Below, in pieces: positions 1-64,000 of a DNA stretch of 64,000 nucleotides (within the stretch, counting starts at the first letter, position 1; every line of letters begins with the position of its first letter). A model generated the notes under the pieces. That model was not told where the DNA came from, searched no databases, and saw only the letters and a program-made list of their open reading frames with translations. This DNA is from Solibacillus palustris. Its GTDB lineage: Bacteria; Bacillota; Bacilli; Bacillales_A; Planococcaceae. The stretch is taken from the NCBI RefSeq assembly GCF_022549215.1, contig NZ_JAKZFC010000001.1:1240001-1304000 (forward strand), written 5' to 3'. Made by a program: the position numbers and the translations under genes.

Positions 1-1
1 T

Positions 2-124
2 GCAGTTGCAGGTGATACAGGCGGCTCAATTAAAGGAAACAAAATCGATATTTTCGTAAAAAGTAAATCAAAAGCCAATAACTGGGGACGTAAAACAGTG
101 ACAGTTAAGCTGTTAAAATCATAA
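2..124 (+). CDS. C-terminal end of a 3D-domain cell-wall protein (partial)
   Basis: Only the last 40 codons are in the window; the start lies upstream. The visible residues AVAGDTGGSIKGNKIDIFV contain the Asp-rich core of the 3D domain (AGDTGG...GNxIDIF) found at the C-terminus of secreted Bacillus wall proteins of the YocH/YuiC type, which resemble lytic transglycosylases. The protein then ends in a short basic tail with a Trp-Gly pair. A strong terminator follows 6 bases after the stop. The N-terminal part (signal peptide, LysM or SH3 repeats) cannot be seen, so the exact subfamily is open. Confidence 0.7.
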   Translation, partial: AVAGDTGGSIKGNKIDIFVKSKSKANNWGRKTVTVKLLKS

Positions 125-130
125 ATTAAA

Positions 131-159
131 GGTCATGCAAATGCTGCATGACCTTTTTT
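131..159 (+). terminator. Rho-independent terminator
   Basis: A 9-bp perfect stem (GGTCATGCA / TGCATGACC) with a 5-base loop is followed by six T. It lies just after the 3D-domain gene and ends that transcript. Confidence 0.9.
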
Positions 160-279
160 ATGTGTATTTTTGAATTGTACAATATTGTGAGGCTTTCGTA
201 CTACTTTAATCGATAATTACTTGTCACAATAACGTAAAGTATAGATTCGTTTCTGTGTAAGCTGTTGAAAATTAAGTCC

Positions 280-879
280 TCATTTATAAGCTTTTACTAC
301 GTTTTGAATAAGAGGAGTTCCGGTTTCTACTAAAGACTGATTATCATAGTTAAGTCCCCAATAATAAATAGTTCCCAGTAAAGTTTGGATAATTACTTGG
401 AAAAATTGTTTTTTTGAATCAATTTTTTTTAATGATCCATCCTTATTCCCATCCTCTATAATTTCTAAAATAATTTTAAAAAGTTTTCGATCTTCGCTTG
501 TAAAAAATGTATGCTTTTGGTCAATAATCGCTGCAGAATATATAACCCTCATTAATTCCTTTCCCATCTCTTTTTCAATGCTTGCATATACGGATAAACA
601 AAATGCTTCTAAACGATCAATTGCCAAATGGTGTTCTAATCTAATTTGAGAATATATATTTACATAGCTTTCATCCATTTCCATAAAGCGCATCATAAAA
701 ATACTAGACTTCGATGGGAAGTGTTGATAAAAGGAACCTTTAGAAGTCTTACTTTCTTTGACAATACGATCAACAGAAATTTTATCATAGCCATACTTTT
801 CAAAAAGGGCTAGTGCAACAGTCATTATATGTTGTTGTTTCTGAATCCCGCTCTCAGTTTTGTTATCGGTAGTGTACAT
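280..879 (-). CDS. TetR/AcrR family transcriptional regulator
   Basis: A 199-aa repressor-type protein. The N-terminal helix-turn-helix spans about residues 18-60, with the TetR signature in ISVDRIVKESKTSKGSFYQHF, followed by an all-helical ligand domain typical of the family in length. The start has AAGGAG five bases upstream. It is divergent from the acetoacetate/3-hydroxybutyrate operon with about 100 bp between the two starts, so it most likely represses that operon and itself. By analogy with TetR regulators beside fatty-acid genes the ligand may be an acyl-CoA or the substrate; that is inference. Confidence 0.85.
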   Translation of the reverse strand: MYTTDNKTESGIQKQQHIMTVALALFEKYGYDKISVDRIVKESKTSKGSFYQHFPSKSSIFMMRFMEMDESYVNIYSQIRLEHHLAIDRLEAFCLSVYASIEKEMGKELMRVIYSAAIIDQKHTFFTSEDRKLFKIILEIIEDGNKDGSLKKIDSKKQFFQVIIQTLLGTIYYWGLNYDNQSLVETGTPLIQNVVKAYK

Positions 880-917
880 ATTATCTCCTTTAAGTGTTTA
901 TTTCGTTAAAATATAAA

Positions 918-964
918 TTGACTTACTATAATTACCATTATATCATTAGACTACAGTCTGGTCT
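918..964 (+). promoter_or_regulatory. Promoter and likely TetR operator of the ketone-body operon
   Basis: TTGACT (918-923), a 17-bp spacer and TATCAT (941-946) make a good sigma-A promoter facing the CoA-transferase genes. Directly after the -10 lies AGAC-TACA-GTCT (948-959), partly repeated as GGTCT (960-964). An inverted repeat at the start site is where a TetR repressor would bind. Assignment of the operator is inference. Confidence 0.6.
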
Positions 965-982
965 ATGGAGGGGATGAGAATT

Positions 983-1669
983 ATGAAAAAGCTTAGAAAG
1001 CCTGAAGAGTTATCTATACTTTTTGAAGACTCTATGCGTTTACTTGTTGGGGGCTTTGGTATTTCCGGCACACCACTAACAGTTTTAGACGCCCTTGCTA
1101 AATTTGAAGCAGGTAACTATGAAGTTGTTAGTAATAACCTTGGGGACAATGGAAAAGGATTACACAAAGTTTTTATGGCTGGGAAAATTGACAAAGCTAT
1201 TGGATCTTTTTTCACTATTAATAAAGAAGCTATAGAAGCATGGTCAAAGGGAGAATTAGAAATTGAGCTTTTACCTCAAGGTACTTTAGCAGAAGCAATT
1301 CGTTGTGGAGGCGCTGGCATTGGTGGTTTTTATACCCCAACAGCATTAGGTACTAAATTGGCCGAAGGAAAAGAAGTACGTGAAATTGACGGTGTCCGCT
1401 ATTTATTTGAAAAAGCAATCAAAGGGGACATCGCATTAATAAAAGCGGATAAGGCGGATAAAGCAGGAAATCTAGTTTACCATTCAACAGCACGTAACTT
1501 TAATCCAATGATGGCAACAGCAGCTAAAATTGTTATTGCTGAAGTTGATGAAATTGTTGAAATTGGCGAATTTAGCCCTGAAGAAATTGTAACTCCACAT
1601 ATTTATGTAGATTATATAGTGGAAAGTAAATATGTAAAGCAAGGAGGGAGTTACATTGAAACTAGATAA
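983..1669 (+). CDS. scoA: 3-oxoacid (acetoacetate) CoA-transferase subunit A
   Basis: Alpha subunit of a two-subunit succinyl-CoA:3-ketoacid (or acetate:acetoacetate) CoA-transferase, which moves CoA onto acetoacetate. The family glycine motif GGFGISGTP is near residues 22-30, and the subunit-A pattern GAGIGGFYTPT follows in mid-protein. Length (228 aa) is normal. The open frame begins at 965, but GGAGGGG (967-973) lies inside that extension and is well placed for ATG 983, so I start there. The stop overlaps the start of subunit B by 14 bases, which indicates translational coupling. The exact CoA donor cannot be told from sequence. Confidence 0.9.
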   Translation: MKKLRKPEELSILFEDSMRLLVGGFGISGTPLTVLDALAKFEAGNYEVVSNNLGDNGKGLHKVFMAGKIDKAIGSFFTINKEAIEAWSKGELEIELLPQGTLAEAIRCGGAGIGGFYTPTALGTKLAEGKEVREIDGVRYLFEKAIKGDIALIKADKADKAGNLVYHSTARNFNPMMATAAKIVIAEVDEIVEIGEFSPEEIVTPHIYVDYIVESKYVKQGGSYIETR

Positions 1670-2297
1670 TAGAGAACTAATTGCTAAAAAAATAGCTGAA
1701 GAATTACAAGATGGAGAGGTTGTGAATTTAGGGGTAGGAATTCCAACTCTCGTAGCAAAATATATCGAAAATCATAATGTTTATTTGCAAACTGAAAATG
1801 GTTTAATTGGGATGGGACCACCGCCAGCCGAAGAGAACATTGATATTGATCTAATTGATGCTGGTAAAACACCAGTAACAATTACACCTGAAGCGTCATT
1901 TTTTGATAGCGCATTTTCTTTTGGAATGATCCGTGGAGGACATGTAGATGTAGCAGTTTTAGGAACGTTAGAAGTAGATTGTTATGGGGAGATTGCCAAC
2001 TGGGCTGTGCCAAATCAACCAATTTTAGGAGTTGGTGGAGCAATGGATTTAGTTGCAGGTGCAAAAAAAGTCATCGTTGCTAGTACCTTGTTTACAAAAG
2101 ACGGTTCACCAAAATTAGTAAAAAAACTGACATTAGACTCCAGTGGAGAAAGAAAAGTTGATCAATTTGTAACAGAATATGCAAATTTCATGTTTCAAGA
2201 TGGCGAAGTGATTGTAAAAGATATTTACGGATCACTCAGCTTTGAAGAACTTGAAGAAAAAATTGGTTTTCCTTTAAAGTTTAAAATAACTAAATAA
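1656..2297 (+). CDS. scoB: 3-oxoacid (acetoacetate) CoA-transferase subunit B
   Basis: Beta subunit of the CoA-transferase. It carries the catalytic glutamate in QTENGLIGMGP (E47), which forms the glutamyl-CoA intermediate in this family, and the N-terminal VNLGVGIPTL motif. Length 213 aa is typical. Translation starts at TTG 1656, since AAGGAGGG (1641-1648) is ideally spaced and no ATG is near; it overlaps the end of subunit A. Together the two subunits activate acetoacetate to acetoacetyl-CoA for the thiolase encoded downstream. Confidence 0.92.
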   Translation: MKLDNRELIAKKIAEELQDGEVVNLGVGIPTLVAKYIENHNVYLQTENGLIGMGPPPAEENIDIDLIDAGKTPVTITPEASFFDSAFSFGMIRGGHVDVAVLGTLEVDCYGEIANWAVPNQPILGVGGAMDLVAGAKKVIVASTLFTKDGSPKLVKKLTLDSSGERKVDQFVTEYANFMFQDGEVIVKDIYGSLSFEELEEKIGFPLKFKITK

Positions 2298-2314
2298 TTT
2301 GGGGAGGATTAGCT

Positions 2315-3625
2315 ATGTGGAGTTTAATTACAATCGTTATCTCATTAATACTACTAATTGTATTAGCGCTTCGTGGTTATAGTATCATTATTATTGCTCC
2401 AGTTGTCAGTTTGTTTGTAATGGTAACAAATGGTTTCTCGATATTAGAAACATTTCAAGAAACTTATATGTCTGGATTTATAAATTATGTGAAAAATTAC
2501 TTCCTCATATTCTTATTTGCCGCAATATTCGGTAAATTGATGGATGATAGTGGTGCTGCTCGTCAAATTGCTAACTTACTATTAAAAATTGTCGGTAAAG
2601 ATAGCAAATATAAAGTACTAGTTTCAGTCATGATTATTTGTGCATTTTTAACGTATGGTGGCGTTAGTCTATTCGTAGTTATTTTTGCAGTATTACCGAT
2701 TGCTAAGCCCCTATTTAAGGAATTGGAAATTCCTTGGCATTTGTTTATGGCTCCATTCTTTACTGGGATAGGAACATTTACAATGACGATGTTACCGGGC
2801 ACACCATCTGTTCAAAACATCATTCCGACTAAATATTTAGGTACAACTGTAACAGCTGCTCCATTATTAGGGATTATCGCAGCGGTATTCGTTATTGCGA
2901 TTAACTTATGGTATATGAAGTTTGCGTTAAAACGCTCTGAAGCAAGAGGCGAAACATATTCTGGTATGAAAAACCCTGATAACGATGAAAAAGGAAGCAT
3001 TAAAGATATTTATGCAGGACGTAAATTACCGAATCAGATTATTAGTTTAATCCCACCAATTGCTTTATTAGTCACTTTAAATTTATTTGAAGTTCCAATT
3101 ATCTATACATTAATGGGAGTTGTTGTATTAACTACAATTTTATTCTGGAAAAATATCGAAGTCAAAAAGGAAACAATTAATAATGGTACAACTTCAGCCA
3201 TATTACCAATTATTAATACAAGTGCAGATGTTGGTTACGGTTCAGTAATTGCAATTACAGCAGGCTTCACATTATTTAATGATGCTATGGCAGATATTCC
3301 AGGAAGCCCATTAATTTCACTATTTATTGCGACTACTGCATTAGCTGGTATCACTGGTTCATCAAGTGGTGGTTTAGGGATTGCGATGGAAGCGCTCTCC
3401 CAAACATATTTAAACCTAGGATTAAATCCAGAAGCTATGCACCGAGTAGCTGCGGTCGCTTCTGGAGGATTAGATTCATTACCACATAATGGTGCAGTAA
3501 TTACGATTTTAGTTGCTTCTAAATTAACTCATAAGGAAGCATATAAGCATATTTTTGCAGTATCAGTAATTGCACCACTACTTGCTGCGATTCCAATGTT
3601 AATTGCTGCAGTTTTATTATACTAA
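2315..3625 (+). CDS. GntP-family permease, probable 3-hydroxybutyrate/acetoacetate importer
   Basis: A 436-aa, very hydrophobic protein with about 12 membrane segments and the GntP/Gnt-like organisation (early LALRGYSIIIIAPVV segment, mid GTFTMTMLPGTPSVQN motif, late SLPHNGAVIT motif). GntP members carry gluconate or short hydroxy- and keto-acids, and members sitting with bdh and sco genes are usually annotated as 3-hydroxybutyrate permeases. It lies inside the operon, 17 bases after scoB, with GGGGAGG before ATG 2315. The substrate is inferred from neighbours. Confidence 0.85.
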   Translation: MWSLITIVISLILLIVLALRGYSIIIIAPVVSLFVMVTNGFSILETFQETYMSGFINYVKNYFLIFLFAAIFGKLMDDSGAARQIANLLLKIVGKDSKYKVLVSVMIICAFLTYGGVSLFVVIFAVLPIAKPLFKELEIPWHLFMAPFFTGIGTFTMTMLPGTPSVQNIIPTKYLGTTVTAAPLLGIIAAVFVIAINLWYMKFALKRSEARGETYSGMKNPDNDEKGSIKDIYAGRKLPNQIISLIPPIALLVTLNLFEVPIIYTLMGVVVLTTILFWKNIEVKKETINNGTTSAILPIINTSADVGYGSVIAITAGFTLFNDAMADIPGSPLISLFIATTALAGITGSSSGGLGIAMEALSQTYLNLGLNPEAMHRVAAVASGGLDSLPHNGAVITILVASKLTHKEAYKHIFAVSVIAPLLAAIPMLIAAVLLY

Positions 3626-3643
3626 TTTTTGGGAGGGATAAGC

Positions 3644-4609
3644 ATGGTGGAAAATGTAGGAGTTATCGGTTCTGGAACAATGGGGTTCGGAATTGCGTTT
3701 CAATTCATTACAAACGGTACGCAAGTTACTATTCAAGACATTCGTAGTGAAGCGTTTGAACTTGCTAAAGAAAAGTTAAAGACTTACTTAACCATCTTCC
3801 GTGAAGAGGGCGTTTTATTTACTGATACTGAAGAAGTAATTATAGATCGCTTAAAATTTACTACAAAAATTGAAGATTTAAAGCATTGCGATTTAATAAT
3901 TGAATCAGCGACTGAAAATTTAGAACTGAAACAGAAGATTTTCAAGCAACTGGATGAAGTTTGTGATGCAAAAACAATTTTAGCGTCAAATACATCTAGT
4001 TTAAGATTATCGGAAATTACTAGAGATATTAGTGAATCAAGAAAGCAACGTGTTCTTTTAACTCACTTTTTTAATCCTGCTCATATTGTACCTTTAGTTG
4101 AATTATTAAAAGCACCTGAAACATCACAAGAAGTATATAACGAAGTAGATACTTTTATGAAAAAAGTAGGTAAGGTGACGATTGAAGTTAAAAAAGAAGT
4201 ACCAGGTTTAGTTGCAAACCGTATTCAAACAGCACTTGCAAGAGAAGCTCTTGCGTTACTTGAAGATGGAATTGTATCGGAGCACGATTTAGAAAATGCA
4301 ATTTTTGCTGGTCCAGGTTTTAGATTTTCAACTAGTGGATTATTAAAAATAATGGACTTTGGGGGTTTAGATGTTTGGAACATCGTTTTAGATCAGTTAC
4401 AACCTGTTCTAGAATCTAATATCCGTTCATTTGAAATTTTAAAAGACAAAGTACAAGCTAATAAATTCGGAGTTAAAACGTCTCAGGGGTTCTTTGAATA
4501 TCCAGGTAAAAGCTTGGATAGTTATGTAGTCGAAAGAGATCGTTCGTTAGTTCAGCAATTAAAAGTTTTCAATAAAATATTAAATACGAAGGAGCATGAG
4601 CATGCGTAA
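3644..4609 (+). CDS. 3-hydroxyacyl-CoA dehydrogenase family protein
   Basis: NAD-dependent dehydrogenase of the 3-hydroxyacyl-CoA fold, 321 aa from ATG 3644 (GGGAGGG six bases upstream; the frame is open to TTG 3629). It has the dinucleotide motif GVIGSGTMGFG at residues 6-16, LASNTSSLRLSEI, and the catalytic HFFNPAH block (His141). The likely reaction is oxidation of 3-hydroxybutyryl-CoA to acetoacetyl-CoA. The form is closer in size and in the HFFNPAHIVPLVE block to the broad lambda-crystallin/carnitine 3-dehydrogenase side of the superfamily than to 280-aa HbdA enzymes, so a free 3-hydroxy acid substrate is possible. Confidence 0.8.
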   Translation: MVENVGVIGSGTMGFGIAFQFITNGTQVTIQDIRSEAFELAKEKLKTYLTIFREEGVLFTDTEEVIIDRLKFTTKIEDLKHCDLIIESATENLELKQKIFKQLDEVCDAKTILASNTSSLRLSEITRDISESRKQRVLLTHFFNPAHIVPLVELLKAPETSQEVYNEVDTFMKKVGKVTIEVKKEVPGLVANRIQTALAREALALLEDGIVSEHDLENAIFAGPGFRFSTSGLLKIMDFGGLDVWNIVLDQLQPVLESNIRSFEILKDKVQANKFGVKTSQGFFEYPGKSLDSYVVERDRSLVQQLKVFNKILNTKEHEHA

Positions 4610-5348
4610 TGTTTTAATTACAGGTGCAGCAGGTGGTTTAGGTCAAGCCATGGTAAAAAAATTCATAGATGAAGGGGATTATGTTTTCGCTGCTGATTTG
4701 GCTATCGATGAATTAAATAAAGTGGTAGAAGCATTTCCTGGAAAAGTAACTGCTGTTGAACTTGATGTAACAAGTGCCCAATCAGTACAAAATGTAATCG
4801 ATTCCATTTGTAAGGAACAAGAGTTACATGTCGTTGTTAATAATGCCGGTTTACAACACAGAGATAAGATTGAAGACTTCCCAGAAGAAAAGTGGGATTT
4901 ATTGCAAAATGTAATGTTAAAGGGTCCATTTTTAATTACTAAATACGTATTCCCATATATGAAAAAACAAAATTACGGAAGAATTGTAAATATTTCTTCT
5001 GTGCATGGTGAGATGGCTACACCTGAAAAAGTAGCTTATGTTGCTGCTAAGCATGGGGTTATTGGGTTAACGCGCGTTGCAGCACTTGAAGGAGCTGCCT
5101 ATGGTATTACGGTTAATGCAGTATTACCAGGACCTGTAAAAACACCATTACTCCAAAAGCAATTAAATGATTTAGCACAAAATAAAGGTATGTCTGAAGC
5201 AGAAGCATTAAGTGAAATTGTTTATCCTAAGCAAGCAATGGAACGCTTTATCACAGCAGAAGAAATTGCGGATGGAGTTTATTTTATTTCTTCAAAACAT
5301 GCAACAGGTATTACGGGTGAAATGTTAAATGTCTCGGGTGGAATGTAA
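4602..5348 (+). CDS. Short-chain dehydrogenase, probable 3-hydroxybutyrate dehydrogenase
   Basis: Classical SDR of 248 aa. It has the cofactor motif TGAAGGLGQ (residues 7-15), NNAG (80-83), the catalytic serine in NISSVHGE (about S133) and Y146-xxx-K150 (YVAAK). The pattern of motifs and the ending (TGEMLNVSGGM) resemble bacterial D-3-hydroxybutyrate dehydrogenases (BdhA). ATG 4602 is chosen because AAGGAG ends 7 bases before it; this overlaps the preceding stop by 8 bases. In the operon it would turn imported 3-hydroxybutyrate into acetoacetate, the substrate of the CoA-transferase. Confidence 0.85.
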   Translation: MRNVLITGAAGGLGQAMVKKFIDEGDYVFAADLAIDELNKVVEAFPGKVTAVELDVTSAQSVQNVIDSICKEQELHVVVNNAGLQHRDKIEDFPEEKWDLLQNVMLKGPFLITKYVFPYMKKQNYGRIVNISSVHGEMATPEKVAYVAAKHGVIGLTRVAALEGAAYGITVNAVLPGPVKTPLLQKQLNDLAQNKGMSEAEALSEIVYPKQAMERFITAEEIADGVYFISSKHATGITGEMLNVSGGM

Positions 5349-5360
5349 AGGAGGAATATT

Positions 5361-6542
5361 ATGACAGCATATATTATTAGTGGTAGTCGAACTGCATTTG
5401 GTACATTTGGTGGCTCATTAGCGAATACAACGGATATAGATTTAGGTGTAGTTGCAACAACAGAAGCAATTAAACGCTCGAAAATAGCTACAGAAGATAT
5501 AGGTGAAATTGTCTTCGGTAATATTATTCAAACAAATGAGTCTTCGGCATATTTAGCGAGACATATCGGCTTAAAGAGTGGATTAGCTCACGAAAGCTCA
5601 GCATTAACTGTTAATCGTTTATGTGGATCTGGTCTACAGGCTATTGTAACAGTTGCTAAAGAAATTAGTTTAGGAACATACGATGTTGGTGTGGCTGGGG
5701 GTACTGAAAATATGAGTCAAGCGCCCCATGTTTTACAGGGTACTCGCTTTGGGTCTCCTAATAAGTCACCAAACGTAGTCGATATGCTCTGGTCTACTTT
5801 ACATGATACTGTAGCTGGTTGTGGCATGGGGATGACAGCTGAAAATTTGGCTGACAAATACTCAATTTCAAGAGAAGAACAGGATCAATTTGCACATGAA
5901 TCACATAAACGAGCAGCAATAGCTCAGAATTCGGGTAGATTTGAAGAAGAAATTGTGCCAGTAATAGTTAAAAAGGGCAAGAAAAGTCTAGAGTTTAAAG
6001 AAGACGAACATATTCGAGCAGAAATCTCCGTTGAAAAATTAGCTACTTTAAAGCCAGCATTTAAAAATGATGGTACAGTTACTGCTGGTAATGCGAGTGG
6101 AATCAATGATGGTGCAGCAGCAGTTGTCATAGTTTCAGAAGCGTATTTACAACAGCATCAGTTAAAACCATTAGCAAAAATTGTAGCATCTGCAACTGCA
6201 GGTGTTGATCCAACAATTATGGGAATTGGTCCAGTTCCAGCAATTCAAAAGCTATTAAAGCAAACAAATTTAACAACGGATGACATCGGGTTGTTTGAAT
6301 TAAATGAGGCGTTTGCTGCACAATCTTTAGCAGTTATAAATGAGTTAGGGTTAAACAGAGAAATTGTAAATGTAAATGGTGGTGCAGTAGCTTTAGGTCA
6401 TCCAGTAGGAGCAAGTGGTGCTAGAATCGCATACTCACTATCATTAGAGATGCAAAAACGAGGTGTAAAATATGGTGTCGCTAGTCTTTGCATTGGCGGT
6501 GGCCAGGGGATTGCAGTACTTTTAGAAAATCCTTCAGTCTAA
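5361..6542 (+). CDS. Acetyl-CoA C-acetyltransferase (thiolase)
   Basis: A 393-aa thiolase of normal length. The acyl-accepting cysteine is C88 in NRLCGSGLQA, the catalytic histidine is H347 in ALGHPVGASGAR, and the second cysteine is C377 in CIGGGQG. It cleaves acetoacetyl-CoA with CoA to two acetyl-CoA, the last step of the pathway encoded in this operon. AAGGAGG precedes ATG 5361, 12 bases after the dehydrogenase stop. The biosynthetic direction is chemically possible too, but the context points to degradation. Confidence 0.93.
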   Translation: MTAYIISGSRTAFGTFGGSLANTTDIDLGVVATTEAIKRSKIATEDIGEIVFGNIIQTNESSAYLARHIGLKSGLAHESSALTVNRLCGSGLQAIVTVAKEISLGTYDVGVAGGTENMSQAPHVLQGTRFGSPNKSPNVVDMLWSTLHDTVAGCGMGMTAENLADKYSISREEQDQFAHESHKRAAIAQNSGRFEEEIVPVIVKKGKKSLEFKEDEHIRAEISVEKLATLKPAFKNDGTVTAGNASGINDGAAAVVIVSEAYLQQHQLKPLAKIVASATAGVDPTIMGIGPVPAIQKLLKQTNLTTDDIGLFELNEAFAAQSLAVINELGLNREIVNVNGGAVALGHPVGASGARIAYSLSLEMQKRGVKYGVASLCIGGGQGIAVLLENPSV

Positions 6543-6593
6543 AAATATGTGTTTCTCAACTAATTCCCTAATATAATATACAAATTGTCAATT

Positions 6594-6643
6594 ATAAAAA
6601 ACCGTGCATTTTTCTATGAACCCCAAAATAAATAATGTACGGT
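6594..6643. terminator. Hairpin in the convergent gap, terminator-like on the minus strand
   Basis: ACCGTGCATT (6601-6610) and AATGTACGGT (6634-6643) pair fully in RNA with one G-U pair. On the minus strand the stem is followed by a run of T (the A run at 6595-6600), which is the rho-independent layout. On the plus strand it can also protect the 3' end of the thiolase transcript. Confidence 0.5.
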
Positions 6644-7053
6644 TATAATAATTAAAGATAGTGCTTAGTCTAGTACGCAAAATCCCCAGTCTAAGCGCTA
6701 ATTTAATATTATAACACACGTGTTGATTAACCAAAATCATCCAGTATTTATTTGATTTAACTCATATTAAAACGCGAGGATTTCTTTGAGTCCAATACGC
6801 CATTCAATCGACAAGGCTGTTGCACGTAACTTACATTTCATATGGAATCTCTCTTTTGTTTGTTTTTATAGGAAATAAATGGTTAATAAACAGACGTGAT
6901 TGAATTTTGAAATATTCAAATACCTATCACGGAAACTTATGATTTTAGAAATTAATATTTCAATAAAAGCATAGACACAAAATGTTGATCAAACTTTTGT
7001 TTGGGAACGTTATTTTGTTCACTCGTGCAAGACTATAAAAAATTTAAACTTCA
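6644..7053. other. Non-coding gap with a possible tiny gene relic
   Basis: No complete gene is visible. On the minus strand, 6841 down to 6767 reads MKCKLRATALSIEWRIGL followed by KEILAF and a stop. It looks like the C-terminal end of a larger protein, perhaps a transposase, but nothing upstream supports a full gene. An imperfect hairpin (GCTTAGTCT / AGTCTAAGC) lies near 6663-6696. The bases GACACAAAATGTTGAT near 6971 recur in the terminator near 15871. I call no function. Confidence 0.25.
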
Positions 7054-8262
7054 TTAAGGTTGGACAATTATGTGAATTGAAGAAGGTTCTTCTGAAATAA
7101 TATCACCTTCAAATTCCCCAATATTCTCAATTATAAGTCGATTTTCAATATGTATAGGTGGTTGATTAATAAATAGTTCTATTAAATGAACATCTCTGAA
7201 ATTTTTTTCAAACCTAGTACAAACAGGTTGTTCAATAAAATATTCTTTATTAAATATTTTTAAGCTTATAAAATTGTGATGTATTGCTTGCGTATCTAAC
7301 TGGGTAATATTATTTGGGTCGAAGCCTACTAATTTAATGGCACCTGAAATAGTTAGCTTTATGCCTTCTGATGTATTAAAGTGTTCGAATGCTTTTAACT
7401 TATTTTTTTTAGCATTGCGTATTATTTGAAAAACTTCTTCTGAATTATTAGGTACATTTACTTCAATAGGCATGTAGTTAGGATAGGTATTTTTAAAAAA
7501 GTGATACAAGTTTAACTTTGAATTTGTAAATTCTACTTTCCAGTTCTTTGAAATGTCATCTAATAATAGACAAATAAATAAACCCGAATTATAGCAACTA
7601 CTTCGAATATTTATTTGTAGTAAATTGTTATCCAATAATTGTTCTGCATATTTGCTTATCACATTTTCTTTAATGGAACTAACATCTTTTAACGCTTGAT
7701 ATTCAACATAAAATGCAGTTCCTTCAATTGTTTCAACTGAATTTTCACATTCTACATAATCAGGAAATAGTTCCATCCTTTTAACTCTAAGTGTGATAAA
7801 TTCGTTTATTTTTTGATGTTTTTCTATTAAATCGGTTGATATAAAAGCTTCGAAAAGTCTTTTTCTTTCTAAAATACGTAGTTGAATATTATTAAAATCA
7901 ATTGGATAGTTGAATCCTAATATTTCATTTGGATAACGGCTTTCTTCGGATAAGTGTTGAAACACATGAAACGATTCATGTACAAGTAAAGAGTAGATAA
8001 CCTCAAACGAATCATAAAGTGTAGTATCTACTATAGCTGTTGGCACTTCTTCAAATAGTATACAAGTACAAGCATGAAATTCTTCCGTTTTAGCCAATTT
8101 GATATAATGTTCTTCTTTGCATTTAGGATGATTAAATAAAAAGACATCTTTATCGTCGAAAATCGCAAAGGCAACGGGTTTAAATCCGTCCCAATATTTC
8201 TCTAATTGTTCAAATGGTAAGCTATTTAAAACTCGCTCTATAATGTTTTGCATAAAATTCAC
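7054..8262 (-). CDS. Uncharacterised protein with an HExxH zinc-peptidase-like motif
   Basis: 402 aa, no family recognised. Residues 93-101 read LVHESFHVF, an HExxH motif (H95, E96, H99) in a hydrophobic helix as in gluzincin peptidases. A possible third ligand is E180 in VETIEGTAFYVEY, about 80 residues later. There is no signal peptide or clear membrane segment, so the protein is probably cytoplasmic. The C-terminal half is rich in beta-prone segments and Asn/Ile. A weak GGTGAA-type ribosome site precedes the ATG. The gene stands alone. Peptidase activity is inferred from the motif only. Confidence 0.65.
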   Translation of the reverse strand: MNFMQNIIERVLNSLPFEQLEKYWDGFKPVAFAIFDDKDVFLFNHPKCKEEHYIKLAKTEEFHACTCILFEEVPTAIVDTTLYDSFEVIYSLLVHESFHVFQHLSEESRYPNEILGFNYPIDFNNIQLRILERKRLFEAFISTDLIEKHQKINEFITLRVKRMELFPDYVECENSVETIEGTAFYVEYQALKDVSSIKENVISKYAEQLLDNNLLQINIRSSCYNSGLFICLLLDDISKNWKVEFTNSKLNLYHFFKNTYPNYMPIEVNVPNNSEEVFQIIRNAKKNKLKAFEHFNTSEGIKLTISGAIKLVGFDPNNITQLDTQAIHHNFISLKIFNKEYFIEQPVCTRFEKNFRDVHLIELFINQPPIHIENRLIIENIGEFEGDIISEEPSSIHIIVQP

Positions 8263-8359
8263 CTTTCAATATTAATATTTGATAAAAACTTACATTATCT
8301 TCCGAATAGCACTCCAGATAATTTAATCAAATGCTCTCGTTAAAAAAGATGTAAGATAA

Positions 8360-8818
8360 TTAATTAATATCCCCTAAATAAGTCGTAGCCTTGCCACTGT
8401 CAAAATAAGAAATCAAATGCGATCTTAGTGCTTGAGGAAATAATTTGTATTCTAGCAAATCCTTAATCGGTATCCATTCTGCACCTGTTTGCCCCTTGTC
8501 TGGATTATTACCATTATCAAATGTATCTTGATAAACATGACACAAAAACATAAATTCCATTTGATGTGCATGAGCATGATAGGCAGCTAATTCATGGTTT
8601 TTTCCAATGTATTCTCGCACAAAGATCAATTCTCCAATTTCCACATCGGCACCTATCTCTTCCTGACATTCCCTTTTTAAAGCTTGGTGTAAATTTTCGC
8701 CATGTTCTTGACCACCGCCTGGTAATATATAATATGTATTATTATTTTCATGCATTTTTAAAGCTAATATTTTGTCGTTTTTAACGATAACGGCTTTTGC
8801 TGAATTTCTTATGATCAT
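8360..8818 (-). CDS. NUDIX hydrolase
   Basis: A 152-aa NUDIX-fold pyrophosphohydrolase. The Nudix box is complete: GGQEHGENLHQALK followed by RECQEEIGA fits G-x5-E-x7-R-E-U-x-E-E-x-G-U. These enzymes cleave nucleoside diphosphate-X compounds; the substrate is not predictable here. The frame is open 10 codons further upstream, but GGGGAG lies just before ATG at 8818, so that start is preferred. It is followed by the HExxH gene on the same strand about 100 bp away, with no sign of a shared function. Confidence 0.88.
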   Translation of the reverse strand: MIIRNSAKAVIVKNDKILALKMHENNNTYYILPGGGQEHGENLHQALKRECQEEIGADVEIGELIFVREYIGKNHELAAYHAHAHQMEFMFLCHVYQDTFDNGNNPDKGQTGAEWIPIKDLLEYKLFPQALRSHLISYFDSGKATTYLGDIN

Positions 8819-9356
8819 TTTCAATTCTCCCCAATTCGATAATTTCAATTGTCTAATAAACTCATCCTCTTAACCTATCTTTTCATCAGAAACGGATCTG
8901 ATTCCGCGATTCAATAAATACGTGTACTTTTACTTCTTCAACTGTCATTTGTTGGAGAAGTGGAACTCAATCAAACTATTGTTAGCTAACTTGATTTAAC
9001 TAGCTATATGCTCCAAATATTCTTAAACCCTCACTTAATTATACCTCTTCCACTTAAATTTTACAGAATATTAAAATATTTTGGTAGCATTCCTTTTACA
9101 AAGGTAACCGTTACTTTAAATTACTCTAGATATAAGCATGTTAATTAATTTGGCGAGGTAAGGCAGTGAAGGGGGAGTCCCTTTCTCATACACGAAAACA
9201 GCTTGTCCAGGAGGATTTAAAACGAAGCAACTAGCAAAAATACAGCTAGAGGAAATGTAAAATCAATTACAGAAAGAGCATGTGCCACAGCAACTAATCG
9301 CTTAAGTAGCAAGGTAACTTTAGCGATAGTCGTTTGTTTATTCATGACATCAAAAA
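8819..9356. other. Gene-poor gap with degenerate coding traces
   Basis: No intact gene was found. An inverted repeat CTTCTTCAAC / GTTGGAGAAG lies near 8932-8959 without a T run. From 9221 to 9415 a frame without ATG reads through NEATSKNTARGNVKSITERA and a hydrophobic stretch before a stop. It could be a decayed small membrane protein linked to the remnant that follows. I see no promoter worth calling. Confidence 0.3.
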
Positions 9357-9557
9357 TTGTTTTACATCAAGGAGGCAAATCCAAGCTTAGCTCACAAATG
9401 CAGCGAATGTCTTGAAGGCATTTTAACTGCATTTGTCGCTTTAGTTGGTTTTTGTACAACTTTATTTATTATTATTAAGCGCATGCCATCAGCAAATGAT
9501 CCGCATGAAAAGAATGAAAGAGCAAGGCTTGTTTGTACTTTAGCGGTATTAGTATAA
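9357..9557 (+). pseudogene. Possible remnant of a CagC-like type IV secretion membrane protein
   Basis: A 66-codon frame contains ILTAFVALVGFCTTLFIIIK followed by RMPSANDPHEKNE. One membrane helix followed by (K/R)xxPxxxDPHxKNE is the layout I associate with CagC/VirB2-like small membrane proteins of Gram-positive conjugative elements. After that motif the sequence runs into ERARLVCTLAVLV and stops, so the second membrane segment is damaged. There is no proper start codon or ribosome site. If right, it is the only trace here of an excised or decayed conjugative element. Confidence 0.3.
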
Positions 9558-9733
9558 AAGAAAAAAAGTCAATTTCCAGAGAGTGTTGAATTAGGTTAGG
9601 GTATTTTCCATCAAAATGAAGTGCCTAATTTTGCATGACTCATTTCCTCTTAAAGGATGTACGAAAAGGTGTTTTCTGGTGTAAAAAGTTTTATAATAAG
9701 GATTTGGATACTGTTGAAAGGAATGTGAATCTT

Positions 9734-9904
9734 ATGTTTACATATGAAACGATTTGCCGTTATTGCCGCAAGCCCTTTTTCTTGCGAGAAGGCACAAAAA
9801 AATACCAGCAATATAAAGTGAATCGTCATGCAAATATTTCGTGTGAATCCTGTGAACGGCGCATTGAGGAAGATTCACGCAAATATCTATTTGACCGCGA
9901 TTAA
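9734..9904 (+). CDS. Small zinc-ribbon-like protein (YlaI/DUF2197-like)
   Basis: 56 aa from ATG 9734. It has two cysteine pairs: CRYC near the N-terminus and CESC in ISCESCERRIEED, spaced about 30 residues apart as in small treble-clef or zinc-ribbon proteins. The general form (zinc knuckle pairs, basic linker, charged tail) is like the DUF2197 protein YlaI of Bacillus; the relationship is tentative. The frame is open upstream to 9635, but the ribosome site GAAAGGA supports the ATG at 9734. Its stop overlaps that of the convergent next gene by three bases. Confidence 0.55.
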   Translation: MFTYETICRYCRKPFFLREGTKKYQQYKVNRHANISCESCERRIEEDSRKYLFDRD

Positions 9905-10170
9905 CGTTGCATCATTCTTTTGAGATTCTGCATTTCGCCAATAAGTTCGTCCATTTGGCGCTGCATTTGCTCCGCTTCAAAATTGAACAGATTACTATTA
10001 GTTGATTTTGAGCTAGAGGAAGATGTCTCCTCTAATAAACGTAATGTAATGCCAGCAGAAATAGTGGCTAAAATATTTCCTATAGTTATGACAGCGACGC
10101 TAGCATACTCAAATTGCGCAGCTAAAACTTCTAGTGATTGCTCATTATTCGCCCGTGATCGTTTACTCAA
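9901..10170 (-). CDS. Small membrane protein with coiled-coil tail, unknown function
   Basis: 89 aa from TTG 10170, chosen because AGGAGG lies 7 bases upstream; the ATG at 10188 would lie ahead of that ribosome site. One membrane segment (about YASVAVITIGNILATISAGI) is followed by a Ser-rich linker and an amphipathic C-terminal helix (EAEQMQRQMDELIGEMQNL) with heptad spacing, so it may oligomerise or bind a partner at the membrane. No family is recognised. It is convergent with, and touches, the zinc-ribbon gene. Confidence 0.6.
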   Translation of the reverse strand: MSKRSRANNEQSLEVLAAQFEYASVAVITIGNILATISAGITLRLLEETSSSSSKSTNSNLFNFEAEQMQRQMDELIGEMQNLKRMMQR

Positions 10171-10263
10171 TAAGCTTCCTCCTAGCATTAGGTTTAGCTA
10201 GTATATGCAAGGACATAATATAATGAGCCTACAATTTACAATGAAGTGAAGGGGGGATGAACA

Positions 10264-10596
10264 TTGGAAGCGAAAAAACAACAAATTGAATGTCACAACT
10301 GTCATGAAATGATGACTATAGATTTTGAAACAGCAACTTTTGCGACAGCAGTTCAAGTTATAAATGGTAAAAAATCTGAAACACGTACATATCTAGAAAA
10401 ATGCCCAAACTGTGACGCTGTAAATAAAGTAACAAGTGACAACAAAGAGGAGTGGGGGAAACGTAAAGGACCAAATGTAAAATTCTTTATGTATTCAGGG
10501 ATGTTTGGCTGTATAGCATTTTTGGGCCTAGGTATACTTGTGCTTTATTTCGCATTTAAAGGGCTAGGTTTTGTAATGGACTGGCTAATCAAATAA
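10264..10596 (+). CDS. Zinc-ribbon protein with C-terminal membrane anchor
   Basis: 110 aa from TTG 10264, with AAGGGGGG a few bases upstream. The N-terminal half carries two Cys pairs, CHNC (residues 10-13) and CPNC (about 47-50), forming a likely zinc ribbon. The C-terminal part has one strong membrane helix (FGCIAFLGLGILVLYFAF) and a short tail. Such zinc-ribbon/TM proteins are common and mostly uncharacterised in Bacillales. A good terminator follows the stop. Confidence 0.65.
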   Translation: MEAKKQQIECHNCHEMMTIDFETATFATAVQVINGKKSETRTYLEKCPNCDAVNKVTSDNKEEWGKRKGPNVKFFMYSGMFGCIAFLGLGILVLYFAFKGLGFVMDWLIK

Positions 10597-10607
10597 TACA
10601 ATATTGT

Positions 10608-10644
10608 GATTGAAAAAAAATTGGTTTCTTTTCAATCTTTTTTT
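10608..10644 (+). terminator. Rho-independent terminator
   Basis: The stem GATTGAAAA / TTTTCAATC has a loop of about 12 bases and is followed by seven T, 12 bases after the zinc-ribbon gene. Confidence 0.85.
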
Positions 10645-10853
10645 GTGAAATGATAATATGGAAATAATGGCCGTGGTTATTATGCGGGATGAAAAACGCA
10701 TTAACTGGATTTATTATCAGAAGAAAAAGAGGCGTTCAAGTATCGGCTTCGATTGTAAAGGAACTAATCGATACATGTGACCGAGTGGATTAAGTTGTGC
10801 CACATCACATGAATTCGTGCTATAATGAATGATTCGTGGAGGTGTAAACGACA

Positions 10854-11063
10854 ATGAGTAAAAAATGGACAATCCATTCGATTCGTGAATACGTAGAAAA
10901 AAATACAGATACGAAATTACTTTCAACAGAATTTAAAGGTTTTTCGCAAAAGCTTGATTTTCAATGTGCTTGTGGCAATACCTTTCAAAAACCGTGGAAG
11001 AAATTTAAAGAAAATAAGCAACAAAAATGTGAAGTTTGTCAGCCACCAAAGGAATCACGATAA
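10854..11063 (+). CDS. Small CxCG...CxxC zinc-binding protein
   Basis: 69 aa with FQCACGNTFQKPWKKF and a second pair CEVC near the C-terminus. This is the short zinc module (CxCG-x-F-x12-CxxC) often found in phage and HNH-associated proteins. Here it stands alone after a helical N-terminus (SIREYVEKNTDTKLLSTEF). The ribosome site GGAGG precedes ATG 10854. An extended -10 (TGC TATAAT at 10818-10826) lies upstream and should drive it. The function is unknown; nucleic-acid binding is plausible. Confidence 0.6.
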   Translation: MSKKWTIHSIREYVEKNTDTKLLSTEFKGFSQKLDFQCACGNTFQKPWKKFKENKQQKCEVCQPPKESR

Positions 11064-11132
11064 TTACGTGCAAGCATAAGCTTGTGACGTAGAGGTAGTG
11101 GTGGTTACATAAAACTAACCAATCAATATATA

Positions 11133-11172
11133 AAAGGGTCTATCCAGAAAGTGATTTCAGGATAGGCCCTTT
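11133..11172. terminator. Bidirectional terminator
   Basis: AAAGGGTCTATCC and GGATAGGCCCTTT form a 13-bp stem with one G-U pair in RNA. It lies between the convergent zinc-protein and MFS genes, with A/T tracts on both flanks. Confidence 0.8.
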
Positions 11173-11190
11173 GCTATTGGTATAGTGCAA

Positions 11191-12477
11191 TTATTCAATT
11201 ACCGGTTCAGCGTTTGCCTTTTTGAGTTCAGGGTGAGCCATTTCAATAATGGATGTGCGTAATAATAGAATGACAATCAGCATTAATATTAAACCGCTGA
11301 CAAGTAAAATGTATTGTGCTGGAACGAAGTCATATAAAAAGCCGTAAGCAAGTGTTCCAATCGGCATCGCACTCATCGCCATCATTTCAACAATTCCAAA
11401 AACACGACCACGATATTCCTCATCAATCGTTGTTTGCATCATGACACCAATTGGGGTATTAGTAATGACACCAAGTCCGCCGAAAATAAACATAAGGATA
11501 AAATAATAAATGAAATTCATCATGCTTGAAAAATCAAAGAATAAAGGTAAACCAACAAATATAACAAGTAATGCCATTAAAAAGGTAGAGCGTTTTACTA
11601 GCATTAATGGAAATTTTACAGTCGAACGAGAAGCGAAATAAATGGATGTGATGAATACACCGATCGCGCCGCCTGCTTCAATGATCCCAATTAATTTCGG
11701 ATCAATCTGTAATAACGTTAGTAAAATGAAATTATGGCCTACGTTAACGGAAGTGAAAAATAAATTTAACCATAGTGCAGTCCATAAGATAGCTTTAATA
11801 ACAGGTTTCTTATTGACATAGCGGAATCCAGCTTTAAAGCTTTCGACCATTGTTTCTTTTTGGGCATCAGTCGTTGCTTGTTGTTTTTTATACAATTGGA
11901 AATTCATTGTTGATTCTAAAGAAAGTGTCACGATAGAAGCAATGATGAAAATCGTTAAGAAAATTTCCATCGATACGAAGCCGAATAACATACCGCCAAA
12001 AATCGGTCCGCCAACACCAGATACTGAAAACGCTAGTTGGTTAAAGCTCATCGCCTTTTGGATTCTTGTTTCATCAACTAAATTGGCAATAGATGCAGAA
12101 AAGGCAACACTTGTGAATGTGCTGAAAATGCTATTAAACACTGTAGCGGTATAAATTGCTGCCAATGATAATCCAAACTGTTGTGTATAAAGCAGAAGTG
12201 TCGCAACTGTTAAGATGACGCCTGCCTGCCCACCAAGCACCAGTTTTTTTCGAGACATGCGATCCCCTAATATTCCCGCAATTGGTGCCATAATGGTACG
12301 TGGCAAATAGCTTAATATAATATTGAACGCAAAGCTTAACGATGAACCTGTCAATGATAAGATGTACATACTAATACCGAAACTATAAACATGTGACCCA
12401 AGCGAACCGATCATTTTACTCACTAGAAATGTGTATAAATGGTAGGTCGCTTTTTTGAATTGCTGCTGCTCTGTCAT
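11191..12477 (-). CDS. MFS transporter, probable multidrug or macrolide-type efflux pump
   Basis: 428 aa with about 12 membrane segments. The loop between segments 2 and 3 reads GILGDRMSRKKLVLGG, the MFS motif A. The general form (short N-terminus, central cytoplasmic loop near residue 200-215, Glu-rich tail) matches MefA/EntS-type exporters. AAAGGAG sits 8 bases before ATG. It is divergent from an HTH-TPR regulator across an AT-rich region holding three matching palindromes, so its expression is probably under that regulator. Substrate unknown. Confidence 0.85.
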   Translation of the reverse strand: MTEQQQFKKATYHLYTFLVSKMIGSLGSHVYSFGISMYILSLTGSSLSFAFNIILSYLPRTIMAPIAGILGDRMSRKKLVLGGQAGVILTVATLLLYTQQFGLSLAAIYTATVFNSIFSTFTSVAFSASIANLVDETRIQKAMSFNQLAFSVSGVGGPIFGGMLFGFVSMEIFLTIFIIASIVTLSLESTMNFQLYKKQQATTDAQKETMVESFKAGFRYVNKKPVIKAILWTALWLNLFFTSVNVGHNFILLTLLQIDPKLIGIIEAGGAIGVFITSIYFASRSTVKFPLMLVKRSTFLMALLVIFVGLPLFFDFSSMMNFIYYFILMFIFGGLGVITNTPIGVMMQTTIDEEYRGRVFGIVEMMAMSAMPIGTLAYGFLYDFVPAQYILLVSGLILMLIVILLLRTSIIEMAHPELKKANAEPVIE

Positions 12478-12494
12478 ATGAAAAACTCCTTTTG

Positions 12495-12617
12495 TTTAAT
12501 CTTATTAAACTTATAATAGTCGATAAATGAAATGGATGCAATACAAAAGTTTAATTTAATTAAAATTATTTTAAGTTTAAATTTAAAATCTCTTACATAT
12601 TGTTTAATTGTATTAAA
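12495..12617. promoter_or_regulatory. Three-palindrome operator region between MFS pump and regulator
   Basis: The divergent gap holds three copies of TTTAAT-N3-ATTAAA: 12495-12509 (N3 = CTT), 12550-12564 (TTA) and 12603-12617 (TGT). Their centres are 55 and 53 bp apart, close to five helical turns, so bound dimers would lie on the same face of the DNA. The likely binder is the divergently encoded HTH protein; that is inference. Confidence 0.6.
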
Positions 12618-12669
12618 ATATTCCTTTCGTCATGCGGATTTGTTACACTGTTTGTAGTGAGGTGGCAAC

Positions 12670-13923
12670 GTGATTAAAATTGGTGAAAAAATAAAACTGC
12701 TTCGTAAAGAACGCAAAATGACGCTAGCACAAGTAGCAGGGGACAGGCTATCAAAAGGAATGCTTAGTTTAATTGAAAACGGCAAAGCCCAACCGTCAAT
12801 GGAGAGCTTGCAGCATATTGCAAAGCAGTTGGGCATTGATGTGTCAGAGTTGATGCAGACGAAGGATACGGAGGAGCTAAAAGAGTTTTATTTAAGAGTA
12901 GAAGCATTAGCGACAGAATTGAAAAAAATATATGAAGATGAAGAGCATCGAGCAAAATGTGAGGAAATCTATTCGCTAGTCGAGCCCTATATCTTAGAGG
13001 ACAAGCTAACTGGCAATACATTTGAAGAAATACGCTTAACGGATATGTATCATTTCATGCGTTATTACTTAGAAATGACACGTGATACAACTGGCTTTGA
13101 AAGCTGTATTGAGCGCTATAAGCAAATATCTGCCCATTCAAAGGTAGTAAAGCGCTATGGTGACCTCGGAGGCATCGAATTTAATTGGAAAAACTATGAA
13201 AACGCTATTAATTGGATGCTACAGGGTGTCGAATACATTGAGCAGTTTGATGGATTTATTGGTGAAATTGAAAAGCTGGATTTATACTATAATTTAACTG
13301 TTATCTATGCGGCACATAATAATGAGGTAGAATCTGAAAAATATTTGCAGCTGTCGTTAAAAATTGCGCATGAGAAAAAAATATTATATCGCATAAATGA
13401 TTTTTATCGCTATTTATTTTTTATGCAGTTGAACAAGAGAGACGGGGAAAAGGCGCAAACGTATTTAGATAAAATTCGTGCGTTTTCAGTTATTTTACAA
13501 GATCCGCTAGATTTGGTTATGGAGGACTTATTGCAATTGGCGTATTGGAATCATATTGAAAAAGATTATGAACGAGTCATTTCTATTGAATTTAATTATC
13601 GCGATGTTTCTGCCAAAATTCGAACGCAATTGAATCAGTTTTTAGTGGGGGAGCAGGCCTATGCGCATTATCAATTGCAACAAGTAGAAGAAGCATTTGC
13701 GCTGTTACCAGATATTATTGGACCTGAACTTTACCATCATCCATTGGACGCAGCGCGCATTTATCGCTCTTTTGCTATTCGTGCACTTTGTTATTTGGCG
13801 CAGGGTGATGTAGAAAATGCCAAACGCGACATTTTATACGCGGCAAATGGTGTGAAAGACTACGCCTCGTCGCTTGATAAGACATTTATTGAAGATGCAT
13901 ATACAAAAATTATGAAAAATTAA
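12670..13923 (+). CDS. XRE-family HTH regulator with C-terminal TPR-like repeats
   Basis: 417 aa from GTG 12670 (GAGGTG just upstream). Residues 4-60 form a Cro/C1-type HTH (KLLRKERKMTLAQVAGDRLS...MLSLIENGKAQPS). The rest is helical, with repeated tyrosine/leucine-rich helix pairs as in TPR proteins such as the RRNPP peptide-binding regulators (PlcR, Rap-like). It is divergent from the MFS pump and probably controls it and itself through the shared palindromes. Whether a peptide is the signal is unknown; no peptide gene is visible next to it. Confidence 0.8.
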   Translation: MIKIGEKIKLLRKERKMTLAQVAGDRLSKGMLSLIENGKAQPSMESLQHIAKQLGIDVSELMQTKDTEELKEFYLRVEALATELKKIYEDEEHRAKCEEIYSLVEPYILEDKLTGNTFEEIRLTDMYHFMRYYLEMTRDTTGFESCIERYKQISAHSKVVKRYGDLGGIEFNWKNYENAINWMLQGVEYIEQFDGFIGEIEKLDLYYNLTVIYAAHNNEVESEKYLQLSLKIAHEKKILYRINDFYRYLFFMQLNKRDGEKAQTYLDKIRAFSVILQDPLDLVMEDLLQLAYWNHIEKDYERVISIEFNYRDVSAKIRTQLNQFLVGEQAYAHYQLQQVEEAFALLPDIIGPELYHHPLDAARIYRSFAIRALCYLAQGDVENAKRDILYAANGVKDYASSLDKTFIEDAYTKIMKN

Positions 13924-13928
13924 TAACG

Positions 13929-13968
13929 GTCCATTGCTCAAACTTTTTTGGGTGATGGGCTTTTTTTT
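13929..13968 (+). terminator. Rho-independent terminator
   Basis: An imperfect GC-containing stem (GTCCATTGCTC / GGGTGATGGGC) is followed by eight T, directly after the HTH-TPR gene. Confidence 0.75.
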
Positions 13969-14135
13969 ATCTGAATTTAATTATCTTTATTTAGCATAAA
14001 TGTTGAAAAATGTTCGATATAATTCTGAAAAATAATATAAATATGTGGTATATTTGCAACAGAAATTGACGGAACTTGTAAATTATGTGGTGATTTTGTT
14101 GGTTTCGTATGAAAAATGAGAATGGAGATAATGTA

Positions 14136-15815
14136 ATGAAATTAAATGTAAAGGCAAAATTACAGTTATCATTTGGGGTAGTGTTAGCATTACTGATGCT
14201 TTTTGCCGCAGTAATTTTATACAGCTTAAATGAACATAACAAAACGCTAGAAAGCATTGATCATGATACAAAAATGGGTAATTTATATAATGATGTCGCG
14301 TTTCAAACAGTTCGTGCCAACGCAGCAATTCGAGGCTATATGCTTTATAAGGAAGATAATATGCGTGCCAACCATTATGAAATACGCGACACGCTAGCAG
14401 ATTCGGTTGAACAGCTTAAGAGCATGGGGGCGGATAATGCGAAATTTGCCGAATTCGAACAAAAGCTAGCTGCATGGGAAGGCTCAATTGATAATGAAAT
14501 TTTACCGTTAATGGATGCCAACAAGATGGCTGAAGCTCAAAAAGTAGCAAAGCCCGTACTTGGTGCTGGTTCTCAAGAGCTTGTAGTATTTGGGAAGTCG
14601 ATGGCAAATGAAGTAAATGAAGAAATAAATCAACTGATTGCACATTCAAAGGACCAAATGCGTACAACGTTTATTGAAACGGTTGCGCTCGCGCTTATTT
14701 CGATTATTGTTAGCATCGCTATTTCGACTATTTTTGCACGTCGAATTGCACTGAATATGCAATCTGTTATGGCGGGTATGAATGAATTTGCACAAGGCAA
14801 TTTACTAACGAAATTAAAAGTTACGTCCAAGGATGAATTTGGACAACTTGCGAACTCCTTCAATGCAATGGCAGACCGCTTACGTGATACGATGCGTCAA
14901 GTAGGGGATTCAGCAGAGCAAGTTGCGGGCACTTCCCAACAATTAACTGCAAGCAGTATGGAAGTGAGTAAGGCAACAGAGGTTGTAACGGAATCCATTC
15001 AAGAAATTTCACTTGGAATGGGTGATCAACAACAAATGACAAGTGATTCGAAAGCATTTTCGGACCATATAATGAAAAAGGTGTTTGACATTTCAGAGAG
15101 CATTGAGCAAGTAAATAGTGCTTCTGCTTATACGAAGGAAAAAATTACGGCGGGTCGTCAATCGGTACGTAATGTTATTGGGCAAATGGATATTATTAGT
15201 GACAATACATCGGAATTAAATGTTCGTGTGAAAGAATTGGATGGCAATACAAGTGCCATTGCCTCAGCCGTGCAAGTGATTAAAAATATTGCAGATCAAA
15301 CGAATTTATTGGCGCTTAATGCGTCGATTGAAGCAGCACGAGCAGGGGAAGCAGGGAAAGGATTTGCGGTCGTTGCGAGTGAAGTTCGAAAGCTGGCAGA
15401 TGAATCCAATATTGCGGCAACGGAAATTGAACAAGTGGTACAAAATATTGTGGAAAGTACGCGTATTATTGAAGAGGATATTACGAATAATGATCAATCC
15501 GTCGACATTGGGAAGGAAAAAGTAGAAGAAACACGTGAAAACTTCCTGAAAATTGATGCGGCCATTGATCAAGTTGAAGAGGAAACAAAGGCTGTAACGC
15601 TAGCAATTAAAGAGGTACTGAACGATGTCGAGAAGCTAGTTGGTGAAATCAATGATATTAATGAGGTAACATTGAATTCTAATGATAGTATTCAAAGTGT
15701 TGCAGCAGCTTCCGAGCAGCAAAATGCGGCGATGGAAGAAGTAGCAGCCGCGTCAACTTATTTAGCAGAAATGGCTGTAGAACTTCAAGAATCGATTCAA
15801 TCGTTTAAATATTAA
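14136..15815 (+). CDS. Methyl-accepting chemotaxis protein
   Basis: Transmembrane chemoreceptor, 559 aa from ATG 14136 (GGAG 8 bases upstream; the open frame extends to 14109). Membrane helix 1 is at about residues 9-31, followed by an extracytoplasmic four-helix-bundle-like sensor, membrane helix 2 at 179-200, a HAMP domain at about 201-253 and a long signalling coiled coil. The conserved tip is [20 protein letters not shown] (385-404) with [15 protein letters not shown] after it. It signals to CheA through CheW. Single gene with its own terminator. The ligand is not predictable, and no C-terminal CheR-tethering pentapeptide is seen. Confidence 0.93.
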
Positions 15816-15865
15816 GCTTAATTATGATTACTGTCTGTTACAAAATGGCCTAAACAAAGTTCATA

Positions 15866-15909
15866 AAAAAAGACACAAAATGTTGATTTAACAGTGTTTT
15901 TGTCTTTTT
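15866..15909. terminator. Terminator after the chemoreceptor gene
   Basis: AAAAAGACA (15866-15874) pairs with TGTCTTTTT (15901-15909) with an inner TGTT/AACA stem, giving a long hairpin that ends in T. The inner part (ATGTTGATTT-NN-CAG-N-GTT) recurs at 40553-40569. Confidence 0.7.
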
Positions 15910-15966
15910 GTGGATTGCCAATATTAGTTGTTCGTAAACTAAAAAGATTTCAATTAATAAAAGTAT

Positions 15967-16003
15967 CCCGTACATTGGAAGCAGAAGCTTTTAACTGTAC
16001 GGG
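15967..16003. repeat. Inverted repeat CCCGTACA / TGTACGGG
   Basis: An 8-bp perfect inverted repeat with a 21-base loop lies in the gap before the GrpB gene. No T run follows, so it is more likely a protein site or a structured leader than a terminator. Confidence 0.4.
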
Positions 16004-16121
16004 ACATTTCTATTTCTAACTTAATCTATATTTATTTTAACATATTCTTCCTATTGATTACAGACTTGTATGTGGTTTCTTGAGAATCTAAAATGAATAA
16101 AAGCAGAAGGGGGAGAGTGCT

Positions 16122-16652
16122 ATGAAATTAGGGCTGAAAAAAGATGAAGTGAAATTGGTCCCGTATGATGTGAATTGGAAAAGTGCTTTTCTTATTGTCA
16201 AAAAGGAGTTAATAGATTGCGTAAAGCTGCAGGGCGGTCAAATCGAGCATATTGGAAGTACGTCCATTGAAGGGATTCAGGCAAAACCAATAATTGATAT
16301 TTTAGTCGGTGTAAAAAATCTAAATTTGTTAGATAAAGCGTTTTTTTCGAATCTGCGAAAAGCGGGTTTTTATCGATTACAGGTACAAAGACCAAATGAG
16401 ATTGTCTGTGCTAAGTTTACAGATGAAACCTTTGATACAAAAACGCATTTTCTTCATATCGTTGAACTCAATAAAGAAAAGTGGCATCAAATGCTCTTTT
16501 TTAGAGATTATTTGAATGCAAATGAAGAGGTAAAGAAGCAATATCAAGCCCTGAAAAATGATTTCTTTTCTACAAATTTGAATGGGATTAATGCATATAC
16601 AGAATTTAAGGAGCAATTTGTTCAATCGATATTTTCAAAAATGGAGGAGTAA
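16122..16652 (+). CDS. GrpB family (UPF0157) protein
   Basis: 176 aa. It has the GrpB/UPF0157 hallmarks: VKLVPYDVNWKSAF at the N-terminus, HIGSTSIEGIQAKPIIDILV at about residues 45-64, and a later HFLHIV segment. The fold belongs to the nucleotidyltransferase superfamily; the biological role is unknown. AAGGGGGAG precedes the ATG. The cupin gene follows two bases after its stop, so the two are co-transcribed. Confidence 0.88.
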   Translation: MKLGLKKDEVKLVPYDVNWKSAFLIVKKELIDCVKLQGGQIEHIGSTSIEGIQAKPIIDILVGVKNLNLLDKAFFSNLRKAGFYRLQVQRPNEIVCAKFTDETFDTKTHFLHIVELNKEKWHQMLFFRDYLNANEEVKKQYQALKNDFFSTNLNGINAYTEFKEQFVQSIFSKMEE

Positions 16653-16654
16653 TA

Positions 16655-17011
16655 ATGAAATTTTTTAGTTTTGCTAAAGAACACGGTCGAAAAGTGACAC
16701 ATTATGCCTCAGATTTTATTTTATCTCGATTAGCTACCATTGAGGGGAGAGCTGTTGTTAGCATTATGTATCTAGAGGAAAATGGCATCATTGGTTATCA
16801 TGAAGCATCAGTTAATCAAATTTTATTTGTCGTTCAAGGAGAAGGCAATGTTTGCAATGGAAATAAGGAATTTAAACGAATTCAGGCAGGTGAAGCAGTT
16901 TTTTGGAAAAAGGGCGAGTGGCATGAAACGAAAACAGATACAGGGCTGACCGCTGTTGTCATCGAGGGAGAAACACTTCTTCCAGAGCATCTTATCAAAA
17001 CAGGGGAATAG
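16655..17011 (+). CDS. Cupin-domain protein
   Basis: 118 aa, single cupin beta-barrel. The core reads GYHEASVNQILFVVQGEGNV, then RIQAGEAVFWKKGEWHET, matching cupin motifs 1 and 2 with an incomplete metal-ligand set (His in motif 1 and HET in motif 2). GGAGGAG lies in the end of the upstream GrpB gene. No catalytic role can be assigned; small cupins may bind sugars or metals. Confidence 0.82.
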   Translation: MKFFSFAKEHGRKVTHYASDFILSRLATIEGRAVVSIMYLEENGIIGYHEASVNQILFVVQGEGNVCNGNKEFKRIQAGEAVFWKKGEWHETKTDTGLTAVVIEGETLLPEHLIKTGE

Positions 17012-17030
17012 GAAACAAAGTAAATAAAAT

Positions 17031-17077
17031 CGGTGGATCTGCGTTATATGCTAATCCACCGTAGTTTGATTTTTTTA
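17031..17077 (+). terminator. Rho-independent terminator
   Basis: CGGTGGAT / ATCCACCG forms a strong stem with a 15-base loop. A T-rich tract follows from 17064 after a short spacer. It ends the GrpB-cupin transcript. Confidence 0.65.
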
Positions 17078-17138
17078 TCGCAAAAACACGAATACGTTTA
17101 TAATCTGCATACCATATATTGCATGATATTTGCTAAAA

Positions 17139-17243
17139 TTATTCTACACTAGCAACTTCCCATTTCTTCATAAAAGCCTGCATTGATTTATCAACTTCTT
17201 CTTCACTTGGAATATTACGTAGAATTTCTTCCTGGGTATAGGC
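17139..17243 (-). pseudogene. Untranslated C-terminal remnant of the amidohydrolase
   Basis: Directly after the TAA at 17244-17246 the same frame stays open for 34 codons, reading AYTQEEILRNIPSEEEV and ending WEVASVE before a stop at 17139. The intact paralogue has the matching tail RYTQDEILSNIPSEEEV ... WEAASVD. The frame is undamaged, so a single AAA-to-TAA change explains the truncation. Confidence 0.85.
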
Positions 17244-18473
17244 TTATCCACCTTTAACGATGAGCTCGATTTCCTGTATATGTTTAATATTTTCTAATGG
17301 ATTGTTGCTTAGAATGACGAGGTCTGCCATTTTTCCTTCTTGGAGTGTTCCAATATCCGTTAGATTTATTGACTTAGCTGCATTTATAGTCGCTGCTTGT
17401 AGAGCCTCTATTTCGGTAAAACCAATCTCGACAAATAGTTCTAGTTCGCGGTGTAAAACCATACCAGGGTAGGTATATAATAAGCCAGGCGTATCCGTTC
17501 CAGCAACTACTGTTCCACCCATATCATAATAAATTTTAGCAACGGCTTTCTGTAAGTTATGTGTTTTGGCATTATATTTTTTTATCGAGTCTACATGTTC
17601 CGCTTGTTGATTCCAATAGTCCATAATGTAATTTATCTTTGAAGCGGATTCTATGACCATATTTTTAGGAGACCAAAATTCAGGATATTTGATGGATTGA
17701 TCGTAAATAACCATGGTTGGGCATAATTTTACATTGTAAGCCAACATTTTCTCACAAAGTTCCTTTATTTTTTCTTGATCTGGGTTTTCCCAATCGATAT
17801 GATGCCATTCCTCTTGGTCTACAAATAGATTCCACCCTTTATACATCTCATGTGCAAAACCAGATGCATGTTCAATCCAAGTAACCCCACACTCAGCTGC
17901 ATCTAAAGCAGTTAAATCTTTTGAATTCACCAAATCAATAGCAACTTCCAAGTTATACTTCTTCGCCTCATCTACAGCCGCTACCATCACGTCTCTTTTG
18001 ATCCATCCATACAATTTAACAAACTTTGCGCCCACTTCTACTTGTCTACGAACTTCTTTCCTCGCTTCTTCCGGATCGTCTGTTACGAGAGCCCCATAGC
18101 TCGTTGGACCCCATTGACCTGGTGTACCGTCAATCATTCTATCTGATGCATAAATTCGAGGGATTGGTGCATCATCCGGTTTTTCAATTAAGTTTTTTAG
18201 TAAAAGGACATTGCCGGCAGTATTACGTATTGTCGTTACCCCTGATGCAACAAAATGGGGCGCAAAACGTTCATTAATATGACAGTGCATATCGATTAGA
18301 CCTGGAATAATATATTTTCCTTTTGCATCAATTGTTTCTATTCCCTTAGGTAATACATCAGACTGTTTTATTATTCTTTTAATCTTATTCTCTTCAATTT
18401 CAATTGAACCGATAAAAGATACCCCATTCTCCACATCAATAATTGTTCCATTTTTGATTAATAACTGTTTCAT
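17244..18473 (-). CDS. Amidohydrolase, paralogue truncated by a nonsense codon
   Basis: Metal-dependent hydrolase of the amidohydrolase superfamily (imidazolonepropionase/prolidase-like, COG1228 type), 409 aa. It shows metal ligands HCH at 63-65, K153 in KLYGW, H202 in IEHASG and D327 in VAGTDTPG. It is a close copy of the next gene and ends early at TAA where that gene has Lys, losing about 35 residues that lie outside the catalytic barrel. All metal ligands are kept, so it may still be active. GAAGGAGG precedes ATG 18473. The substrate is unknown, perhaps a cyclic amide or dipeptide. Confidence 0.8.
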   Translation of the reverse strand: MKQLLIKNGTIIDVENGVSFIGSIEIEENKIKRIIKQSDVLPKGIETIDAKGKYIIPGLIDMHCHINERFAPHFVASGVTTIRNTAGNVLLLKNLIEKPDDAPIPRIYASDRMIDGTPGQWGPTSYGALVTDDPEEARKEVRRQVEVGAKFVKLYGWIKRDVMVAAVDEAKKYNLEVAIDLVNSKDLTALDAAECGVTWIEHASGFAHEMYKGWNLFVDQEEWHHIDWENPDQEKIKELCEKMLAYNVKLCPTMVIYDQSIKYPEFWSPKNMVIESASKINYIMDYWNQQAEHVDSIKKYNAKTHNLQKAVAKIYYDMGGTVVAGTDTPGLLYTYPGMVLHRELELFVEIGFTEIEALQAATINAAKSINLTDIGTLQEGKMADLVILSNNPLENIKHIQEIELIVKGG

Positions 18474-18516
18474 TTTTTATCCTCCTTCAATTGATTCCAT
18501 ATATTTCTTTTTCTGA

Positions 18517-18538
18517 TTTTATTGTATATTGAATAAAA
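18517..18538. promoter_or_regulatory. Palindrome upstream of the first amidohydrolase copy
   Basis: TTTTATT-N8-AATAAAA lies about 45 bp upstream of the start. The same palindrome and about 110 bp of flanking sequence are found upstream of the second copy, showing that the control region was duplicated with the gene. Probable target of the Rgg-like regulator. Confidence 0.5.
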
Positions 18539-18646
18539 CAATGGATTTTCAAAATTATCATATAGTGGATTGTTTTATATTTGGTGAATGGCATTTTTAC
18601 TGAAGAATGCCGAAAAGTTATTGATACCAGTAAAACGTAACACTAT

Positions 18647-19981
18647 TTAATCTACACTAGCTGCTTCCCATTTCTCCATAAAAGTCTGAATTGAATGATT
18701 AACTTCTTCTTCACTTGGAATATTACTTAGAATTTCATCTTGGGTGTATCTTTTTCCACCTTTAACAATGAATTCGATATCCTGTGTATGTTTAATATTT
18801 TCTAATGGATTGTTGTTTAGGATGACGAGGTCTGCAATTTTACCTTCTTGGATTGTTCCAATATAAGTTAGATTAATGGATTTAGCTGCATTCACAGTAG
18901 CTGCTTGTAGAGCCTCTAGTTCGGTAAAACCAATCTCGACAAATAGCTCTAATTCACGGTGTAAAGCCATTCCTGCGTAAGTAAATATTAATGCTGGGGT
19001 ATCGGTTCCAGCAACTACTGTTCCACCCATATCATAGTAGGTTTTAGCAATCATTTTTGTTAAATTATTTATAACGGCAGTCCTTGATTTTATCGAATCG
19101 ATATGCTCGATATTTTTATTCCATTCATCTATCAGATTATTTATAGTACCAAATGATTCGATCACATTATTTTTAGGTGACCAGATGTTAGGATATTGCA
19201 TAGATTGATCGAATACTACCATTGTTGGGCAAAGTTTCACATTGTGTACGAGCATTTTTTCACAAAGCTCATTTATTTTTACTTGATCTGGATGATCCCA
19301 GTTGATATGGCTCCATTCCTTTTGGTCTTCTAATGGACTCCACCCTTTATACATTTCTTGTGCAAATCCAGATGCATGTTCAATCCAAGTAACTCCTAAT
19401 TCTGCTGCATCTAAAGCCGTTAGATCCTTTGAATTCATTAAGTCACAGGCTACTTCCATGTTATATTTCTTAGCCTCATCAACTGCTGCTGCCATAACGT
19501 CTCTCTTTATCCAGCCATATAATTTTATAAAATTCGCTCCTACTTCAACTTGTCTGCGAACTTCTTTCCTTGCATCTTCTGGATTATCTGTTACGAAATT
19601 GCCATAGCTCGTTGGTCCCCATTGTCCAGGTGTACCGTCAATCATTCGATCGGATGCGTACACTCTTGGTGTCGGAGCATCATCAGGTTTTTGCATTAAA
19701 TTTTGAAGTAAGAGCACATTACCTGCCGCATTCCTTATTGTTGTTACCCCTGATGCAACAAAATGGGGCGCGTATCGCTCATTAACATGACAATGCATAT
19801 CGATTAGACCTGGAATAATATATTTTCCTTGTGCATCAATTGTCTCAATTCCCTCAGGTAATGCATCAGACTGTTTTATCATCCTTTTAATTTTATTCCC
19901 TTCAATTTCAATTGCCCCGATAAAAGATACCCCATTCTCTACATCAATAATCGTTCCATTTTTGATTAATAACTGTTTCAT
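18647..19981 (-). CDS. Amidohydrolase (intact paralogue)
   Basis: 444 aa from ATG 19981 (GAAGGAGG upstream; the frame is open further but without a ribosome site). It has the same amidohydrolase motifs as its neighbour: MHCHVNERYAPHFVASG, KLYGW, WIEHASGF and VVAGTDTPAL. The family hydrolyses amide, ester or cyclic-ureide bonds with one or two metals. There is no signal peptide, so it is cytoplasmic. It is divergent from an Rgg-like regulator across 121 bp. Similarity between the two copies is high throughout, so the duplication is fairly recent. Confidence 0.85.
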   Translation of the reverse strand: MKQLLIKNGTIIDVENGVSFIGAIEIEGNKIKRMIKQSDALPEGIETIDAQGKYIIPGLIDMHCHVNERYAPHFVASGVTTIRNAAGNVLLLQNLMQKPDDAPTPRVYASDRMIDGTPGQWGPTSYGNFVTDNPEDARKEVRRQVEVGANFIKLYGWIKRDVMAAAVDEAKKYNMEVACDLMNSKDLTALDAAELGVTWIEHASGFAQEMYKGWSPLEDQKEWSHINWDHPDQVKINELCEKMLVHNVKLCPTMVVFDQSMQYPNIWSPKNNVIESFGTINNLIDEWNKNIEHIDSIKSRTAVINNLTKMIAKTYYDMGGTVVAGTDTPALIFTYAGMALHRELELFVEIGFTELEALQAATVNAAKSINLTYIGTIQEGKIADLVILNNNPLENIKHTQDIEFIVKGGKRYTQDEILSNIPSEEEVNHSIQTFMEKWEAASVD

Positions 19982-20025
19982 TTTTATTTCCTCCTTCAAT
20001 TTATTCCATATATTTCTTTTTCTGA

Positions 20026-20047
20026 TTTTATTGTATATTGAATAAAA
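20026..20047. promoter_or_regulatory. Palindrome in the divergent amidohydrolase/Rgg promoter region
   Basis: TTTTATT-N8-AATAAAA, identical in both arms to the one at 18517-18538. It lies between the divergent regulator and amidohydrolase starts, so it could control both. Confidence 0.5.
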
Positions 20048-20102
20048 CAATAGATTTTCAAAATTGTCATATAGTGGAATGTTTTATTTTGGAGGGATAG
20101 AA

Positions 20103-20993
20103 ATGTTGGTGGAATATGGGAAGACGCTAAGAATGATCAGACAACAAAAAGGAATCACTTTAAAAAAACTTGCGGATGACATCTGTTCTGTTTCTTTTTT
20201 ATCCAAGTTCGAACGTGGAGATTCTGATATCACGCTTAGTCTCATGACGAAATTATTAGAAAAGTTAATGATGAATTTCGATGAGTTTTTATTTATCCAC
20301 CACGATTATCAGCCTGATCAACTAGAACAATTTTTTAAAACAGCGGGGACAGCCTATTTTAATAGGGATGTAGATCAATTGAAGCTGCTGAAAAACACAG
20401 AACTAAATAAGTGGAAGCAATATGGTGTAGAAACATATCATTTTAATGCGCTGTTGCTTGAAGTATATGAAAGTATCGTGGACAGTAATTATAAGGTTGA
20501 AGGAATAAAGGAATATGATATTTCCCTCCTTTCCGATTACTTATTTCGGGTAGAGGTTTGGGGATATTATGAATTATCACTTTATAATGGAACATTACTT
20601 TTACTGGAACCGGATATGGTTATTATGTTATCCAGAACCGCCTATGAGAAAAGTGCTCGCTTTCAAGAATTTAAAAAGGTGAATGAAGCGATCACAGCTG
20701 TGCTTTTTAATACCATTATTTTTTTACTGGGTTCTGTGAATCGATTCCACGAAGAATTTACATATCAAAAGGAATTTATGGAGTTTATTTCGTATCTTGA
20801 GAAGATTGCCCTTCCAGAAAGCAACTTAATAGAAAGAAAACACTTATTAGAGTTGAAGGGTGCCTATGACATCAGAATAGGTAACAAAGAAGAAGGGATT
20901 GCAAAAATAAAAAAAGCGATTCAACTATTAAATGACCTAAATTCTACAAAGTTAGCTAACAATATCGAGCAATATCTTTTGCAAATTATCTAA
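20103..20993 (+). CDS. Rgg/GadR/MutR-like XRE transcriptional regulator
   Basis: 296 aa from ATG 20103 (GGAGGG six bases before; the longer open frame lacks a site). An N-terminal HTH (about residues 5-62) contains LRMIRQQKGITLKKLADD and SFLSKFERGDSDIT. A long helical C-terminal domain ends in KIKKAIQLLNDLNSTKLANN, as in Rgg proteins, which commonly bind short peptides. It is divergent from the amidohydrolase copies and is their likely regulator. Rgg proteins often have a small hydrophobic peptide gene beside them; none is evident here. Confidence 0.8.
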   Translation: MLVEYGKTLRMIRQQKGITLKKLADDICSVSFLSKFERGDSDITLSLMTKLLEKLMMNFDEFLFIHHDYQPDQLEQFFKTAGTAYFNRDVDQLKLLKNTELNKWKQYGVETYHFNALLLEVYESIVDSNYKVEGIKEYDISLLSDYLFRVEVWGYYELSLYNGTLLLLEPDMVIMLSRTAYEKSARFQEFKKVNEAITAVLFNTIIFLLGSVNRFHEEFTYQKEFMEFISYLEKIALPESNLIERKHLLELKGAYDIRIGNKEEGIAKIKKAIQLLNDLNSTKLANNIEQYLLQII

Positions 20994-21377
20994 TAGGGTT
21001 GACTTTATTTATGTAGATCCCGGCGATAATGTGTGCATCGAAAAAAACCTCTTTCATCTGATAATAAATCCATATTTTCACAAGAAATGAAGTCATGTCC
21101 AACTTATAGTCATGAGCTGTTTTTAAGGTATATAAAGGTGATAATTGGAAATAAATGAAGGGATCAAATTAAAAAATATGCCGTCATTAATATAGACGAC
21201 TTTTTGCGCGATATGTGTTTTGATAAGAACGGAACGAATCCATAATTCGTATCAGTAATATAGAATGGAAACAAAGAATTTCACATGGACTGCGCTGGTG
21301 TTTCGCATGAATTTGCAATAAGCTATGTTTTTCTAATAGGGTATATAGACGAAATGTTTGGGGGGTGACAAAACGAA
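20994..21377. other. Intergenic gap without a recognisable gene
   Basis: 384 bp between the Rgg-like gene and the transglutaminase-like gene. Short frames exist but lack ribosome sites or family features. No terminator with a T run was found after the regulator. The downstream gene has its ribosome site GGGGGGTGA at 21360-21368. Confidence 0.4.
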
Positions 21378-22670
21378 ATGGAAAATATCGTAATTTTTTC
21401 GATCCTATTTTTAGTAGTGTTATGGCTATGGTTGAAATTGAATCGTGCTTATTTTTTGCAGCGTTACATTCGGAAGCAATTAACGCGAGGTATTCGCAAC
21501 AATAAGCAGGAGATTCGGTTGGCAAAAGGCGATAAAGAGCAGCAATTTGAGGTATATAAGCGAGTGTACAATCATGCTATTGTTACGTCAAAGAAGCGCC
21601 ATAAAAGAAACCAGGTAAAGTATGAGTGCCAAGTAAATAACGAGCTCAATCGGATGGTTAATAATCCGCTAACACGCTTATTTTCATCTTTGCTTTTGCT
21701 TGTAAAAGGTATAACAGCGCTTGTTACGTTGTTTTTTACGATTGTCATTGGCTCAATTGTCGTTGATGAAGTAAAGGCAAGTGATTTAACGTTGCCAACT
21801 ATTAATAAAGAGACACAAATTAAACTAAAAAATGATGCAAGTGATGTCATTGATCAGTTATTCACCAATTTCATAGATCCAAATCGAGGCATTGCTACCC
21901 TGGCCTATGACGAAGTAGCGAATTCAAAGATTGTGCCCGTTTATTCAGAGTCGGCTTATCCAGAAGGGGTGGAGACAGTCGAGCAGCTTGCACAGGCAAC
22001 GGCTTATCATATGGCAAATTTTGAACAACATTTTACGATTCCCTATAAAGGAGAAACGGCTGATTTTGGCGCAACAATTGATGAAGTTTATAAATGGCTT
22101 GAAGTAAATGAACCGTATTATTGGGGTGTCTTTGCTGAAAGCTCATCAAGATACATCGATTATGGCTCGGTTATTGAATGGCAGGTCGACATGTCCTATG
22201 ACTTAACAGCCGAAGAAAATGCACAGGTAAATGGAAAAATTAAGCAGCTAACTGATTCGATTCCTACAACAGCGTCAGAAATTGAAAAAATCAAGTTTGT
22301 GAATGATTATTTAGTGAAGCATACGAAATATACTGCTGATAGTACGGCGAATCCGCATACACCGTTTTCGATTTTAATGAATGGAGAGGGTGTTTGTGAG
22401 GGGTATGCTTTAGCAGCCTTACTTATGCTGGAGGCGTTGGATGTTGAAGTAAAATATGTCGTTGGTGATGCAGGCGCACCCCATGCGTGGAATTTAGTGA
22501 AGGTGGAAGGCGAATGGTACCATTTAGACACTACATGGAATGACCCTTTACCAGACCAAGGTGAAAAAGTACATTATAATTATTTTCTATTAAGTGATGA
22601 AACAATGGCACAGGATCACACATGGATTCGAGACGACTATCCAGCAACAGCAACGAGCAATTATTGGTGA
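21378..22670 (+). CDS. Membrane-anchored transglutaminase-like protein
   Basis: 430 aa. There is a membrane helix at residues 3-20, a basic stretch, a second helix at about 107-130, then an extracytoplasmic part. The C-terminal transglutaminase-like (cysteine-protease fold) domain has a full triad: C340 in GEGVCEGYALA, H369 in APHAWN, D384 in YHLDTTWND. Such domains in Bacillus act on wall or surface proteins, often as proteases or cross-linkers. The gene is monocistronic with a strong terminator. No partner is visible. Confidence 0.85.
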   Translation: MENIVIFSILFLVVLWLWLKLNRAYFLQRYIRKQLTRGIRNNKQEIRLAKGDKEQQFEVYKRVYNHAIVTSKKRHKRNQVKYECQVNNELNRMVNNPLTRLFSSLLLLVKGITALVTLFFTIVIGSIVVDEVKASDLTLPTINKETQIKLKNDASDVIDQLFTNFIDPNRGIATLAYDEVANSKIVPVYSESAYPEGVETVEQLAQATAYHMANFEQHFTIPYKGETADFGATIDEVYKWLEVNEPYYWGVFAESSSRYIDYGSVIEWQVDMSYDLTAEENAQVNGKIKQLTDSIPTTASEIEKIKFVNDYLVKHTKYTADSTANPHTPFSILMNGEGVCEGYALAALLMLEALDVEVKYVVGDAGAPHAWNLVKVEGEWYHLDTTWNDPLPDQGEKVHYNYFLLSDETMAQDHTWIRDDYPATATSNYW

Positions 22671-22730
22671 TGAGGTCTAAGGGAATTGTCTTTTTTTGCT
22701 AAGACAAGCACAAAAGTTTAATAAGTTAAC

Positions 22731-22773
22731 AATCTCCGTAAATTTTCAACATGACAATTTACGGGGATTTTTT
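22731..22773 (+). terminator. Rho-independent terminator
   Basis: AATCTCCGTAAATT and AATTTACGGGGATT pair over 14 bp with one G-U pair, and T-rich sequence follows. Confidence 0.85.
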
Positions 22774-22904
22774 GTTTTGGATAAAGTAACAGGTTGATTT
22801 TTATGACTAACATGCATTTTATTGTCAGCGAATTGCTTTATACTAAATATAACGTTACACGTCGCGATTATATAACGAAATATGGCAAGAAAGGTGGTTT
22901 ACAC

Positions 22905-23354
22905 ATGGACGTAAAAGTATTGCTTGCTCCTGAATATACAAAGCCTATCGCCGAGATTAAAGCCCAAGAACTGACACCGCGAATCGAAAAGGTGGTGGCA
23001 ATGCTTGAGCAGGAACAACAAAAAAAGATCATGATTTTAAAGGGCAAAGAAATCGCACTGTTAGAAGAACAGAAAATCTTGTTAATTCGGACAGAGGTTA
23101 GGAAAGTGTGTGTCTATTTAACAGATGGCTCTTGGCATGAAACGAATATGACGCTCGCACAATTTGAGGATATTTTAGGTGTGCCATTTGTCCGCATTTC
23201 AAAAAGTGCAATTGTCAATTTGGAAGCGGTGCAATCAGTAAAGGCGGCTTTTAGTGGCATGCTTCATGTAACACTCAGAAATGATTTGGAGGAAAGTATT
23301 AGCCGCAATTACCGAAAAAACTTTAAAGAAAAGTTAAAGGAGTGGTATTCATGA
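22905..23354 (+). CDS. LytTR-domain transcriptional regulator
   Basis: 149 aa from ATG 22905 (AAAGGTGG upstream); the frame is open for 37 more codons without a site. There is no receiver domain. A short N-terminal helical part is followed by a LytTR DNA-binding domain at about residues 50-149 (VYLTDGSWHETNMTLAQFE, FVRISKSAIVNLEAV, ISRNYRKNFKEKL). It overlaps the DUF3021 membrane gene in an ATGA junction. LytTR/membrane-inhibitor pairs like this are known in streptococci (HdrRM, BrsRM), where the membrane partner restrains the regulator. Confidence 0.88.
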   Translation: MDVKVLLAPEYTKPIAEIKAQELTPRIEKVVAMLEQEQQKKIMILKGKEIALLEEQKILLIRTEVRKVCVYLTDGSWHETNMTLAQFEDILGVPFVRISKSAIVNLEAVQSVKAAFSGMLHVTLRNDLEESISRNYRKNFKEKLKEWYS

Positions 23355-23773
23355 GAAAAGCTGTTCAATCAATCATGGGTTCGTTTGCAGTAGGGTGCAT
23401 GATTTTCATGGTATCGATTTTAATTGCGTATTGGGATGGACAAATGCAAATTTTTGAGCAGATGCAAGATCGTTATGATCAATACGTACTCGGCATTTTC
23501 ATGGTTAGTATCGTTACTGGGGGTGGGGGCTATATCATTTACCGATTGAACATTTCCTATAATAAGCGTGTGCTGCTGCATTATGGAGCAACGATTTTGA
23601 CGGTCATGGCCATCTCCATATGGCTAGATATTATCTCTATTTCTGTTTCGCAATTGTTAACTTATGGCACATTTACATCTGTCATTTTCATAGTCAATTG
23701 GTACGTCCACTATGTAAATGCGAAAAAAGATGCGGAAGAAATCAATGCGCTGTTAAAACAAAAAGTGCACTAA
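23351..23773 (+). CDS. DUF3021 membrane protein, probable partner of LytTR regulator
   Basis: 140 aa from ATG 23351, with AAAGGAG inside the end of the LytTR gene. Four membrane helices (about residues 8-28, 42-62, 74-94, 98-118) and a short charged cytoplasmic tail match DUF3021 proteins, which are usually encoded directly after a LytTR regulator. The expected role is membrane sequestration or inhibition of the regulator in response to a membrane or cell-density signal. That role comes from streptococcal examples and is inferred here. Confidence 0.8.
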   Translation: MRKAVQSIMGSFAVGCMIFMVSILIAYWDGQMQIFEQMQDRYDQYVLGIFMVSIVTGGGGYIIYRLNISYNKRVLLHYGATILTVMAISIWLDIISISVSQLLTYGTFTSVIFIVNWYVHYVNAKKDAEEINALLKQKVH

Positions 23774-23833
23774 TTGGTATTATATGGTATATTTATTAGG
23801 TGTTGGAATTAAGGACGATGGGAGGAAAACTTA

Positions 23834-24376
23834 ATGTTGTTGAAGCAATATTCACCGAGGCTATTATTTGCATTAGCCGCAATTACTTGTATTGTCATAT
23901 CACCGCTTTTTGCCATTTTTGTACCGATGACCGTGCCTGATTTATTTTTAACGGATCGCTCATGGTTTTACATCTATTCCTTCAAGGGCAATGTCAAGCT
24001 TATAATGGTGGGATTTGTCTTATTAGCAGCGGCCTTTGCATTACTGAGCTGGAAGCGACATGTAGCGACTTATATTGGCTGTATTGCACTCATTATTTTT
24101 GGGCTCGTGACATTGTATAGCTCCACTGAGAATTACACAGCAATTAATGAAACGCAAGTACAGAAAAATCAGCTAATCGGCTCGCAGACGTTAAAATGGT
24201 CTGAAATAGACGAAGTGGTGCTTGAATATGTGCCGGGTTCATTAGGGCAATACATTTTTAAAGGCAAAAACGGGAAAGAAATAATTGTTGAAGAGGATAA
24301 AGAAATGGCAACTGGCTATATTTACCAAATGGCGAATAAGCAAGATGTACCTTTTACTGAGTATGAGAAGAAATAA
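23834..24376 (+). CDS. Membrane protein with PH-like C-terminal part, unknown function
   Basis: 180 aa. Three membrane helices lie at about residues 9-31, 53-70 and 78-98. A soluble tail follows with LKWSEIDEVVLEYVPG and YIFKGKNGKEIIVEED, the strand pattern of bacterial PH-like (bPH) domains. GGGAGG precedes the ATG. It follows the LytTR-DUF3021 pair by 60 bp on the same strand and may be one of its targets or cotranscribed; that link is only positional. Confidence 0.6.
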   Translation: MLLKQYSPRLLFALAAITCIVISPLFAIFVPMTVPDLFLTDRSWFYIYSFKGNVKLIMVGFVLLAAAFALLSWKRHVATYIGCIALIIFGLVTLYSSTENYTAINETQVQKNQLIGSQTLKWSEIDEVVLEYVPGSLGQYIFKGKNGKEIIVEEDKEMATGYIYQMANKQDVPFTEYEKK

Positions 24377-24380
24377 AGAA

Positions 24381-24430
24381 AGGCTGCATTCGTGTTGGAT
24401 TTTAATCCGACTTGATTCGCAGCCTGTTTT
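24381..24430. terminator. Bidirectional terminator
   Basis: AGGCTGC / GCAGCCT with an inner GTTGGATT / AATCCGAC stem makes a long hairpin between convergent genes, ending in GTTTT on the plus strand. Confidence 0.8.
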
Positions 24431-24431
24431 A

Positions 24432-25709
24432 TTATTTAAACGCCTCAACTAGCGCCCGCCCATCTGTCTCACCAAGCGGTAAATCTAATATACGTGCAAT
24501 TGTTGGACCAATATCCACGACGCTCACTTCACCTAAATCAAAGCCTTGTTGTACAGTCGGCCCCGCGATAATAAGATTACTCGTATAATCGGGTTTACTA
24601 GGCAAGTAGCCATGTGTTGCATAAACCTTGCCCTGTGCATGCAAATCAATTACAGCTTCGCATTTATAGTCGTCATCAAAGCAATAGCCTTGCTTGGCTT
24701 CAAGCATCATTTCAAAGCGTGGGTCGACATGCATTGCTTCAAGCTGTTGCTTATCAAAAATGGCTTCAATGCCGTATCGTTCATCATGCAACGCTTCTTG
24801 TAAAAGAGTAAGTGCTAATTCATGTGCTTCATCATCACCAGGCTGTAAATGTAAATACGCCGCACCACCCGCCGCCTGCACATAGGCACGCCACTTCGGA
24901 ATACCCGCTTTTTCATAAATGAGCCCGTGATCTGCAAACAAGCGATTTAAATACACCTTATAACGTACATCGAGTTGACTATGGTCACCAACGATCATAA
25001 AGGTCGTTTCGTCATACGTACCCGCTGCTTTTGTCGCGTCGATAATTGCACCAATACGGTTATCCATTCGTATTAATACTTCATCAATATGTGTACCCTT
25101 TGTACCTTTGAAATGCTTGATGTCATCTAAATCAATTAAATGCAGCATAAAGAGTTCAGGCTTTTTGTTTTTAATTGTATCCACTGCGCACGCAGTAGTG
25201 AAATCATCTAAGTATGGTTGCTCAATACCTTGACGAATTTTTCCGTACTTCATTTCTAATGCCAAAGTATAGAGCTTACTGCCATTTTTTAAGATTTTTA
25301 GCGCTTGATTTTCCCCACGCACAGCACGAATTTCGGGGATGTTGTACGTAATCGGCGCTTTACCAGAAACAGGCCATAGTAACGCAGCCGTTTTTAAGCC
25401 CTTTTTATGTGCCGCTTCAAAAATCGTAGGGCTTTTGATATCGCTTAAAAACCAATGCCAGTCTTGGTCGATTTCCCGTAAGAATGGCTGAAACGGATTG
25501 TTGTGAAACACGCGGTGCTTATCAGGGTAATTGCCCGTTACATACGACGAATGAATGACATATGTTAATGTAGGATATACACTTTTGACGTTTGTTGTTG
25601 ATGCACCGCGCTGGATCAAGCTTTTTAAATGGGGTAGCTCTTTTGCCACTGCCCAATTATCTTGTGAAAAGGCATCGTACGAAATGACGATACAATATTT
25701 TTTAACCAT
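24432..25709 (-). CDS. Alkaline-phosphatase-superfamily phosphodiesterase/nucleotide pyrophosphatase
   Basis: 425 aa, type I phosphodiesterase/nucleotide pyrophosphatase family. The N-terminal VISYDAFSQDN gives the first metal ligand, and SVYPTLTYVIHSSYVTG holds the nucleophile threonine. MIVGDHSQLDVR (Asp-His) and a late THGYLP segment provide the other metal sites. It probably hydrolyses a phosphodiester or pyrophosphate substrate. There is no signal peptide, so it is likely cytoplasmic. It starts 4 bases after the MFS gene stop on the same strand, so the two form an operon. Confidence 0.82.
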   Translation of the reverse strand: MVKKYCIVISYDAFSQDNWAVAKELPHLKSLIQRGASTTNVKSVYPTLTYVIHSSYVTGNYPDKHRVFHNNPFQPFLREIDQDWHWFLSDIKSPTIFEAAHKKGLKTAALLWPVSGKAPITYNIPEIRAVRGENQALKILKNGSKLYTLALEMKYGKIRQGIEQPYLDDFTTACAVDTIKNKKPELFMLHLIDLDDIKHFKGTKGTHIDEVLIRMDNRIGAIIDATKAAGTYDETTFMIVGDHSQLDVRYKVYLNRLFADHGLIYEKAGIPKWRAYVQAAGGAAYLHLQPGDDEAHELALTLLQEALHDERYGIEAIFDKQQLEAMHVDPRFEMMLEAKQGYCFDDDYKCEAVIDLHAQGKVYATHGYLPSKPDYTSNLIIAGPTVQQGFDLGEVSVVDIGPTIARILDLPLGETDGRALVEAFK

Positions 25710-25713
25710 TCGA

Positions 25714-26967
25714 TTACCTCGCTGTCTGTGGGCGTGATGTTGCGTCCTTTGGTAGCATTAAAAATACAAGTAGCCCTAAAATAAATAACGGAATAATTGA
25801 TAAAATACTGTATTTTGCCGCGCCTGTTAATGTCGTTGTTAATGCCATTAAAAATGGACCGATAATCGCGGCGAACTTGCCAAAAATATTGTAGAAGCCG
25901 AAAAATTCATTCGAGCGTTCTTTCGGAATAATTTTGCCGTAATACGATCGGCTTAGCGCCTGGACACCACCTTGCGCAGAACCAATCAACACACCAAGAA
26001 CGAAAATATGCCACATTTCTGAAATGAAAAAGGCTGCTATACAAGACACAAGATACGTTAATATGCCGACGATTATCATTGCACGTGTAGAATATTTTTT
26101 AGCTAACGACCCGTAAAGTAGGGCAAAAGGGAACGCTACAATTTGAATGACAAGTAAAATGCCAAGGAGCATAAATGTATCGAGTGAATCAGCACCAAGA
26201 ACACTTGTCGCATACGGTACAACCATTTTAATGATCGTATCTACACCATCAATGTATAAAAAGTATGCGATTAAAAAGGTAAAGACGATTTTATAATCTT
26301 TAATTTGCATAAAAGTTTGACCAAGTCGTTTGAAGCTATTTCCAACCGGATTTGGCTCAGGCTCGATATAGTGCCGCTGCTTCACATCTTTAATCATTGG
26401 AATTGTCAATAACCCCCACCAAAGCGCGGTAATCAAGAACCCAATTTGGTAGCCAATTGCTTTATCCATGCCCATTAGAAAGATAACGACTAAGCTAATG
26501 CCGAATGGAATAACGCTAGAAATGTAGCCGAAAGCAAAGCCGGATGAAGATACTTTATCCATCTTTTCATCGGTCGTAACATCGACTAAAAAAGAATCAT
26601 AGAAAATGTTTGCGCCCGCAAAGCCGATACACGATAAAATATACATCACTATAAGGAGCTGCCATTGACCACTTTCTGGTGTGATAAACGCAAACGATAG
26701 AGTAGAAAAAATACCTACAAGTGTGAAAAATGTAAAGAAGCGTTTTTTCTTGTCCTTATAGTCGGCAAATGCGCCGAGCATCGGGCTCAGTATGGCTACT
26801 AGAATACTTGCAAGTGAATTAAAATAGCCTAAATCCATGTTGTTGACACCGTTAAACATACCAAAAACAATTGGAAAAAGTGCGGTTGTAATAGCCATTG
26901 AATAGGCAGAATTCCCGCAATCATACAGTATCCATGATTTTTCTTCTCTTGTTAACTTCAAATGCAT
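25714..26967 (-). CDS. MFS transporter, UMF1/Atg22-like family
   Basis: 417 aa with 11-12 membrane segments. The N-terminus KSWILYDCGNSAYSMAITTA is typical of the UMF1 (Atg22-like) MFS branch. ALSRSYYGKIIPKERSNEFF and FFGFYNIFGKFAAIIGP are further family marks. GAAGGGAG lies close before ATG 26967, preferred over the earlier ATG at 26997. It is the first gene of a two-gene unit with the phosphodiesterase-like enzyme, suggesting uptake or export of that enzyme's substrate or product; speculative. Confidence 0.85.
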   Translation of the reverse strand: MHLKLTREEKSWILYDCGNSAYSMAITTALFPIVFGMFNGVNNMDLGYFNSLASILVAILSPMLGAFADYKDKKKRFFTFFTLVGIFSTLSFAFITPESGQWQLLIVMYILSCIGFAGANIFYDSFLVDVTTDEKMDKVSSSGFAFGYISSVIPFGISLVVIFLMGMDKAIGYQIGFLITALWWGLLTIPMIKDVKQRHYIEPEPNPVGNSFKRLGQTFMQIKDYKIVFTFLIAYFLYIDGVDTIIKMVVPYATSVLGADSLDTFMLLGILLVIQIVAFPFALLYGSLAKKYSTRAMIIVGILTYLVSCIAAFFISEMWHIFVLGVLIGSAQGGVQALSRSYYGKIIPKERSNEFFGFYNIFGKFAAIIGPFLMALTTTLTGAAKYSILSIIPLFILGLLVFLMLPKDATSRPQTAR

Positions 26968-27156
26968 TGAACTCCCTTCATACTGTATTTGTCGCATGCG
27001 CGACTAGTAAAAAAGTATACATTATGTCATGTATTATATCACTAGAATGGAAAGTAAAGGAATTTGAATATTCTAATTTTACATTAAATTAATAAAATTA
27101 AAAATTGGATGGGTTTTCTAATATAATACGAGTAAAATATAGACTGGAGGTGCGTG

Positions 27157-28329
27157 ATGCAAAAAATGGTTAATTATTTTCATCCGTTAGTATGGATTAT
27201 TTTATGTGGTACGATTTTTGTTAGGACAGCTAGCTTTATGGCTATTCCATTTTTAGCGCTCTATTTACACAATGAGCTAGAGGCATCACCGCTAATAATA
27301 GGGATAACAATCGGTATGGCGCCACTATTTTCAACATTTGGTGGGTTAATTGGGGGCTATTTGACAGATCGTTTCGGACGAAAAAGTGTTATTATTACAA
27401 CGGTTTTCGTATGGAGCCTAACCTTTACTGGCTTTGCGTTTGCGCCATCAGCAATCTTTTTTGTCGTTTTGAATGCGTTGAATGGGCTGTGCCGCTCGTT
27501 TTTTGAGCCAGGTACGCAGGCGCTAATGATTGATTTTACCGAAAATGAAAAAAAGCGCAGACTATTTTCAGTGCGTTATACAGCAATTAATATCGCAGCG
27601 GTCATTGGTCCATTATTAGGTGTTTGGATAGCCGATTTTTCAAGCCCTGCCATTCCATTTGCGATTACGGGTATTATGTATGCGATGTATGGGGTATTTT
27701 TATTCGTTGTGCTGAATCGTTATGAAATGAAACAAAACAAACTTTCAAATACACAGCATGTTTTTACGATTTTCAAAGCGGTGTTTCAAGATCAAAAGCT
27801 ATTATTATTCATTGCGGGTGGCATATTAGTTGTACTAGGCTATTCGCAATTTGATTCGACATTGCCTCAGTTTATTAATATGAATGTAGAAGATGGTGTA
27901 AAACTGTTTTCGTATGTTATTATCGCCAATTCCATAACGGTACTGGCATTACAATTGCCACTGACAATGATGATTGAAAAAATGTCAATTTATACATCGT
28001 TAAAAATGGGGATTATTATCTTTTCAGTTGGTTTATTTTTATTTGGTTTGTCGGACAGTGCGTGGATGTTTATCGCCAGTATGATTGTGTTTTCGATTGG
28101 AGAAATTTTCTGTTTTCCAATGATGAATGCGGTAATTGAAGAAATCGCACCAGAAGATCAGAAGGGGACGTATTTAGGCGCTGCGCAACTCAAAAATATC
28201 GGAGGCTTTATTGGACCGATTTTTGGTGGGTGGCTTTTAACGTCTGCAATCGATTTTATGTTTGCGATTATTGCCGCTGTGATGTTCAGTAGTATTTTTA
28301 TTTATCGTAAAGCACTTAGAACTTCATAG
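27157..28329 (+). CDS. MFS transporter, probable multidrug efflux (MdtG-like)
   Basis: 390 aa with about 12 membrane segments and motif A GYLTDRFGRKSVI between segments 2 and 3. The motif FEPGTQALMIDFT and an antiporter-type segment (NIAAVIGPLLGVWIAD) suggest a drug:H+ antiporter of the DHA1 group. GGAGG (27146-27150) favours ATG 27157 over the GTG at 27154. TATAAT at 27122-27127 is a likely -10 box. It is monocistronic and separated from the thi operon by that operon's own promoter. Confidence 0.85.
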   Translation: MQKMVNYFHPLVWIILCGTIFVRTASFMAIPFLALYLHNELEASPLIIGITIGMAPLFSTFGGLIGGYLTDRFGRKSVIITTVFVWSLTFTGFAFAPSAIFFVVLNALNGLCRSFFEPGTQALMIDFTENEKKRRLFSVRYTAINIAAVIGPLLGVWIADFSSPAIPFAITGIMYAMYGVFLFVVLNRYEMKQNKLSNTQHVFTIFKAVFQDQKLLLFIAGGILVVLGYSQFDSTLPQFINMNVEDGVKLFSYVIIANSITVLALQLPLTMMIEKMSIYTSLKMGIIIFSVGLFLFGLSDSAWMFIASMIVFSIGEIFCFPMMNAVIEEIAPEDQKGTYLGAAQLKNIGGFIGPIFGGWLLTSAIDFMFAIIAAVMFSSIFIYRKALRTS

Positions 28330-28353
28330 TGTGGTGAAATCTTACGATAAACC

Positions 28354-28382
28354 TTGCGTTAAAAATTTTGTTTTGCTACACT
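28354..28382 (+). promoter_or_regulatory. Promoter of the thiMDE operon
   Basis: TTGCGT, a 17-bp spacer and TACACT lie 19 bases before the first TPP aptamer, the expected distance for a riboswitch leader. Confidence 0.6.
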
Positions 28383-28400
28383 CAAACTAATTAAATGCAT

Positions 28401-28478
28401 TTGCAGGGGGACACATTGTGTTGAGAAGGTAAAACCTGACCCTTAGAACCTGACCGTTAATACGGACGTAGGGAGCAA
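28401..28478 (+). ncRNA. TPP riboswitch aptamer, first of two
   Basis: It contains the conserved thi-box elements: TTGAGA (variant of CTGAGA), ACCCTTAGAACCTGA, and CGTAGGGA after a GTTAATAC loop. A P1 helix TTGC/GCAA closes it. A stem (AAGTACA / TGTACTT, 28479-28506) and a terminator follow. It senses thiamin pyrophosphate and stops transcription when it is bound. Confidence 0.9.
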
Positions 28479-28509
28479 AGTACATCATTTTTAAATTGTA
28501 CTTACTAGG

Positions 28510-28537
28510 GCTCTGCGTATTTTTACGTGGAGCTTTT
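28510..28537 (+). terminator. Expression-platform terminator of TPP riboswitch 1
   Basis: GCTCTGCGTA pairs with TACGTGGAGC around a short T loop and is followed by TTTT. It lies between the two aptamers. Confidence 0.75.
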
Positions 28538-28554
28538 CGTTTGCAAATCCTTTA

Positions 28555-28636
28555 ATTGCGGGGGGACACATCGTGTTGAGAAGGTTAAAACCTGACCCTT
28601 AGAACCTGAACAGTTAATACTGGCGTAGGGAGCAAT
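28555..28636 (+). ncRNA. TPP riboswitch aptamer, second of two
   Basis: Nearly the same core as the first aptamer: TTGAGA, ACCCTTAGAACCTGA, an ACAGTTAATACTG hairpin and CGTAGGGA, closed by ATTGC/GCAAT. It lies directly before a strong terminator and thiM. Two complete thi-boxes in series are uncommon but known (for example ahead of a Bacillus anthracis thiamin gene). Confidence 0.92.
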
Positions 28637-28661
28637 CATAGAGTGAATCTACTCTTTTTTG

Positions 28662-28689
28662 GCGTCTCTATTTTTAGAGACGCTTTTTT
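28662..28689 (+). terminator. Expression-platform terminator of TPP riboswitch 2
   Basis: GCGTCTCTA / TAGAGACGC with a 4-base loop and six T, 35 bases before thiM. A small hairpin AGAGT/ACTCT (28640-28655) between aptamer and terminator may take part in the switch. Confidence 0.9.
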
Positions 28690-28723
28690 GCCTTTACGTT
28701 CACCAAAAGAGGAGTGAATATCG

Positions 28724-29467
28724 TTGAGTCTACAAAAAATTAATGAGAAAAAGCCTTTAATCCATTGTATTACAAATTATGTTGTCGCAAATTTTACTGC
28801 GAATGGCTTATTAACAATTGGGGCATCTCCCGTTATGGCAGATGCATTTGAAGAAGTGGCAGAGATGACTCGTATCGCCAATGCGCTACTACTGAATATT
28901 GGCACACTAAATGACCGTACAGTTCAGTCCATGCTAGCTGCGGGAAAAAGCGCGAATGAACATCAAGTTCCGATCGTATTAGATCCTGTTGGTGCGGGTG
29001 CTACTGCGTTTCGCTCACAAACAACGCATACGCTATTACAGCAGTTAAAAATCACTTTAATACGCTGTAATATTGGAGAGCTTGCCGCTATTGCAGGCGC
29101 AAATTGGCAGGCAAAGGGCGTTGATAGTGGTTCGGGTGAGCTCGATGTTGTACAAACTGCAAAAATGATTGCCAAAAAATACAACTGCCTGGTGATTGTG
29201 ACTGGTAAAGAAGATGTACTAACGGATGGACAGCAGGTAGAAATCATTGCTGGTGGTCATGAAAGGATTACGAAAATAACTGGAAGTGGTTGTTTATTGA
29301 GCGCAATTTGTGCTGCTCTTTTAGCAAGTAGCAATGAGCCTTTTGAGGATTTAGCTGCTCTATTGCGTGAATACAAGCAAATAAGTTTAAATGCATATGC
29401 GTCAATGGGAACGTTCCATGAAAATTTCTTCAATCAATTAGAACAGTTTGCGGAGGTGCGCGTATGA
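28724..29467 (+). CDS. thiM: Hydroxyethylthiazole kinase
   Basis: 247 aa. It phosphorylates the thiazole alcohol in the thiamin salvage pathway. Family blocks are present: PLIHCITNYVVANFTANGLL at the N-terminus, ASPVMADAFEEV, VLDPVGAGAT, and GSGCLLSAICAA with the catalytic cysteine. It starts at TTG 28724 behind AGAGGAG. First gene of thiM-thiD-thiE and directly under the tandem TPP riboswitches. Its stop overlaps the thiD start in an ATGA junction. Confidence 0.95.
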   Translation: MSLQKINEKKPLIHCITNYVVANFTANGLLTIGASPVMADAFEEVAEMTRIANALLLNIGTLNDRTVQSMLAAGKSANEHQVPIVLDPVGAGATAFRSQTTHTLLQQLKITLIRCNIGELAAIAGANWQAKGVDSGSGELDVVQTAKMIAKKYNCLVIVTGKEDVLTDGQQVEIIAGGHERITKITGSGCLLSAICAALLASSNEPFEDLAALLREYKQISLNAYASMGTFHENFFNQLEQFAEVRV

Positions 29468-30276
29468 TTGCATGTACAATTGCAGGTTCAGATAGTAGTG
29501 GCGGTGCAGGGATTCAGGCCGATATCAAAACATTTCAGGAACTTGGCGTGTTTGGCACGTCTGTTATAACAGCTTTAACTGCACAAAATACATTAGGCGT
29601 TCATGGAATTTACCCGACAACTGTTGATTTTGTTCAAGCACAATTGAAGGCAGTACTTGAAGATTTAGAAGTAAAAGCAATAAAAACAGGCATGCTATTT
29701 AATGCTGAAATTATTGCAGGGGTTGTTTCACTACTCAATGAACAGCATATTCCATTAATCGTTGATCCAGTTATGATTGCAAAGGGTGGTGCGAGTTTAT
29801 TACAGCAGCAGGCAGTCCTCGCAATGAAGGAGCAATTACTTCCATTGGCAACGGTTTGTACACCGAATATCCCAGAGGCAGAGGTGCTAACAGGTCGGAC
29901 AATTGAAACCGCAGAAGATATTGAGCTTGCGGGACGTGATTTATTGGCTTTAGGCGTCAAGTGTGTGGTCATGAAAGGTGGACATTTACAAGGAGAAAAA
30001 GCGATTGATACAGTATTCATCAGCGGCGAACCTACGTTTATGATGGAAACCGAACGCTACGAAACGAAGCATACGCATGGAACGGGCTGTACATTTTCAG
30101 CGGCAATAACGGCTGAAATCGCAAAAGGAAGCTCACTAAAGGAAGCGATTATCGAAGCGAAAACATTTGTTCAACTTGCAATAAGCAATCCGTTAAATAT
30201 TGGTCATGGCTTTGGACCGACGAATCATTTTGTGTATCGCCAGCAGCAAGGGACGTGTAAAGTCAATGTCTTTTAA
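29464..30276 (+). CDS. thiD: Hydroxymethylpyrimidine/phosphomethylpyrimidine kinase
   Basis: 270 aa ribokinase-fold kinase that makes HMP-pyrophosphate in two steps. It has IAGSDSSGGAGIQADIKTF at the N-terminus, VIDPVMIA-type block LIVDPVMIAKGGASLL, and GTGCTFSAAITA with the catalytic cysteine and glycine-rich anion hole. Coupled to thiM by a 4-base overlap, and overlapping thiE. With thiM and thiE it completes salvage of the pyrimidine and thiazole halves of thiamin. Confidence 0.95.
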   Translation: MIACTIAGSDSSGGAGIQADIKTFQELGVFGTSVITALTAQNTLGVHGIYPTTVDFVQAQLKAVLEDLEVKAIKTGMLFNAEIIAGVVSLLNEQHIPLIVDPVMIAKGGASLLQQQAVLAMKEQLLPLATVCTPNIPEAEVLTGRTIETAEDIELAGRDLLALGVKCVVMKGGHLQGEKAIDTVFISGEPTFMMETERYETKHTHGTGCTFSAAITAEIAKGSSLKEAIIEAKTFVQLAISNPLNIGHGFGPTNHFVYRQQQGTCKVNVF

Positions 30277-30877
30277 ATTAGATAAATATTTCATTATGGG
30301 AACGAATAATTGCCAAAGTGAGCCACTCATTATTTTAGAGAAGGCACTGCAAGCCGGAATTACGATGTTTCAATGGCGGGAAAAGGGCAATGGTGCATTA
30401 CAGGGAGAAGCGTATGAGCAATTCGCGCTTGCCTGCCAACAGCTATGTAAGCACTATAAGGTCCCGTTTATTGTCAATGATGATGTGGAGCTGGCGTTGA
30501 AATTGGATGCAGACGGGATTCATGTTGGGCAGGACGACTTAACGATTGAAGCATTTCGTCAACGTGCAGCGCATAAAATCGTTGGGGTTTCGGTTCATAA
30601 TATGGAAGAATTAGAGAAGGCAATGCGTGCTGGTGCGGATTATGTTGGCATTGGTCCTATTTTTGCTACTACATCAAAAGAAGATGCGAAGGTTCCAGCA
30701 GGTGTTACGTTTTTAACGGAAGCAAAAACATGCTATCCTGATTTTCCGATGGTGGCAATTGGAGGTATCACGCCTTTAAACAGCGCTTTTGTACGTGAAG
30801 CGGGTGCGGACGGTGTGGCAGTCATTTCTGCTATTAGTTTAAGTAAGGATATTCGTCAAACGGTACAATCGTTGTAA
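30266..30877 (+). CDS. thiE: Thiamine-phosphate synthase
   Basis: 203 aa. It joins HMP-pyrophosphate with thiazole phosphate. Hallmarks: QWREKGNGALQGE, FIVNDDVELALKLDADGIHVGQDD, GVSVHNMEE, YVGIGPIFATTSK and AIGGITPLN. I start at ATG 30266, where the conserved region begins (SFKLDKYFIMGTNN); AAGGGA lies 12 bases upstream, and a GTG at 30254 is an alternative. The start overlaps the thiD stop. A strong terminator follows, so the operon ends here. Confidence 0.93.
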   Translation: MSFKLDKYFIMGTNNCQSEPLIILEKALQAGITMFQWREKGNGALQGEAYEQFALACQQLCKHYKVPFIVNDDVELALKLDADGIHVGQDDLTIEAFRQRAAHKIVGVSVHNMEELEKAMRAGADYVGIGPIFATTSKEDAKVPAGVTFLTEAKTCYPDFPMVAIGGITPLNSAFVREAGADGVAVISAISLSKDIRQTVQSL

Positions 30878-30883
30878 TGGTGA

Positions 30884-30915
30884 AAGTGGATGAGGGGCGT
30901 CTCATCCACTTTTTT
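30884..30915 (+). terminator. Rho-independent terminator of the thi operon
   Basis: AAGTGGATGAG / CTCATCCACTT, 11-bp perfect stem, 6-base loop, then T run. Confidence 0.93.
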
Positions 30916-31019
30916 AACATTGGGTAAGTAAATTTTAATAGATGAAATTAGTTATAAATGATATACAAGTATGAATTTTTTTAATATTCTATTATTATTA
31001 CAAATTCGAGGTGAGCATA

Positions 31020-31994
31020 TTGAAAGCAATTGAAATGAAAAACTTTGGTACATCGGAAAATTTACAGCTAGCGGAATTACCATTACCAGCCATTTCGGCA
31101 ACGGATGTAATCGTGAAGCTACATGCAGCAGGAGTAAATCCAAGTGATGTTTATACATCAACAGGTACATATGCCATCAAACCACAATTACCATACACAC
31201 CGGGCTTAGATGGAGCGGGAATTGTGGAAGCGGTTGGAGAAGCGGTAACGAATGTGCAAGTAGGCGACCGCGTATTTGTCGCAAGCTTACCAGGTGCAAC
31301 GACAGGGACATTTGCAGAAGCGGTCGTATGTGATGCAAACTATGTGATGCAATTACCCGAGCACATTAGCTTTTTGCAAGGCGCGGCACTTGGCATACCA
31401 GCATTGACCGCGTTTCGTGCAGTCGTCCAAAAGGCGGATGTACAAGCTAATCAAACGGTACTTATACACGGAGCAAGTGGTGCGGTTGGTTTACAGGCGG
31501 TGCAAATGGCAAAATCATTTGGGGCAACGGTAATCGGTACAGCCAGTCGTGGAGAAGGAAAGGCGCTTGTAAAGGATGCCGGTGCGGATTATGCGTTTGA
31601 TCATATTACAGAAGGTAATTTGGAGCAGATTCTTGAAGTAACAGAGGGTGCTGGCCCAGATGTGATTATTGAATTTTTAGCAAACGTCAATTTAGCGATC
31701 GATTTACAAATGGTGGCGAAGTACGGAAAGATTGTCATTGTCGGGAATCGCGGTGACATTGAAATCAACCCGCGTTTAATTATGCAAAAAGAATGTGATA
31801 TAACTGGCATGGTGTTATTTAATGCAACGGGTGACCAGCATCGGGAGTTAATGACAAGTGTAGCGGCAATGCTTGAAGAAAATAAGCTTACACCGTTTGT
31901 TGGTCATAGCTATCCGCTAGCACAGGCAGGCGAAGCGTTTGAAGCGGTAATGGCAGGTAGGCATAATGGTAAGGTTGTACTTCAAATTTTATAA
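31020..31994 (+). CDS. Quinone oxidoreductase-like medium-chain dehydrogenase
   Basis: 324 aa MDR-superfamily protein (NADPH:quinone reductase/zeta-crystallin branch, no structural zinc cysteines). It has VNPSDVYTSTG, PGLDGAGIVEAVGE, and the nucleotide motif HGASGAVGLQAVQMA. The end motif HNGKVVLQIL is typical. The frame opens at GTG 31011, but GAGGTGA is placed better for TTG 31020. It reduces quinones or enals with NADPH; single gene. The substrate is not predictable. Confidence 0.85.
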   Translation: MKAIEMKNFGTSENLQLAELPLPAISATDVIVKLHAAGVNPSDVYTSTGTYAIKPQLPYTPGLDGAGIVEAVGEAVTNVQVGDRVFVASLPGATTGTFAEAVVCDANYVMQLPEHISFLQGAALGIPALTAFRAVVQKADVQANQTVLIHGASGAVGLQAVQMAKSFGATVIGTASRGEGKALVKDAGADYAFDHITEGNLEQILEVTEGAGPDVIIEFLANVNLAIDLQMVAKYGKIVIVGNRGDIEINPRLIMQKECDITGMVLFNATGDQHRELMTSVAAMLEENKLTPFVGHSYPLAQAGEAFEAVMAGRHNGKVVLQIL

Positions 31995-32081
31995 GAAAAA
32001 TAATGACCAAACATATCTAAACAATGTTTTCCTTTTTGGCTTGAGCTTTGTTAAGGGGAACTTATAAAGGATGGACAAGCT

Positions 32082-32825
32082 ATGAGAATTTTTGATGCCC
32101 ATTTTCATATTATTAATTTTGATTTTCCGGTAATTGAAAATCAAGGCTATATGCCGCCTTCTTATTTAGTGGAAGATTATAAAAATCAGACAGAGAGCTA
32201 TAACATTGCAGGTGGTGCCATAGTGTCGGGCTCTTTTCAAGGCTTTGATCAAGGCTATTTACTGCATGCCTTGCAGCTATTAGGAGGAAACTTTTGTGGT
32301 GTCACTCAATTGCCGTATGATGTTAGCGATGATGAGATTCTGCAGTTAAATGCAAAAGGGGTCAAGGCGCTACGTTTTAATGTTAAGCGTGGAGGTTCCG
32401 AGGATTTATCAAAGCTCGATTATTTCGCGCGCCGTGTGTATGAGCTTGCTGGCTGGCATAGCGAACTGTATATTGACGCTACGGACATTCCTGACATTGC
32501 AATCACACTTTCGCAATTACCAGCTGTGTCCATTGATCATTTAGGTTTGTCAGAGCAAGGCTTACCACATTTATTGAAGCTCATTGAAAAAGGTATTCGT
32601 GTGAAGGCAACAGGCTTTGGTCGTGTAGAATTACCGATTGCAAAGACGCTTAAGAGTATATATGATGTAAATCCTGACGCATTAATGTTTGGTACCGATT
32701 TACCGTCAACTCGCGCCAAACGTCCATTTGAAACTGCGGATATAGAACTCATTCTGCAACTTTTTGATGAACAAGCCGCCGATAAAATATTTTATAGTAA
32801 CGCAAAACAATGGTACTTTAAATAA
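32082..32825 (+). CDS. Amidohydrolase-2 family metal-dependent hydrolase
   Basis: 247 aa TIM-barrel hydrolase (amidohydrolase-2/PF04909 type). The N-terminal metal motif FDAHFHII gives DxHxH, a mid ELYIDATDI strand, SIDHLGLSE with a ligand His, and LMFGTDLPSTRA with the catalytic Asp close the barrel. It is shorter than most members but all key residues are there. The ribosome site is weak (AAGGATGG). Possible substrates are lactones or decarboxylation substrates; not resolvable. Confidence 0.82.
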   Translation: MRIFDAHFHIINFDFPVIENQGYMPPSYLVEDYKNQTESYNIAGGAIVSGSFQGFDQGYLLHALQLLGGNFCGVTQLPYDVSDDEILQLNAKGVKALRFNVKRGGSEDLSKLDYFARRVYELAGWHSELYIDATDIPDIAITLSQLPAVSIDHLGLSEQGLPHLLKLIEKGIRVKATGFGRVELPIAKTLKSIYDVNPDALMFGTDLPSTRAKRPFETADIELILQLFDEQAADKIFYSNAKQWYFK

Positions 32826-32831
32826 TAGATT

Positions 32832-32866
32832 ACTCCAACTCGAAGCGAATTCGAATTGGAGTTTTT
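32832..32866 (+). terminator. Rho-independent terminator
   Basis: ACTCCAA-CTCG / CGA-ATTGGAGT stem followed by TTTT, just after the amidohydrolase-2 gene. Confidence 0.8.
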
Positions 32867-32996
32867 ATTTTTGAAAATTAGAGAATAAATGGTAGTTTAG
32901 TAGCGATTTCTGTTTGATTTCAAAATGTCACTTCATGGTTGGTGAAACATTGGTATTATTTAGAGAGCCATACAACTTCGAAGGGGGCAAACAAAC

Positions 32997-34430
32997 TTGG
33001 GCTTTAAAGAAGAACTAAAACGCGAAATGCGTAACGCAACAAAGGATGTTGCAAAGGAAGTAGAAAAGCATTGGGTGCTTGATTTTGAAGGACACAAGAT
33101 TGAATTTATTAATAAAATGTTAGAAGAAACATTGCTTGTAGACGGCGAAATCATTGCACAGCATACTCGCCAATCGATTTGGTCACATATTGTGCCCTAT
33201 TCAAAATTAAAGGGAACATTTGTAGGCAATGATGGCAAAACGCATAAGGTGTATGTCAAAGTGGGTGGCTTTATTAAGTTAAATGTCACAATCAAAGTCG
33301 ATGGAAAAAAACTTTTGGCTGAAACACAAAAGTTAACAATGATCCCTTGGAAAAATAAACAAGCAATCGTTCCTTTTTTACAGCAGCAATTCGCAGAGCA
33401 CGGTAAGCTAGTCAATAAGGAGTTACCGGACGATGAGTATTTATATGATGAAAATCAGATGAGGTTAGCCCCTGGGTTTGCCGATCAGCTAGCGAATGAA
33501 CCGGTGCTGTTGTCATATCCGAAGAAGCTTGTGAAGTTGTTGATTACGCAAAGTGAAAAACCTACAGAGGCAAATCGTAAAGCGACTTACGAAAAAATTC
33601 AGGAAGAGAAGGTCATTTCTTATTTCCAAGAATTTTTTGTACAATTTGCAGAATCCGAAAAGGACGAAACACTTGTGCAGAAGGAGGCGCTGTGGCTGTT
33701 AGAACATGCCGCGGACCGAGAAGTCGTAAAGTTTGCACTTGTTGTGTTAGGTACGACTGACTGTAAAAACCTTAAGGAGCAATTAAAGGTTATAGCATTG
33801 CATGAGGAATTTACTGGAGTGGCATTATTTGCGCTTTCAAACGGTGTGCGCAATGCCAATGACGATATTTGGGACATCGCAAAAAAAGTTTCAAATTGGG
33901 GCAAGATAGAGGCACTGAACTTTTTAGAGCCAGAACGCGAAGAAATCCGTCATTGGTTTTTAACAGATGGCATTGAAGATATCGTGCCAGGGGTTCAGGC
34001 ATCGCTACAATGCGCGGATAAAGGTAAACTTGATATTGAGCTGCATGAGGATACGATTAGTGATGCGATATTTGACGGGGCAAGTAAGCTGATTTTGGCC
34101 ATGCTTTATGATGGCCCATACCGTGAAATGGATGAATATGACTACGCGGGGCAAGTGCTCATGCGCTATACAAAGCATGCCAAAACGCATTGCGAAACGC
34201 TGCACCACTTTTACACACTAACACAAATAGCAGACCATTTGATTGAAGATGAAGATGTTTGGAATGAGCGTTTTGAATACAACTGGAAGCCGCATGAAAA
34301 GCTAGCGGTCGAAACAGGTATTGAAGAAATTGGCCGTGATATGAAATGGTTGGAAGAAGCGCAGACAATGCTTGTTGATCAGCCAGACAATCAAGATGCG
34401 CTAGCGATTGTGAATTATTATAAAAAGTAA
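32997..34430 (+). CDS. Large uncharacterised protein, possible helical-repeat fold
   Basis: 477 aa from TTG 32997 (AAGGGGG upstream). No family is recognised. The first 140 residues are mixed alpha/beta with two strand-rich pieces (KLKGTFVGNDGKTHKVYVKV). Residues about 190-300 look like HEAT-type helix pairs (KEALWLLEHAADREVVKFAL, LKEQLKVIALHEEFTGVALF). The C-terminal part is acidic and aromatic (YDGPYREMDEYDYAGQ). There is no signal peptide or membrane helix. It is monocistronic, before the metS T-box. No function is proposed. Confidence 0.6.
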   Translation: MGFKEELKREMRNATKDVAKEVEKHWVLDFEGHKIEFINKMLEETLLVDGEIIAQHTRQSIWSHIVPYSKLKGTFVGNDGKTHKVYVKVGGFIKLNVTIKVDGKKLLAETQKLTMIPWKNKQAIVPFLQQQFAEHGKLVNKELPDDEYLYDENQMRLAPGFADQLANEPVLLSYPKKLVKLLITQSEKPTEANRKATYEKIQEEKVISYFQEFFVQFAESEKDETLVQKEALWLLEHAADREVVKFALVVLGTTDCKNLKEQLKVIALHEEFTGVALFALSNGVRNANDDIWDIAKKVSNWGKIEALNFLEPEREEIRHWFLTDGIEDIVPGVQASLQCADKGKLDIELHEDTISDAIFDGASKLILAMLYDGPYREMDEYDYAGQVLMRYTKHAKTHCETLHHFYTLTQIADHLIEDEDVWNERFEYNWKPHEKLAVETGIEEIGRDMKWLEEAQTMLVDQPDNQDALAIVNYYKK

Positions 34431-34444
34431 AATGGTGAATTTCC

Positions 34445-34473
34445 TTGAATCAGTGTATTTAATATAGTAAAAT
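34445..34473 (+). promoter_or_regulatory. Promoter of the metS T-box transcript
   Basis: TTGAAT, a 17-bp spacer and TAAAAT, ending just before the T-box leader begins. Confidence 0.55.
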
Positions 34474-34485
34474 ATAACAGATTAA

Positions 34486-34756
34486 GAAAAGCGTTGATAA
34501 GGAAGAGTACGTAATACGGCGTTATATAGAGAGCTTTTGATGGTGGAAATAAAGCAAACAACGATTACCGAACATGGCCTTTGAGCAAAAGTACCGAAAA
34601 CATTAGTAGGCTACTTTCGAGAGATGCACTCGTTACAACAGCAACAGTATGAACACGTACTGACTTGAGGCAAATAGTGTGAGCTATTTGTAAATTTAGG
34701 TGGTAACACGATTTATTCGTCCTAATCGCATTTTGCGGTTAGGGCGTTTTTTTTTT
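34486..34756 (+). ncRNA. T-box riboswitch leader, Met-specific
   Basis: The leader begins with GCGTTGATAAGGAAGAGTA (the AGTA-bulge region of stem I) and contains a candidate ATG specifier in CCGAACATGGCC near 34570. The T-box core AGGTGGTAACACG (34698-34710) is followed by terminator CGTCCTAATCGCA / TGCGGTTAGGGCG with a T run to 34756. Uncharged tRNA-Met would bind and favour readthrough. The core is slightly off the usual AGGGTGGNACCGCG. Confidence 0.9.
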
Positions 34757-34842
34757 ACAACTGCGTAATGAGGGAAAGCATTTGTAAAAGGATTCGTACA
34801 TCTCAACGCTTTTATTGAATACAATTTTAGGAGGAAATGTAA

Positions 34843-36477
34843 ATGGCAATTTTAATTGGAGGCGCTTGGCCGTATGCAAATGGCTCACTGCATTTAGGAC
34901 ATATTTCATCGTTATTACCAGGGGATATATTAGCAAGATATTATCGTTTGAAAGGTGAAGAAGTGTTATACGTTTCAGGAAGTGATTGTAATGGAACGCC
35001 AATTTCCATTCGAGCTAATCAAGAAAATACAACCGTTACAGCAATTGCCGATCGCTATCACCAAGAGTTTGCTGAAACGTTTCAACGCCTTGGTTTTACG
35101 TATGATTTGTATACGCGCACAGATGCAAAACATCATCATGAATCGGTACAAAAGATTTTCCTACAATTATTAAAAAATGGACACTTATATACAAAGAAAA
35201 TTGAACAAGCCTATTGCTCGATTGATCAGCAGTTTTTACCGGATCGTTTTGTAGAAGGCATTTGTCCAAATTGTGGGGCAAAAGCGCGTGGTGATCAATG
35301 TGATAATTGTTCAAAAATTTTAGACCCATTAGATTTGCATGAAAAACGCTGTAAAATATGTGGAAATGAACCAGAGATAAAAGAAACGGAACATTTTTAT
35401 TTTGCATTTAGCAAATTTCAAAAACAACTTGAAACATTTGTTGAACAAGCACATCAAGAAAAAAGATGGCGAGAAAATGCGATTCATTTAACACACCGCT
35501 ATTTACAAGAAGGGCTACCTGATCGTGCTGTTACAAGAGATTTACCAAATGGAATTGATGTACCAGTTGCTGGATTTGAAGGGAAGAAAATTTATGTTTG
35601 GATTGAAGCAGTTGCTGGCTATTATACCGCGAGTATCGAATGGGGCAAGTTGCATCAACAAGACGTATCGAAATGGTGGAATGAGCAAACTAAGGCATAT
35701 TATGTACATGGCAAGGATAATATCCCATTCCATAGTGTGATTTGGCCGGCTATTTTAATGGGAATCGAAAACAAAGGACTACCAACAAATATTGTATCCA
35801 ATGAATACTTAACGCTTGAGAAGCGAAAAATTTCTACTAGTCTAAATTGGGCAGTATGGGCACCATATATGTTAGAAAATTACCATCCCGATTCATTGCG
35901 CTATTTTTTAACAATTAATGCGCCAGAAAGTCGAGATGCAGATTTTTCATGGAGAGAATTTATTTATAGTCACAATGGCGAACTTTTAGGTGCATTCGCT
36001 AACTTTGTGAACCGCAATTTGAAATTTATTGAAAAATATTTCGCAGGTAAAGTACCTCAAGTGGCGATTAACGCTACAATGGAAAAGCTTGTTCAACAAC
36101 AATATGAGCTTGTAGGTGAATTCATTGAACAAGGAAATAGTAAACCAGCATTGGAATCCGTTTTTGAATTAATCCGGGCTTCAAATCGTTATTTTGATGA
36201 GGAAAAACCGTGGATTACGGTCAATGAACAACCTGAGAAATGCGAAAAAACACTTGCAACATGCGTTTTTGTAATCCAAAATTTAGCACAATTATTGCAA
36301 CCATTTTTACCATTTGCATGTGAGGAAATTCAACAAATGTTAAATACTTCGTTGGATTCTTGGACTGTAAAAACGACATTACCTCAAGGTATCAGCAATA
36401 TTCAGCCACTATATGAGCGTATTGATGTGAAACGAATTGATGAAGAATTATTGAAAATGCAGGAGAATGAAAGATAG
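34843..36477 (+). CDS. metS: Methionyl-tRNA synthetase
   Basis: 544 aa class I tRNA synthetase charging tRNA-Met. The HIGH motif is HLGH in [12 protein letters not shown], with a four-cysteine zinc domain ([16 protein letters not shown], later CKICG). The KMSKS loop is the variant KISTS in [11 protein letters not shown]. The anticodon domain ends without the C-terminal tRNA-binding extension. AGGAGG precedes the ATG, behind the T-box leader. It seems richer in A/T at third positions than most neighbours and than the C-terminal fragment of a second metS at 40572, which suggests it came by transfer. Confidence 0.95.
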
Positions 36478-36996
36478 ATTATGATGAGAAGTTATCATTT
36501 TTCTCGGAATGATGATTGAATTATCTTAACGTGTTAAATATTATAAAAGAACAGAACTGAGAATGAAGTTAGCTGGGCTTTTGAAGATGGAATTAAAAAT
36601 TAAAGATAGATTTCTTGTTCAACTCCCATGAAAGAACGTAATAATCTTATATTCTCTGTGGTGAAGTGGTGATTCTTGCGCTTCATGGATGGCTAACGGG
36701 GGGCTTTACTTGAAGATCAAAGAGTTGCATATGCAACTCTTTTTTCTTATTAAACTAACGGGGCAGGTTAGTTCAATAGCGTTGTTTAACTTGTGATCAA
36801 CAATCGGGCCATATTATTGAATAACATTATTTTAAGAATGGTTACTAAACGATGCTTTGGTTTTTTTTGTTTAACTATGCTCCAGCATGTTAGTTGGACT
36901 ATATTTACTTTTGGATTTATTAAACACTAAAGGAACTTTCTTGAAATTCGTTCGTTAGCTATAATAAATATAAAGAAATGAAAGGAACGTGAACTA
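36478..36996. other. Gap after metS holding the first cassette-type repeat
   Basis: No gene was found between metS and the FtsW-like gene. The first 200 bp show only AT-rich sequence. The repeat copy R1 lies at 36693-36773, and a motif GATCAACAATCGGGCCATATT-like stretch follows near 36797. AAAGGA before GTG 36997 serves the next gene. Confidence 0.45.
36693..36773 (+). repeat. Intergenic repeat copy R1 (about 81 bp, with terminator)
   Basis: It begins CTAACGGGGGGCTTTACTTG, carries the perfect 18-bp palindrome GAGTTGCATATGCAACTC followed by TTTTTT, and ends ACTAACGGGGCAGGTTAGT, itself an ACTAAC/GTTAGT hairpin. CTAACGGGG occurs at both ends. The centre is a rho-independent terminator for the upstream transcript. 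Confidence 0.85.
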
Positions 36997-38181
36997 GTGA
37001 ACAAAAAAAGCCACTTCATGAAAAAAATTGATTGGACATTAGTTGCTATTTTATTTACCTTTTTTTGTATTAGTTTACTAGCTATTTCTTCTGCACAAAC
37101 AACTAGTTATACAGGTATCAATTTTATTCCCAGGCAAGTAATTTATTACGGGATTTTAGGATTCATCATACTTTGTGTCATGTATTTAGATATTGAACAA
37201 TATAAAAAAATTACTTGGTATTTATATGGCTTTGGTATTCTATTACTCGTCGCATTAATATTTATGCCAGAAGGAAAAGGACAAATTGGAGAAATAATCA
37301 ATGGGGCAAAAAGTTGGTATCATACCCCTTTAGGCAATATTCAACCTTCTGAATTCATGAAAACTTTTTACATATTGGCATGTGCCAAAACAATCAGTTT
37401 GCATAATGATAAACACTATTTACGCACATTAAAAACTGACTTTTATTTATTAATTAAAATTTTGGGCCTACTAGTTGTACCATTTTTACTTGTACTTGAT
37501 CAAAATGATTTAGGATCTGCACTTGTTTTCATCGCCATTACGATTGCTCTAATACTCGTTTCGGGAATTTCTTGGTTGATAATTACGCCATTATTAACTG
37601 TAGGAATAGCAGCCGGTAGTTTTATTATATGGATGGTATTTAACATGCAAGATTTTTTGAAGAATACGTTTGGCATTGAGCCATATAAATTGGGGCGTAT
37701 ATATTCGTGGTTTGATCCTTATACCTACGCTTCCAATGAAGGATTTCAACTAATTTCCTCCATGAATTCGATTGGATCTGGTGAAATATTTGGTAAAGGC
37801 TATCTAAATCGCGAAGTATATGTAGTTGAAAATCATACAGATTTCATTTTTACAGTTATTGGTGAAGAATGGGGTTTTATTGGCGCAAGCTTTGTCATTT
37901 GTATGTACTTTCTATTAATGTATCATCTAATTAAAATTGCAATAAAAATAAAGGATCCTTACAGTACATATATTTGCACAGGGATTATTGCAATGATTAC
38001 ATTTCATGTCTTTGAAAATATTGGTATGACAATACAGTTATTACCAATTACAGGTATTCCATTACCGTTTGTTAGTTATGGCGGTAGTTCATTAATGGGT
38101 AATGCACTCGCACTTGGCTTTATTTTCAGTATGCATTATCATCATCAGTCCTATTTGTTTGATATTGATGAGGATGATTAG
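36997..38181 (+). CDS. FtsW/RodA/SpoVE-family peptidoglycan glycosyltransferase
   Basis: 394 aa from GTG 36997, about 10 membrane segments. SEDS-family marks: NGAKSW, IQPSEFMK, DQNDLGSALV (the conserved Asp), NHTDFIFTVIGEEWGFIGA and LPFVSYGGSSL. SEDS proteins polymerise lipid II glycan chains with a partner class B PBP; none is encoded here. It lies in the accessory region between repeats R1 and R2, so it is probably an extra, transferred copy and not the main divisome FtsW or RodA. Confidence 0.88.
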   Translation: MNKKSHFMKKIDWTLVAILFTFFCISLLAISSAQTTSYTGINFIPRQVIYYGILGFIILCVMYLDIEQYKKITWYLYGFGILLLVALIFMPEGKGQIGEIINGAKSWYHTPLGNIQPSEFMKTFYILACAKTISLHNDKHYLRTLKTDFYLLIKILGLLVVPFLLVLDQNDLGSALVFIAITIALILVSGISWLIITPLLTVGIAAGSFIIWMVFNMQDFLKNTFGIEPYKLGRIYSWFDPYTYASNEGFQLISSMNSIGSGEIFGKGYLNREVYVVENHTDFIFTVIGEEWGFIGASFVICMYFLLMYHLIKIAIKIKDPYSTYICTGIIAMITFHVFENIGMTIQLLPITGIPLPFVSYGGSSLMGNALALGFIFSMHYHHQSYLFDIDEDD

Positions 38182-38232
38182 GTTTGATATTGCAATATGA
38201 ATGTTTAACCGTCATGGTTTGACTAAATAAAG

Positions 38233-38349
38233 ATGGAGAATAGTATTAATGAATCAAAAACAACTACAACTTCGCATATATATTCTTTCTTATGTGTAGG
38301 TTTAATATTTTTATTATTTATAATGTACGTTATAAAATATTTTATATAA
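38233..38349 (+). CDS. Possible 38-aa single-span membrane protein
   Basis: ATG 38233 opens a 38-codon frame: polar N-terminus MENSINESKTTTTSHIY, then one membrane helix SFLCVGLIFLLFIMYVIKYF. The ribosome site is weak. It sits between the FtsW-like gene and repeat R2. Coding status is uncertain; the clean hydrophobic span is the only support. Confidence 0.35.
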   Translation: MENSINESKTTTTSHIYSFLCVGLIFLLFIMYVIKYFI

Positions 38350-38375
38350 GCTGTTAAAATGTATTAAGTTCTTCA

Positions 38376-38457
38376 ACTAATGGGGGCTTTACTTGAATAA
38401 AATTGAGTTGTATATGCAGCTCTTTTTTTCTTATTGAACTATAGGGCTAGATTGTTT
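38376..38457 (+). repeat. Intergenic repeat copy R2
   Basis: ACTAATGGGGGCTTTACTTG start, GAGTTGTATATGCAGCTC hairpin with seven T, then GAACTATAGGGCTAGATTGTT. It is the most diverged right end of the four copies, but the terminator core is intact. Confidence 0.8.
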
Positions 38458-38471
38458 AAGAGAGCAGAGGG

Positions 38472-38978
38472 GTGAGAAAGCTTTTGGTTCATAAAATCGT
38501 TTATCCAGTACTGATATTCATTGTTTTCGTATTATTAGCCATTGTTATCTACTTGAATCATCGAAATGCCACAAATGACTTTTATCATTTAAGATTATCG
38601 GGAGAAAGTCCCCATTGGGAGTTAGATGGTTATCAAGTAGATCTGACTTCAGGGATTCTTAATTCGGGAAATGGTAAGCTTCGTTTTAAAACAAGAGAAA
38701 ATGATTACACTACTAATTATTTTGTCTTTGAAATGAACGCCGTTATAAACAAGAAATATATAACCCTGCAAAGTAAAGCAGTCTCAGGACCTGAAGATTT
38801 TAAAAACGAGATTGATACTGGAGCTATCGAAGGACCACCACCAATAACGAAAGACGGAAAGTCCATAACGTTTAAAGATATAGATAAAATATATGCGGTG
38901 ATTCATTGGGAAGGACAAGATGATGGAATAGCACACAAAGAAATTATAGATTTGTATGAGCTAGACAACAAAAACTAA
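38472..38978 (+). CDS. Membrane-anchored protein of unknown function
   Basis: 168 aa from GTG 38472, or 164 from TTG 38484, which is better placed behind GAGGGGTGA. A single N-terminal membrane helix (VYPVLIFIVFVLLAIVIYL) anchors an extracytoplasmic domain of about 135 aa with many beta-prone segments (ESPHWELDGYQVDL, NGKLRFKTREN) and the end AVIHWEGQDDGIAHKEIIDL. No family is recognised. Single-gene unit between R2 and R3. Confidence 0.65.
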   Translation: MRKLLVHKIVYPVLIFIVFVLLAIVIYLNHRNATNDFYHLRLSGESPHWELDGYQVDLTSGILNSGNGKLRFKTRENDYTTNYFVFEMNAVINKKYITLQSKAVSGPEDFKNEIDTGAIEGPPPITKDGKSITFKDIDKIYAVIHWEGQDDGIAHKEIIDLYELDNKN

Positions 38979-39010
38979 GCAATAATTCGCGATTGTTTAA
39001 TGAGCGTCGC

Positions 39011-39041
39011 TATTCTTATTAAACTAACGGGGCAGGTTAGT
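39011..39041 (+). repeat. Intergenic repeat copy R3 (right half only)
   Basis: TATTCTTATTAAACTAACGG followed by GGCAGGTTAGT: the right end of the repeat family with the ACTAAC/GTTAGT hairpin. The left part (CTTTACTTGAA and the palindrome) is missing and replaced by an unrelated short AGCG-T-CGCT sequence. Confidence 0.75.
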
Positions 39042-39084
39042 GGAATAAGTATATATTCAAAGATATAACAAAGGAGGGTTATTA

Positions 39085-39615
39085 ATGGAGCTTTCAAATG
39101 AAAGGTTAGTACTAAGGGAAATTATTGAAAGTGATTGGATAGATGTACATAAATATGCATCACAAGAAATAGTTTGTCAATATCAACCTTGGGGACCAAA
39201 TACCGAACAGGAATCCATTGATTTTGTAAATCAAGTAATAAGAGATTCACGGCAAGTACCGAGGAAAAGGTTTGTATTTGCAATTATATATGATGGTAAT
39301 ATGATTGGTGCTGGGGAGTTTAACATAAGAAATGTCACTAACAAAGCAGGAGAAATCGCATATATTGTGAATCCAATTTATTGGGGAAAAGGTATTGCAA
39401 CAGAAGTTGCTACTCTACTAATTGATTTTGGATTTGATATACTTAATCTTCATCGTATATATGCAACTTGCGATCCAAGAAATATTGGATCATCAAAAGT
39501 TTTGGAGAAAGTCGGAATGATAAAAGAAGGTAAAATTCGTGAAGACTTGTTAATTAAAAATGGCTGGCGAGACTCATTATTATACAGTGTTTTAGAATAT
39601 GAATGGAGAAAGTAA
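39085..39615 (+). CDS. GNAT N-acetyltransferase (RimJ/RimL-like)
   Basis: 176 aa. The N-terminus LSNERLVLREIIESDWIDV is the usual start of RimL-type GNATs. The acetyl-CoA binding region is YIVNPIYWGKGIATEVATLL, followed by NLHRIYATCDPRNIGSSKVL and EKVGMIKEGKIRED, all standard for this group. It acetylates a protein N-terminus, a small amine or an antibiotic; the substrate is unknown. AAAGGAGGG precedes the ATG. It forms a single-gene unit flanked by R3 and R4. Confidence 0.92.
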   Translation: MELSNERLVLREIIESDWIDVHKYASQEIVCQYQPWGPNTEQESIDFVNQVIRDSRQVPRKRFVFAIIYDGNMIGAGEFNIRNVTNKAGEIAYIVNPIYWGKGIATEVATLLIDFGFDILNLHRIYATCDPRNIGSSKVLEKVGMIKEGKIREDLLIKNGWRDSLLYSVLEYEWRK

Positions 39616-39632
39616 TGCAACAAACTTATTCC

Positions 39633-39713
39633 ACTAAAGTATGCTTTACTTGAAGGTCATTGAGTTGCATATGCAGCTCTTTTTTCTTATTGAACTAACG
39701 GGGCAGTTTAGTA
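39633..39713 (+). repeat. Intergenic repeat copy R4
   Basis: CACTAAAGTATGCTTTACTTG start, GAGTTGCATATGCAGCTC hairpin with six T, then GAACTAACGGGGCAGTTTAGT. It is closest to R1 and also acts as terminator of the GNAT gene. Confidence 0.85.
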
Positions 39714-39740
39714 CAAGAACTGTCAGGTATTTAATGACGT

Positions 39741-39788
39741 ATAAGCCAAAGGGTATGTAAAATACATTTGACAATTTCTTTGGCTTAT
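39741..39788. repeat. Perfect 11-bp inverted repeat
   Basis: ATAAGCCAAAG / CTTTGGCTTAT with a 26-base loop, inside which GTATGT/ACATTT could pair weakly. No T run. It lies between R4 and the truncated AlbA_2 gene; it could be the trace of a mobile-element end. Confidence 0.45.
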
Positions 39789-39858
39789 TTGGAGCCACCG
39801 TGCAATTTCAAAAAGCTTATAAACAGCCATGACGAAACAAACATATAAATATAATAAG

Positions 39859-39903
39859 AGGTAGTTTCCACAAGTGTATTTGTAATAAGGGACTGCCTTT
39901 TTT
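39859..39903 (+). terminator. Terminator or attenuator before the AlbA_2 fragment
   Basis: AGGTAGTTTCC / GGGACTGCCT stem with a 19-base loop and six T. It precedes the coding start by about 60 bases, so it may be an attenuator of that gene or the end of an upstream transcript. Confidence 0.6.
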
Positions 39904-39964
39904 GTATAAGCATTGGTATTTGCAAGGTATATAGATCGATTTTGCTGGAAAGGAGGATATTCTT

Positions 39965-40411
39965 ATGAAGAATAAAAGCGAAATCATGGAGATCATTCAG
40001 CAACTGGATCATCATATTGCAGATGATTTTGAGGCACAGGACCTAGATTTTAAACAATGGAATTTTAGTGCTGTGGAGGAAAACATCAATAAAATGATTA
40101 AATACGCTGTTTGTATGGCAAATGGCGGCGGGGGCAGCGTTGTTTTCGGCGTGGCCGACAAAATGCAGGGAATAGACAATGTTTTGATAGGGATTCCATT
40201 TGATGTAGACATAGAAGAATTACAAAAAAGGATATTTGAAAATACGGATCCTCACATAACCCCTTCATTTGATGAAATATTTTATAAAGATCATTCAATC
40301 CGGCTATTGGTTATGAACGTTTTGCCGGAAACACCGCCTTATACAACTACGAAGGGTACAGCAACCATTAGGCAAGGAAAAGAGTGTCTGCCGTACAGAA
40401 ACAATTCGTAG
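39965..40411 (+). pseudogene. Truncated AlbA_2/Schlafen-like DNA-binding protein
   Basis: 148 codons. The visible domain is AlbA_2 (divergent AAA-4 type): ESxxxEFK-like N-terminus (FEAQDLDFKQW), MIKYAVCMANGGGGSVVFGV and GTATIRQGKECLPY. Full members of this RecG-like/regulator family run to 450-550 aa, but this one stops after the domain, where LTGT...R is expected; a frameshift at about 40395 would allow a few more residues. AAAGGAGG precedes the ATG. Broken copy, probably not functional. Confidence 0.7.
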
Positions 40412-40571
40412 GGATAGTCTGATTTTATGATTAGGTAAAGGCACCCTTCTATTTATTAAAGATAATTTACAGCATGAATACCTCACTTAGTACCATTACG
40501 GAGAACCGTATCATAAGTAAGTGCGGTTTTTAAAAGAACCACCAAGAATGTTGATTTTTCAGCGTTCTTAG
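40412..40571. other. Junction region before the second metS fragment
   Basis: No gene. It ends in a hairpin-like element (AAGAATGTTGATTTTTCAGC then GTTCTT, 40552-40569) whose core matches the terminator at 15866-15909, and which lies directly against the broken end of the metS remnant. It probably marks the recombination boundary. Confidence 0.45.
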
Positions 40572-41126
40572 CCTGAAACACGAGATGCTGACTTTTCGTG
40601 GTGTGAGTTTATTTATAGTCATAACAGTGAGTTGCTCGGAGCATTTGCGAATTTTGTAAATCGTACGTTGAAATTTATCGAGAAGTCATTTGATGGCAAA
40701 GTGCCGCAAGTCGCAGTGAATGAAGGAATAAAAGCGCAAGTAGTGGAATTATATGAAAAGGTCGGACAAAAAATGGAAGCGGGTTCCAGTAAAGTGGCGC
40801 TCGATACAATTTTTGAATTTGTGCGTGCGGCCAATCGTTATTTTGATGAAGAAAAACCGTGGATTACGGTGCGTGAAGATTTAGCCGCATGTGAAAAAAC
40901 AATGACAACATGTACAATGCTTATTCAAAATTTTGCAGTGCTGTTAAAGCCGTTTTTACCTTTTGCAAGTGAAGCGATTGAAGGCATGTTGCAAGTGCGC
41001 GGAGATGCTTGGGAACCGCAAGAGACATTGGCGCAAACGATCGTAAGTGTCGTACCACTGTATGAACGAATCGATGTGAAGCAAATTGATGAGGAATTAG
41101 AAAAATTAGCTGCAAATGAAAAATAG
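40572..41126 (+). pseudogene. C-terminal third of a second methionyl-tRNA synthetase
   Basis: An open frame from CCT 40572 reads PETRDADFSWCEFIYSHNSE, then [18 protein letters not shown] through to YERIDVKQIDEELEKLAANE. It aligns over its full 184 codons with residues about 362-544 of the intact metS at 34843. There is no start codon or ribosome site; the codon before the match is TAG. Codon use is less A/T-biased at third positions than in the intact gene, by eye. It is best read as what is left of the resident metS after replacement. Confidence 0.85.
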
Positions 41127-41135
41127 GGGGGACCT

Positions 41136-41690
41136 ATGACAATCGTCTATTTTGTGCGCCATGCACATTCCGTATATACACCAGATGAATACAAACGTCC
41201 AATTTCTGAAGCGGGGCGAGTGGAAGCTATAAAGTTAGTCGAGCTCTTTGAAACAATTGATGTGCAGGCAATGTATGCGAGTAGTTACTTGCGTGCGGTG
41301 CAAACGATTGAGCCGATTGCAGAAACAAAAAATCTAAGTATTACGCAGATTGAAGCATTAAACGAACGGCTATTAAGTAATCCGCCAGTTGAAAATTTTG
41401 ACGAAGCGATTATCAAAGTGTGGGAAAACCCGCATTTTTTCTATCCAGGTGGTGAATCAAATATTGATGCACAAAATCGTGCAGTTCCAGTGTTTAGGGA
41501 ATTACTAAAACAGCATGAAAATGAAGTGATTGTCATCGGTACACACGGCAATATTTTAACGCTTATGTTACAGGCATTTGATCATCAATATGGATTCGAT
41601 TTTTGGAAGGGGTTAGCGATGCCAGATGTGATTAAGGCCGAATTTTTGCATAATCAGTTGGTGACTGTAGAAAAAGTAGTCATAACATAG
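41136..41690 (+). CDS. Histidine phosphatase family protein (phosphoglycerate mutase-like)
   Basis: 184 aa. The phosphate pocket is YFVRHAHSVYT (R8, H9), followed by MYASSYLRAVQTIEPIAE with the second Arg, an ALNERLLSN acid region, and VIGTHGNILTLML with the second His. Short form of the family, probably a small-molecule or sugar-phosphate phosphatase. GGGGGG precedes ATG 41136, 9 bases after the metS fragment, so it was presumably the next gene in the original metS operon. Confidence 0.88.
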   Translation: MTIVYFVRHAHSVYTPDEYKRPISEAGRVEAIKLVELFETIDVQAMYASSYLRAVQTIEPIAETKNLSITQIEALNERLLSNPPVENFDEAIIKVWENPHFFYPGGESNIDAQNRAVPVFRELLKQHENEVIVIGTHGNILTLMLQAFDHQYGFDFWKGLAMPDVIKAEFLHNQLVTVEKVVIT

Positions 41691-41698
41691 GGGGGGTT

Positions 41699-42375
41699 AT
41701 GGATACAAAACGTAAGCGGGTACCTTTTGAATTATGGAACATTTGGAAAATCGAAAGCTGGCTTATCGAACAAGCTCAAAATGGACGAATACTTGAAAAA
41801 TTGAGTAGCTTCAGGGCAACGTTTCGACTAGCAGAGCCACAAAATTTGGAATACCGTATGATCGTCATGCCTGAAAAAGACACCACACCTACGAATACCC
41901 AGGAACTCGAACAAGCAGGTTGGGACTATGTGACAAGTCATCAGTATTATCATATTTTTTGCTCACAGCAGGCAGATGCGACAACGGAGATTGAAAAAGA
42001 TTTAATGAAGCAGGCACAATCTTTTTCGGGCATTTTGCTGGATTTGCGTAAGAGGCTTCTGTTTAATGTTTTGATGATTGTGGCGTTTATTGGCCTAGTC
42101 ATTGCTTTATTTATGGATGTTGAGGCGATTTCCGAGTGGTTGAATGTACTGTGCCAAGCTTAGCAAACGCATTGTTTGATGAATGGGTAACGTATTATCG
42201 ATTTGAAAACGACACCGAATTGTCGCACATGGCGTTTGATCAAGTGCTTGTGGAAAAAATATATGCGGATTCTACACGCATTTTAGCAATAAAGGATAAT
42301 CGGGTGCAGTATGTCGATTATCGGGGAGAAGCAACGATTGAGACGATTTTGAATGCTTTAGAAAAGCTATTATAA
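41699..42375 (+). pseudogene. DUF2812 gene with an internal deletion
   Basis: The first part (41699-42163) reads a DUF2812 N-terminus (FELWNIWKIESWLIEQAQNG, EQAGWDYVTSHQYYHIFCSQ) and one membrane helix. The C-terminal part (ECTVPSLANALFDEWVTYYR ... IETILNAL) continues in another frame from about 42136. Compared with the intact paralogue at 42680, about 170-180 codons between the first membrane helix and VECTVPS are missing, and the junction is out of frame. One deletion event explains it. Confidence 0.85.
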
Positions 42376-42440
42376 TCAAGGCTTATCAATGAAACATAGG
42401 GGGGATTTTCCCAATCGGCTTTATTTGGGCTACCAAATAA

Positions 42441-42550
42441 TCGAAATTTATTGGATACGTGCGATTTTTCGGGTTTTATGTGCGGCTTTTGGAAAATACG
42501 TGCGATTTTTGAGGTATACGTGCGAATTTTTAAAAATACGATCGAATTCC
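42441..42550. repeat. Array of degenerate 20-bp direct repeats (first array)
   Basis: Read on the minus strand, five units of 20-21 bp follow each other: TCGATCGTATTTTTAAAAAT, TCGCACGTATACCTCAAAAA, TCGCACGTATTTTCCAAAAG, CCGCACATAAAACCCGAAAA(A) and TCGCACGTATCCAATAAATT. The spacing is constant while the unit sequence drifts. It lies between the deleted and intact DUF2812 genes. A second array with a related unit is at 51881-52003. Confidence 0.75.
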
Positions 42551-42679
42551 TAATTGTTACCGTTTTAATCAGGTGAAGTTAAAAGGCACAAAAACCCCTT
42601 ATCCAATTGGTAGTATTTACTTTTTCAGATTGAACATCATCTACCGCTATTTTACAATAATAGAAAGGAGGCTGATGTC

Positions 42680-43828
42680 ATGCGAAAAAAAAGAAAGCTC
42701 GTGCCAGTGGAATTATGGCAGCGTGGTCAGATGGAGAGTTGGTTTACCGAACAGGCACAGCACGGCCTAAAGCTTGAAAAAATCAATAGCTTCATGGCAA
42801 CATTTCAAAAAACGGAGCCGCAAGATCTTGAATATCGCATGATTATCATGCATGAAAAAGATAATTTCCCAACAAATACGAAAGCATTGGAACAAGAAGG
42901 TTGGCAATACGTTGTCAGTTATGAGTATTACCATATTTTTTGCTCACAACAAGCTGATGCCACGACGGAGATTGAGGTTTTAACCGAACAAGCAGCATCA
43001 TTTGAAGGGGTTTTAAAGAAGATCACTAACCAAATAATCATCTACAGTGTGGCAATCGTTGTTATGTTAGCTTTGGCCGTTACATTATTTTTGAATGGGT
43101 CAAAGCCTATTACAAATCTCATTGAAGGCTATTCGTTAAGTTCGTTTTCCCTTATTTTGGTGTATAGTTGCATTGGCATTATTTATTCGCGTGAATTATT
43201 GATGATACGGCGCATCAAAAAGCAGCTTGAACAAGGAATTGCATTTGATTACCGAGCGAATTGGCGTTCATCCAGTGTGAAAAAATATATTTGGAAAATT
43301 GGTTACTTTGCGATTGTGGCGGCAATCGTGTTGATCTTATTGAAGCAGGTGAACAATCGTGACTACGAAACCTTACCTACAAACACCGGGGACTTACCGC
43401 TCTTACGTTTAGAAATGATTGAAAAGCCTGTAAAACTAACAAGAAATGAAATGATGGCAGACGATATCGATTGGAAAAATTCGCTCATGAAAAACTGGTC
43501 AATATTTGCGCCCATTCAATATGAATTGAGAGAAAATGTGTACTTAACAGTAGAAAATCAAGCAAACTATTCGCCCCAGCTCAAGTTTCGAGTGATTGAA
43601 TGTACCATGCCAAGCATAGCAACTGCCTTGTTTGATGAATGGGTAACCTATTATCGATTTGAAAACGATTCCGAATTGTCGCATACAGCGTTTGATCGAG
43701 TGCTTGTGGAAAAAATATATAAGGATACTGTTCGCATATTAACGAAAAAGGATAATAGGGTGCAGTATGTCGACTATCTTGGGGAAGCAAGTATCGAGAC
43801 AATTTTGAAAGCTTTAGAAAATTTATAA
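42680..43828 (+). CDS. DUF2812 domain membrane protein
   Basis: 382 aa, intact paralogue of the previous pseudogene. The N-terminal DUF2812 domain (KLVPVELWQRGQMESWFTEQ, EQEGWQYVVSYEYYHIFCSQ) spans about residues 1-110. Membrane helices follow at about 120-140, 155-172 and 210-228. A C-terminal extracytoplasmic part ends YYRFENDSELSHTAFDRVLV. AAAGGAGG lies 8 bases before ATG 42680. DUF2812 proteins are often encoded beside PadR-type regulators; none is present here. Function unknown. Confidence 0.85.
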   Translation: MRKKRKLVPVELWQRGQMESWFTEQAQHGLKLEKINSFMATFQKTEPQDLEYRMIIMHEKDNFPTNTKALEQEGWQYVVSYEYYHIFCSQQADATTEIEVLTEQAASFEGVLKKITNQIIIYSVAIVVMLALAVTLFLNGSKPITNLIEGYSLSSFSLILVYSCIGIIYSRELLMIRRIKKQLEQGIAFDYRANWRSSSVKKYIWKIGYFAIVAAIVLILLKQVNNRDYETLPTNTGDLPLLRLEMIEKPVKLTRNEMMADDIDWKNSLMKNWSIFAPIQYELRENVYLTVENQANYSPQLKFRVIECTMPSIATALFDEWVTYYRFENDSELSHTAFDRVLVEKIYKDTVRILTKKDNRVQYVDYLGEASIETILKALENL

Positions 43829-43863
43829 GGTTAGCAAGTGGGTTAAAGTTAAAAAGTAAGCTA

Positions 43864-43903
43864 GGGAGTTGTTTGGAATTTTATTTCCAAACAACTCCCT
43901 TTT
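43864..43903. terminator. Strong terminator between convergent genes
   Basis: GGGAGTTGTTTGGAA / TTCCAAACAACTCCC, 15-bp perfect stem, 6-base loop, then TTTT. Confidence 0.92.
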
Positions 43904-43915
43904 AGTTGAGCAAAA

Positions 43916-44440
43916 TTATCGCAAACTGTTCATCCAATTGTTCAAATCTTGTCTGTTATTGATGATAATTTGTTTTTCCTTATACATCTCTGTAATTTGT
44001 AAAAATCGTACTTTGTCTACTTTTTCAAATTGTTTATTCCATTTAAACATATTCAAAAATAGCTTAAATGACGGTTGATAATTTGCTTTTTCAATTCCTA
44101 GCTTTTGCTTTATGAAACGCTTAATAATCCGTAACGTTCGAGTAAAATAGCTCGTATTGAGAAATACTATGACATCCGCGTGCTGCCAACTTTGATTTAC
44201 CCAATCCTTCGTATGTACCCCTTCAATAATCCAACTATTTGTTTGAACGATTGATTGTAAATTTCGTTCAATTTCTTGGTCAGTTCTTCGTATATCTCCA
44301 GAGGGGTATCTGATCCATACAGCATTATCTATTTCATAATATGGGATTCCCGTTATTTCAGATAACTTTTTAGCCAATGTTGTTTTGCCACTCCCGACAG
44401 AGCCATAAATATGTATTTTTTGAATGGTTTGTTTCTTCAT
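43916..44440 (-). CDS. P-loop nucleotide kinase-like protein (FlaR/adenylate-kinase-like)
   Basis: 174 aa. P-loop IYGSVGSGKTTLAKKLSE at residues 11-28, then IPYYEIDNAVWIRYPSG and SWIIEGVHTKDWVN, the pattern of so-called topology-modulation (FlaR-like) P-loop proteins related to adenylate kinase. Their substrates are not known. AAAGGTGAGG precedes the ATG. It is convergent with the DUF2812 gene and monocistronic. Confidence 0.82.
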   Translation of the reverse strand: MKKQTIQKIHIYGSVGSGKTTLAKKLSEITGIPYYEIDNAVWIRYPSGDIRRTDQEIERNLQSIVQTNSWIIEGVHTKDWVNQSWQHADVIVFLNTSYFTRTLRIIKRFIKQKLGIEKANYQPSFKLFLNMFKWNKQFEKVDKVRFLQITEMYKEKQIIINNRQDLNNWMNSLR

Positions 44441-44723
44441 AACCTCACCTTTATTTTTAGTCTAACAGTATCCATTCTCTATTGTGAAATTATTATCCTT
44501 TAATTTTGATGTTGAATGATCCAATTCAATGTCTTTATTTCAAAGCAAATTCTTTATTTAGCATGCAGTGAGGGTGCTTTTTTCTTATTAGTGATTACAG
44601 TTTAGCTTACTCGAAATAAATTTTTGCAACTGACTGCCTAAAAAGTAACTTATGCAATGAAGTAGCGAAATTCAATTTCAACTAGCAAACTTTGACATGA
44701 ATTTCGTAGAGCACTAATTGAAT
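44441..44723. other. Gap with a decayed repeat-like hairpin
   Basis: No gene. AGCA-TGCAGTGAGGG-TGCT followed by TTTTTTCTTATT (44560-44590) and CAGTTTAG resembles the right half of the R1-R4 repeats in a degraded form. The rest is AT-rich with no clear signal. Confidence 0.35.
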
Positions 44724-44807
44724 TGTGTTAACTTTTTTGTAAAAAAGGTTGACGTAAAAAACCTGTTACTTTATATTTACGTTAACTTATAAAAAAATAA
44801 GGTTAAC
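44724..44807 (+). promoter_or_regulatory. bioYB promoter with two BirA boxes
   Basis: TTGACG (44749-44754), a 17-bp spacer and TATATT (44772-44777) form the promoter. BirA-type operator 1 is GTTAAC-N15-GTTGAC (44727-44753), over the -35. Operator 2 is GTTAAC-N15-GTTAAC (44781-44807), at the start site. This is the GTTAAC/N15 layout of BirA (biotin repressor) boxes in Bacillales; two of them should give tight biotin repression. Confidence 0.85.
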
Positions 44808-44825
44808 ACAAAGTAGGAGGCCATT

Positions 44826-45419
44826 ATGGAATCAGTATCACGATCAAACGCATCTTGGAAAACAATTGACTTAGTGTATTGTGGTTTATTTTCAACGCTT
44901 ATGATGATTGGGGCAAACATTACATCATTTGCTCCATTTTTAACAGTAGGTGGCGTACCCATTACGTTGCAAACCTTTTTTGCGGTGCTCGCGGGCTTAG
45001 TGCTTGGAAAAAAGCGTGGGGCAATCGCTTGTACAGTTTACATGCTTATTGGACTTGCAGGTGCACCTGTTTTTGCGAAATTTAACGGTGGATTTTCAGC
45101 AATTTTATCACCAACATTTGGCTTTATCGCAACATTCATCTTAATCGCCTATGTGGCAGGTGTTATTGTAGAAAAATACCAAACGCGCATTGCTTTTATC
45201 GCGGCTGCGTTAATCGCGACTATATTAAATTATATTTTAGGTACGAACTGGATGTATGCTGCTTATAAATTATGGGCAAGTGCACCAGATGAATTTTCAT
45301 ATGGCATGGCATGGTTATGGATGATTCCACCGATGCCAAAAGATTTTGTATTAGCAATCTTTGCAGGGGTTTTTGCTTATCGTTTACAAAAAGTATTGAA
45401 AATTTTACCGGTAAAATAG
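44826..45419 (+). CDS. bioY: Biotin transporter BioY (ECF substrate-binding component)
   Basis: 197 aa, six membrane segments. BioY marks: LMMIGANITSFAPFLTVGGV and PITLQTFFAVLAGLVLGKKRGA, later GGFSAILSPTFGFIATF and NYILGTNWMY. BioY binds biotin (or a precursor) and works with the shared ECF energy module, not encoded here. AGGAGG precedes the ATG. First gene of a two-gene unit with bioB under BirA control. Confidence 0.94.
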   Translation: MESVSRSNASWKTIDLVYCGLFSTLMMIGANITSFAPFLTVGGVPITLQTFFAVLAGLVLGKKRGAIACTVYMLIGLAGAPVFAKFNGGFSAILSPTFGFIATFILIAYVAGVIVEKYQTRIAFIAAALIATILNYILGTNWMYAAYKLWASAPDEFSYGMAWLWMIPPMPKDFVLAIFAGVFAYRLQKVLKILPVK

Positions 45420-45432
45420 GGGGAAATGAAAT

Positions 45433-46428
45433 ATGAATTGGGTTCAATTAGCTGAAGAAGTTCTAGAGGGAAAATTATTATCAAATGATGAAGCATTAGC
45501 CATTTTACATGCATCTGATGATGAATTATTGCTGCTTATGCAAGGCGCATTTACGATTCGAAAACATTATTACGGTAAAAAAGTAAAATTAAATATGATT
45601 ATGAATGCCAAGAGTGGCTATTGTCCTGAAAACTGTGGCTATTGCTCGCAATCTTCCATCTCTACGGCGCCGATCGAAAAATATCCGTTTATTACAAAAG
45701 AAGAAATTTTAGCAGGTGCGAAGCAAGCATTTGAAAATCAAATTGGTACGTTTTGCATTGTTGCCAGTGGACGTGGACCAACGCGCAAAGATGTGAATGT
45801 TGTTAGTGAAGCGGTTCAGGAAATTAAAGAAAAATACGGATTAAAAGTATGTGCCTGCTTAGGGTTATTAAAAGATGAACAGGCCGATCAGCTAAAAACG
45901 GCAGGTGTCGATCGTTACAATCACAATTTAAATACGTCTGAAAAGCATCATGATTATATTACGACTTCGCATACATACCAAGATCGTGTCAATACAGTTG
46001 AAATTGCGAAGCAGCATGGTATGTCGCCTTGTTCGGGTGCTATTATCGGCATGCGCGAAACAAAGCAAGATGTTGTCGAAATCGCCTATGCACTGCATGC
46101 GCTTGATGCCGATTCCATACCGGTCAATTTTTTAAATGCGATTGATGGTACAAAGTTAGAAGGTACAAAGGAACTAGATCCGCGCTATTGTTTAAAAGTT
46201 TTGGCCTTATTCCGTTACATCAATCCAACGAAGGAAATTCGAATTGCGGGTGGACGTGAAATCAATTTAGGTTCGTTACAACCTCTTGGAATGTATGCCG
46301 CAAATAGTATTTTTGTAGGGGATTATTTAACAACAGAAGGACAAGAAGAAAATGCAGATTATGCGCTGATTCGCGATTTAGGCTTTGAAATTGAAGTCAA
46401 TGAAAAACAAGCAGCATTGCAAGCGTAA
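45433..46428 (+). CDS. bioB: Biotin synthase
   Basis: 331 aa radical-SAM enzyme that inserts sulfur into dethiobiotin. The [4Fe-4S] motif is C64xxxC68xxC71 in SGYCPENCGYCSQSS. Further marks are CACLGLLKDEQ, RYNHNLNTSEKHHDYI, GAIIGMRET and IRIAGGREINLGSLQPLGMYAANS. Length is normal. It lies 13 bases after bioY. No other bio genes are adjacent, so this locus looks suited to take up dethiobiotin and finish it to biotin. Confidence 0.96.
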   Translation: MNWVQLAEEVLEGKLLSNDEALAILHASDDELLLLMQGAFTIRKHYYGKKVKLNMIMNAKSGYCPENCGYCSQSSISTAPIEKYPFITKEEILAGAKQAFENQIGTFCIVASGRGPTRKDVNVVSEAVQEIKEKYGLKVCACLGLLKDEQADQLKTAGVDRYNHNLNTSEKHHDYITTSHTYQDRVNTVEIAKQHGMSPCSGAIIGMRETKQDVVEIAYALHALDADSIPVNFLNAIDGTKLEGTKELDPRYCLKVLALFRYINPTKEIRIAGGREINLGSLQPLGMYAANSIFVGDYLTTEGQEENADYALIRDLGFEIEVNEKQAALQA

Positions 46429-46440
46429 TCATAAATAAAT

Positions 46441-46480
46441 GAGGGTGTATTCCGCATGATGTAGCGCGGAATACACCCTC
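46441..46480. terminator. Bidirectional terminator
   Basis: GAGGGTGTATTCCGC / GCGGAATACACCCTC, 15-bp perfect stem between bioB and the convergent transporter operon. Confidence 0.9.
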
Positions 46481-47278
46481 TTATTTTGCATGATGTCGCC
46501 CAATTGGAAGAATGAGTGGCGTATCAGACACAGGGTCATTAATCACCGAGCATTCTAATTGAAACGTTTCTTTAATCAATGCACTCGTTACAATGTCTTT
46601 CGGTGCACCTTCTGCGATTAACTGACCTCGTTTCATTGTAAATAAATAGTCAGCATAGCGCGCGGATAAATTAATATCGTGCAATACCATCACAATCGTT
46701 GTGCCATACTTTTTATTTAAGTCTGTTAATAAATCTAAAATTTCGACCTGATACGTAATGTCTAAGTAAGTTGTTGGTTCGTCTAAAAATAAGATGTCAG
46801 TTTGCTGGGCAAGTGCCATCGCAATCCACACACGTTGACGTTGACCGCCAGATAATTCATCGATGTTTCGATCAGCAAATTCTGTAATATTCATCATTTC
46901 TAACGCTTCGGCGACCGCTTCATAATCCTTTTTCGACCAGCTACCAAAAAGCTTTTGGTGAGGGAAACGCCCACGACCAACTAAATCCACAACGGTAATG
47001 CCTTCAGGTACGACAGGGGATTGTGGTAGTAATCCAAGCGTTTTGGCAAGCTGTTTTGGTGGCATTTGATGTATGGATTTACCATCGAGCACAACTTCAC
47101 CATTGGCAGGCTTTATAAGACGTGCCATCGTTTTTAGTAATGTCGATTTACCGCAGCCGTTTGCCCCAATAATGATGCTAATTTTATTTTGTGGAATACT
47201 TAAACTGACGTCATTTAAAATGATTTTTTGCTCATAGCCGGCATGTAATTGTTGTGCCTGTAGTGTATGCTGCGTCAT
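46481..47278 (-). CDS. Iron-siderophore ABC transporter, ATP-binding protein
   Basis: 265 aa FecE/FhuC-type ATPase. Walker A GANGCGKST (about residues 38-46), signature LSGGQRQRVWIAMALAQQ, Walker B ILFLDEPTTYLD and H-loop VLHDIN are all present. It energises import through the two permeases encoded upstream and starts right at the end of the second one, so the operon order is binding protein, permease, permease, ATPase. Confidence 0.94.
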   Translation of the reverse strand: MTQHTLQAQQLHAGYEQKIILNDVSLSIPQNKISIIIGANGCGKSTLLKTMARLIKPANGEVVLDGKSIHQMPPKQLAKTLGLLPQSPVVPEGITVVDLVGRGRFPHQKLFGSWSKKDYEAVAEALEMMNITEFADRNIDELSGGQRQRVWIAMALAQQTDILFLDEPTTYLDITYQVEILDLLTDLNKKYGTTIVMVLHDINLSARYADYLFTMKRGQLIAEGAPKDIVTSALIKETFQLECSVINDPVSDTPLILPIGRHHAK

Positions 47279-48310
47279 TTATATGTCTCCTTTACGATTG
47301 ATGCGAATTAATAAGTAAATCAAGTATGGTGCGCCAATAATGCCGGTAATGACACCTACTGGATATCTCGTCGTAAAGGCAAATTGACCAATTAAATCAG
47401 ACGCCAATACTAAAATAACACCGATTAAACCGGCTGGAATGAGCGCAGAAAAGTTGCTGCCAACAAGGCGTTTGGCAATCGGGCCAGCTAAAAAGGAAAC
47501 GAATGCAATCGGGCCTGTCACAGCAGTTGCTAGTGCAAGTACTAATACCGCGCAAATAATTAACAAAATACGCGTTTTATTTGTATCGACGCCAAGTGAA
47601 ATAGACATTTCTTCACCAAGCTCCAGCATTTCAAGTCGTTTTGAGAAAATGAGTAGTAGCGGTGTAAAAATCGCGACCGCAATCATTAGTGGCATTAATG
47701 TCTCCATTTTCACACCGTTTAAACTACCACTTAACCAGCGCAGGGCAGTCGGAAGATCATGCGTTTTTCCGATTAGCATTAAGTAGGATATAAACGCATT
47801 CAGCATCGCTTGAATCCCAATGCCGATTAATATTAAGCGACCGATTGAAAAACTCGTGCCTTTTGCTAAAAAGTATATGAATAATGTCGTCGCTAAACCA
47901 CCAACAATTGAGGCGATCGACACAACGGTATTACTTGCATGTAAAATGATAATACAAAATACCGCAGCAGCGCTCGAACCAGCCGTTATCCCAATAACAT
48001 TTGGGTTCGCCAGTGGGTTACGTAGCATCGTTTGGAATACATAGCCACCGATACCAAACGCAAAGCCAGCAAAAAGACCAGCAAGCATTCGAGGAAGGCG
48101 AATTGTACCAACCGCAAATGTAGCGCCCTTTATATCTTCACCTAGTAATACAGCTACAACATCCTTTACCGGATAGATCGTATTTCCGAGCATAAGCATC
48201 GTTGCACATAAAGCTAGCGCTAGTAATACTAGAATTGATGTTGTTAGCACAAATCGTCTAGTGCGCTGCTGTCTTGCTTTCATTATGGAGGTCATTGTTT
48301 CGTTTATCAT
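47279..48310 (-). CDS. Iron-siderophore ABC transporter permease (second)
   Basis: 343 aa FecCD-family permease with about nine membrane segments. LPRMLAGLFAGFAFGIGGYV and FQTMLRNPLANPNVIGITAG are the family motif around the first loop. GPIAFVSFLAGPIAKRLVGS is the ATPase-coupling region. The start overlaps the stop of the first permease by 4 bases. It forms a heterodimeric channel with that protein. Confidence 0.93.
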   Translation of the reverse strand: MINETMTSIMKARQQRTRRFVLTTSILVLLALALCATMLMLGNTIYPVKDVVAVLLGEDIKGATFAVGTIRLPRMLAGLFAGFAFGIGGYVFQTMLRNPLANPNVIGITAGSSAAAVFCIIILHASNTVVSIASIVGGLATTLFIYFLAKGTSFSIGRLILIGIGIQAMLNAFISYLMLIGKTHDLPTALRWLSGSLNGVKMETLMPLMIAVAIFTPLLLIFSKRLEMLELGEEMSISLGVDTNKTRILLIICAVLVLALATAVTGPIAFVSFLAGPIAKRLVGSNFSALIPAGLIGVILVLASDLIGQFAFTTRYPVGVITGIIGAPYLIYLLIRINRKGDI

Positions 48311-49344
48311 AGGCTACGCACTTTCGCTTTCATTGTAATATATATTAAAATCGGTGCGCCGATAAAGGCTGTTAAAATCCCCACTTGCAGCTCGCCTGGA
48401 CTTCCAAGCAGACGACCACATACGTCAGATATCATGAGTATAATGCCACCTGTTAATGCCGATAGCGGAATAAGCACGCGTACATCTGACCCAATGACAA
48501 GGCGTACTAGATGGGTTGCTAACAGTCCGATAAAACCGATTGGACCAGCAAGTGCTGTAGCTGCACCACATAATAGTACACCACCAAGGGAAGCAAACAA
48601 ACGAATTGTTCCCGTGCGAACACCAAGACCTGTCGCAACTTCATCTCCTAAAGCGAGTGCGTTAAGGGCAGGGGCAGTGAAGAGGGCTATGAGTAATCCG
48701 ATGACTAAAAACGGAATAAATAACGAAATAGAATCCCAAGACCCTGAGCCAACACTCCCAACTTGCCAAAAACGGAACTGATCCATGACGTTTGAACGTG
48801 GAATCATAACAGCTGTAACAAGCGAAGATAAAATCGCACTTGTCGCAGCACCAGCAAGGACGAGCTTCAGCGGTGTCGCACCACTTGCACCCATCGAACC
48901 AACCCCAAAGACAAAAATAGCAGTGAGTACCGCACCTGCTATCGCTAAAAAGATATATTCATTGGCAGAGCTAATATTGAAAAAAGCAATCCCGCAAACA
49001 ACAAATAGCGATGCGCCCGTATTAACCCCTAAAATACTTGGGTCAGCTATTGGGTTGCGGGTAACCGATTGCATAAGTGCACCAGAAACGCCCAGTGCAG
49101 CGCCAACCATAAAACAAAAAATCGTTCGTACAATTCGCTGACGTACAACATTGGCCTCGTGTGACTGAACGTCAGGATGAAGTAATCCATCCATCAGTCC
49201 AGTCATGCCAATAGTACGAGAACCGAATACGAGCGATGCGATGATGCTTAGCGCAAGTAATATGATTAGAACAACGACTACTTTTACAATGTTTTTCGGT
49301 AGTAATTGCTTCTTATGTTCGGAAACTTGTAGATTGTTCATCAT
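48307..49344 (-). CDS. Iron-siderophore ABC transporter permease (first)
   Basis: 345 aa FecCD-family permease. RIVRTIFCFMVGAALGVSGA, LMQSVTRNPIADPSILGVN and GPIGFIGLLATHLVRLVIGS are the standard blocks. The basic N-terminus is cytoplasmic. Its start base overlaps the stop of the binding-protein gene, and its stop overlaps the next permease: tight translational coupling throughout the operon. Confidence 0.93.
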   Translation of the reverse strand: MMNNLQVSEHKKQLLPKNIVKVVVVLIILLALSIIASLVFGSRTIGMTGLMDGLLHPDVQSHEANVVRQRIVRTIFCFMVGAALGVSGALMQSVTRNPIADPSILGVNTGASLFVVCGIAFFNISSANEYIFLAIAGAVLTAIFVFGVGSMGASGATPLKLVLAGAATSAILSSLVTAVMIPRSNVMDQFRFWQVGSVGSGSWDSISLFIPFLVIGLLIALFTAPALNALALGDEVATGLGVRTGTIRLFASLGGVLLCGAATALAGPIGFIGLLATHLVRLVIGSDVRVLIPLSALTGGIILMISDVCGRLLGSPGELQVGILTAFIGAPILIYITMKAKVRSL

Positions 49345-50396
49345 TACTGAATGTTTTTCGCAACATCCGAAATTAATGTTAAGTACTCATCAATTGTGTA
49401 CTTAATCGATAGTGGGTTAGGGTTACCAGCTGCTGCAAGTGGTGTGTTGTCTTCTACGATGACAACATTGCCTTTTTCGATTGCAGGAATTTTACCTAAA
49501 ATCGGATCTGCTTGTAAAGCTTTTAAGGTATTTTTATCACCATATGCGATAAAGATTTCAACATCCGCTAATGCATCTGCATGTTCAGCAGATAACTCGA
49601 GATAGAAACTTTCATCAGTTGATAATGCTTTTAAGCTTTCTGGGTATTCCATGCCTAAATCTGTTAAGAATTCACCACGTGGGTCACCAGGCGTGTAAAT
49701 GTAGAATTTTGAAAGGTCTGTTACATTGAACATACCGAATGCTGCTTTTTTGCCTTTAATAGCTGAATATTCGTTGGCTTTGTCCGCGATTAATTTTTCA
49801 GTATCCGCGATTAATTGTTGACCTTCTTTTTCCATACCCATACCAGCAGAATTTAATGTTACTTGGTCACGCCATGAAGTTACCCATGGAGTTTCTTTGT
49901 AGGCGATTACTGGAGCGATTTGGCTTAGCGTGTCGTACTCTTCTTGTGTAATACCAGAGTAGGCTGCTAAGATCACATCTGGGTTAGAATCAGCAATTGC
50001 TTCAAAGTCTAAACCGTCTGTATCTTGGTAGATGTTCGGGTTTTCTTCACCTAATTCTTTTAATGCTTCAGCAGTCCAAGGAAGCATACCGCTTTCATCT
50101 TGTACACCGTAGTTTGCTGCAGAGAAACCTACAGGAACAGTGCCTAAAGCTAAAGCGATGTCATGGTTTGCCCATGCGATTGTTGCAACGCGTTCTGGTT
50201 TTTCTTCGATAATTGTTTCACCAAAAGCATGTTGTACAGTAATTGGATATTGTTGATCAGATGATTCAGTTGATGCTGTATCACCATCTTTATTGTCTGT
50301 TGTTGTTTTTTTGTCAGATGAATCTGAGCAAGCGGCTAAAACGATTGCCATGAAGCAAGCGAATATTAGCGTTAGTAATGATTTTTTGTTCTTCAT
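49344..50396 (-). CDS. Iron-siderophore substrate-binding lipoprotein
   Basis: 350 aa class III binding protein. The lipoprotein signal is MKNKKSLLTLIFACFMAIVL then AAC (lipobox LAAC, Cys23), followed by a Ser/Thr/Asp linker. The TroA-like fold begins ERVATIAWANHDIALALG, which is like FepB/DesE-type hydroxamate or catechol siderophore binders. NPDVILAAYSGIT and the long central helix are conserved. First gene of the operon, directly behind a Fur box. Which siderophore it binds cannot be told. Confidence 0.93.
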   Translation of the reverse strand: MKNKKSLLTLIFACFMAIVLAACSDSSDKKTTTDNKDGDTASTESSDQQYPITVQHAFGETIIEEKPERVATIAWANHDIALALGTVPVGFSAANYGVQDESGMLPWTAEALKELGEENPNIYQDTDGLDFEAIADSNPDVILAAYSGITQEEYDTLSQIAPVIAYKETPWVTSWRDQVTLNSAGMGMEKEGQQLIADTEKLIADKANEYSAIKGKKAAFGMFNVTDLSKFYIYTPGDPRGEFLTDLGMEYPESLKALSTDESFYLELSAEHADALADVEIFIAYGDKNTLKALQADPILGKIPAIEKGNVVIVEDNTPLAAAGNPNPLSIKYTIDEYLTLISDVAKNIQ

Positions 50397-50428
50397 TATT
50401 ATTATACCTCACAAAACTTCTATTTCGG

Positions 50429-50488
50429 TGATAAAGATTCTCAATACCATCGTGACTCAAGTATTACTCCAAATTTTAATAATGTCAA
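50429..50488 (-). promoter_or_regulatory. Promoter and Fur box of the siderophore transporter operon
   Basis: On the minus strand TTGACA (50488-50483), a 17-bp spacer and AATACT (50465-50460) form the promoter. The Fur box TGATAAAGATTCTCA (50429-50443, plus-strand reading) lies just downstream; it is one or two mismatches from TGATAAT-N-ATTATCA. Repression by iron-loaded Fur is expected. Confidence 0.8.
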
Positions 50489-50527
50489 CAATAAATTATT
50501 GGGAATTGGAATGAAAAATACGTAATA

Positions 50528-50573
50528 TTGACAAGTTATTTAATAAACGTTATCTTAATGATAAAGATTATCA
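50528..50573 (+). promoter_or_regulatory. Promoter and Fur box of the flavin reductase gene
   Basis: TTGACA (50528-50533), a 17-bp spacer and TATCTT (50551-50556), then TGATAAAGATTATCA (50559-50573), one mismatch from the 7-1-7 Fur consensus. This places the reductase in the iron-starvation regulon with the divergent transporter. Confidence 0.88.
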
Positions 50574-50646
50574 ATGTCATCTATTAGAGAAGTTATATTG
50601 ATAAAGTGAACTTGAACAAAAAATTGAATTAATTGGAGTGTTCAAT

Positions 50647-51675
50647 ATGGAAGTATTTGATGTAACAATTGTCGGCGGAGGACCTGCTGGATTATATAGT
50701 GCGTTTTACAGTGGTATGCGCGATTTGAAAACAAAAATTATCGAATTTCATCCGTATTTAGGGGGAAAAGTGAATATTTTCTTAGAAAAAATGCTATGGG
50801 ATATTGGCGGACAACCACCTATTGTTGCAGAAAAATTTATTGGACAATTAATCGAGCAGGCTATGACTTTCGAGCCTACTGTTTGCCTAAATACAAAAGT
50901 AGAGCATATCGAAAAACAAGATGATGTCTTTGTCATTTCAACGAATAATGGGGAAAAGCATTATTCGAAAACGGTTATTATCGCAATTGGCGGTGGTATT
51001 TTCCAACCAATCAAGCTTGAAATTGAAGGTGCGGAAAAGTATGAAATGACTAACTTACATTATACAATTAACGGAATTGAGCGCTTTGCTGGTAAGGATA
51101 TCCTGATTTCAGGTGGTGGCAACGCGGCAATAGACTGGGCAGTGGAGCTATTACCGATTGCGAAAAAGCTTACGGTTATTTATCGCAGCGACGAATTAAA
51201 AGCCCATGAAGCACAGGTGAAAAAACTAAAAGAGCATCAAGTTGAAATTTTACTAAATACTGAAATTCAGTCGCTTGTATCAAATGATGAAAAAACAGCA
51301 ATTGAGCATGTTGTCATTCGTGAAGGGGATGTAGATAAATCGGTTACGGTGGATGATATTATTATTTGCCACGGCTATAACCGCGAAGTGTCACTCGATT
51401 TTGCACAAGGAATTTTACCGAAGCGCAATGACAATCAACTCTTTGAAAGCGAAGGACAATGTCAGACGACAACCCCAGGTATTTTTGCGGTAGGTGATAT
51501 TGTTGCGTATTCGGACAAGGTGTATTTGTTAGTTGGGACATTTAACGATGCGGTGCTAGCAGTGAATAGCGCGAAGAAATATTTAGAGCCAGATGCCAAT
51601 AGCTATGCGATGGTGTCTTCGCATAATGAGAAGTTTAGAGATCGTAATCAAAAAATTTTAGTAGATATGAAATAA
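50647..51675 (+). CDS. FAD/NAD(P)-dependent oxidoreductase, ferredoxin/flavodoxin reductase-like (YcgT/YumC type)
   Basis: 342 aa two-domain flavoprotein of the thioredoxin-reductase-like ferredoxin-NADP reductase group. It has the FAD motif VTIVGGGPAGLYSAFYSG, the NAD(P) motif ILISGGGNAAIDWAVEL, and the GIFAVGDIVAY end motif. The redox CxxC of true thioredoxin reductase is absent. GGAG lies 8 bases before ATG 50647. Its Fur box and divergence from siderophore uptake suggest a role in reductive iron release, as proposed for the Fur-regulated B. subtilis YcgT. Confidence 0.88.
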   Translation: MEVFDVTIVGGGPAGLYSAFYSGMRDLKTKIIEFHPYLGGKVNIFLEKMLWDIGGQPPIVAEKFIGQLIEQAMTFEPTVCLNTKVEHIEKQDDVFVISTNNGEKHYSKTVIIAIGGGIFQPIKLEIEGAEKYEMTNLHYTINGIERFAGKDILISGGGNAAIDWAVELLPIAKKLTVIYRSDELKAHEAQVKKLKEHQVEILLNTEIQSLVSNDEKTAIEHVVIREGDVDKSVTVDDIIICHGYNREVSLDFAQGILPKRNDNQLFESEGQCQTTTPGIFAVGDIVAYSDKVYLLVGTFNDAVLAVNSAKKYLEPDANSYAMVSSHNEKFRDRNQKILVDMK

Positions 51676-51706
51676 CCATTAAGCTCCAAGCAGCGTGGGA
51701 TAATAT

Positions 51707-51760
51707 AATACCTGTAGTGAAGACACTTGAAAGAGAGTGTCTTCACTACAGGTATTTTTT
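51707..51760 (+). terminator. Very strong rho-independent terminator
   Basis: A 21-bp perfect stem (51707-51727 with 51736-51756) and an 8-base loop, followed by T. Confidence 0.95.
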
Positions 51761-52121
51761 ATGGTTTAGCTACGAATTTTTAACTATAAAAATCGTCGCG
51801 CATCCTAAATGGATACACGACGATTCATCTTTTCAAACAGCAGTTAAAAATTGAAAAAGGCATACAATATATTCCGTTTCACGTGAAGTATGCGCGCTTT
51901 ATGAGTTTTATGCTCGAAATCGAGTGATATATGATCGGATATTTGAGTTTATGCTCGAATTTAATGAGGATATGCTCGCTTTTCGAAATATACGCTCGAA
52001 TCACCATTCATTACCTTTATTATCCTTGCAAGTGTACAAGGACAAGCGCTTATGAATCAAATTGAATCGACTTATTATTGAAAAGTATTTCATCCCCAAA
52101 CTAAGGTGATGCACCTCCACA
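51761..52121. other. Gap with a hairpin and the second 20-bp repeat array
   Basis: No gene. AATCGTCG / CGACGATT (51791-51798 and 51818-51825) with an inner GCATCC/GGAT pair forms a hairpin without a T run. The repeat array occupies 51881-52003. Confidence 0.55.
51881..52003. repeat. Array of degenerate about 20-bp direct repeats (second array)
   Basis: On the minus strand the units are TCGAGCGTATATTTCGAAAA, GCGAGCATATCCTCATTAAA, TCGAGCATAAACTCAAATAT, a weaker unit, TCGAGCATAAAACTCATAAA, and GCGCGCATACTTCAC. Spacing is 19-22 bp. The unit (YCGAGCATA then pyrimidines then AAA) resembles that of the array at 42441. Confidence 0.7.
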
Positions 52122-52919
52122 TTATTCTTCTATAATTGAAGTAATTATATAGCCGTTTTGGTTGTCACCAGAAACGTTGAAGATGCTCGTGTTCGGGATG
52201 TTAACAGTTGTCGAGTTCGTCGTATACTGTACGAAATACGTTGTGTCATTTACTTTTGTTGTATAGGATTGTTCCTTTTTTAAATAACTAATGTATTCTT
52301 CAAGCGCAAAATCCTTTTCCTGCATCGTCACGCTATGCGGTAAGCCAACATAGCGAAAATGCCATGGCTCATAATTGATGTCCGTTACGTCGACTTTATG
52401 CTTCGGATAACGTAGAATAAAGCCGAATTTCGGGGCATTTTGTTCGAGCCATTTTCCTTCAGCGGTATTTTCCATTTTCCCTGCAGTAGAGCCGATATCG
52501 AGTGAGAGCCCTGTCTGATGTTCACTGAAGCCAGAAGGTAGCGCATAGGCAGCACCATTTTCCTCGAATAATTGCTGCTGTAATTGTCCGCTACGATATG
52601 CACTGTTAATAATAAAATGATGAATGTCATCTTGCTGTGCGGCTTCGAAAAGCTGTTGTAACGGCTGCATGACTTGATTTTCAAGCATAAATTTTGAATC
52701 GACAACAACATTTGCAGCGATATCTGTCGGTATTTGGGCTAGGTTTGTTGGGTCTTGTTGCAGCTGGGTATCTCGATTAACTAATACAAGATCGCCACTT
52801 GAAATCGCAAAGGTTTCGAGTGGAATTGTTTGAGGTAAGTCAGGTGCTGCAACTTGTTCTTTTGTAAAAAATTGATAGCCAATTACGGCAATTATAATGG
52901 CGAATAATAGTTTTTTCAT
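52122..52919 (-). CDS. D-alanyl-D-alanine carboxypeptidase, VanY/M15B family
   Basis: 265 aa. An N-terminal membrane anchor/signal (KKLLFAIIIAVIGYQFF) places it outside the membrane. The M15B zinc site is complete: SAYRSGQLQQQLF, GFSEHQTGLSLDIGS (His and Asp ligands) and EPWHFRYVG (catalytic Glu and third His). It trims D-Ala from peptidoglycan stem peptides. There is an extra C-terminal domain of about 50 residues. Monocistronic; no vancomycin-resistance neighbours, so it is a housekeeping wall enzyme. Confidence 0.9.
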   Translation of the reverse strand: MKKLLFAIIIAVIGYQFFTKEQVAAPDLPQTIPLETFAISSGDLVLVNRDTQLQQDPTNLAQIPTDIAANVVVDSKFMLENQVMQPLQQLFEAAQQDDIHHFIINSAYRSGQLQQQLFEENGAAYALPSGFSEHQTGLSLDIGSTAGKMENTAEGKWLEQNAPKFGFILRYPKHKVDVTDINYEPWHFRYVGLPHSVTMQEKDFALEEYISYLKKEQSYTTKVNDTTYFVQYTTNSTTVNIPNTSIFNVSGDNQNGYIITSIIEE

Positions 52920-53355
52920 ATTGATAACTCTCCTTTGATACTAGCATAAAGTACAAAACTTAATATTATGTGATGGAAATTCTTAAGAATTTATGAAGGT
53001 ATACTTATGGTTCATTTTGGTCCAAACTTAACTTGTTTTATCCCCTACTTCTATAATAGGGGATGAATCAAGTTAGGCCCCCGGCGGATGTTATAAATTT
53101 TTTAGAGGAGTTTTTAAATACGTCACATCGTGTGACAACGGCTGACTGACCCACGTCCTGTGGCCCCGAACTTGAAAAAAAACTGGACACAATTAGCCTC
53201 GGCGTAATTGATTAAGTTGATACTCGCCTTGTCGTAAGCAATTTTGAATAAATGGCAATGGCAGTTGTACGCATCGAGAATGTTCTTTACTATAGATACA
53301 GTACGGGCGCTTACGAAAAAATGGTAAGCTACTAAATTGATATAGAGGTGAATGT
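52920..53355. other. Gap with several short palindromes
   Basis: No gene. ATCCCCTA / TAGGGGAT (53040-53064), GTCACA-TCG-TGTGAC (53122-53136), CCAC-N5-GTGG (53151-53163) and CAATTA-N9-TAATTG (53190-53210) follow one another in a stretch that is more GC-rich than the surroundings. This looks like a remnant of an intergenic repeat and not a control region for one gene. Confidence 0.5.
53040..53064. repeat. Inverted repeat ATCCCCTA / TAGGGGAT
   Basis: 8-bp perfect arms with a 9-base loop and no T run, about 120 bp upstream of the VanY-like gene on its promoter side. Confidence 0.4.
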
Positions 53356-55758
53356 ATGAATCAGATAATAATTGAAAACGCATACGAAGGAAATTTAAAA
53401 AACATTTCAGTAACGATTCCACGTAATCAGCTCGTTTGTGTGACTGGTGTTTCAGGCTCGGGGAAATCGACATTGGTGCTGGACACATTATACCAAGAAT
53501 GTCAGCGTCAATATATGGAGGCAATTGGCTATCAAGGCATTCAAAAGCCAGATGTTGAGGCGGTTCGCAACATTTCACCAGCCATTCAAATAAATCAGCA
53601 TTTAACAAACAAAAATCCGCGCTCAACAGTCGGTACGTTGACAAATATTTATACCGATTTGCGTATGGTGTACGAAAAAATTAGTGAGCGTCCATGTAGT
53701 GACTGTGGTAAGGTGTTCGCGCAGCATGAGGGGAAAGAGGCTACAGAAATCGCCCATGGAGAATACAAAACATTTGTGCAGTGCACGCACTGTGATAGTA
53801 AGCAATTGAAGCTAACACGCGCACATTTTTCTTACAATAAATCAGACGGCGCTTGTCCGACATGTTCAGGCCTAGGTGTCGAAGTTGCAATTGATTGGGA
53901 CAAGGTGCTAGATGAATCAAAGCCTATAGAAGACGGCGCGGTGCATTTTTTAGATAAAGGCTATCGTGATTATATTATAAATATTTTAAAAAATGGATTT
54001 GCCTTTTATGAGTTAGCCGATGTGCAGAATGTGCCATTAAATCAATGGTCCGAGCAGCATCGTGCGCTCCTTATCAAAGGGGCAGAGGCAGCCAATATTG
54101 ATGCTGAAAAGGGCGTGCCAAAAAATGTAACGAAAGGGCGATTTGAAGGGATAGAGCCGCTATTATGGCGCCGATTTGCTGATAAAAACGGTGATTCGGA
54201 GGTAGAGCAATATTTCAAAAAATCCACATGTAGTGCATGTGACGGAGAGCGATTGCGTGAAGAGAGTCGTCAAGCCATTGTTAATAATAAGCGTTTACCG
54301 GAGCTTTCGAATTATTCATTAGAACATTTAGCGGCCTGGATTGATGCACTAAATGCAAAGTTATCCGATAGCGAGCGTGCCTATGTTGGTCATTTTATTC
54401 TTGATATGACGACAAAATTAGCGCGCTTACTAAAGGTAGGTGTAGGCTATTTAACACTTGATCGTCAAACAATTACCTTATCAGGCGGGGAGCAGCAAAA
54501 AATTAAGCTGTCGGCGACGTTAGATTCAGAGTTAACTGGGGTTATTTATTTACTAGATGAGCCGACAAGTGGTCTGCATCCAAAAGATACGCTTGGGATG
54601 ATTGACATTTTGAAAAGGATGCGAGATTTAGGCAATACGGTAATTGTCATTGAGCATGATACGGATGTTATGAAGGCGGCAGATGTCATTTTAGATATTG
54701 GCCCTAGCGCTGGTATATTTGGTGGAGAGCTGATTGGACAAGGGACGTTAGCACAACTATTGGATACAGAAACATCCGTTACAGGTAACTATTTGAAAAA
54801 GCCTGTCGAATTAAATACAAAGCCGCGTCAAGCAAATGGTTATATTACGCTAGCAAATGTATCGGAAAATAACTTGCAAAATGTAACGGTCCAGTTCCCA
54901 AAACAATGCTTTACTACAGTAGTAGGGGCTTCGGGCTCGGGGAAATCTACGTTAATTTTTGATGTCCTAGCCAATGAAACATTTGATGATTTCGACCAAG
55001 TTATAACAGTACAGCAAGCATCGATTTCACGTATGCGACGCTCGAATATTGCAACCTATACAGATGCATTTACTGTGCTACGTAATTTGTACGCAAAGGA
55101 ACCGTCAGCAAAGGAAAAGGGCTTTACAAACAAGCATTTTAGCTTTAATACAGCAGGTGGACGCTGTGACCATTGTGAAGGGCTTGGTGTTGTGCCAAGT
55201 AATATGATGTTTTTCGATAATGTCGAGCTTGTGTGTCCAGTTTGTAATGGGAAGCGTTTTAAGGATGAGATTTTAGATGTTACATTGCATGGCTATTCGA
55301 TTTCAGAAATGCTAGATATGTCAATTACCGAGGCGGCAGAGGTTCTTCAGGCTGATAAAAAGCTATCAAAGATTTTCTCACTGCTAATTGAAGTGGGACT
55401 TGGCTATATTACGCTGGGACAATCATTGACGACACTTTCAGGTGGAGAAGGTCAGCGCTTGAAGCTGGCAAAAGAGCTACTTAGTGTGAAAGGACAACAA
55501 AATCTATTTTTAATTGATGAGCCTTCAACAGGTTTACACCCGGTAGATATTGAAAACTTTATTATATTACTGAACAAAATGGTTGAGGAGGGGCATACCG
55601 TCATTGTTGTGGAGCATAACGAGCAAATCATTCGAGAGTCTGATTATCTAATTGAGCTTGGTCCAGAAGGTGGTGATAAGGGCGGTACAGTCATTGCGAC
55701 AGGAACACCAGAGGAAATTAAAGGTAATAAGCAGTCAATCATGCGAGAATTTTTATAA
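53356..55758 (+). CDS. Short UvrA-like ABC ATPase (UvrA paralogue)
   Basis: 800 aa, against about 940-960 for housekeeping UvrA. Two ABC halves: Walker A GVSGSGKSTL (about 32-41) and GASGSGKSTL (about 523-532); signatures LSGGEQQKIKLSA and LSGGEGQRLKLAKEL; Walker B YLLDEPTSGLHP and FLIDEPSTGLHP. Zinc clusters CSDCGK...CTHCDS...CPTCSG and CDHCEG...CPVCNG are kept. Part of the UvrB/DNA-binding insertions is missing. Paralogues of this type are linked to drug self-resistance or damage by bulky adducts. Not part of a uvrAB operon. Confidence 0.9.
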   Translation: MNQIIIENAYEGNLKNISVTIPRNQLVCVTGVSGSGKSTLVLDTLYQECQRQYMEAIGYQGIQKPDVEAVRNISPAIQINQHLTNKNPRSTVGTLTNIYTDLRMVYEKISERPCSDCGKVFAQHEGKEATEIAHGEYKTFVQCTHCDSKQLKLTRAHFSYNKSDGACPTCSGLGVEVAIDWDKVLDESKPIEDGAVHFLDKGYRDYIINILKNGFAFYELADVQNVPLNQWSEQHRALLIKGAEAANIDAEKGVPKNVTKGRFEGIEPLLWRRFADKNGDSEVEQYFKKSTCSACDGERLREESRQAIVNNKRLPELSNYSLEHLAAWIDALNAKLSDSERAYVGHFILDMTTKLARLLKVGVGYLTLDRQTITLSGGEQQKIKLSATLDSELTGVIYLLDEPTSGLHPKDTLGMIDILKRMRDLGNTVIVIEHDTDVMKAADVILDIGPSAGIFGGELIGQGTLAQLLDTETSVTGNYLKKPVELNTKPRQANGYITLANVSENNLQNVTVQFPKQCFTTVVGASGSGKSTLIFDVLANETFDDFDQVITVQQASISRMRRSNIATYTDAFTVLRNLYAKEPSAKEKGFTNKHFSFNTAGGRCDHCEGLGVVPSNMMFFDNVELVCPVCNGKRFKDEILDVTLHGYSISEMLDMSITEAAEVLQADKKLSKIFSLLIEVGLGYITLGQSLTTLSGGEGQRLKLAKELLSVKGQQNLFLIDEPSTGLHPVDIENFIILLNKMVEEGHTVIVVEHNEQIIRESDYLIELGPEGGDKGGTVIATGTPEEIKGNKQSIMREFL

Positions 55759-55771
55759 TATTGAAGAATTG

Positions 55772-55813
55772 AAAAGGGGATGTCCCAGAAGTAATTCTGG
55801 AGCATCCCCTTTG
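55772..55813. terminator. Bidirectional terminator
   Basis: AAAGGGGATG / CATCCCCTTT with inner CCAGAA / TTCTGG stem, between convergent genes. Confidence 0.85.
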
Positions 55814-55860
55814 CGTAGTAACTTTTTAGGTGGAGTATTCGTATTGTTGGCAGTAAATCG

Positions 55861-56508
55861 TTACTTTAACAAATTTCTGAATAATCCTTTTGACTGCTTT
55901 TCAGGTTGTTGTTCAACTGATGCTGTGATTTGATTTTGTGCGACATTTAGTTTATTCAAAACATTCATAATGGCACTGTTTTGTTGTTCGACACGATCAA
56001 GCTGACGTTGCTGGGCAGGATTTGGTTCGTTTGCCTGTTCTAAAATGTGCTGCATCATGGCACCAAGCTGTTGCTTTAACGTGTGGTTTTGGTCAATTAA
56101 CAGCTCATTTTGCGTACGCTGTTCTTTAATTAATGTTAATAGCTGCATGTTTTGCTGTTCAATGCCATGAACATGGGTAGCGAGGAGCTGCATTGAATTT
56201 GATAGATCCTCAAATTGTGAAACATGTGGTACTGAGGGAACAATAGTGTGCTGTAAATGTTCATCTGGTTTAAAGGATGGTTCAGTTACAATTTGTGCAG
56301 CTTCTTTTAACTTGTAGCCATGTTCTTTATTTAATGTTAAAAAGGCACGTAACATAACAAAATCCTCATCTGAAAATTGGCGATGCATCCGGCTATTGCG
56401 GCGAACCTCGTATCCATTTTCTTCTAAAATGGTCATGTAATGTTGTAGGGATGCTTTGCTAATTCCGAGTTGTTCAGCAATTGCACCCGTCGCATAAATA
56501 GCGGGCAT
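55861..56508 (-). CDS. MerR-like HTH protein with long coiled coil (RacA/DUF3967-like)
   Basis: 215 aa from ATG 56508 (AAGGAG 8 bases before); the longer open frame to 56637 lacks a site. Residues 1-70 form a MerR-type winged helix (YATGAIAEQLGISKASLQHY, RQFSDEDFVMLRAFLTLNKE). A long Gln-rich coiled coil follows (SNSMQLLATHVHGIEQQNMQ, QNHTLKQQLGAMMQHILE), with a basic C-terminus GLFRNLLK that may bind membrane. The build is like RacA and plasmid DUF3967 proteins, which link DNA to the cell pole or plasmid maintenance. Exact role unknown. Confidence 0.75.
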   Translation of the reverse strand: MPAIYATGAIAEQLGISKASLQHYMTILEENGYEVRRNSRMHRQFSDEDFVMLRAFLTLNKEHGYKLKEAAQIVTEPSFKPDEHLQHTIVPSVPHVSQFEDLSNSMQLLATHVHGIEQQNMQLLTLIKEQRTQNELLIDQNHTLKQQLGAMMQHILEQANEPNPAQQRQLDRVEQQNSAIMNVLNKLNVAQNQITASVEQQPEKQSKGLFRNLLK

Positions 56509-56850
56509 AGTAAAAACTCCTTGAATATCAAAAAAATATTGTATATCTCTATGAATTATACGTCTAAAGTAGTGGTGATGTGAAGGGGGAGATATCGTAA
56601 TTTCCATAAACATGCGATGATTTATCTTTTTTTTCATTTTTGCAGCGATGTCATTGTTTAGATGTTTTTTTGTGGTAGTTCACTTTATATCAAATGAACC
56701 ACTTTGTTAAAGGGAAATAGGGAATCTGTGTTAATACTCATAACGTGCATTTTTCTAATATAATCCGTTTTGCTACGTTACGGGGGACGCTTTTCTGGGG
56801 GTGTGGCTTCAACTAACTCAATTGTGCCTATTTCGGTGGCACAATTGAGT

Positions 56851-56970
56851 GGATTTTCCGCACACGTTTGATCCCCTAGAAGTCGCCCAAAGTAATGTGC
56901 TCCTGTCGCTGCGCTATCGTCGCAAAGCAAGGCTCAAATCATACGGCATTTGAGTCTTACTTCACTACGC
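56851..56970. repeat. Interspersed composite repeat, copy A (left part)
   Basis: GGATTTTCCGCACACGTTTG, then CCCTAGAAGTCGCCCAAAG and CTCCTGTCGCTGCGCTATCG with TCGCA, then a private hairpin CTCAAAT / ATTTGAG (56933-56954). It shares its left 60-70 bp with copy C at 61927. Confidence 0.7.
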
Positions 56971-57320
56971 ACCACTCTACTATCAAATTAAAATGGATTT
57001 CTATTACAAAGATTTTGAATAAAGTGTGCTGAATTAAGTTTTATTATTGAAATAAAGTCTAAGATGTATTTATTTGGCGCTATTAAAGTAGCTAAAATTT
57101 AATCAAAAATACAATATTGTAAACAGCGTAATATTTTATTCAGCACCGCCGCCTCGCGATAGCGCTAGCGGCAACATTTTGCGCTTTTAACTATATAGTA
57201 ACAAGTAATATTTTAGTTTGGCGGGCCTTGCATGCGGCATTAAAGACAGTAGTAAAGGGAAATTCTAAAACATTTTTTAGAATTTCTCTTTGCGCCGAGG
57301 AGAGTAAAATCGAGATTTTA

Positions 57321-57480
57321 CTCCCCGCAGAAGCAGTCATGCTCCTGTCGCTACGCTTTCGTCGCAGTATTTAAAGTCAGCTATATTGTGCTGACATTAA
57401 ATATGCTGTCATGCCGTAGCCCGCAAAAAATAAGTAACACTGCACTTAATCCGTTTTTAGTCAGTAAATTTACTCAATGT
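57321..57480. repeat. Interspersed composite repeat, copy B (right part)
   Basis: CTCCTGTCGCTACGCTTTCG with TCGCA, then a private hairpin ATTTAAAGTCAGC / GCTGACATTAAAT, then GCCGTAGCCCGCAAAAAAT and AAGTAACACTGCACTTAATC, ending TTTACTCAATGT. The right 70 bp match copy C. Confidence 0.75.
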
Positions 57481-57620
57481 TTGTTAAAATAAAGTGAAAT
57501 TGGAATGATGGTTCGGTAATCGGAATTACATTGCTCACGTTTTTTGCGTGTTTAGAAGAGAAGATGGTACACACTTAGTGTGAGCGTTTTACTACAATAA
57601 ATAAAAAAGGGGGCGATGAC

Positions 57621-58355
57621 ATGTTTTTGAAATCAGCCCGAATTAAAAAGGAACTCATTCATGATTTCCGTGAATACCCATTTTCCATTCCGTTTGTTCG
57701 TCATTTAGATGAGCTTGATTTAGATGCGCCGATCACATTTTTTGTTGGTGAAAATGGCGCGGGTAAATCGACGTTACTCGAAGCGATTGCAGATCAAATC
57801 GGCTTTAATCCTGCAGGGGGTAGCACGCAAAACTATCAGGCGTTTGATGTACATAAATCTGATGCTGCACTTGGTGAATTCATTAAGCTAGCATGGTGGC
57901 CGAAAGTGACGAATGGCTTTTTCTTACGCGCGGAAACGTTTTATCAATTTGCCTCACATGTTGATGAGACTGATCGGAATGGCTACCGTTCATATGGTGG
58001 AAAATCGTTGCATCATCAATCGCATGGTGAATCATTTTTTTCACTGTTTCAGCACCGCTTTAAAGGCAATGCGATTTACTTGCTTGACGAACCAGAGGCG
58101 GCACTTTCTCCGACGAGGCAGCTCGCATTTTTGGCATTGTTACATGATTTATTAAAGGAAGGCAATGTACAATTTATTATTGCAACTCATTCGCCGATTT
58201 TGCTCGGTTATCCAGGAGCTCGAATTTATCATTTTCATGAGAATGGTGTTGAAGAAATTGACTACGAACAAACGGAGCTTTATCAGGTGACGTCTTACTT
58301 TTTACAGCACCGCGAAAAAATGCTCGCTGACTTATTTGAGGATGAAGAGGAATAA
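57621..58355 (+). CDS. Predicted AAA/ABC-type ATPase (COG3910-like)
   Basis: 244 aa single-domain ATPase. Walker A FVGENGAGKSTLLEAIAD (about residues 41-58), signature SHGESFFSLFQ, Walker B IYLLDEPEAALSP and switch His in IIATHSPILLGYP are all present, in the layout of small SMC/ABC-like predicted ATPases. No membrane partner. AAAAGGGGG precedes the ATG. It is followed in the same direction by the AIM24-like and coiled-coil genes within about 50 bp each, so the three may be expressed together. Role unknown. Confidence 0.85.
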   Translation: MFLKSARIKKELIHDFREYPFSIPFVRHLDELDLDAPITFFVGENGAGKSTLLEAIADQIGFNPAGGSTQNYQAFDVHKSDAALGEFIKLAWWPKVTNGFFLRAETFYQFASHVDETDRNGYRSYGGKSLHHQSHGESFFSLFQHRFKGNAIYLLDEPEAALSPTRQLAFLALLHDLLKEGNVQFIIATHSPILLGYPGARIYHFHENGVEEIDYEQTELYQVTSYFLQHREKMLADLFEDEEE

Positions 58356-58407
58356 ATGAATCTTCTAGAATGTTGAATCGTAGAGTATAAAAAGGAGTGT
58401 GGAATGT

Positions 58408-59100
58408 ATGGGTAAATATTCAATATCACAATTTGTGCAACAAACGAAGCAGGATGAACAGGAAAATGACTTTTTCGAATTAGAAACAGAGCGGGTATTA
58501 GAGGTCAATTTGAATGGTGAAGTATGGGCAAAAATGGGCTCGATGATTTCGTATACAGGTTCAATTAAATTCGAGCGTGAGCGTATGTTAGAGCACGGTG
58601 TAGGGAAATTGTTCAAAAAGGCGTTAACAGGAGAAGGCACACCGCTTATGCGCGCAAAAGGTAATGGCCGCTTGTATTTAGCGGATCAGGGGAAAAAGGT
58701 GACGATTTTTGAGCTAAATGGTGAAAGCCTATGTGTCAACGGAAATGATTTACTGGCTTTTGAAAATCAAATTAACTGGGATATTAAATTAATGCGTAAA
58801 ATGGCAGGCATTTTAGCAGGTGGCTTATTTAATGTGACTTTGCAGGGGACTGGTATGGTCGCGATAACGACACATTTTGAGCCATTAACATTACTCGTTA
58901 AGCCGGGAGAAAAAGTGTACACCGATCCGAATGCTACGGTCGCTTGGTCAGGTAATTTAACCCCGGAATTCACGACAGATATTACGATGCGGACATTGAT
59001 CGGGCGCGGCAGTAGTGAATCGATTCAAATGGCTTTTTCGGGCGAGGGCTTCGTCATTATTCAGCCATTTGAGGAAGTGTACTTATCATCACAACAATAA
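58408..59100 (+). CDS. AIM24 family protein
   Basis: 230 aa from ATG 58408 (GGAG upstream; the frame opens at GTG 58399). AIM24/TRAP-like beta-repeat protein: VWAKMGSMISYTGSIKFERE, GRLYLADQGKKVTIFELNGE, LCVNGNDLLAFENQINWDIK and FNVTLQGTGMVAITTHFEP are the recurring strands. Bacterial members are common but poorly understood. No signal peptide. Confidence 0.85.
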   Translation: MGKYSISQFVQQTKQDEQENDFFELETERVLEVNLNGEVWAKMGSMISYTGSIKFERERMLEHGVGKLFKKALTGEGTPLMRAKGNGRLYLADQGKKVTIFELNGESLCVNGNDLLAFENQINWDIKLMRKMAGILAGGLFNVTLQGTGMVAITTHFEPLTLLVKPGEKVYTDPNATVAWSGNLTPEFTTDITMRTLIGRGSSESIQMAFSGEGFVIIQPFEEVYLSSQQ

Positions 59101-59154
59101 GCTTAGACAGTTCCCATAATTCGGTATAAACTAGAACTAAGAGGGGGCGTTGAC

Positions 59155-60135
59155 ATGGAGTGGCAGCAGCTACAGCTTGCGTCAGAAAACTACAAGCTTC
59201 AATTACTTGAAGCCGAAAAGCTACATAAAAAGCAAACAACCGTAGAACGTTTAATGAAACATTCAGAACGCGAAATTGCTCGTTTTGAACTAGATATGCA
59301 GCAAGCGCGTAAAGCGTTAAATAAATTAGAACAATCTTCATTCATTAACTTATTCCGCAATTGGTCAGGTAAGCAGGATGAGCTAATCGAGCAAAATTTA
59401 GACCAAATTGCTGTTACCGAGTTGAAGCTTATCGAAGCACAATTAACGCTAGAAGATTTACAAGATGATGTAGTCGATATTGTTCTTAAGCTAAATGCAA
59501 TCAATGAGCCGTATATCGAACAGGAGCTGCAAAAGTTAAACAACGAAAAGCAGCAGTGGCTAACTGAAAATGCACCACAATTTGCGGAAAAACTAACATT
59601 CATAGCTGAGCAACAAACATTATGCAAACAGCTTACAAAAGAAATTCAAGAAGCAATCGATGCTGGGAATACTGCGTTAAGCGCATTAACAGATGCCGGC
59701 TACGCGTTACATGAGGCTGAATCATATTCGACATGGGATACGTTTTTAGGCGGTGGCTTTATTGCAACAGCGATGAAGCATGAAAAGCTAGAAACGACAA
59801 ACAGCTATATTCATACCGCACAAATGGCTCTGCAACGCTTTAGCAATGAGTTATTAGATGTAAAAGACATGCGCAACGAGACAATCGAAATCGGTACTGA
59901 AGGTTTTGTTAAGTTTACCGATTTCTTCTTTGATAATATTTTTACAGATTGGTCGGTCCATTCGAAAATTACAACAGCCATGAACCAAATTTCTCGCGTT
60001 CAAGATGATGTGGCAAACACATTGCGTGAATTACAGCAAAAATTAACGGTTGCGATCAAAAAAGAAGCTGAACTGTTTTCAGAGCGTGAAGCGATTCTTA
60101 ATTCCGATGAATCAGCATTGTTTTTTGAAAAATAG
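59155..60135 (+). CDS. Coiled-coil protein of unknown function
   Basis: 326 aa. Residues 1-170 are almost wholly coiled coil (YKLQLLEAEKLHKKQTTVER, LIEAQLTLEDLQDDVVDIVL). A central Gly-rich piece STWDTFLGGGFIATAMKHEK then leads into a second helical part ending ELQQKLTVAIKKEAELFSER. The S-x-WDTxxGGG-x-A-T-x-x-K-H segment is the most motif-like part. No family is recognised. AGAGGGGGCG precedes the ATG. It follows the AIM24 gene and may be functionally tied to it. Confidence 0.65.
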   Translation: MEWQQLQLASENYKLQLLEAEKLHKKQTTVERLMKHSEREIARFELDMQQARKALNKLEQSSFINLFRNWSGKQDELIEQNLDQIAVTELKLIEAQLTLEDLQDDVVDIVLKLNAINEPYIEQELQKLNNEKQQWLTENAPQFAEKLTFIAEQQTLCKQLTKEIQEAIDAGNTALSALTDAGYALHEAESYSTWDTFLGGGFIATAMKHEKLETTNSYIHTAQMALQRFSNELLDVKDMRNETIEIGTEGFVKFTDFFFDNIFTDWSVHSKITTAMNQISRVQDDVANTLRELQQKLTVAIKKEAELFSEREAILNSDESALFFEK

Positions 60136-60204
60136 AGGCGTAAAATAAGTCGTATATTTTATAGAGGTTTTAGTAGTAAAACCAAATCAAAGGAGTCTTG
60201 TAAA

Positions 60205-61314
60205 ATGAGCCGCTTAGTAGAAGAATTTTTAGAATTAGTACAAATTGATTCTGAAACAAAACATGAACAAGTGATTGCACCTATTTTAGTGCAAAAATTA
60301 GAGGATATGGGCTTTGATGTATTCCAGGACGATGCACATACACGCAACGGCCATGGTGCTGGGAATATTATCGCAACATTAAAAGGTGACGATCAAATCG
60401 AGCCAATTTACTTCACAGTGCATATGGATACAGTTGTACCGGGTGTTGGCATTAAGCCTGAAATTCGTGAAGACGGCTATATTTACTCAGATGGAACAAC
60501 GATTTTAGGTGCGGATGACAAAGCAGGTATGGCGGCAATTTTCGAAATGGCACGTCGCATTAAAGAAAAAAACATCAAACATGGGACAATCCAGTTCATT
60601 ATTACAGCTGGTGAAGAAAGTGGTTTAGTAGGTGCAAAGGAATTAGATCCAGCGAACATCATCGCAAAATATGGTTTTGCCGTAGATAGTGATGGTAAAG
60701 TAGGCGGTATCGTTGTAGCAGCGCCATTCCAAGCAAAAGTAAATGTCAAAGTATTCGGTAAAACGGCGCATGCGGGTGTTGCACCTGAAAAAGGGATTTC
60801 TGCCATTACTGTAGCAGCAAAAGCAGTAGCCCAGTTAAAGCTAGGTCGCTTAGATGAAGAAACAACTGCTAATATCGGACGTTTTGAAGGCGGTAAAGCA
60901 ACAAACATCGTGTGTGATGAAGTCACTATTTTCGCGGAGGCACGCTCAATTGATGAAGCGAAATTAAACGCTCAGACAGCCCATATGAAAGAAACATTCG
61001 AACGTGTAGCATTAGAAAATGGGGCACGAGCTGAAATAGAAGTAGCATTATCATACCCTGGCTTCCGTGTAACTGAAGAAGATAAAGTTGTTCAAATCGC
61101 ACAGGCTGCTGCAAAAGCCGTTGGACGTGAGCCACAGTTAGGTATTTCAGGTGGTGGTAGTGATGCCAATGTTATTGCAGGCTTTGGTATTCCAACTGTT
61201 AACTTGTCTGTAGGCTATGAGGAAATCCACACAACTAACGAAAGAATGCCAGTAGAAGAGCTAGAAAAACTAGCAGATTTACTAGAGCAAATTATTGTAG
61301 AAACAACAAAATAA
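60205..61314 (+). CDS. M20-family peptidase, tripeptidase T-like (PepT2/YqjE type)
   Basis: 369 aa zinc aminopeptidase. Metal and catalytic sites: YFTVHMDTVVPG (H73, D75), TTILGADDKAGM (D104), TAGEESGLVGA (E137, E138) and a late SGGGSDANVI and IHTTNERM with the final His. Length and order match the PepT-like YqjE group of Bacillus. It takes N-terminal residues from di/tripeptides in the cytoplasm. AAAGGAG precedes the ATG. CheW follows 11 bases after its stop. Confidence 0.92.
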   Translation: MSRLVEEFLELVQIDSETKHEQVIAPILVQKLEDMGFDVFQDDAHTRNGHGAGNIIATLKGDDQIEPIYFTVHMDTVVPGVGIKPEIREDGYIYSDGTTILGADDKAGMAAIFEMARRIKEKNIKHGTIQFIITAGEESGLVGAKELDPANIIAKYGFAVDSDGKVGGIVVAAPFQAKVNVKVFGKTAHAGVAPEKGISAITVAAKAVAQLKLGRLDEETTANIGRFEGGKATNIVCDEVTIFAEARSIDEAKLNAQTAHMKETFERVALENGARAEIEVALSYPGFRVTEEDKVVQIAQAAAKAVGREPQLGISGGGSDANVIAGFGIPTVNLSVGYEEIHTTNERMPVEELEKLADLLEQIIVETTK

Positions 61315-61325
61315 GAGGTGAATAG

Positions 61326-61808
61326 ATGAGCTTTGAAAAAGCAGTTGTCTTTTTATGTGGGAAAGAAGAGTATGCAGTTCCAGTAGAGCAAGTCGTTTCA
61401 ATTGAAAAGTTAGAGCGCGTAACGCCGATTCCACATTTGCCAAACTACTTGCTAGGCTTCTCTCGCATTCGAGGCGAGTTAACACCTATAATTGATTTTG
61501 GACGTATTTTATACAATAACCCAACGAATACAGAGACTTCAAAAGTAATTGTTCTATCAACAGACATTGTAAATTATGGTTTATTAGTAGCCGATGCACG
61601 TGAAATCATTGATTTTGAAAACGGTGTTTTAAAGCAAATGGGGCTTGTAAATTATGAAAAGACTAAATATTTCACAGCCGTTGCCAACCTTGAAGATCGC
61701 ATGATTTCTTGTGTTGATCCCAACGTATTAGTCAATTCATTAGAAGGCATTCGTGAGATAATTAATTATTTACATAAAATGCTGGAAAATGAAGATGTGA
61801 AGGCATAA
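61326..61808 (+). CDS. CheW-like chemotaxis coupling protein
   Basis: 160 aa, one CheW domain: VVFLCGKEEYAVPVEQVVSI, then TPIPHLPNYLLGFSRIRGEL and TPIIDFGRILY, ending in a CVDPNVLV segment. It couples chemoreceptors to CheA kinase. AAGAGGTG precedes the ATG. It lies behind a peptidase gene and not in a chemotaxis operon. With the lone chemoreceptor at 14 kb it suggests scattered extra chemotaxis parts, although the main CheW may be elsewhere. Confidence 0.9.
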   Translation: MSFEKAVVFLCGKEEYAVPVEQVVSIEKLERVTPIPHLPNYLLGFSRIRGELTPIIDFGRILYNNPTNTETSKVIVLSTDIVNYGLLVADAREIIDFENGVLKQMGLVNYEKTKYFTAVANLEDRMISCVDPNVLVNSLEGIREIINYLHKMLENEDVKA

Positions 61809-61833
61809 TAGGAATTGTGTATTCAAAATCCAG

Positions 61834-61908
61834 ACAGACACGCTCTTTTGGTAAATGGATAGGGTAAGAACCTACATTTAATCAAAAGAAAGCGTGCTGT
61901 CTTTTTTT
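61834..61908 (+). terminator. Rho-independent terminator after cheW
   Basis: GACAG-A-CACGCT with AGCGTG-CTGTC (61892-61902) plus inner TCTTTTG / CAAAAGA and TAAATG / CATTTA pairing, then six T. Confidence 0.88.
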
Positions 61909-61926
61909 ATTGTATTGAATCTTTCG

Positions 61927-62112
61927 CAGTTGAATTTTCCGCGCACACTGAACCCTCTAGGAATCACCCCAAGAAATATACTCCTGTCACTTCGTTATCG
62001 TCGCAAATGTTAAAACAAATCTAGGTGTCGATTGGTTTTAACTTTGCCGAAGCCCGCAAAAAATAAGTAACACTGAACTCAATCCATTCTTTGTTAGTAA
62101 ATTTGCTCAATG
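61927..62112. repeat. Interspersed composite repeat, copy C (complete, about 185 bp)
   Basis: Left block GAATTTTCCGCGCACACTGA ... CTCCTGTCACTTCGTTATCG with TCGCA; private hairpin GTTAAAAC / GTTTTAAC (62009-62042); right block GCCGAAGCCCGCAAAAAAT, AAGTAACACTGAACTCAATC, TTTGCTCAATGT. It contains both the part shared with A and the part shared with B, so it defines the full element. Confidence 0.8.
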
Positions 62113-62288
62113 TAGATATTCTTTTTTCCGTAGCCCTACTCCAAAAATTAAACTGTAATTTCATTCCTTTAAAGGTAAATGACATTATTCACAAACAATA
62201 TTTGTACATTTTATAGGGATATAGTATGTTTATTGGTAGGTAATTTATACGGAAAATGTATTTGGTTTTGCTAGAAAAGAGGGACAAA

Positions 62289-64000
62289 ATGAATGTGCTG
62301 AACAAATTGATTGAGACGAAAATTATACTAGATAAAATACCAGATTTGCAGCAGTTTAAAAAGTCGTTAGAACAGTTTATTCGTTACTATGAAGATCCTG
62401 TTCGTTTGTTAATTATGGGAGAGTTTAGTGTTGGGAAGTCATCCATTATTAACGAGTTATTACAACGAAATGTGTTACCAAGTAGCCTGTTACCAACAAC
62501 GGCTATTACAACTTATATTCGTTATGATGAAAATGAGCGAATGGAAGTCCATTATTATAGCGGTAAAGTAGAAACCAAGCCGTTAACGGACTTAGCAAAA
62601 TGGTCCTCAGAGCGAGAGAAGGAGACAGTAGCGCAACGTCAAGAAGTTGAGGACATACATATATATGTGAATCATCCATTGCTGAAAAAAGTAGTGTTAA
62701 TCGATTCACCGGGTTTAAATTCTGCAAACGGTCATCATACCGCCCAAACGGAAAATACTTTTAACAATGCTGATGATATATTAAGTATTTTTGGTTATGG
62801 GAAAGTTGGCAGTAGCACCGAAGTGACCCAATTAAAACAGTTAAATGAGATGGGCTTCATTCCTTTAGGTGTCATTAATATGATGGATGAGGCGGGGGAT
62901 GAAGTTGATATATTCGACTATTACCAATATGAGCTTGCTAAACTAAAGCCCCACATACGTAATATGATCGGCGTTTCAGCATTAGATGCGAAAATAGCTC
63001 GAGAAGAGTCGGACGATGAACTTTTTGAGATTAGTGAGTTCCCCGTGCTTCTGAAAGAAATCGATACGATTGCAAATAACGTCAGCGCCAAAGAAAAAAA
63101 GTTTGCGATGCGATTTCAAGATTATTGTAATGAGGTAATGGGTGCGCTACAGCAATATGTAAAGACTGCCAACTATACACATGCTGTCGATCATATGAAT
63201 GATTTACATCAATTAATAGAACAACAGACGGTCGATAATTTAAAGCGCACACAGGATGAATTACAGGTAATCGAAAAAGAAGTGAAAGATATCCATTCTG
63301 TGATGGAGGCTCCGAAAAACTTCGTACAATGGATTTTTCATAAAAATACGTCGATTATTCAAGGGGAATTACCGCACGCTGATTATATCGAATATGTGAA
63401 TACATATAAGGAACTGGTGAATTCAAAACGAAAGCTTAAGCAAGAAGTCCAACAATATAACGATAGCACGTATGAGCAATTTCGAAGTAGTTTTCATATT
63501 CGAAGACGTTTAAAAATACCGCGTTATAAGTTTAGCATTCAGCGGGATAAAGCTACGTCTATCAAAAATCGTCGTAATTTTTTACTAGCCGATTTAAAAG
63601 AGCATAATAAAAAACTCAAGGCAATACAAAAGGAAATGGCCCAGCACACACCTTATTTCCAAACGGTTTACAGCGATCAATTAGATCGTCTACATCAGAG
63701 TAAAGAAAAGCTAAAAGCAGTGACTGATGCACAAATTGAAAAAAATAATGAATCCCTAGCAAAAGCAAACGGGACTATGCAAACGATGAAACCGTTAGAA
63801 GAGCTACTAAACAATTTAAATTATTTTGCTCAAATGCTTGGGTTTTCATTACAACCTAGTAGCATCGAATTAACTCATTTAGCATTAGGTGCCAAAATGG
63901 TGCGCTCAACGAATGAGCATAATACGATGCTACAAAATGCGGTACAGCTAAATAACATACAGACTATCTGGAATGCGGAAATCCAATATCCAGAGCCATA
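62289..64000 (+). CDS. Dynamin-like GTPase (partial, runs off the window)
   Basis: At least 570 aa from ATG 62289 (GAGGGA upstream); no stop before the window end. GTPase motifs: P-loop GEFSVGKSS (residues 44-52), switch region LLPTTAITT, G3 LIDSPGLNS (D139). The G4 site reads VINMMDEAGD where N/TKxD is expected. Long coiled-coil stretches follow (TVDNLKRTQDELQVIEKEVK, KKLKAIQKEMAQH), as in bacterial dynamin-like proteins such as DynA/YpbR, which act on membranes. Only one GTPase domain is visible so far. Confidence 0.85.
   Translation, partial: MNVLNKLIETKIILDKIPDLQQFKKSLEQFIRYYEDPVRLLIMGEFSVGKSSIINELLQRNVLPSSLLPTTAITTYIRYDENERMEVHYYSGKVETKPLTDLAKWSSEREKETVAQRQEVEDIHIYVNHPLLKKVVLIDSPGLNSANGHHTAQTENTFNNADDILSIFGYGKVGSSTEVTQLKQLNEMGFIPLGVINMMDEAGDEVDIFDYYQYELAKLKPHIRNMIGVSALDAKIAREESDDELFEISEFPVLLKEIDTIANNVSAKEKKFAMRFQDYCNEVMGALQQYVKTANYTHAVDHMNDLHQLIEQQTVDNLKRTQDELQVIEKEVKDIHSVMEAPKNFVQWIFHKNTSIIQGELPHADYIEYVNTYKELVNSKRKLKQEVQQYNDSTYEQFRSSFHIRRRLKIPRYKFSIQRDKATSIKNRRNFLLADLKEHNKKLKAIQKEMAQHTPYFQTVYSDQLDRLHQSKEKLKAVTDAQIEKNNESLAKANGTMQTMKPLEELLNNLNYFAQMLGFSLQPSSIELTHLALGAKMVRSTNEHNTMLQNAVQLNNIQTIWNAEIQYPEP

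What the first reader, a model, noticed from the sequence alone, without database searches (positions are those of the whole stretch)
36693..39713. Single-gene units separated by a conserved 81-bp repeat carrying a terminator
Seen: four copies (36693, 38376, 39011 partial, 39633) share CTAACGGGG ends, CTTTACTTGAA, a GAGTTGCATATGCARCTC hairpin with T run, and a right end ACTAACGGGGCAGGTTAGT that is itself a hairpin. Each lies just after a gene or gene pair (FtsW-like, unknown anchored protein, GNAT), all in the same direction. Inference: this is laid out like a gene-cassette array, one gene plus one recombination-competent, terminating repeat. No integrase is in the window, and the repeat does not match the integron attC core as I know it. 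It may be an undescribed capture system, or a dispersed Bacillus-type repeat that gathers accessory genes.
Basis: partly seen in the sequence, partly recalled or inferred. Interest (0 to 1): 0.75.

Follow-up and report, generated by a model that had tools for sequence, protein, structure and literature searches.

The report
Mobile gene-cassette arrays in Bacillales bacteria
The repeats look like recombination sites of a gene-shuffling system, similar to the integrons of other bacteria, that is scattered through this genome and its relatives, carries its own recombinase gene, and appears to have passed drug-resistance genes to staphylococci.

Summary
The 81-bp repeat is two co-oriented, palindrome-armed core sites (26 bp TTNAACTAACGGGGGCTTTACTTGAA; 27 bp TTNAACTAACGGGGCAGTTTAGTTNAA) around a terminator hairpin. 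Fetched own-genome loci hold 163 such sites at 12 places, all one way within each place. Homology between copies of a cassette tends to break at sites. At one locus, two genomes of this species share flanks (95-96%) but hold ten units versus one, changing at sites. A 279-aa tyrosine recombinase lies inside an own-genome array, itself between two sites. In 150 family genomes, 16 with a close copy (some partial) have a median of 30 sites; 117 without a close hit have a median of 0, but 8 of those hold 11-134. Same-gene copies followed by different terminators imply that terminators are separate gene-less cassettes. The enzyme is XerA-like, not IntI, and there is no fixed platform. pC194 cat and staphylococcal dfrK lie between such sites. 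Recombination was inferred, not assayed. Ten paper searches returned no account of it; preprints and many journals are not held. Interest 0.9.

The parts
34843..36477 (+). full-length metG (methionyl-tRNA synthetase), divergent from about 35,000 on, that stands before the array
   Evidence: Pfam tRNA-synt_1g; 300-bp windows fall from 90-98% to 66-77% identity to the same-species genome G174 from about 35,000 on
36688..36714 (+). left (terminator-start) core site, degenerate left arm
   Evidence: sequence
36715..36749 (+). terminator hairpin and T run (gene-less unit)
   Evidence: fold; alignment
36750..36776 (+). right (gene-start) core site, 0 mismatches in the arms
36997..38181 (+). cassette 1 gene, FtsW/RodA/SpoVE-like
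   Evidence: PF01098 280 bits
38372..38397 (+). left core site
   Evidence: 1 mismatch
38398..38433 (+). terminator hairpin
   Evidence: sequence; aligned copy
38434..38459 (+). right core site, degenerate
   Evidence: 3 mismatches
38472..38978 (+). cassette 2 gene, 168-aa protein of unknown family
   Evidence: no Pfam match
39019..39045 (+). single core site without terminator
   Evidence: 1 mismatch
39085..39615 (+). cassette 3 gene, GNAT acetyltransferase
   Evidence: PF13302 99.9 bits
39629..39654 (+). left core site
   Evidence: 2 mismatches
39655..39689 (+). terminator hairpin
   Evidence: interior folds at -10.2 kcal/mol
39690..39716 (+). right core site
   Evidence: 1 mismatch
39965..40411 (+). 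last gene of the inserted segment, SLFN_AlbA_2 domain; no site found after it
40572..41126 (+). 3' remnant of the native metG
   Evidence: 200-bp windows over 40572-42127 are 90-98% identical to G174, where this stretch starts inside metG; Pfam Anticodon_3

Best explanation
This is a small array of a site-specific gene-cassette system. A dedicated XerA-like tyrosine recombinase, encoded elsewhere in the genome and itself sitting between two core sites, recombines co-oriented 26/27-bp core sites (10-bp inverted arms, 6-7-bp asymmetric G-rich centre) by exchange just after CTAAC at the left edge of the centre. Recombination between neighbouring sites would release one unit (a gene, or only a terminator) as a circle with one site; the reverse reaction would insert it at any other site in the same orientation. 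Shown by sequence comparison: sites, orientation, breakpoints, unit gain/loss between two genomes of one species, association with the recombinase, conserved catalytic residues. Inferred: that this enzyme does the reaction, that circles are the intermediate, and the strand-exchange chemistry.
For: 163 of 163 own-genome sites co-oriented within their 12 places. 146 of 467 ends of shared segments lie within 20 bp of a site centre against 3.8% for random positions; the 467 still include transposon-derived hits, which dilute the figure. In 31 pairs with the same upstream and different downstream sequence, per-column identity stays at 90% or more through the first 11 bases of the site and is 61-83% over the next seven. 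Orthologous locus in own genome and G174: flanks 95.2% over 2.9 kb and 96.3% over 5.5 kb, between them 4,290 bp/11 sites versus 971 bp/2 sites. One of those units is 99.5% identical at another locus of G174, and another own cassette, C1:206365-207841, is 99.4% identical in G009, a different species of the genus. Recombinase between two sites and antisense to them: 277 of 281 sites opposite in 32 full-length loci with at least 75% identity; an opposite-strand site 60-90 bp upstream in 27 of 32 and 30-60 bp past the stop in 25 of 32. Catalytic R138, K162, H228, R231, H254, Y263 invariant in 30 aligned sequences (role assignment from family knowledge). Site number goes with recombinase presence. 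An IS110-family element is inserted at the same base of the site in 7 of 7 copies found by its end sequence in seven searched loci, independent evidence that the site is a defined object.
Against: No reaction was assayed and no circle seen. 8 of 117 genomes without a recombinase hit at E 1e-80 hold more than 10 sites; a looser search (E 1e-12) shows remnants in 5 of those 8 and nothing closer than 33% in 3; the same-species genome G174 has 37 sites and nothing closer than 34%. One genome with a 92% partial copy (G144) has 0 sites by the pattern. 17 genomes with a clade-B enzyme (61-66% identity) have a median of 0 sites matching this pattern. More than half of the segment ends are not near a site. 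A gene-less unit of about 60 bp would be hard to excise as a double-stranded circle.
Confidence: 0.87

Rival explanations
1. The system is a true integron variant: the doublet is one attC folded from single-stranded DNA (arms pair, G-rich centres unpaired, terminator hairpin as the variable tip), and exchange occurs only at the right-hand site.
For: The doublet folds well on either strand; the recombinase gene is antisense to the array with an adjacent site, as with intI and attI; in three closed genomes the sites change direction once (G009 between 1.77 and 2.07 Mb with dnaA at 670; G129 between 34 and 154 kb with dnaA at 2.14 Mb; G174 between 2.12 and 2.15 Mb, dnaA not located), so in the first two nearly all point from origin to terminus, with one exception each among the listed places.
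Against: Many gene-start sites stand alone (own genome: 39 gene-less short intervals against 93 27-bp sites; degenerate partners may be missed). In 6 of the 31 pairs, by my reading of its list, the same gene is followed by a terminator-start site in one place and directly by a gene-start site in the other, so left sites exchange too. The folds do not pair the left with the right arms in that way. The enzyme scores 89 against a cut-off of 265 in the integron integrase model.
Confidence: 0.15
2. The host XerC/XerD (or another general recombinase) acts on dif-like sites, as in Acinetobacter dif modules, and the linked enzyme is a passenger cassette.
For: Arrays persist in genomes without a close copy of the enzyme, G174 among them; 27-bp two-arm sites resemble dif in size (recalled).
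Against: Uniformly direct orientation; association of site number with this enzyme, while all 25 genomes hold further tyrosine recombinases; among the 120 best of 1588 homologues the enzyme is 72-94% conserved over many genera.
Confidence: 0.1
3. A dispersed repeat (REP- or MITE-like) or ordinary terminators, with gene shuffling by homologous recombination between copies.
For: 40 near-full-length copies of the terminator doublet in the own genome (40 of 117 candidates scored); in the window they lie just after genes.
Against: Exchange maps to the centre of 26/27-bp sites; single sites exchange as well as doublets; a recombinase and a site-specific IS110 element are tied to the site; direct orientation within each place.
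Confidence: 0.03

Closest known systems
Integrons (IntI, attI, attC), including sedentary chromosomal integrons and archaeal integrons (PMC9668308, start of abstract seen; PMC9024848, passages seen)
   Same: Tyrosine recombinase, long arrays of co-oriented, mostly single-gene accessory cassettes, special site beside the recombinase gene, recombinase antisense to the array, IS110-type elements that target the sites (integron side of these points largely recalled)
   Different: Recombinase is XerA-like, not IntI; simple 26/27-bp sites that also occur singly; no fixed platform: the recombinase is itself between two sites; arrays at about a dozen places in one genome; terminators seem to travel as gene-less units. 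IntegronFinder 2.0 reports one complete integron in Firmicutes, in Limnochorda pilosa, and a few CALIN in different genera of the phylum; whether any of those CALIN are these arrays was not checked
dif (pdif) modules of Acinetobacter plasmids (PMC6449649, PMC13141974, PMC12907356: search listing and start of abstract)
   Same: Short two-arm tyrosine recombinase sites bound modules of accessory and resistance genes; insertion sequences target the sites (PMC10132070, start of abstract)
   Different: dif modules are attributed to host Xer recombination; here sites are direct, arrays are mostly chromosomal and large, and a dedicated linked recombinase exists
IS1111/IS110 elements with specific targets (PMC11187229, PMC11208160: start of abstract; the attC targets are recalled)
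   Same: DEDD transposase element always at the same point of a recombination site
   Different: Here it is a parasite of this system's site, not the mover of cassettes

Membership tests
Integron | IntI-type integrase | tested here: not met
Integron | attC sites: core GTTRRRY / RYYYAAC (consensus recalled) | tested here: not met
   Arms are TTNAACTAAC / GTTAGTTNAA; GTTAGTT departs from GTTRRRY at position 6 (sequence)
Integron | Array of co-oriented gene cassettes with exchange at the sites | tested here: met
   (by sequence comparison)
Integron | Fixed platform: integrase gene plus attI outside the cassettes | tested here: not met
   A site on each side of the recombinase gene: upstream in 27 of 32, downstream in 25 of 32 clade-A loci. 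Of 14 loci under 67% identity (one, L155, looks like a broken clade-A copy), a co-oriented site lies upstream in 10 and downstream in 7; their sites in all are 29 same-strand, 19 opposite
Integron | Recombination of folded single-stranded attC | not testable with these tools
   needs biochemistry; folds are only suggestive
Acinetobacter-type dif modules | Host XerCD does the recombination | tested here: inconclusive
   A dedicated enzyme is associated, but some arrays lack it
Acinetobacter-type dif modules | Sites of alternating orientation (recalled) | tested here: not met
   163 of 163 own-genome sites in one direction within their place
Insertion sequence or MITE | Unit with terminal inverted repeats that inserts into unrelated sequence with target duplication | tested here: not met
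   In the printed exchanges both partners carry a core site; target duplications were not examined separately
REP/BIME with RAYT transposase | Linked Y1 (RAYT) transposase | not tested
   no search was made for it
Known Rfam RNA family | Match above the gathering score | tested here: not met
   (36500-39900): four matches below their gathering scores, none over the repeats

The most novel reading that the evidence does not exclude
A third class of gene-cassette system beside integrons and dif modules: platform-less, decentralised cassette arrays spread over the chromosomes and plasmids of Bacillales, in which the recombinase, single genes and even bare transcription terminators are interchangeable cassettes, oriented with replication, and from which resistance genes such as the pC194 cat gene and dfrK reached staphylococcal plasmids.
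Probability: 0.62. Interest if true: 0.95.

Novelty: new variant of a known kind. Interest (0 to 1): 0.9.

Why it matters
Integrons are described as only very occasionally found in Firmicutes (PMC9024848, passages). A cassette system with its own recombinase, found here in many Bacillaceae and Planococcaceae genera, would fill that gap, give a mechanism for single-gene exchange in Gram-positive soil bacteria, and suggest where resistance genes on classic staphylococcal plasmids came from (a paper that amplified cat from pC194 lists cat primers that are halves of the two core sites: PMC4403831, passages). It would also offer a new site-specific recombination tool. Gene-less terminator cassettes would be a new idea: transcriptional insulation as a mobile part.
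Full report
What is in the window. The four repeats are real. Aligned with copies elsewhere, each 81-bp repeat resolves into a left core site (26-bp class consensus TTnAACTAACGGGgGCTTTAcTTgAA, n=59), a terminator hairpin with T run, and a right core site (27-bp class TTgAACTAAcGggGCAGtTTAGTTnAA, n=93; the classes are by length, own-genome loci, at most 2 mismatches). The repeat at 39019-39045 is a single right site. The arms are inverted repeats, the 6-7-bp centre is asymmetric, and all sites of the array point the same way: the anatomy of a tyrosine-recombinase core site. Between them lie FtsW/RodA, an unknown 168-aa protein and a GNAT.

The genome. The assembly (42 contigs, 3.99 Mb) holds 40 near-full-length copies of the doublet, with 40 of 117 candidates scored, and 71 right-type sites by a pattern with up to 2 mismatches. 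In 12 fetched places, the window's among them, there are 163 sites with at most 2 arm mismatches, in each place all in one direction. A base-shuffled control of all fetched loci (597,827 bases of seven genomes) gave 1 site against 435; in loci of the other genomes 2 sites in all point against the majority of their place, and in two loci (G001, G008) sites are absent or nearly so. Of 151 own-genome intervals, 91 of 250-3000 bp have a median of 772 bp, with the largest ORF co-oriented with the sites in 81 (7 opposite, 3 without ORF); 39 of 45-80 bp are gene-less, 34 of 39 start with a left-type site, 38 of 39 end with a right-type site, and 30 of 39 combine a fold of -5 kcal/mol or better with a T5 run, against 10 of 300 random 36-mers; the remaining 21 are of other lengths. 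Of 83 cassette proteins scanned (86 listed; the recombinase and two ORFs of 52 and 89 aa left out), matches fall on 73 Pfam families: GNAT 7, HAD 3, NUDIX 3, DinB 3, methyltransferase 3, DUF3888 3, MFS 2: accessory functions.

Movement. Among 118 shared segments (at least 200 bp and 85% identity; transposon matches of 1700-1900 bp removed, shorter ones not) between loci of seven genomes, 146 of 467 ends lie within 20 bp of a site centre, 3.8% being expected for random positions. Junction pairs show where exchange occurs: 27 pairs share the downstream and differ in the upstream sequence, 31 the reverse. These pairs are not independent, as the recombinase cassette recurs among them. In the 31, identity holds at 90% or more through site base 11 and is 61-83% over the next seven; in the 27, the variable third base is 33% identical while the right half travels with the cassette. 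Exchange therefore lies near bases 10-11, just after CTAAC. Examples: C12:12075-12975 against G009, 98.3%; C1:206365-207841 against G009, 99.4%, followed by different terminators in the two places.

Within one species. G174 is a single-contig genome of the same species. At own C1:1318122-1322438 the flanks match G174 at 95.2% (2.9 kb) and 96.3% (5.5 kb); between them the own genome has 11 sites (4,290 bp, ten units) and G174 two sites (971 bp, one 305-aa ORF); both borders change inside the core site. One of the ten units is 99.5% identical at a different locus of G174. The window's own locus is different: in G174 and G013, metG is followed directly by the His_Phos gene, while G011 has another arrangement without a full metG match there. 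In the window a full-length metG that is divergent from about 35,000 on (66-77% to G174, its first part and upstream 90-98%), the array and a SLFN_AlbA_2 gene stand before a 3' remnant of the native metG. The array therefore seems to have arrived with a foreign metG segment, probably by homologous recombination in metG (inference).

The recombinase. Of 18 Phage_integrase matches in the genome, one intact gene lies within an array (C12:7271-8110) between two sites and antisense to them; broken relatives lie at C12:23013 and C12:497679, both in stretches with arrays, and at C40:16893 and C7:8902. It is 279 aa, NCBIfam XerA_Arch (222 bits, cut-off 220), far below the integron-integrase cut-off. 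Thirty aligned sequences keep R138, K162, H228, R231, H254 and Y263. Among the 120 best of 1588 homologues, at 72-94% identity, named sources include Sporosarcina, Viridibacillus, Neobacillus, Peribacillus and Metabacillus, and the genome scan adds Psychrobacillus, Lysinibacillus, Paenisporosarcina and others (best 80 of 91 stretches kept). In 32 full-length loci with at least 75% identity (clade A), 277 of 281 sites are on the opposite strand, an opposite-strand site lies 60-90 bp upstream of the gene in 27 and 30-60 bp past its stop in 25. In own, G014, G018, G019 and both G009 copies the upstream one has the special left arm TTTTACTAAC, an attI-like trait. A second clade (61-66%; 14 loci under 67%) mostly has a co-oriented site upstream (10) and often downstream (7), but its sites in all are mixed, 29 to 19. 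In 150 family genomes, 16 with a clade-A enzyme (best hit at least 85%, some partial) have a median of 30 sites (12 of 16 with 10 or more); 17 with clade B a median of 0; 117 with neither a median of 0 (8 with 11 or more); Mann-Whitney p = 7e-10 for A against none, ignoring shared ancestry. Of those 8, five hold remnants at E 1e-12; three, and G174 with 37 sites, do not. Because the enzyme is itself a cassette, it can be lost while arrays remain; or another recombinase acts.

Orientation and replication. In G009 (dnaA at 670) listed sites are forward to 1.77 Mb and reverse from 2.07 Mb, with one exception among 50 listed of 100; in G129 (dnaA at 2.14 Mb) forward from 2.64 Mb to the end and on to 34 kb, reverse at 154-230 kb, with one exception among the listed of 105. 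G174 flips between 2.12 and 2.15 Mb, 37 of 37 listed. In G009 and G129 the sites thus point from origin to terminus. G167 was searched too, but none of its 27 places was listed. Selection on gene direction or a replication-linked mechanism could cause this.

Beyond the family. Sites occur on plasmids of Peribacillus, Cytobacillus, Sporosarcina, Mesobacillus and others. A 6-kb Sporosarcina plasmid carries an ASCH gene between two sites. In pC194, cat (1260-1910) lies between co-oriented sites at 1083-1108 (0 mismatches) and 1954-1980 (2 mismatches), although cat is antisense to them. In a piece of pKKS627 of S. aureus ST398, dfrK, a 64-aa ORF and a MazG gene lie in succession between co-oriented sites (1-3 mismatches) beside tet(L). 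An IS110-family element is inserted at one base of the site in 7 of 7 copies found by its end sequence, as IS1111-type elements are in attC (recalled; PMC11187229 seen only as start of abstract).

Verdict. The layout works like an integron and like dif modules, but fails the IntI, attC-core and fixed-platform tests. I file it as a new variant of a known kind, with a case for a separate class.

Noticed in passing
G009 L079, L080, L094, L095 and own L036 (C7): An IS110-family element sits at exactly the same base of the core site in 7 of 7 copies found by its end sequence, same orientation.
   Followed up: partly
window 34843-41126: Divergent full-length metG plus array next to a truncated native metG; same-species G174 has a single metG there.
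   Followed up: partly
L097 (pC194) 1083-1980; L186 (pKKS627) 939-2376: Staphylococcal resistance genes cat and dfrK lie between co-oriented core sites; pKKS627 carries a three-gene mini-array.
   Followed up: partly
L026 1-283; G174 L180-L181: An element with two overlapping transposase-like ORFs (IS3-like by look, not scanned) recurs between a left and a right site in the arrays.
   Followed up: no
G019 C18 near 1.504 Mb (L091 8753-10090): About 267-bp unit repeated in tandem, 96-98% alike, inside an array but with ends away from the sites.
   Followed up: no
L190 (Klebsiella grimontii pNY3A): Two co-oriented core sites flank a gene on a plasmid recorded from an enterobacterium; transfer or misassembly not resolved.
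   Followed up: no
window 41699-43828: Two neighbouring ORFs look alike and the first matches DUF2812, suggesting tandem paralogues.
   Followed up: no
L133, L138, L146, L152: Clade-B recombinases (49-65% identity over the best segment) lie co-oriented with nearby sites, opposite to clade A.
   Followed up: partly
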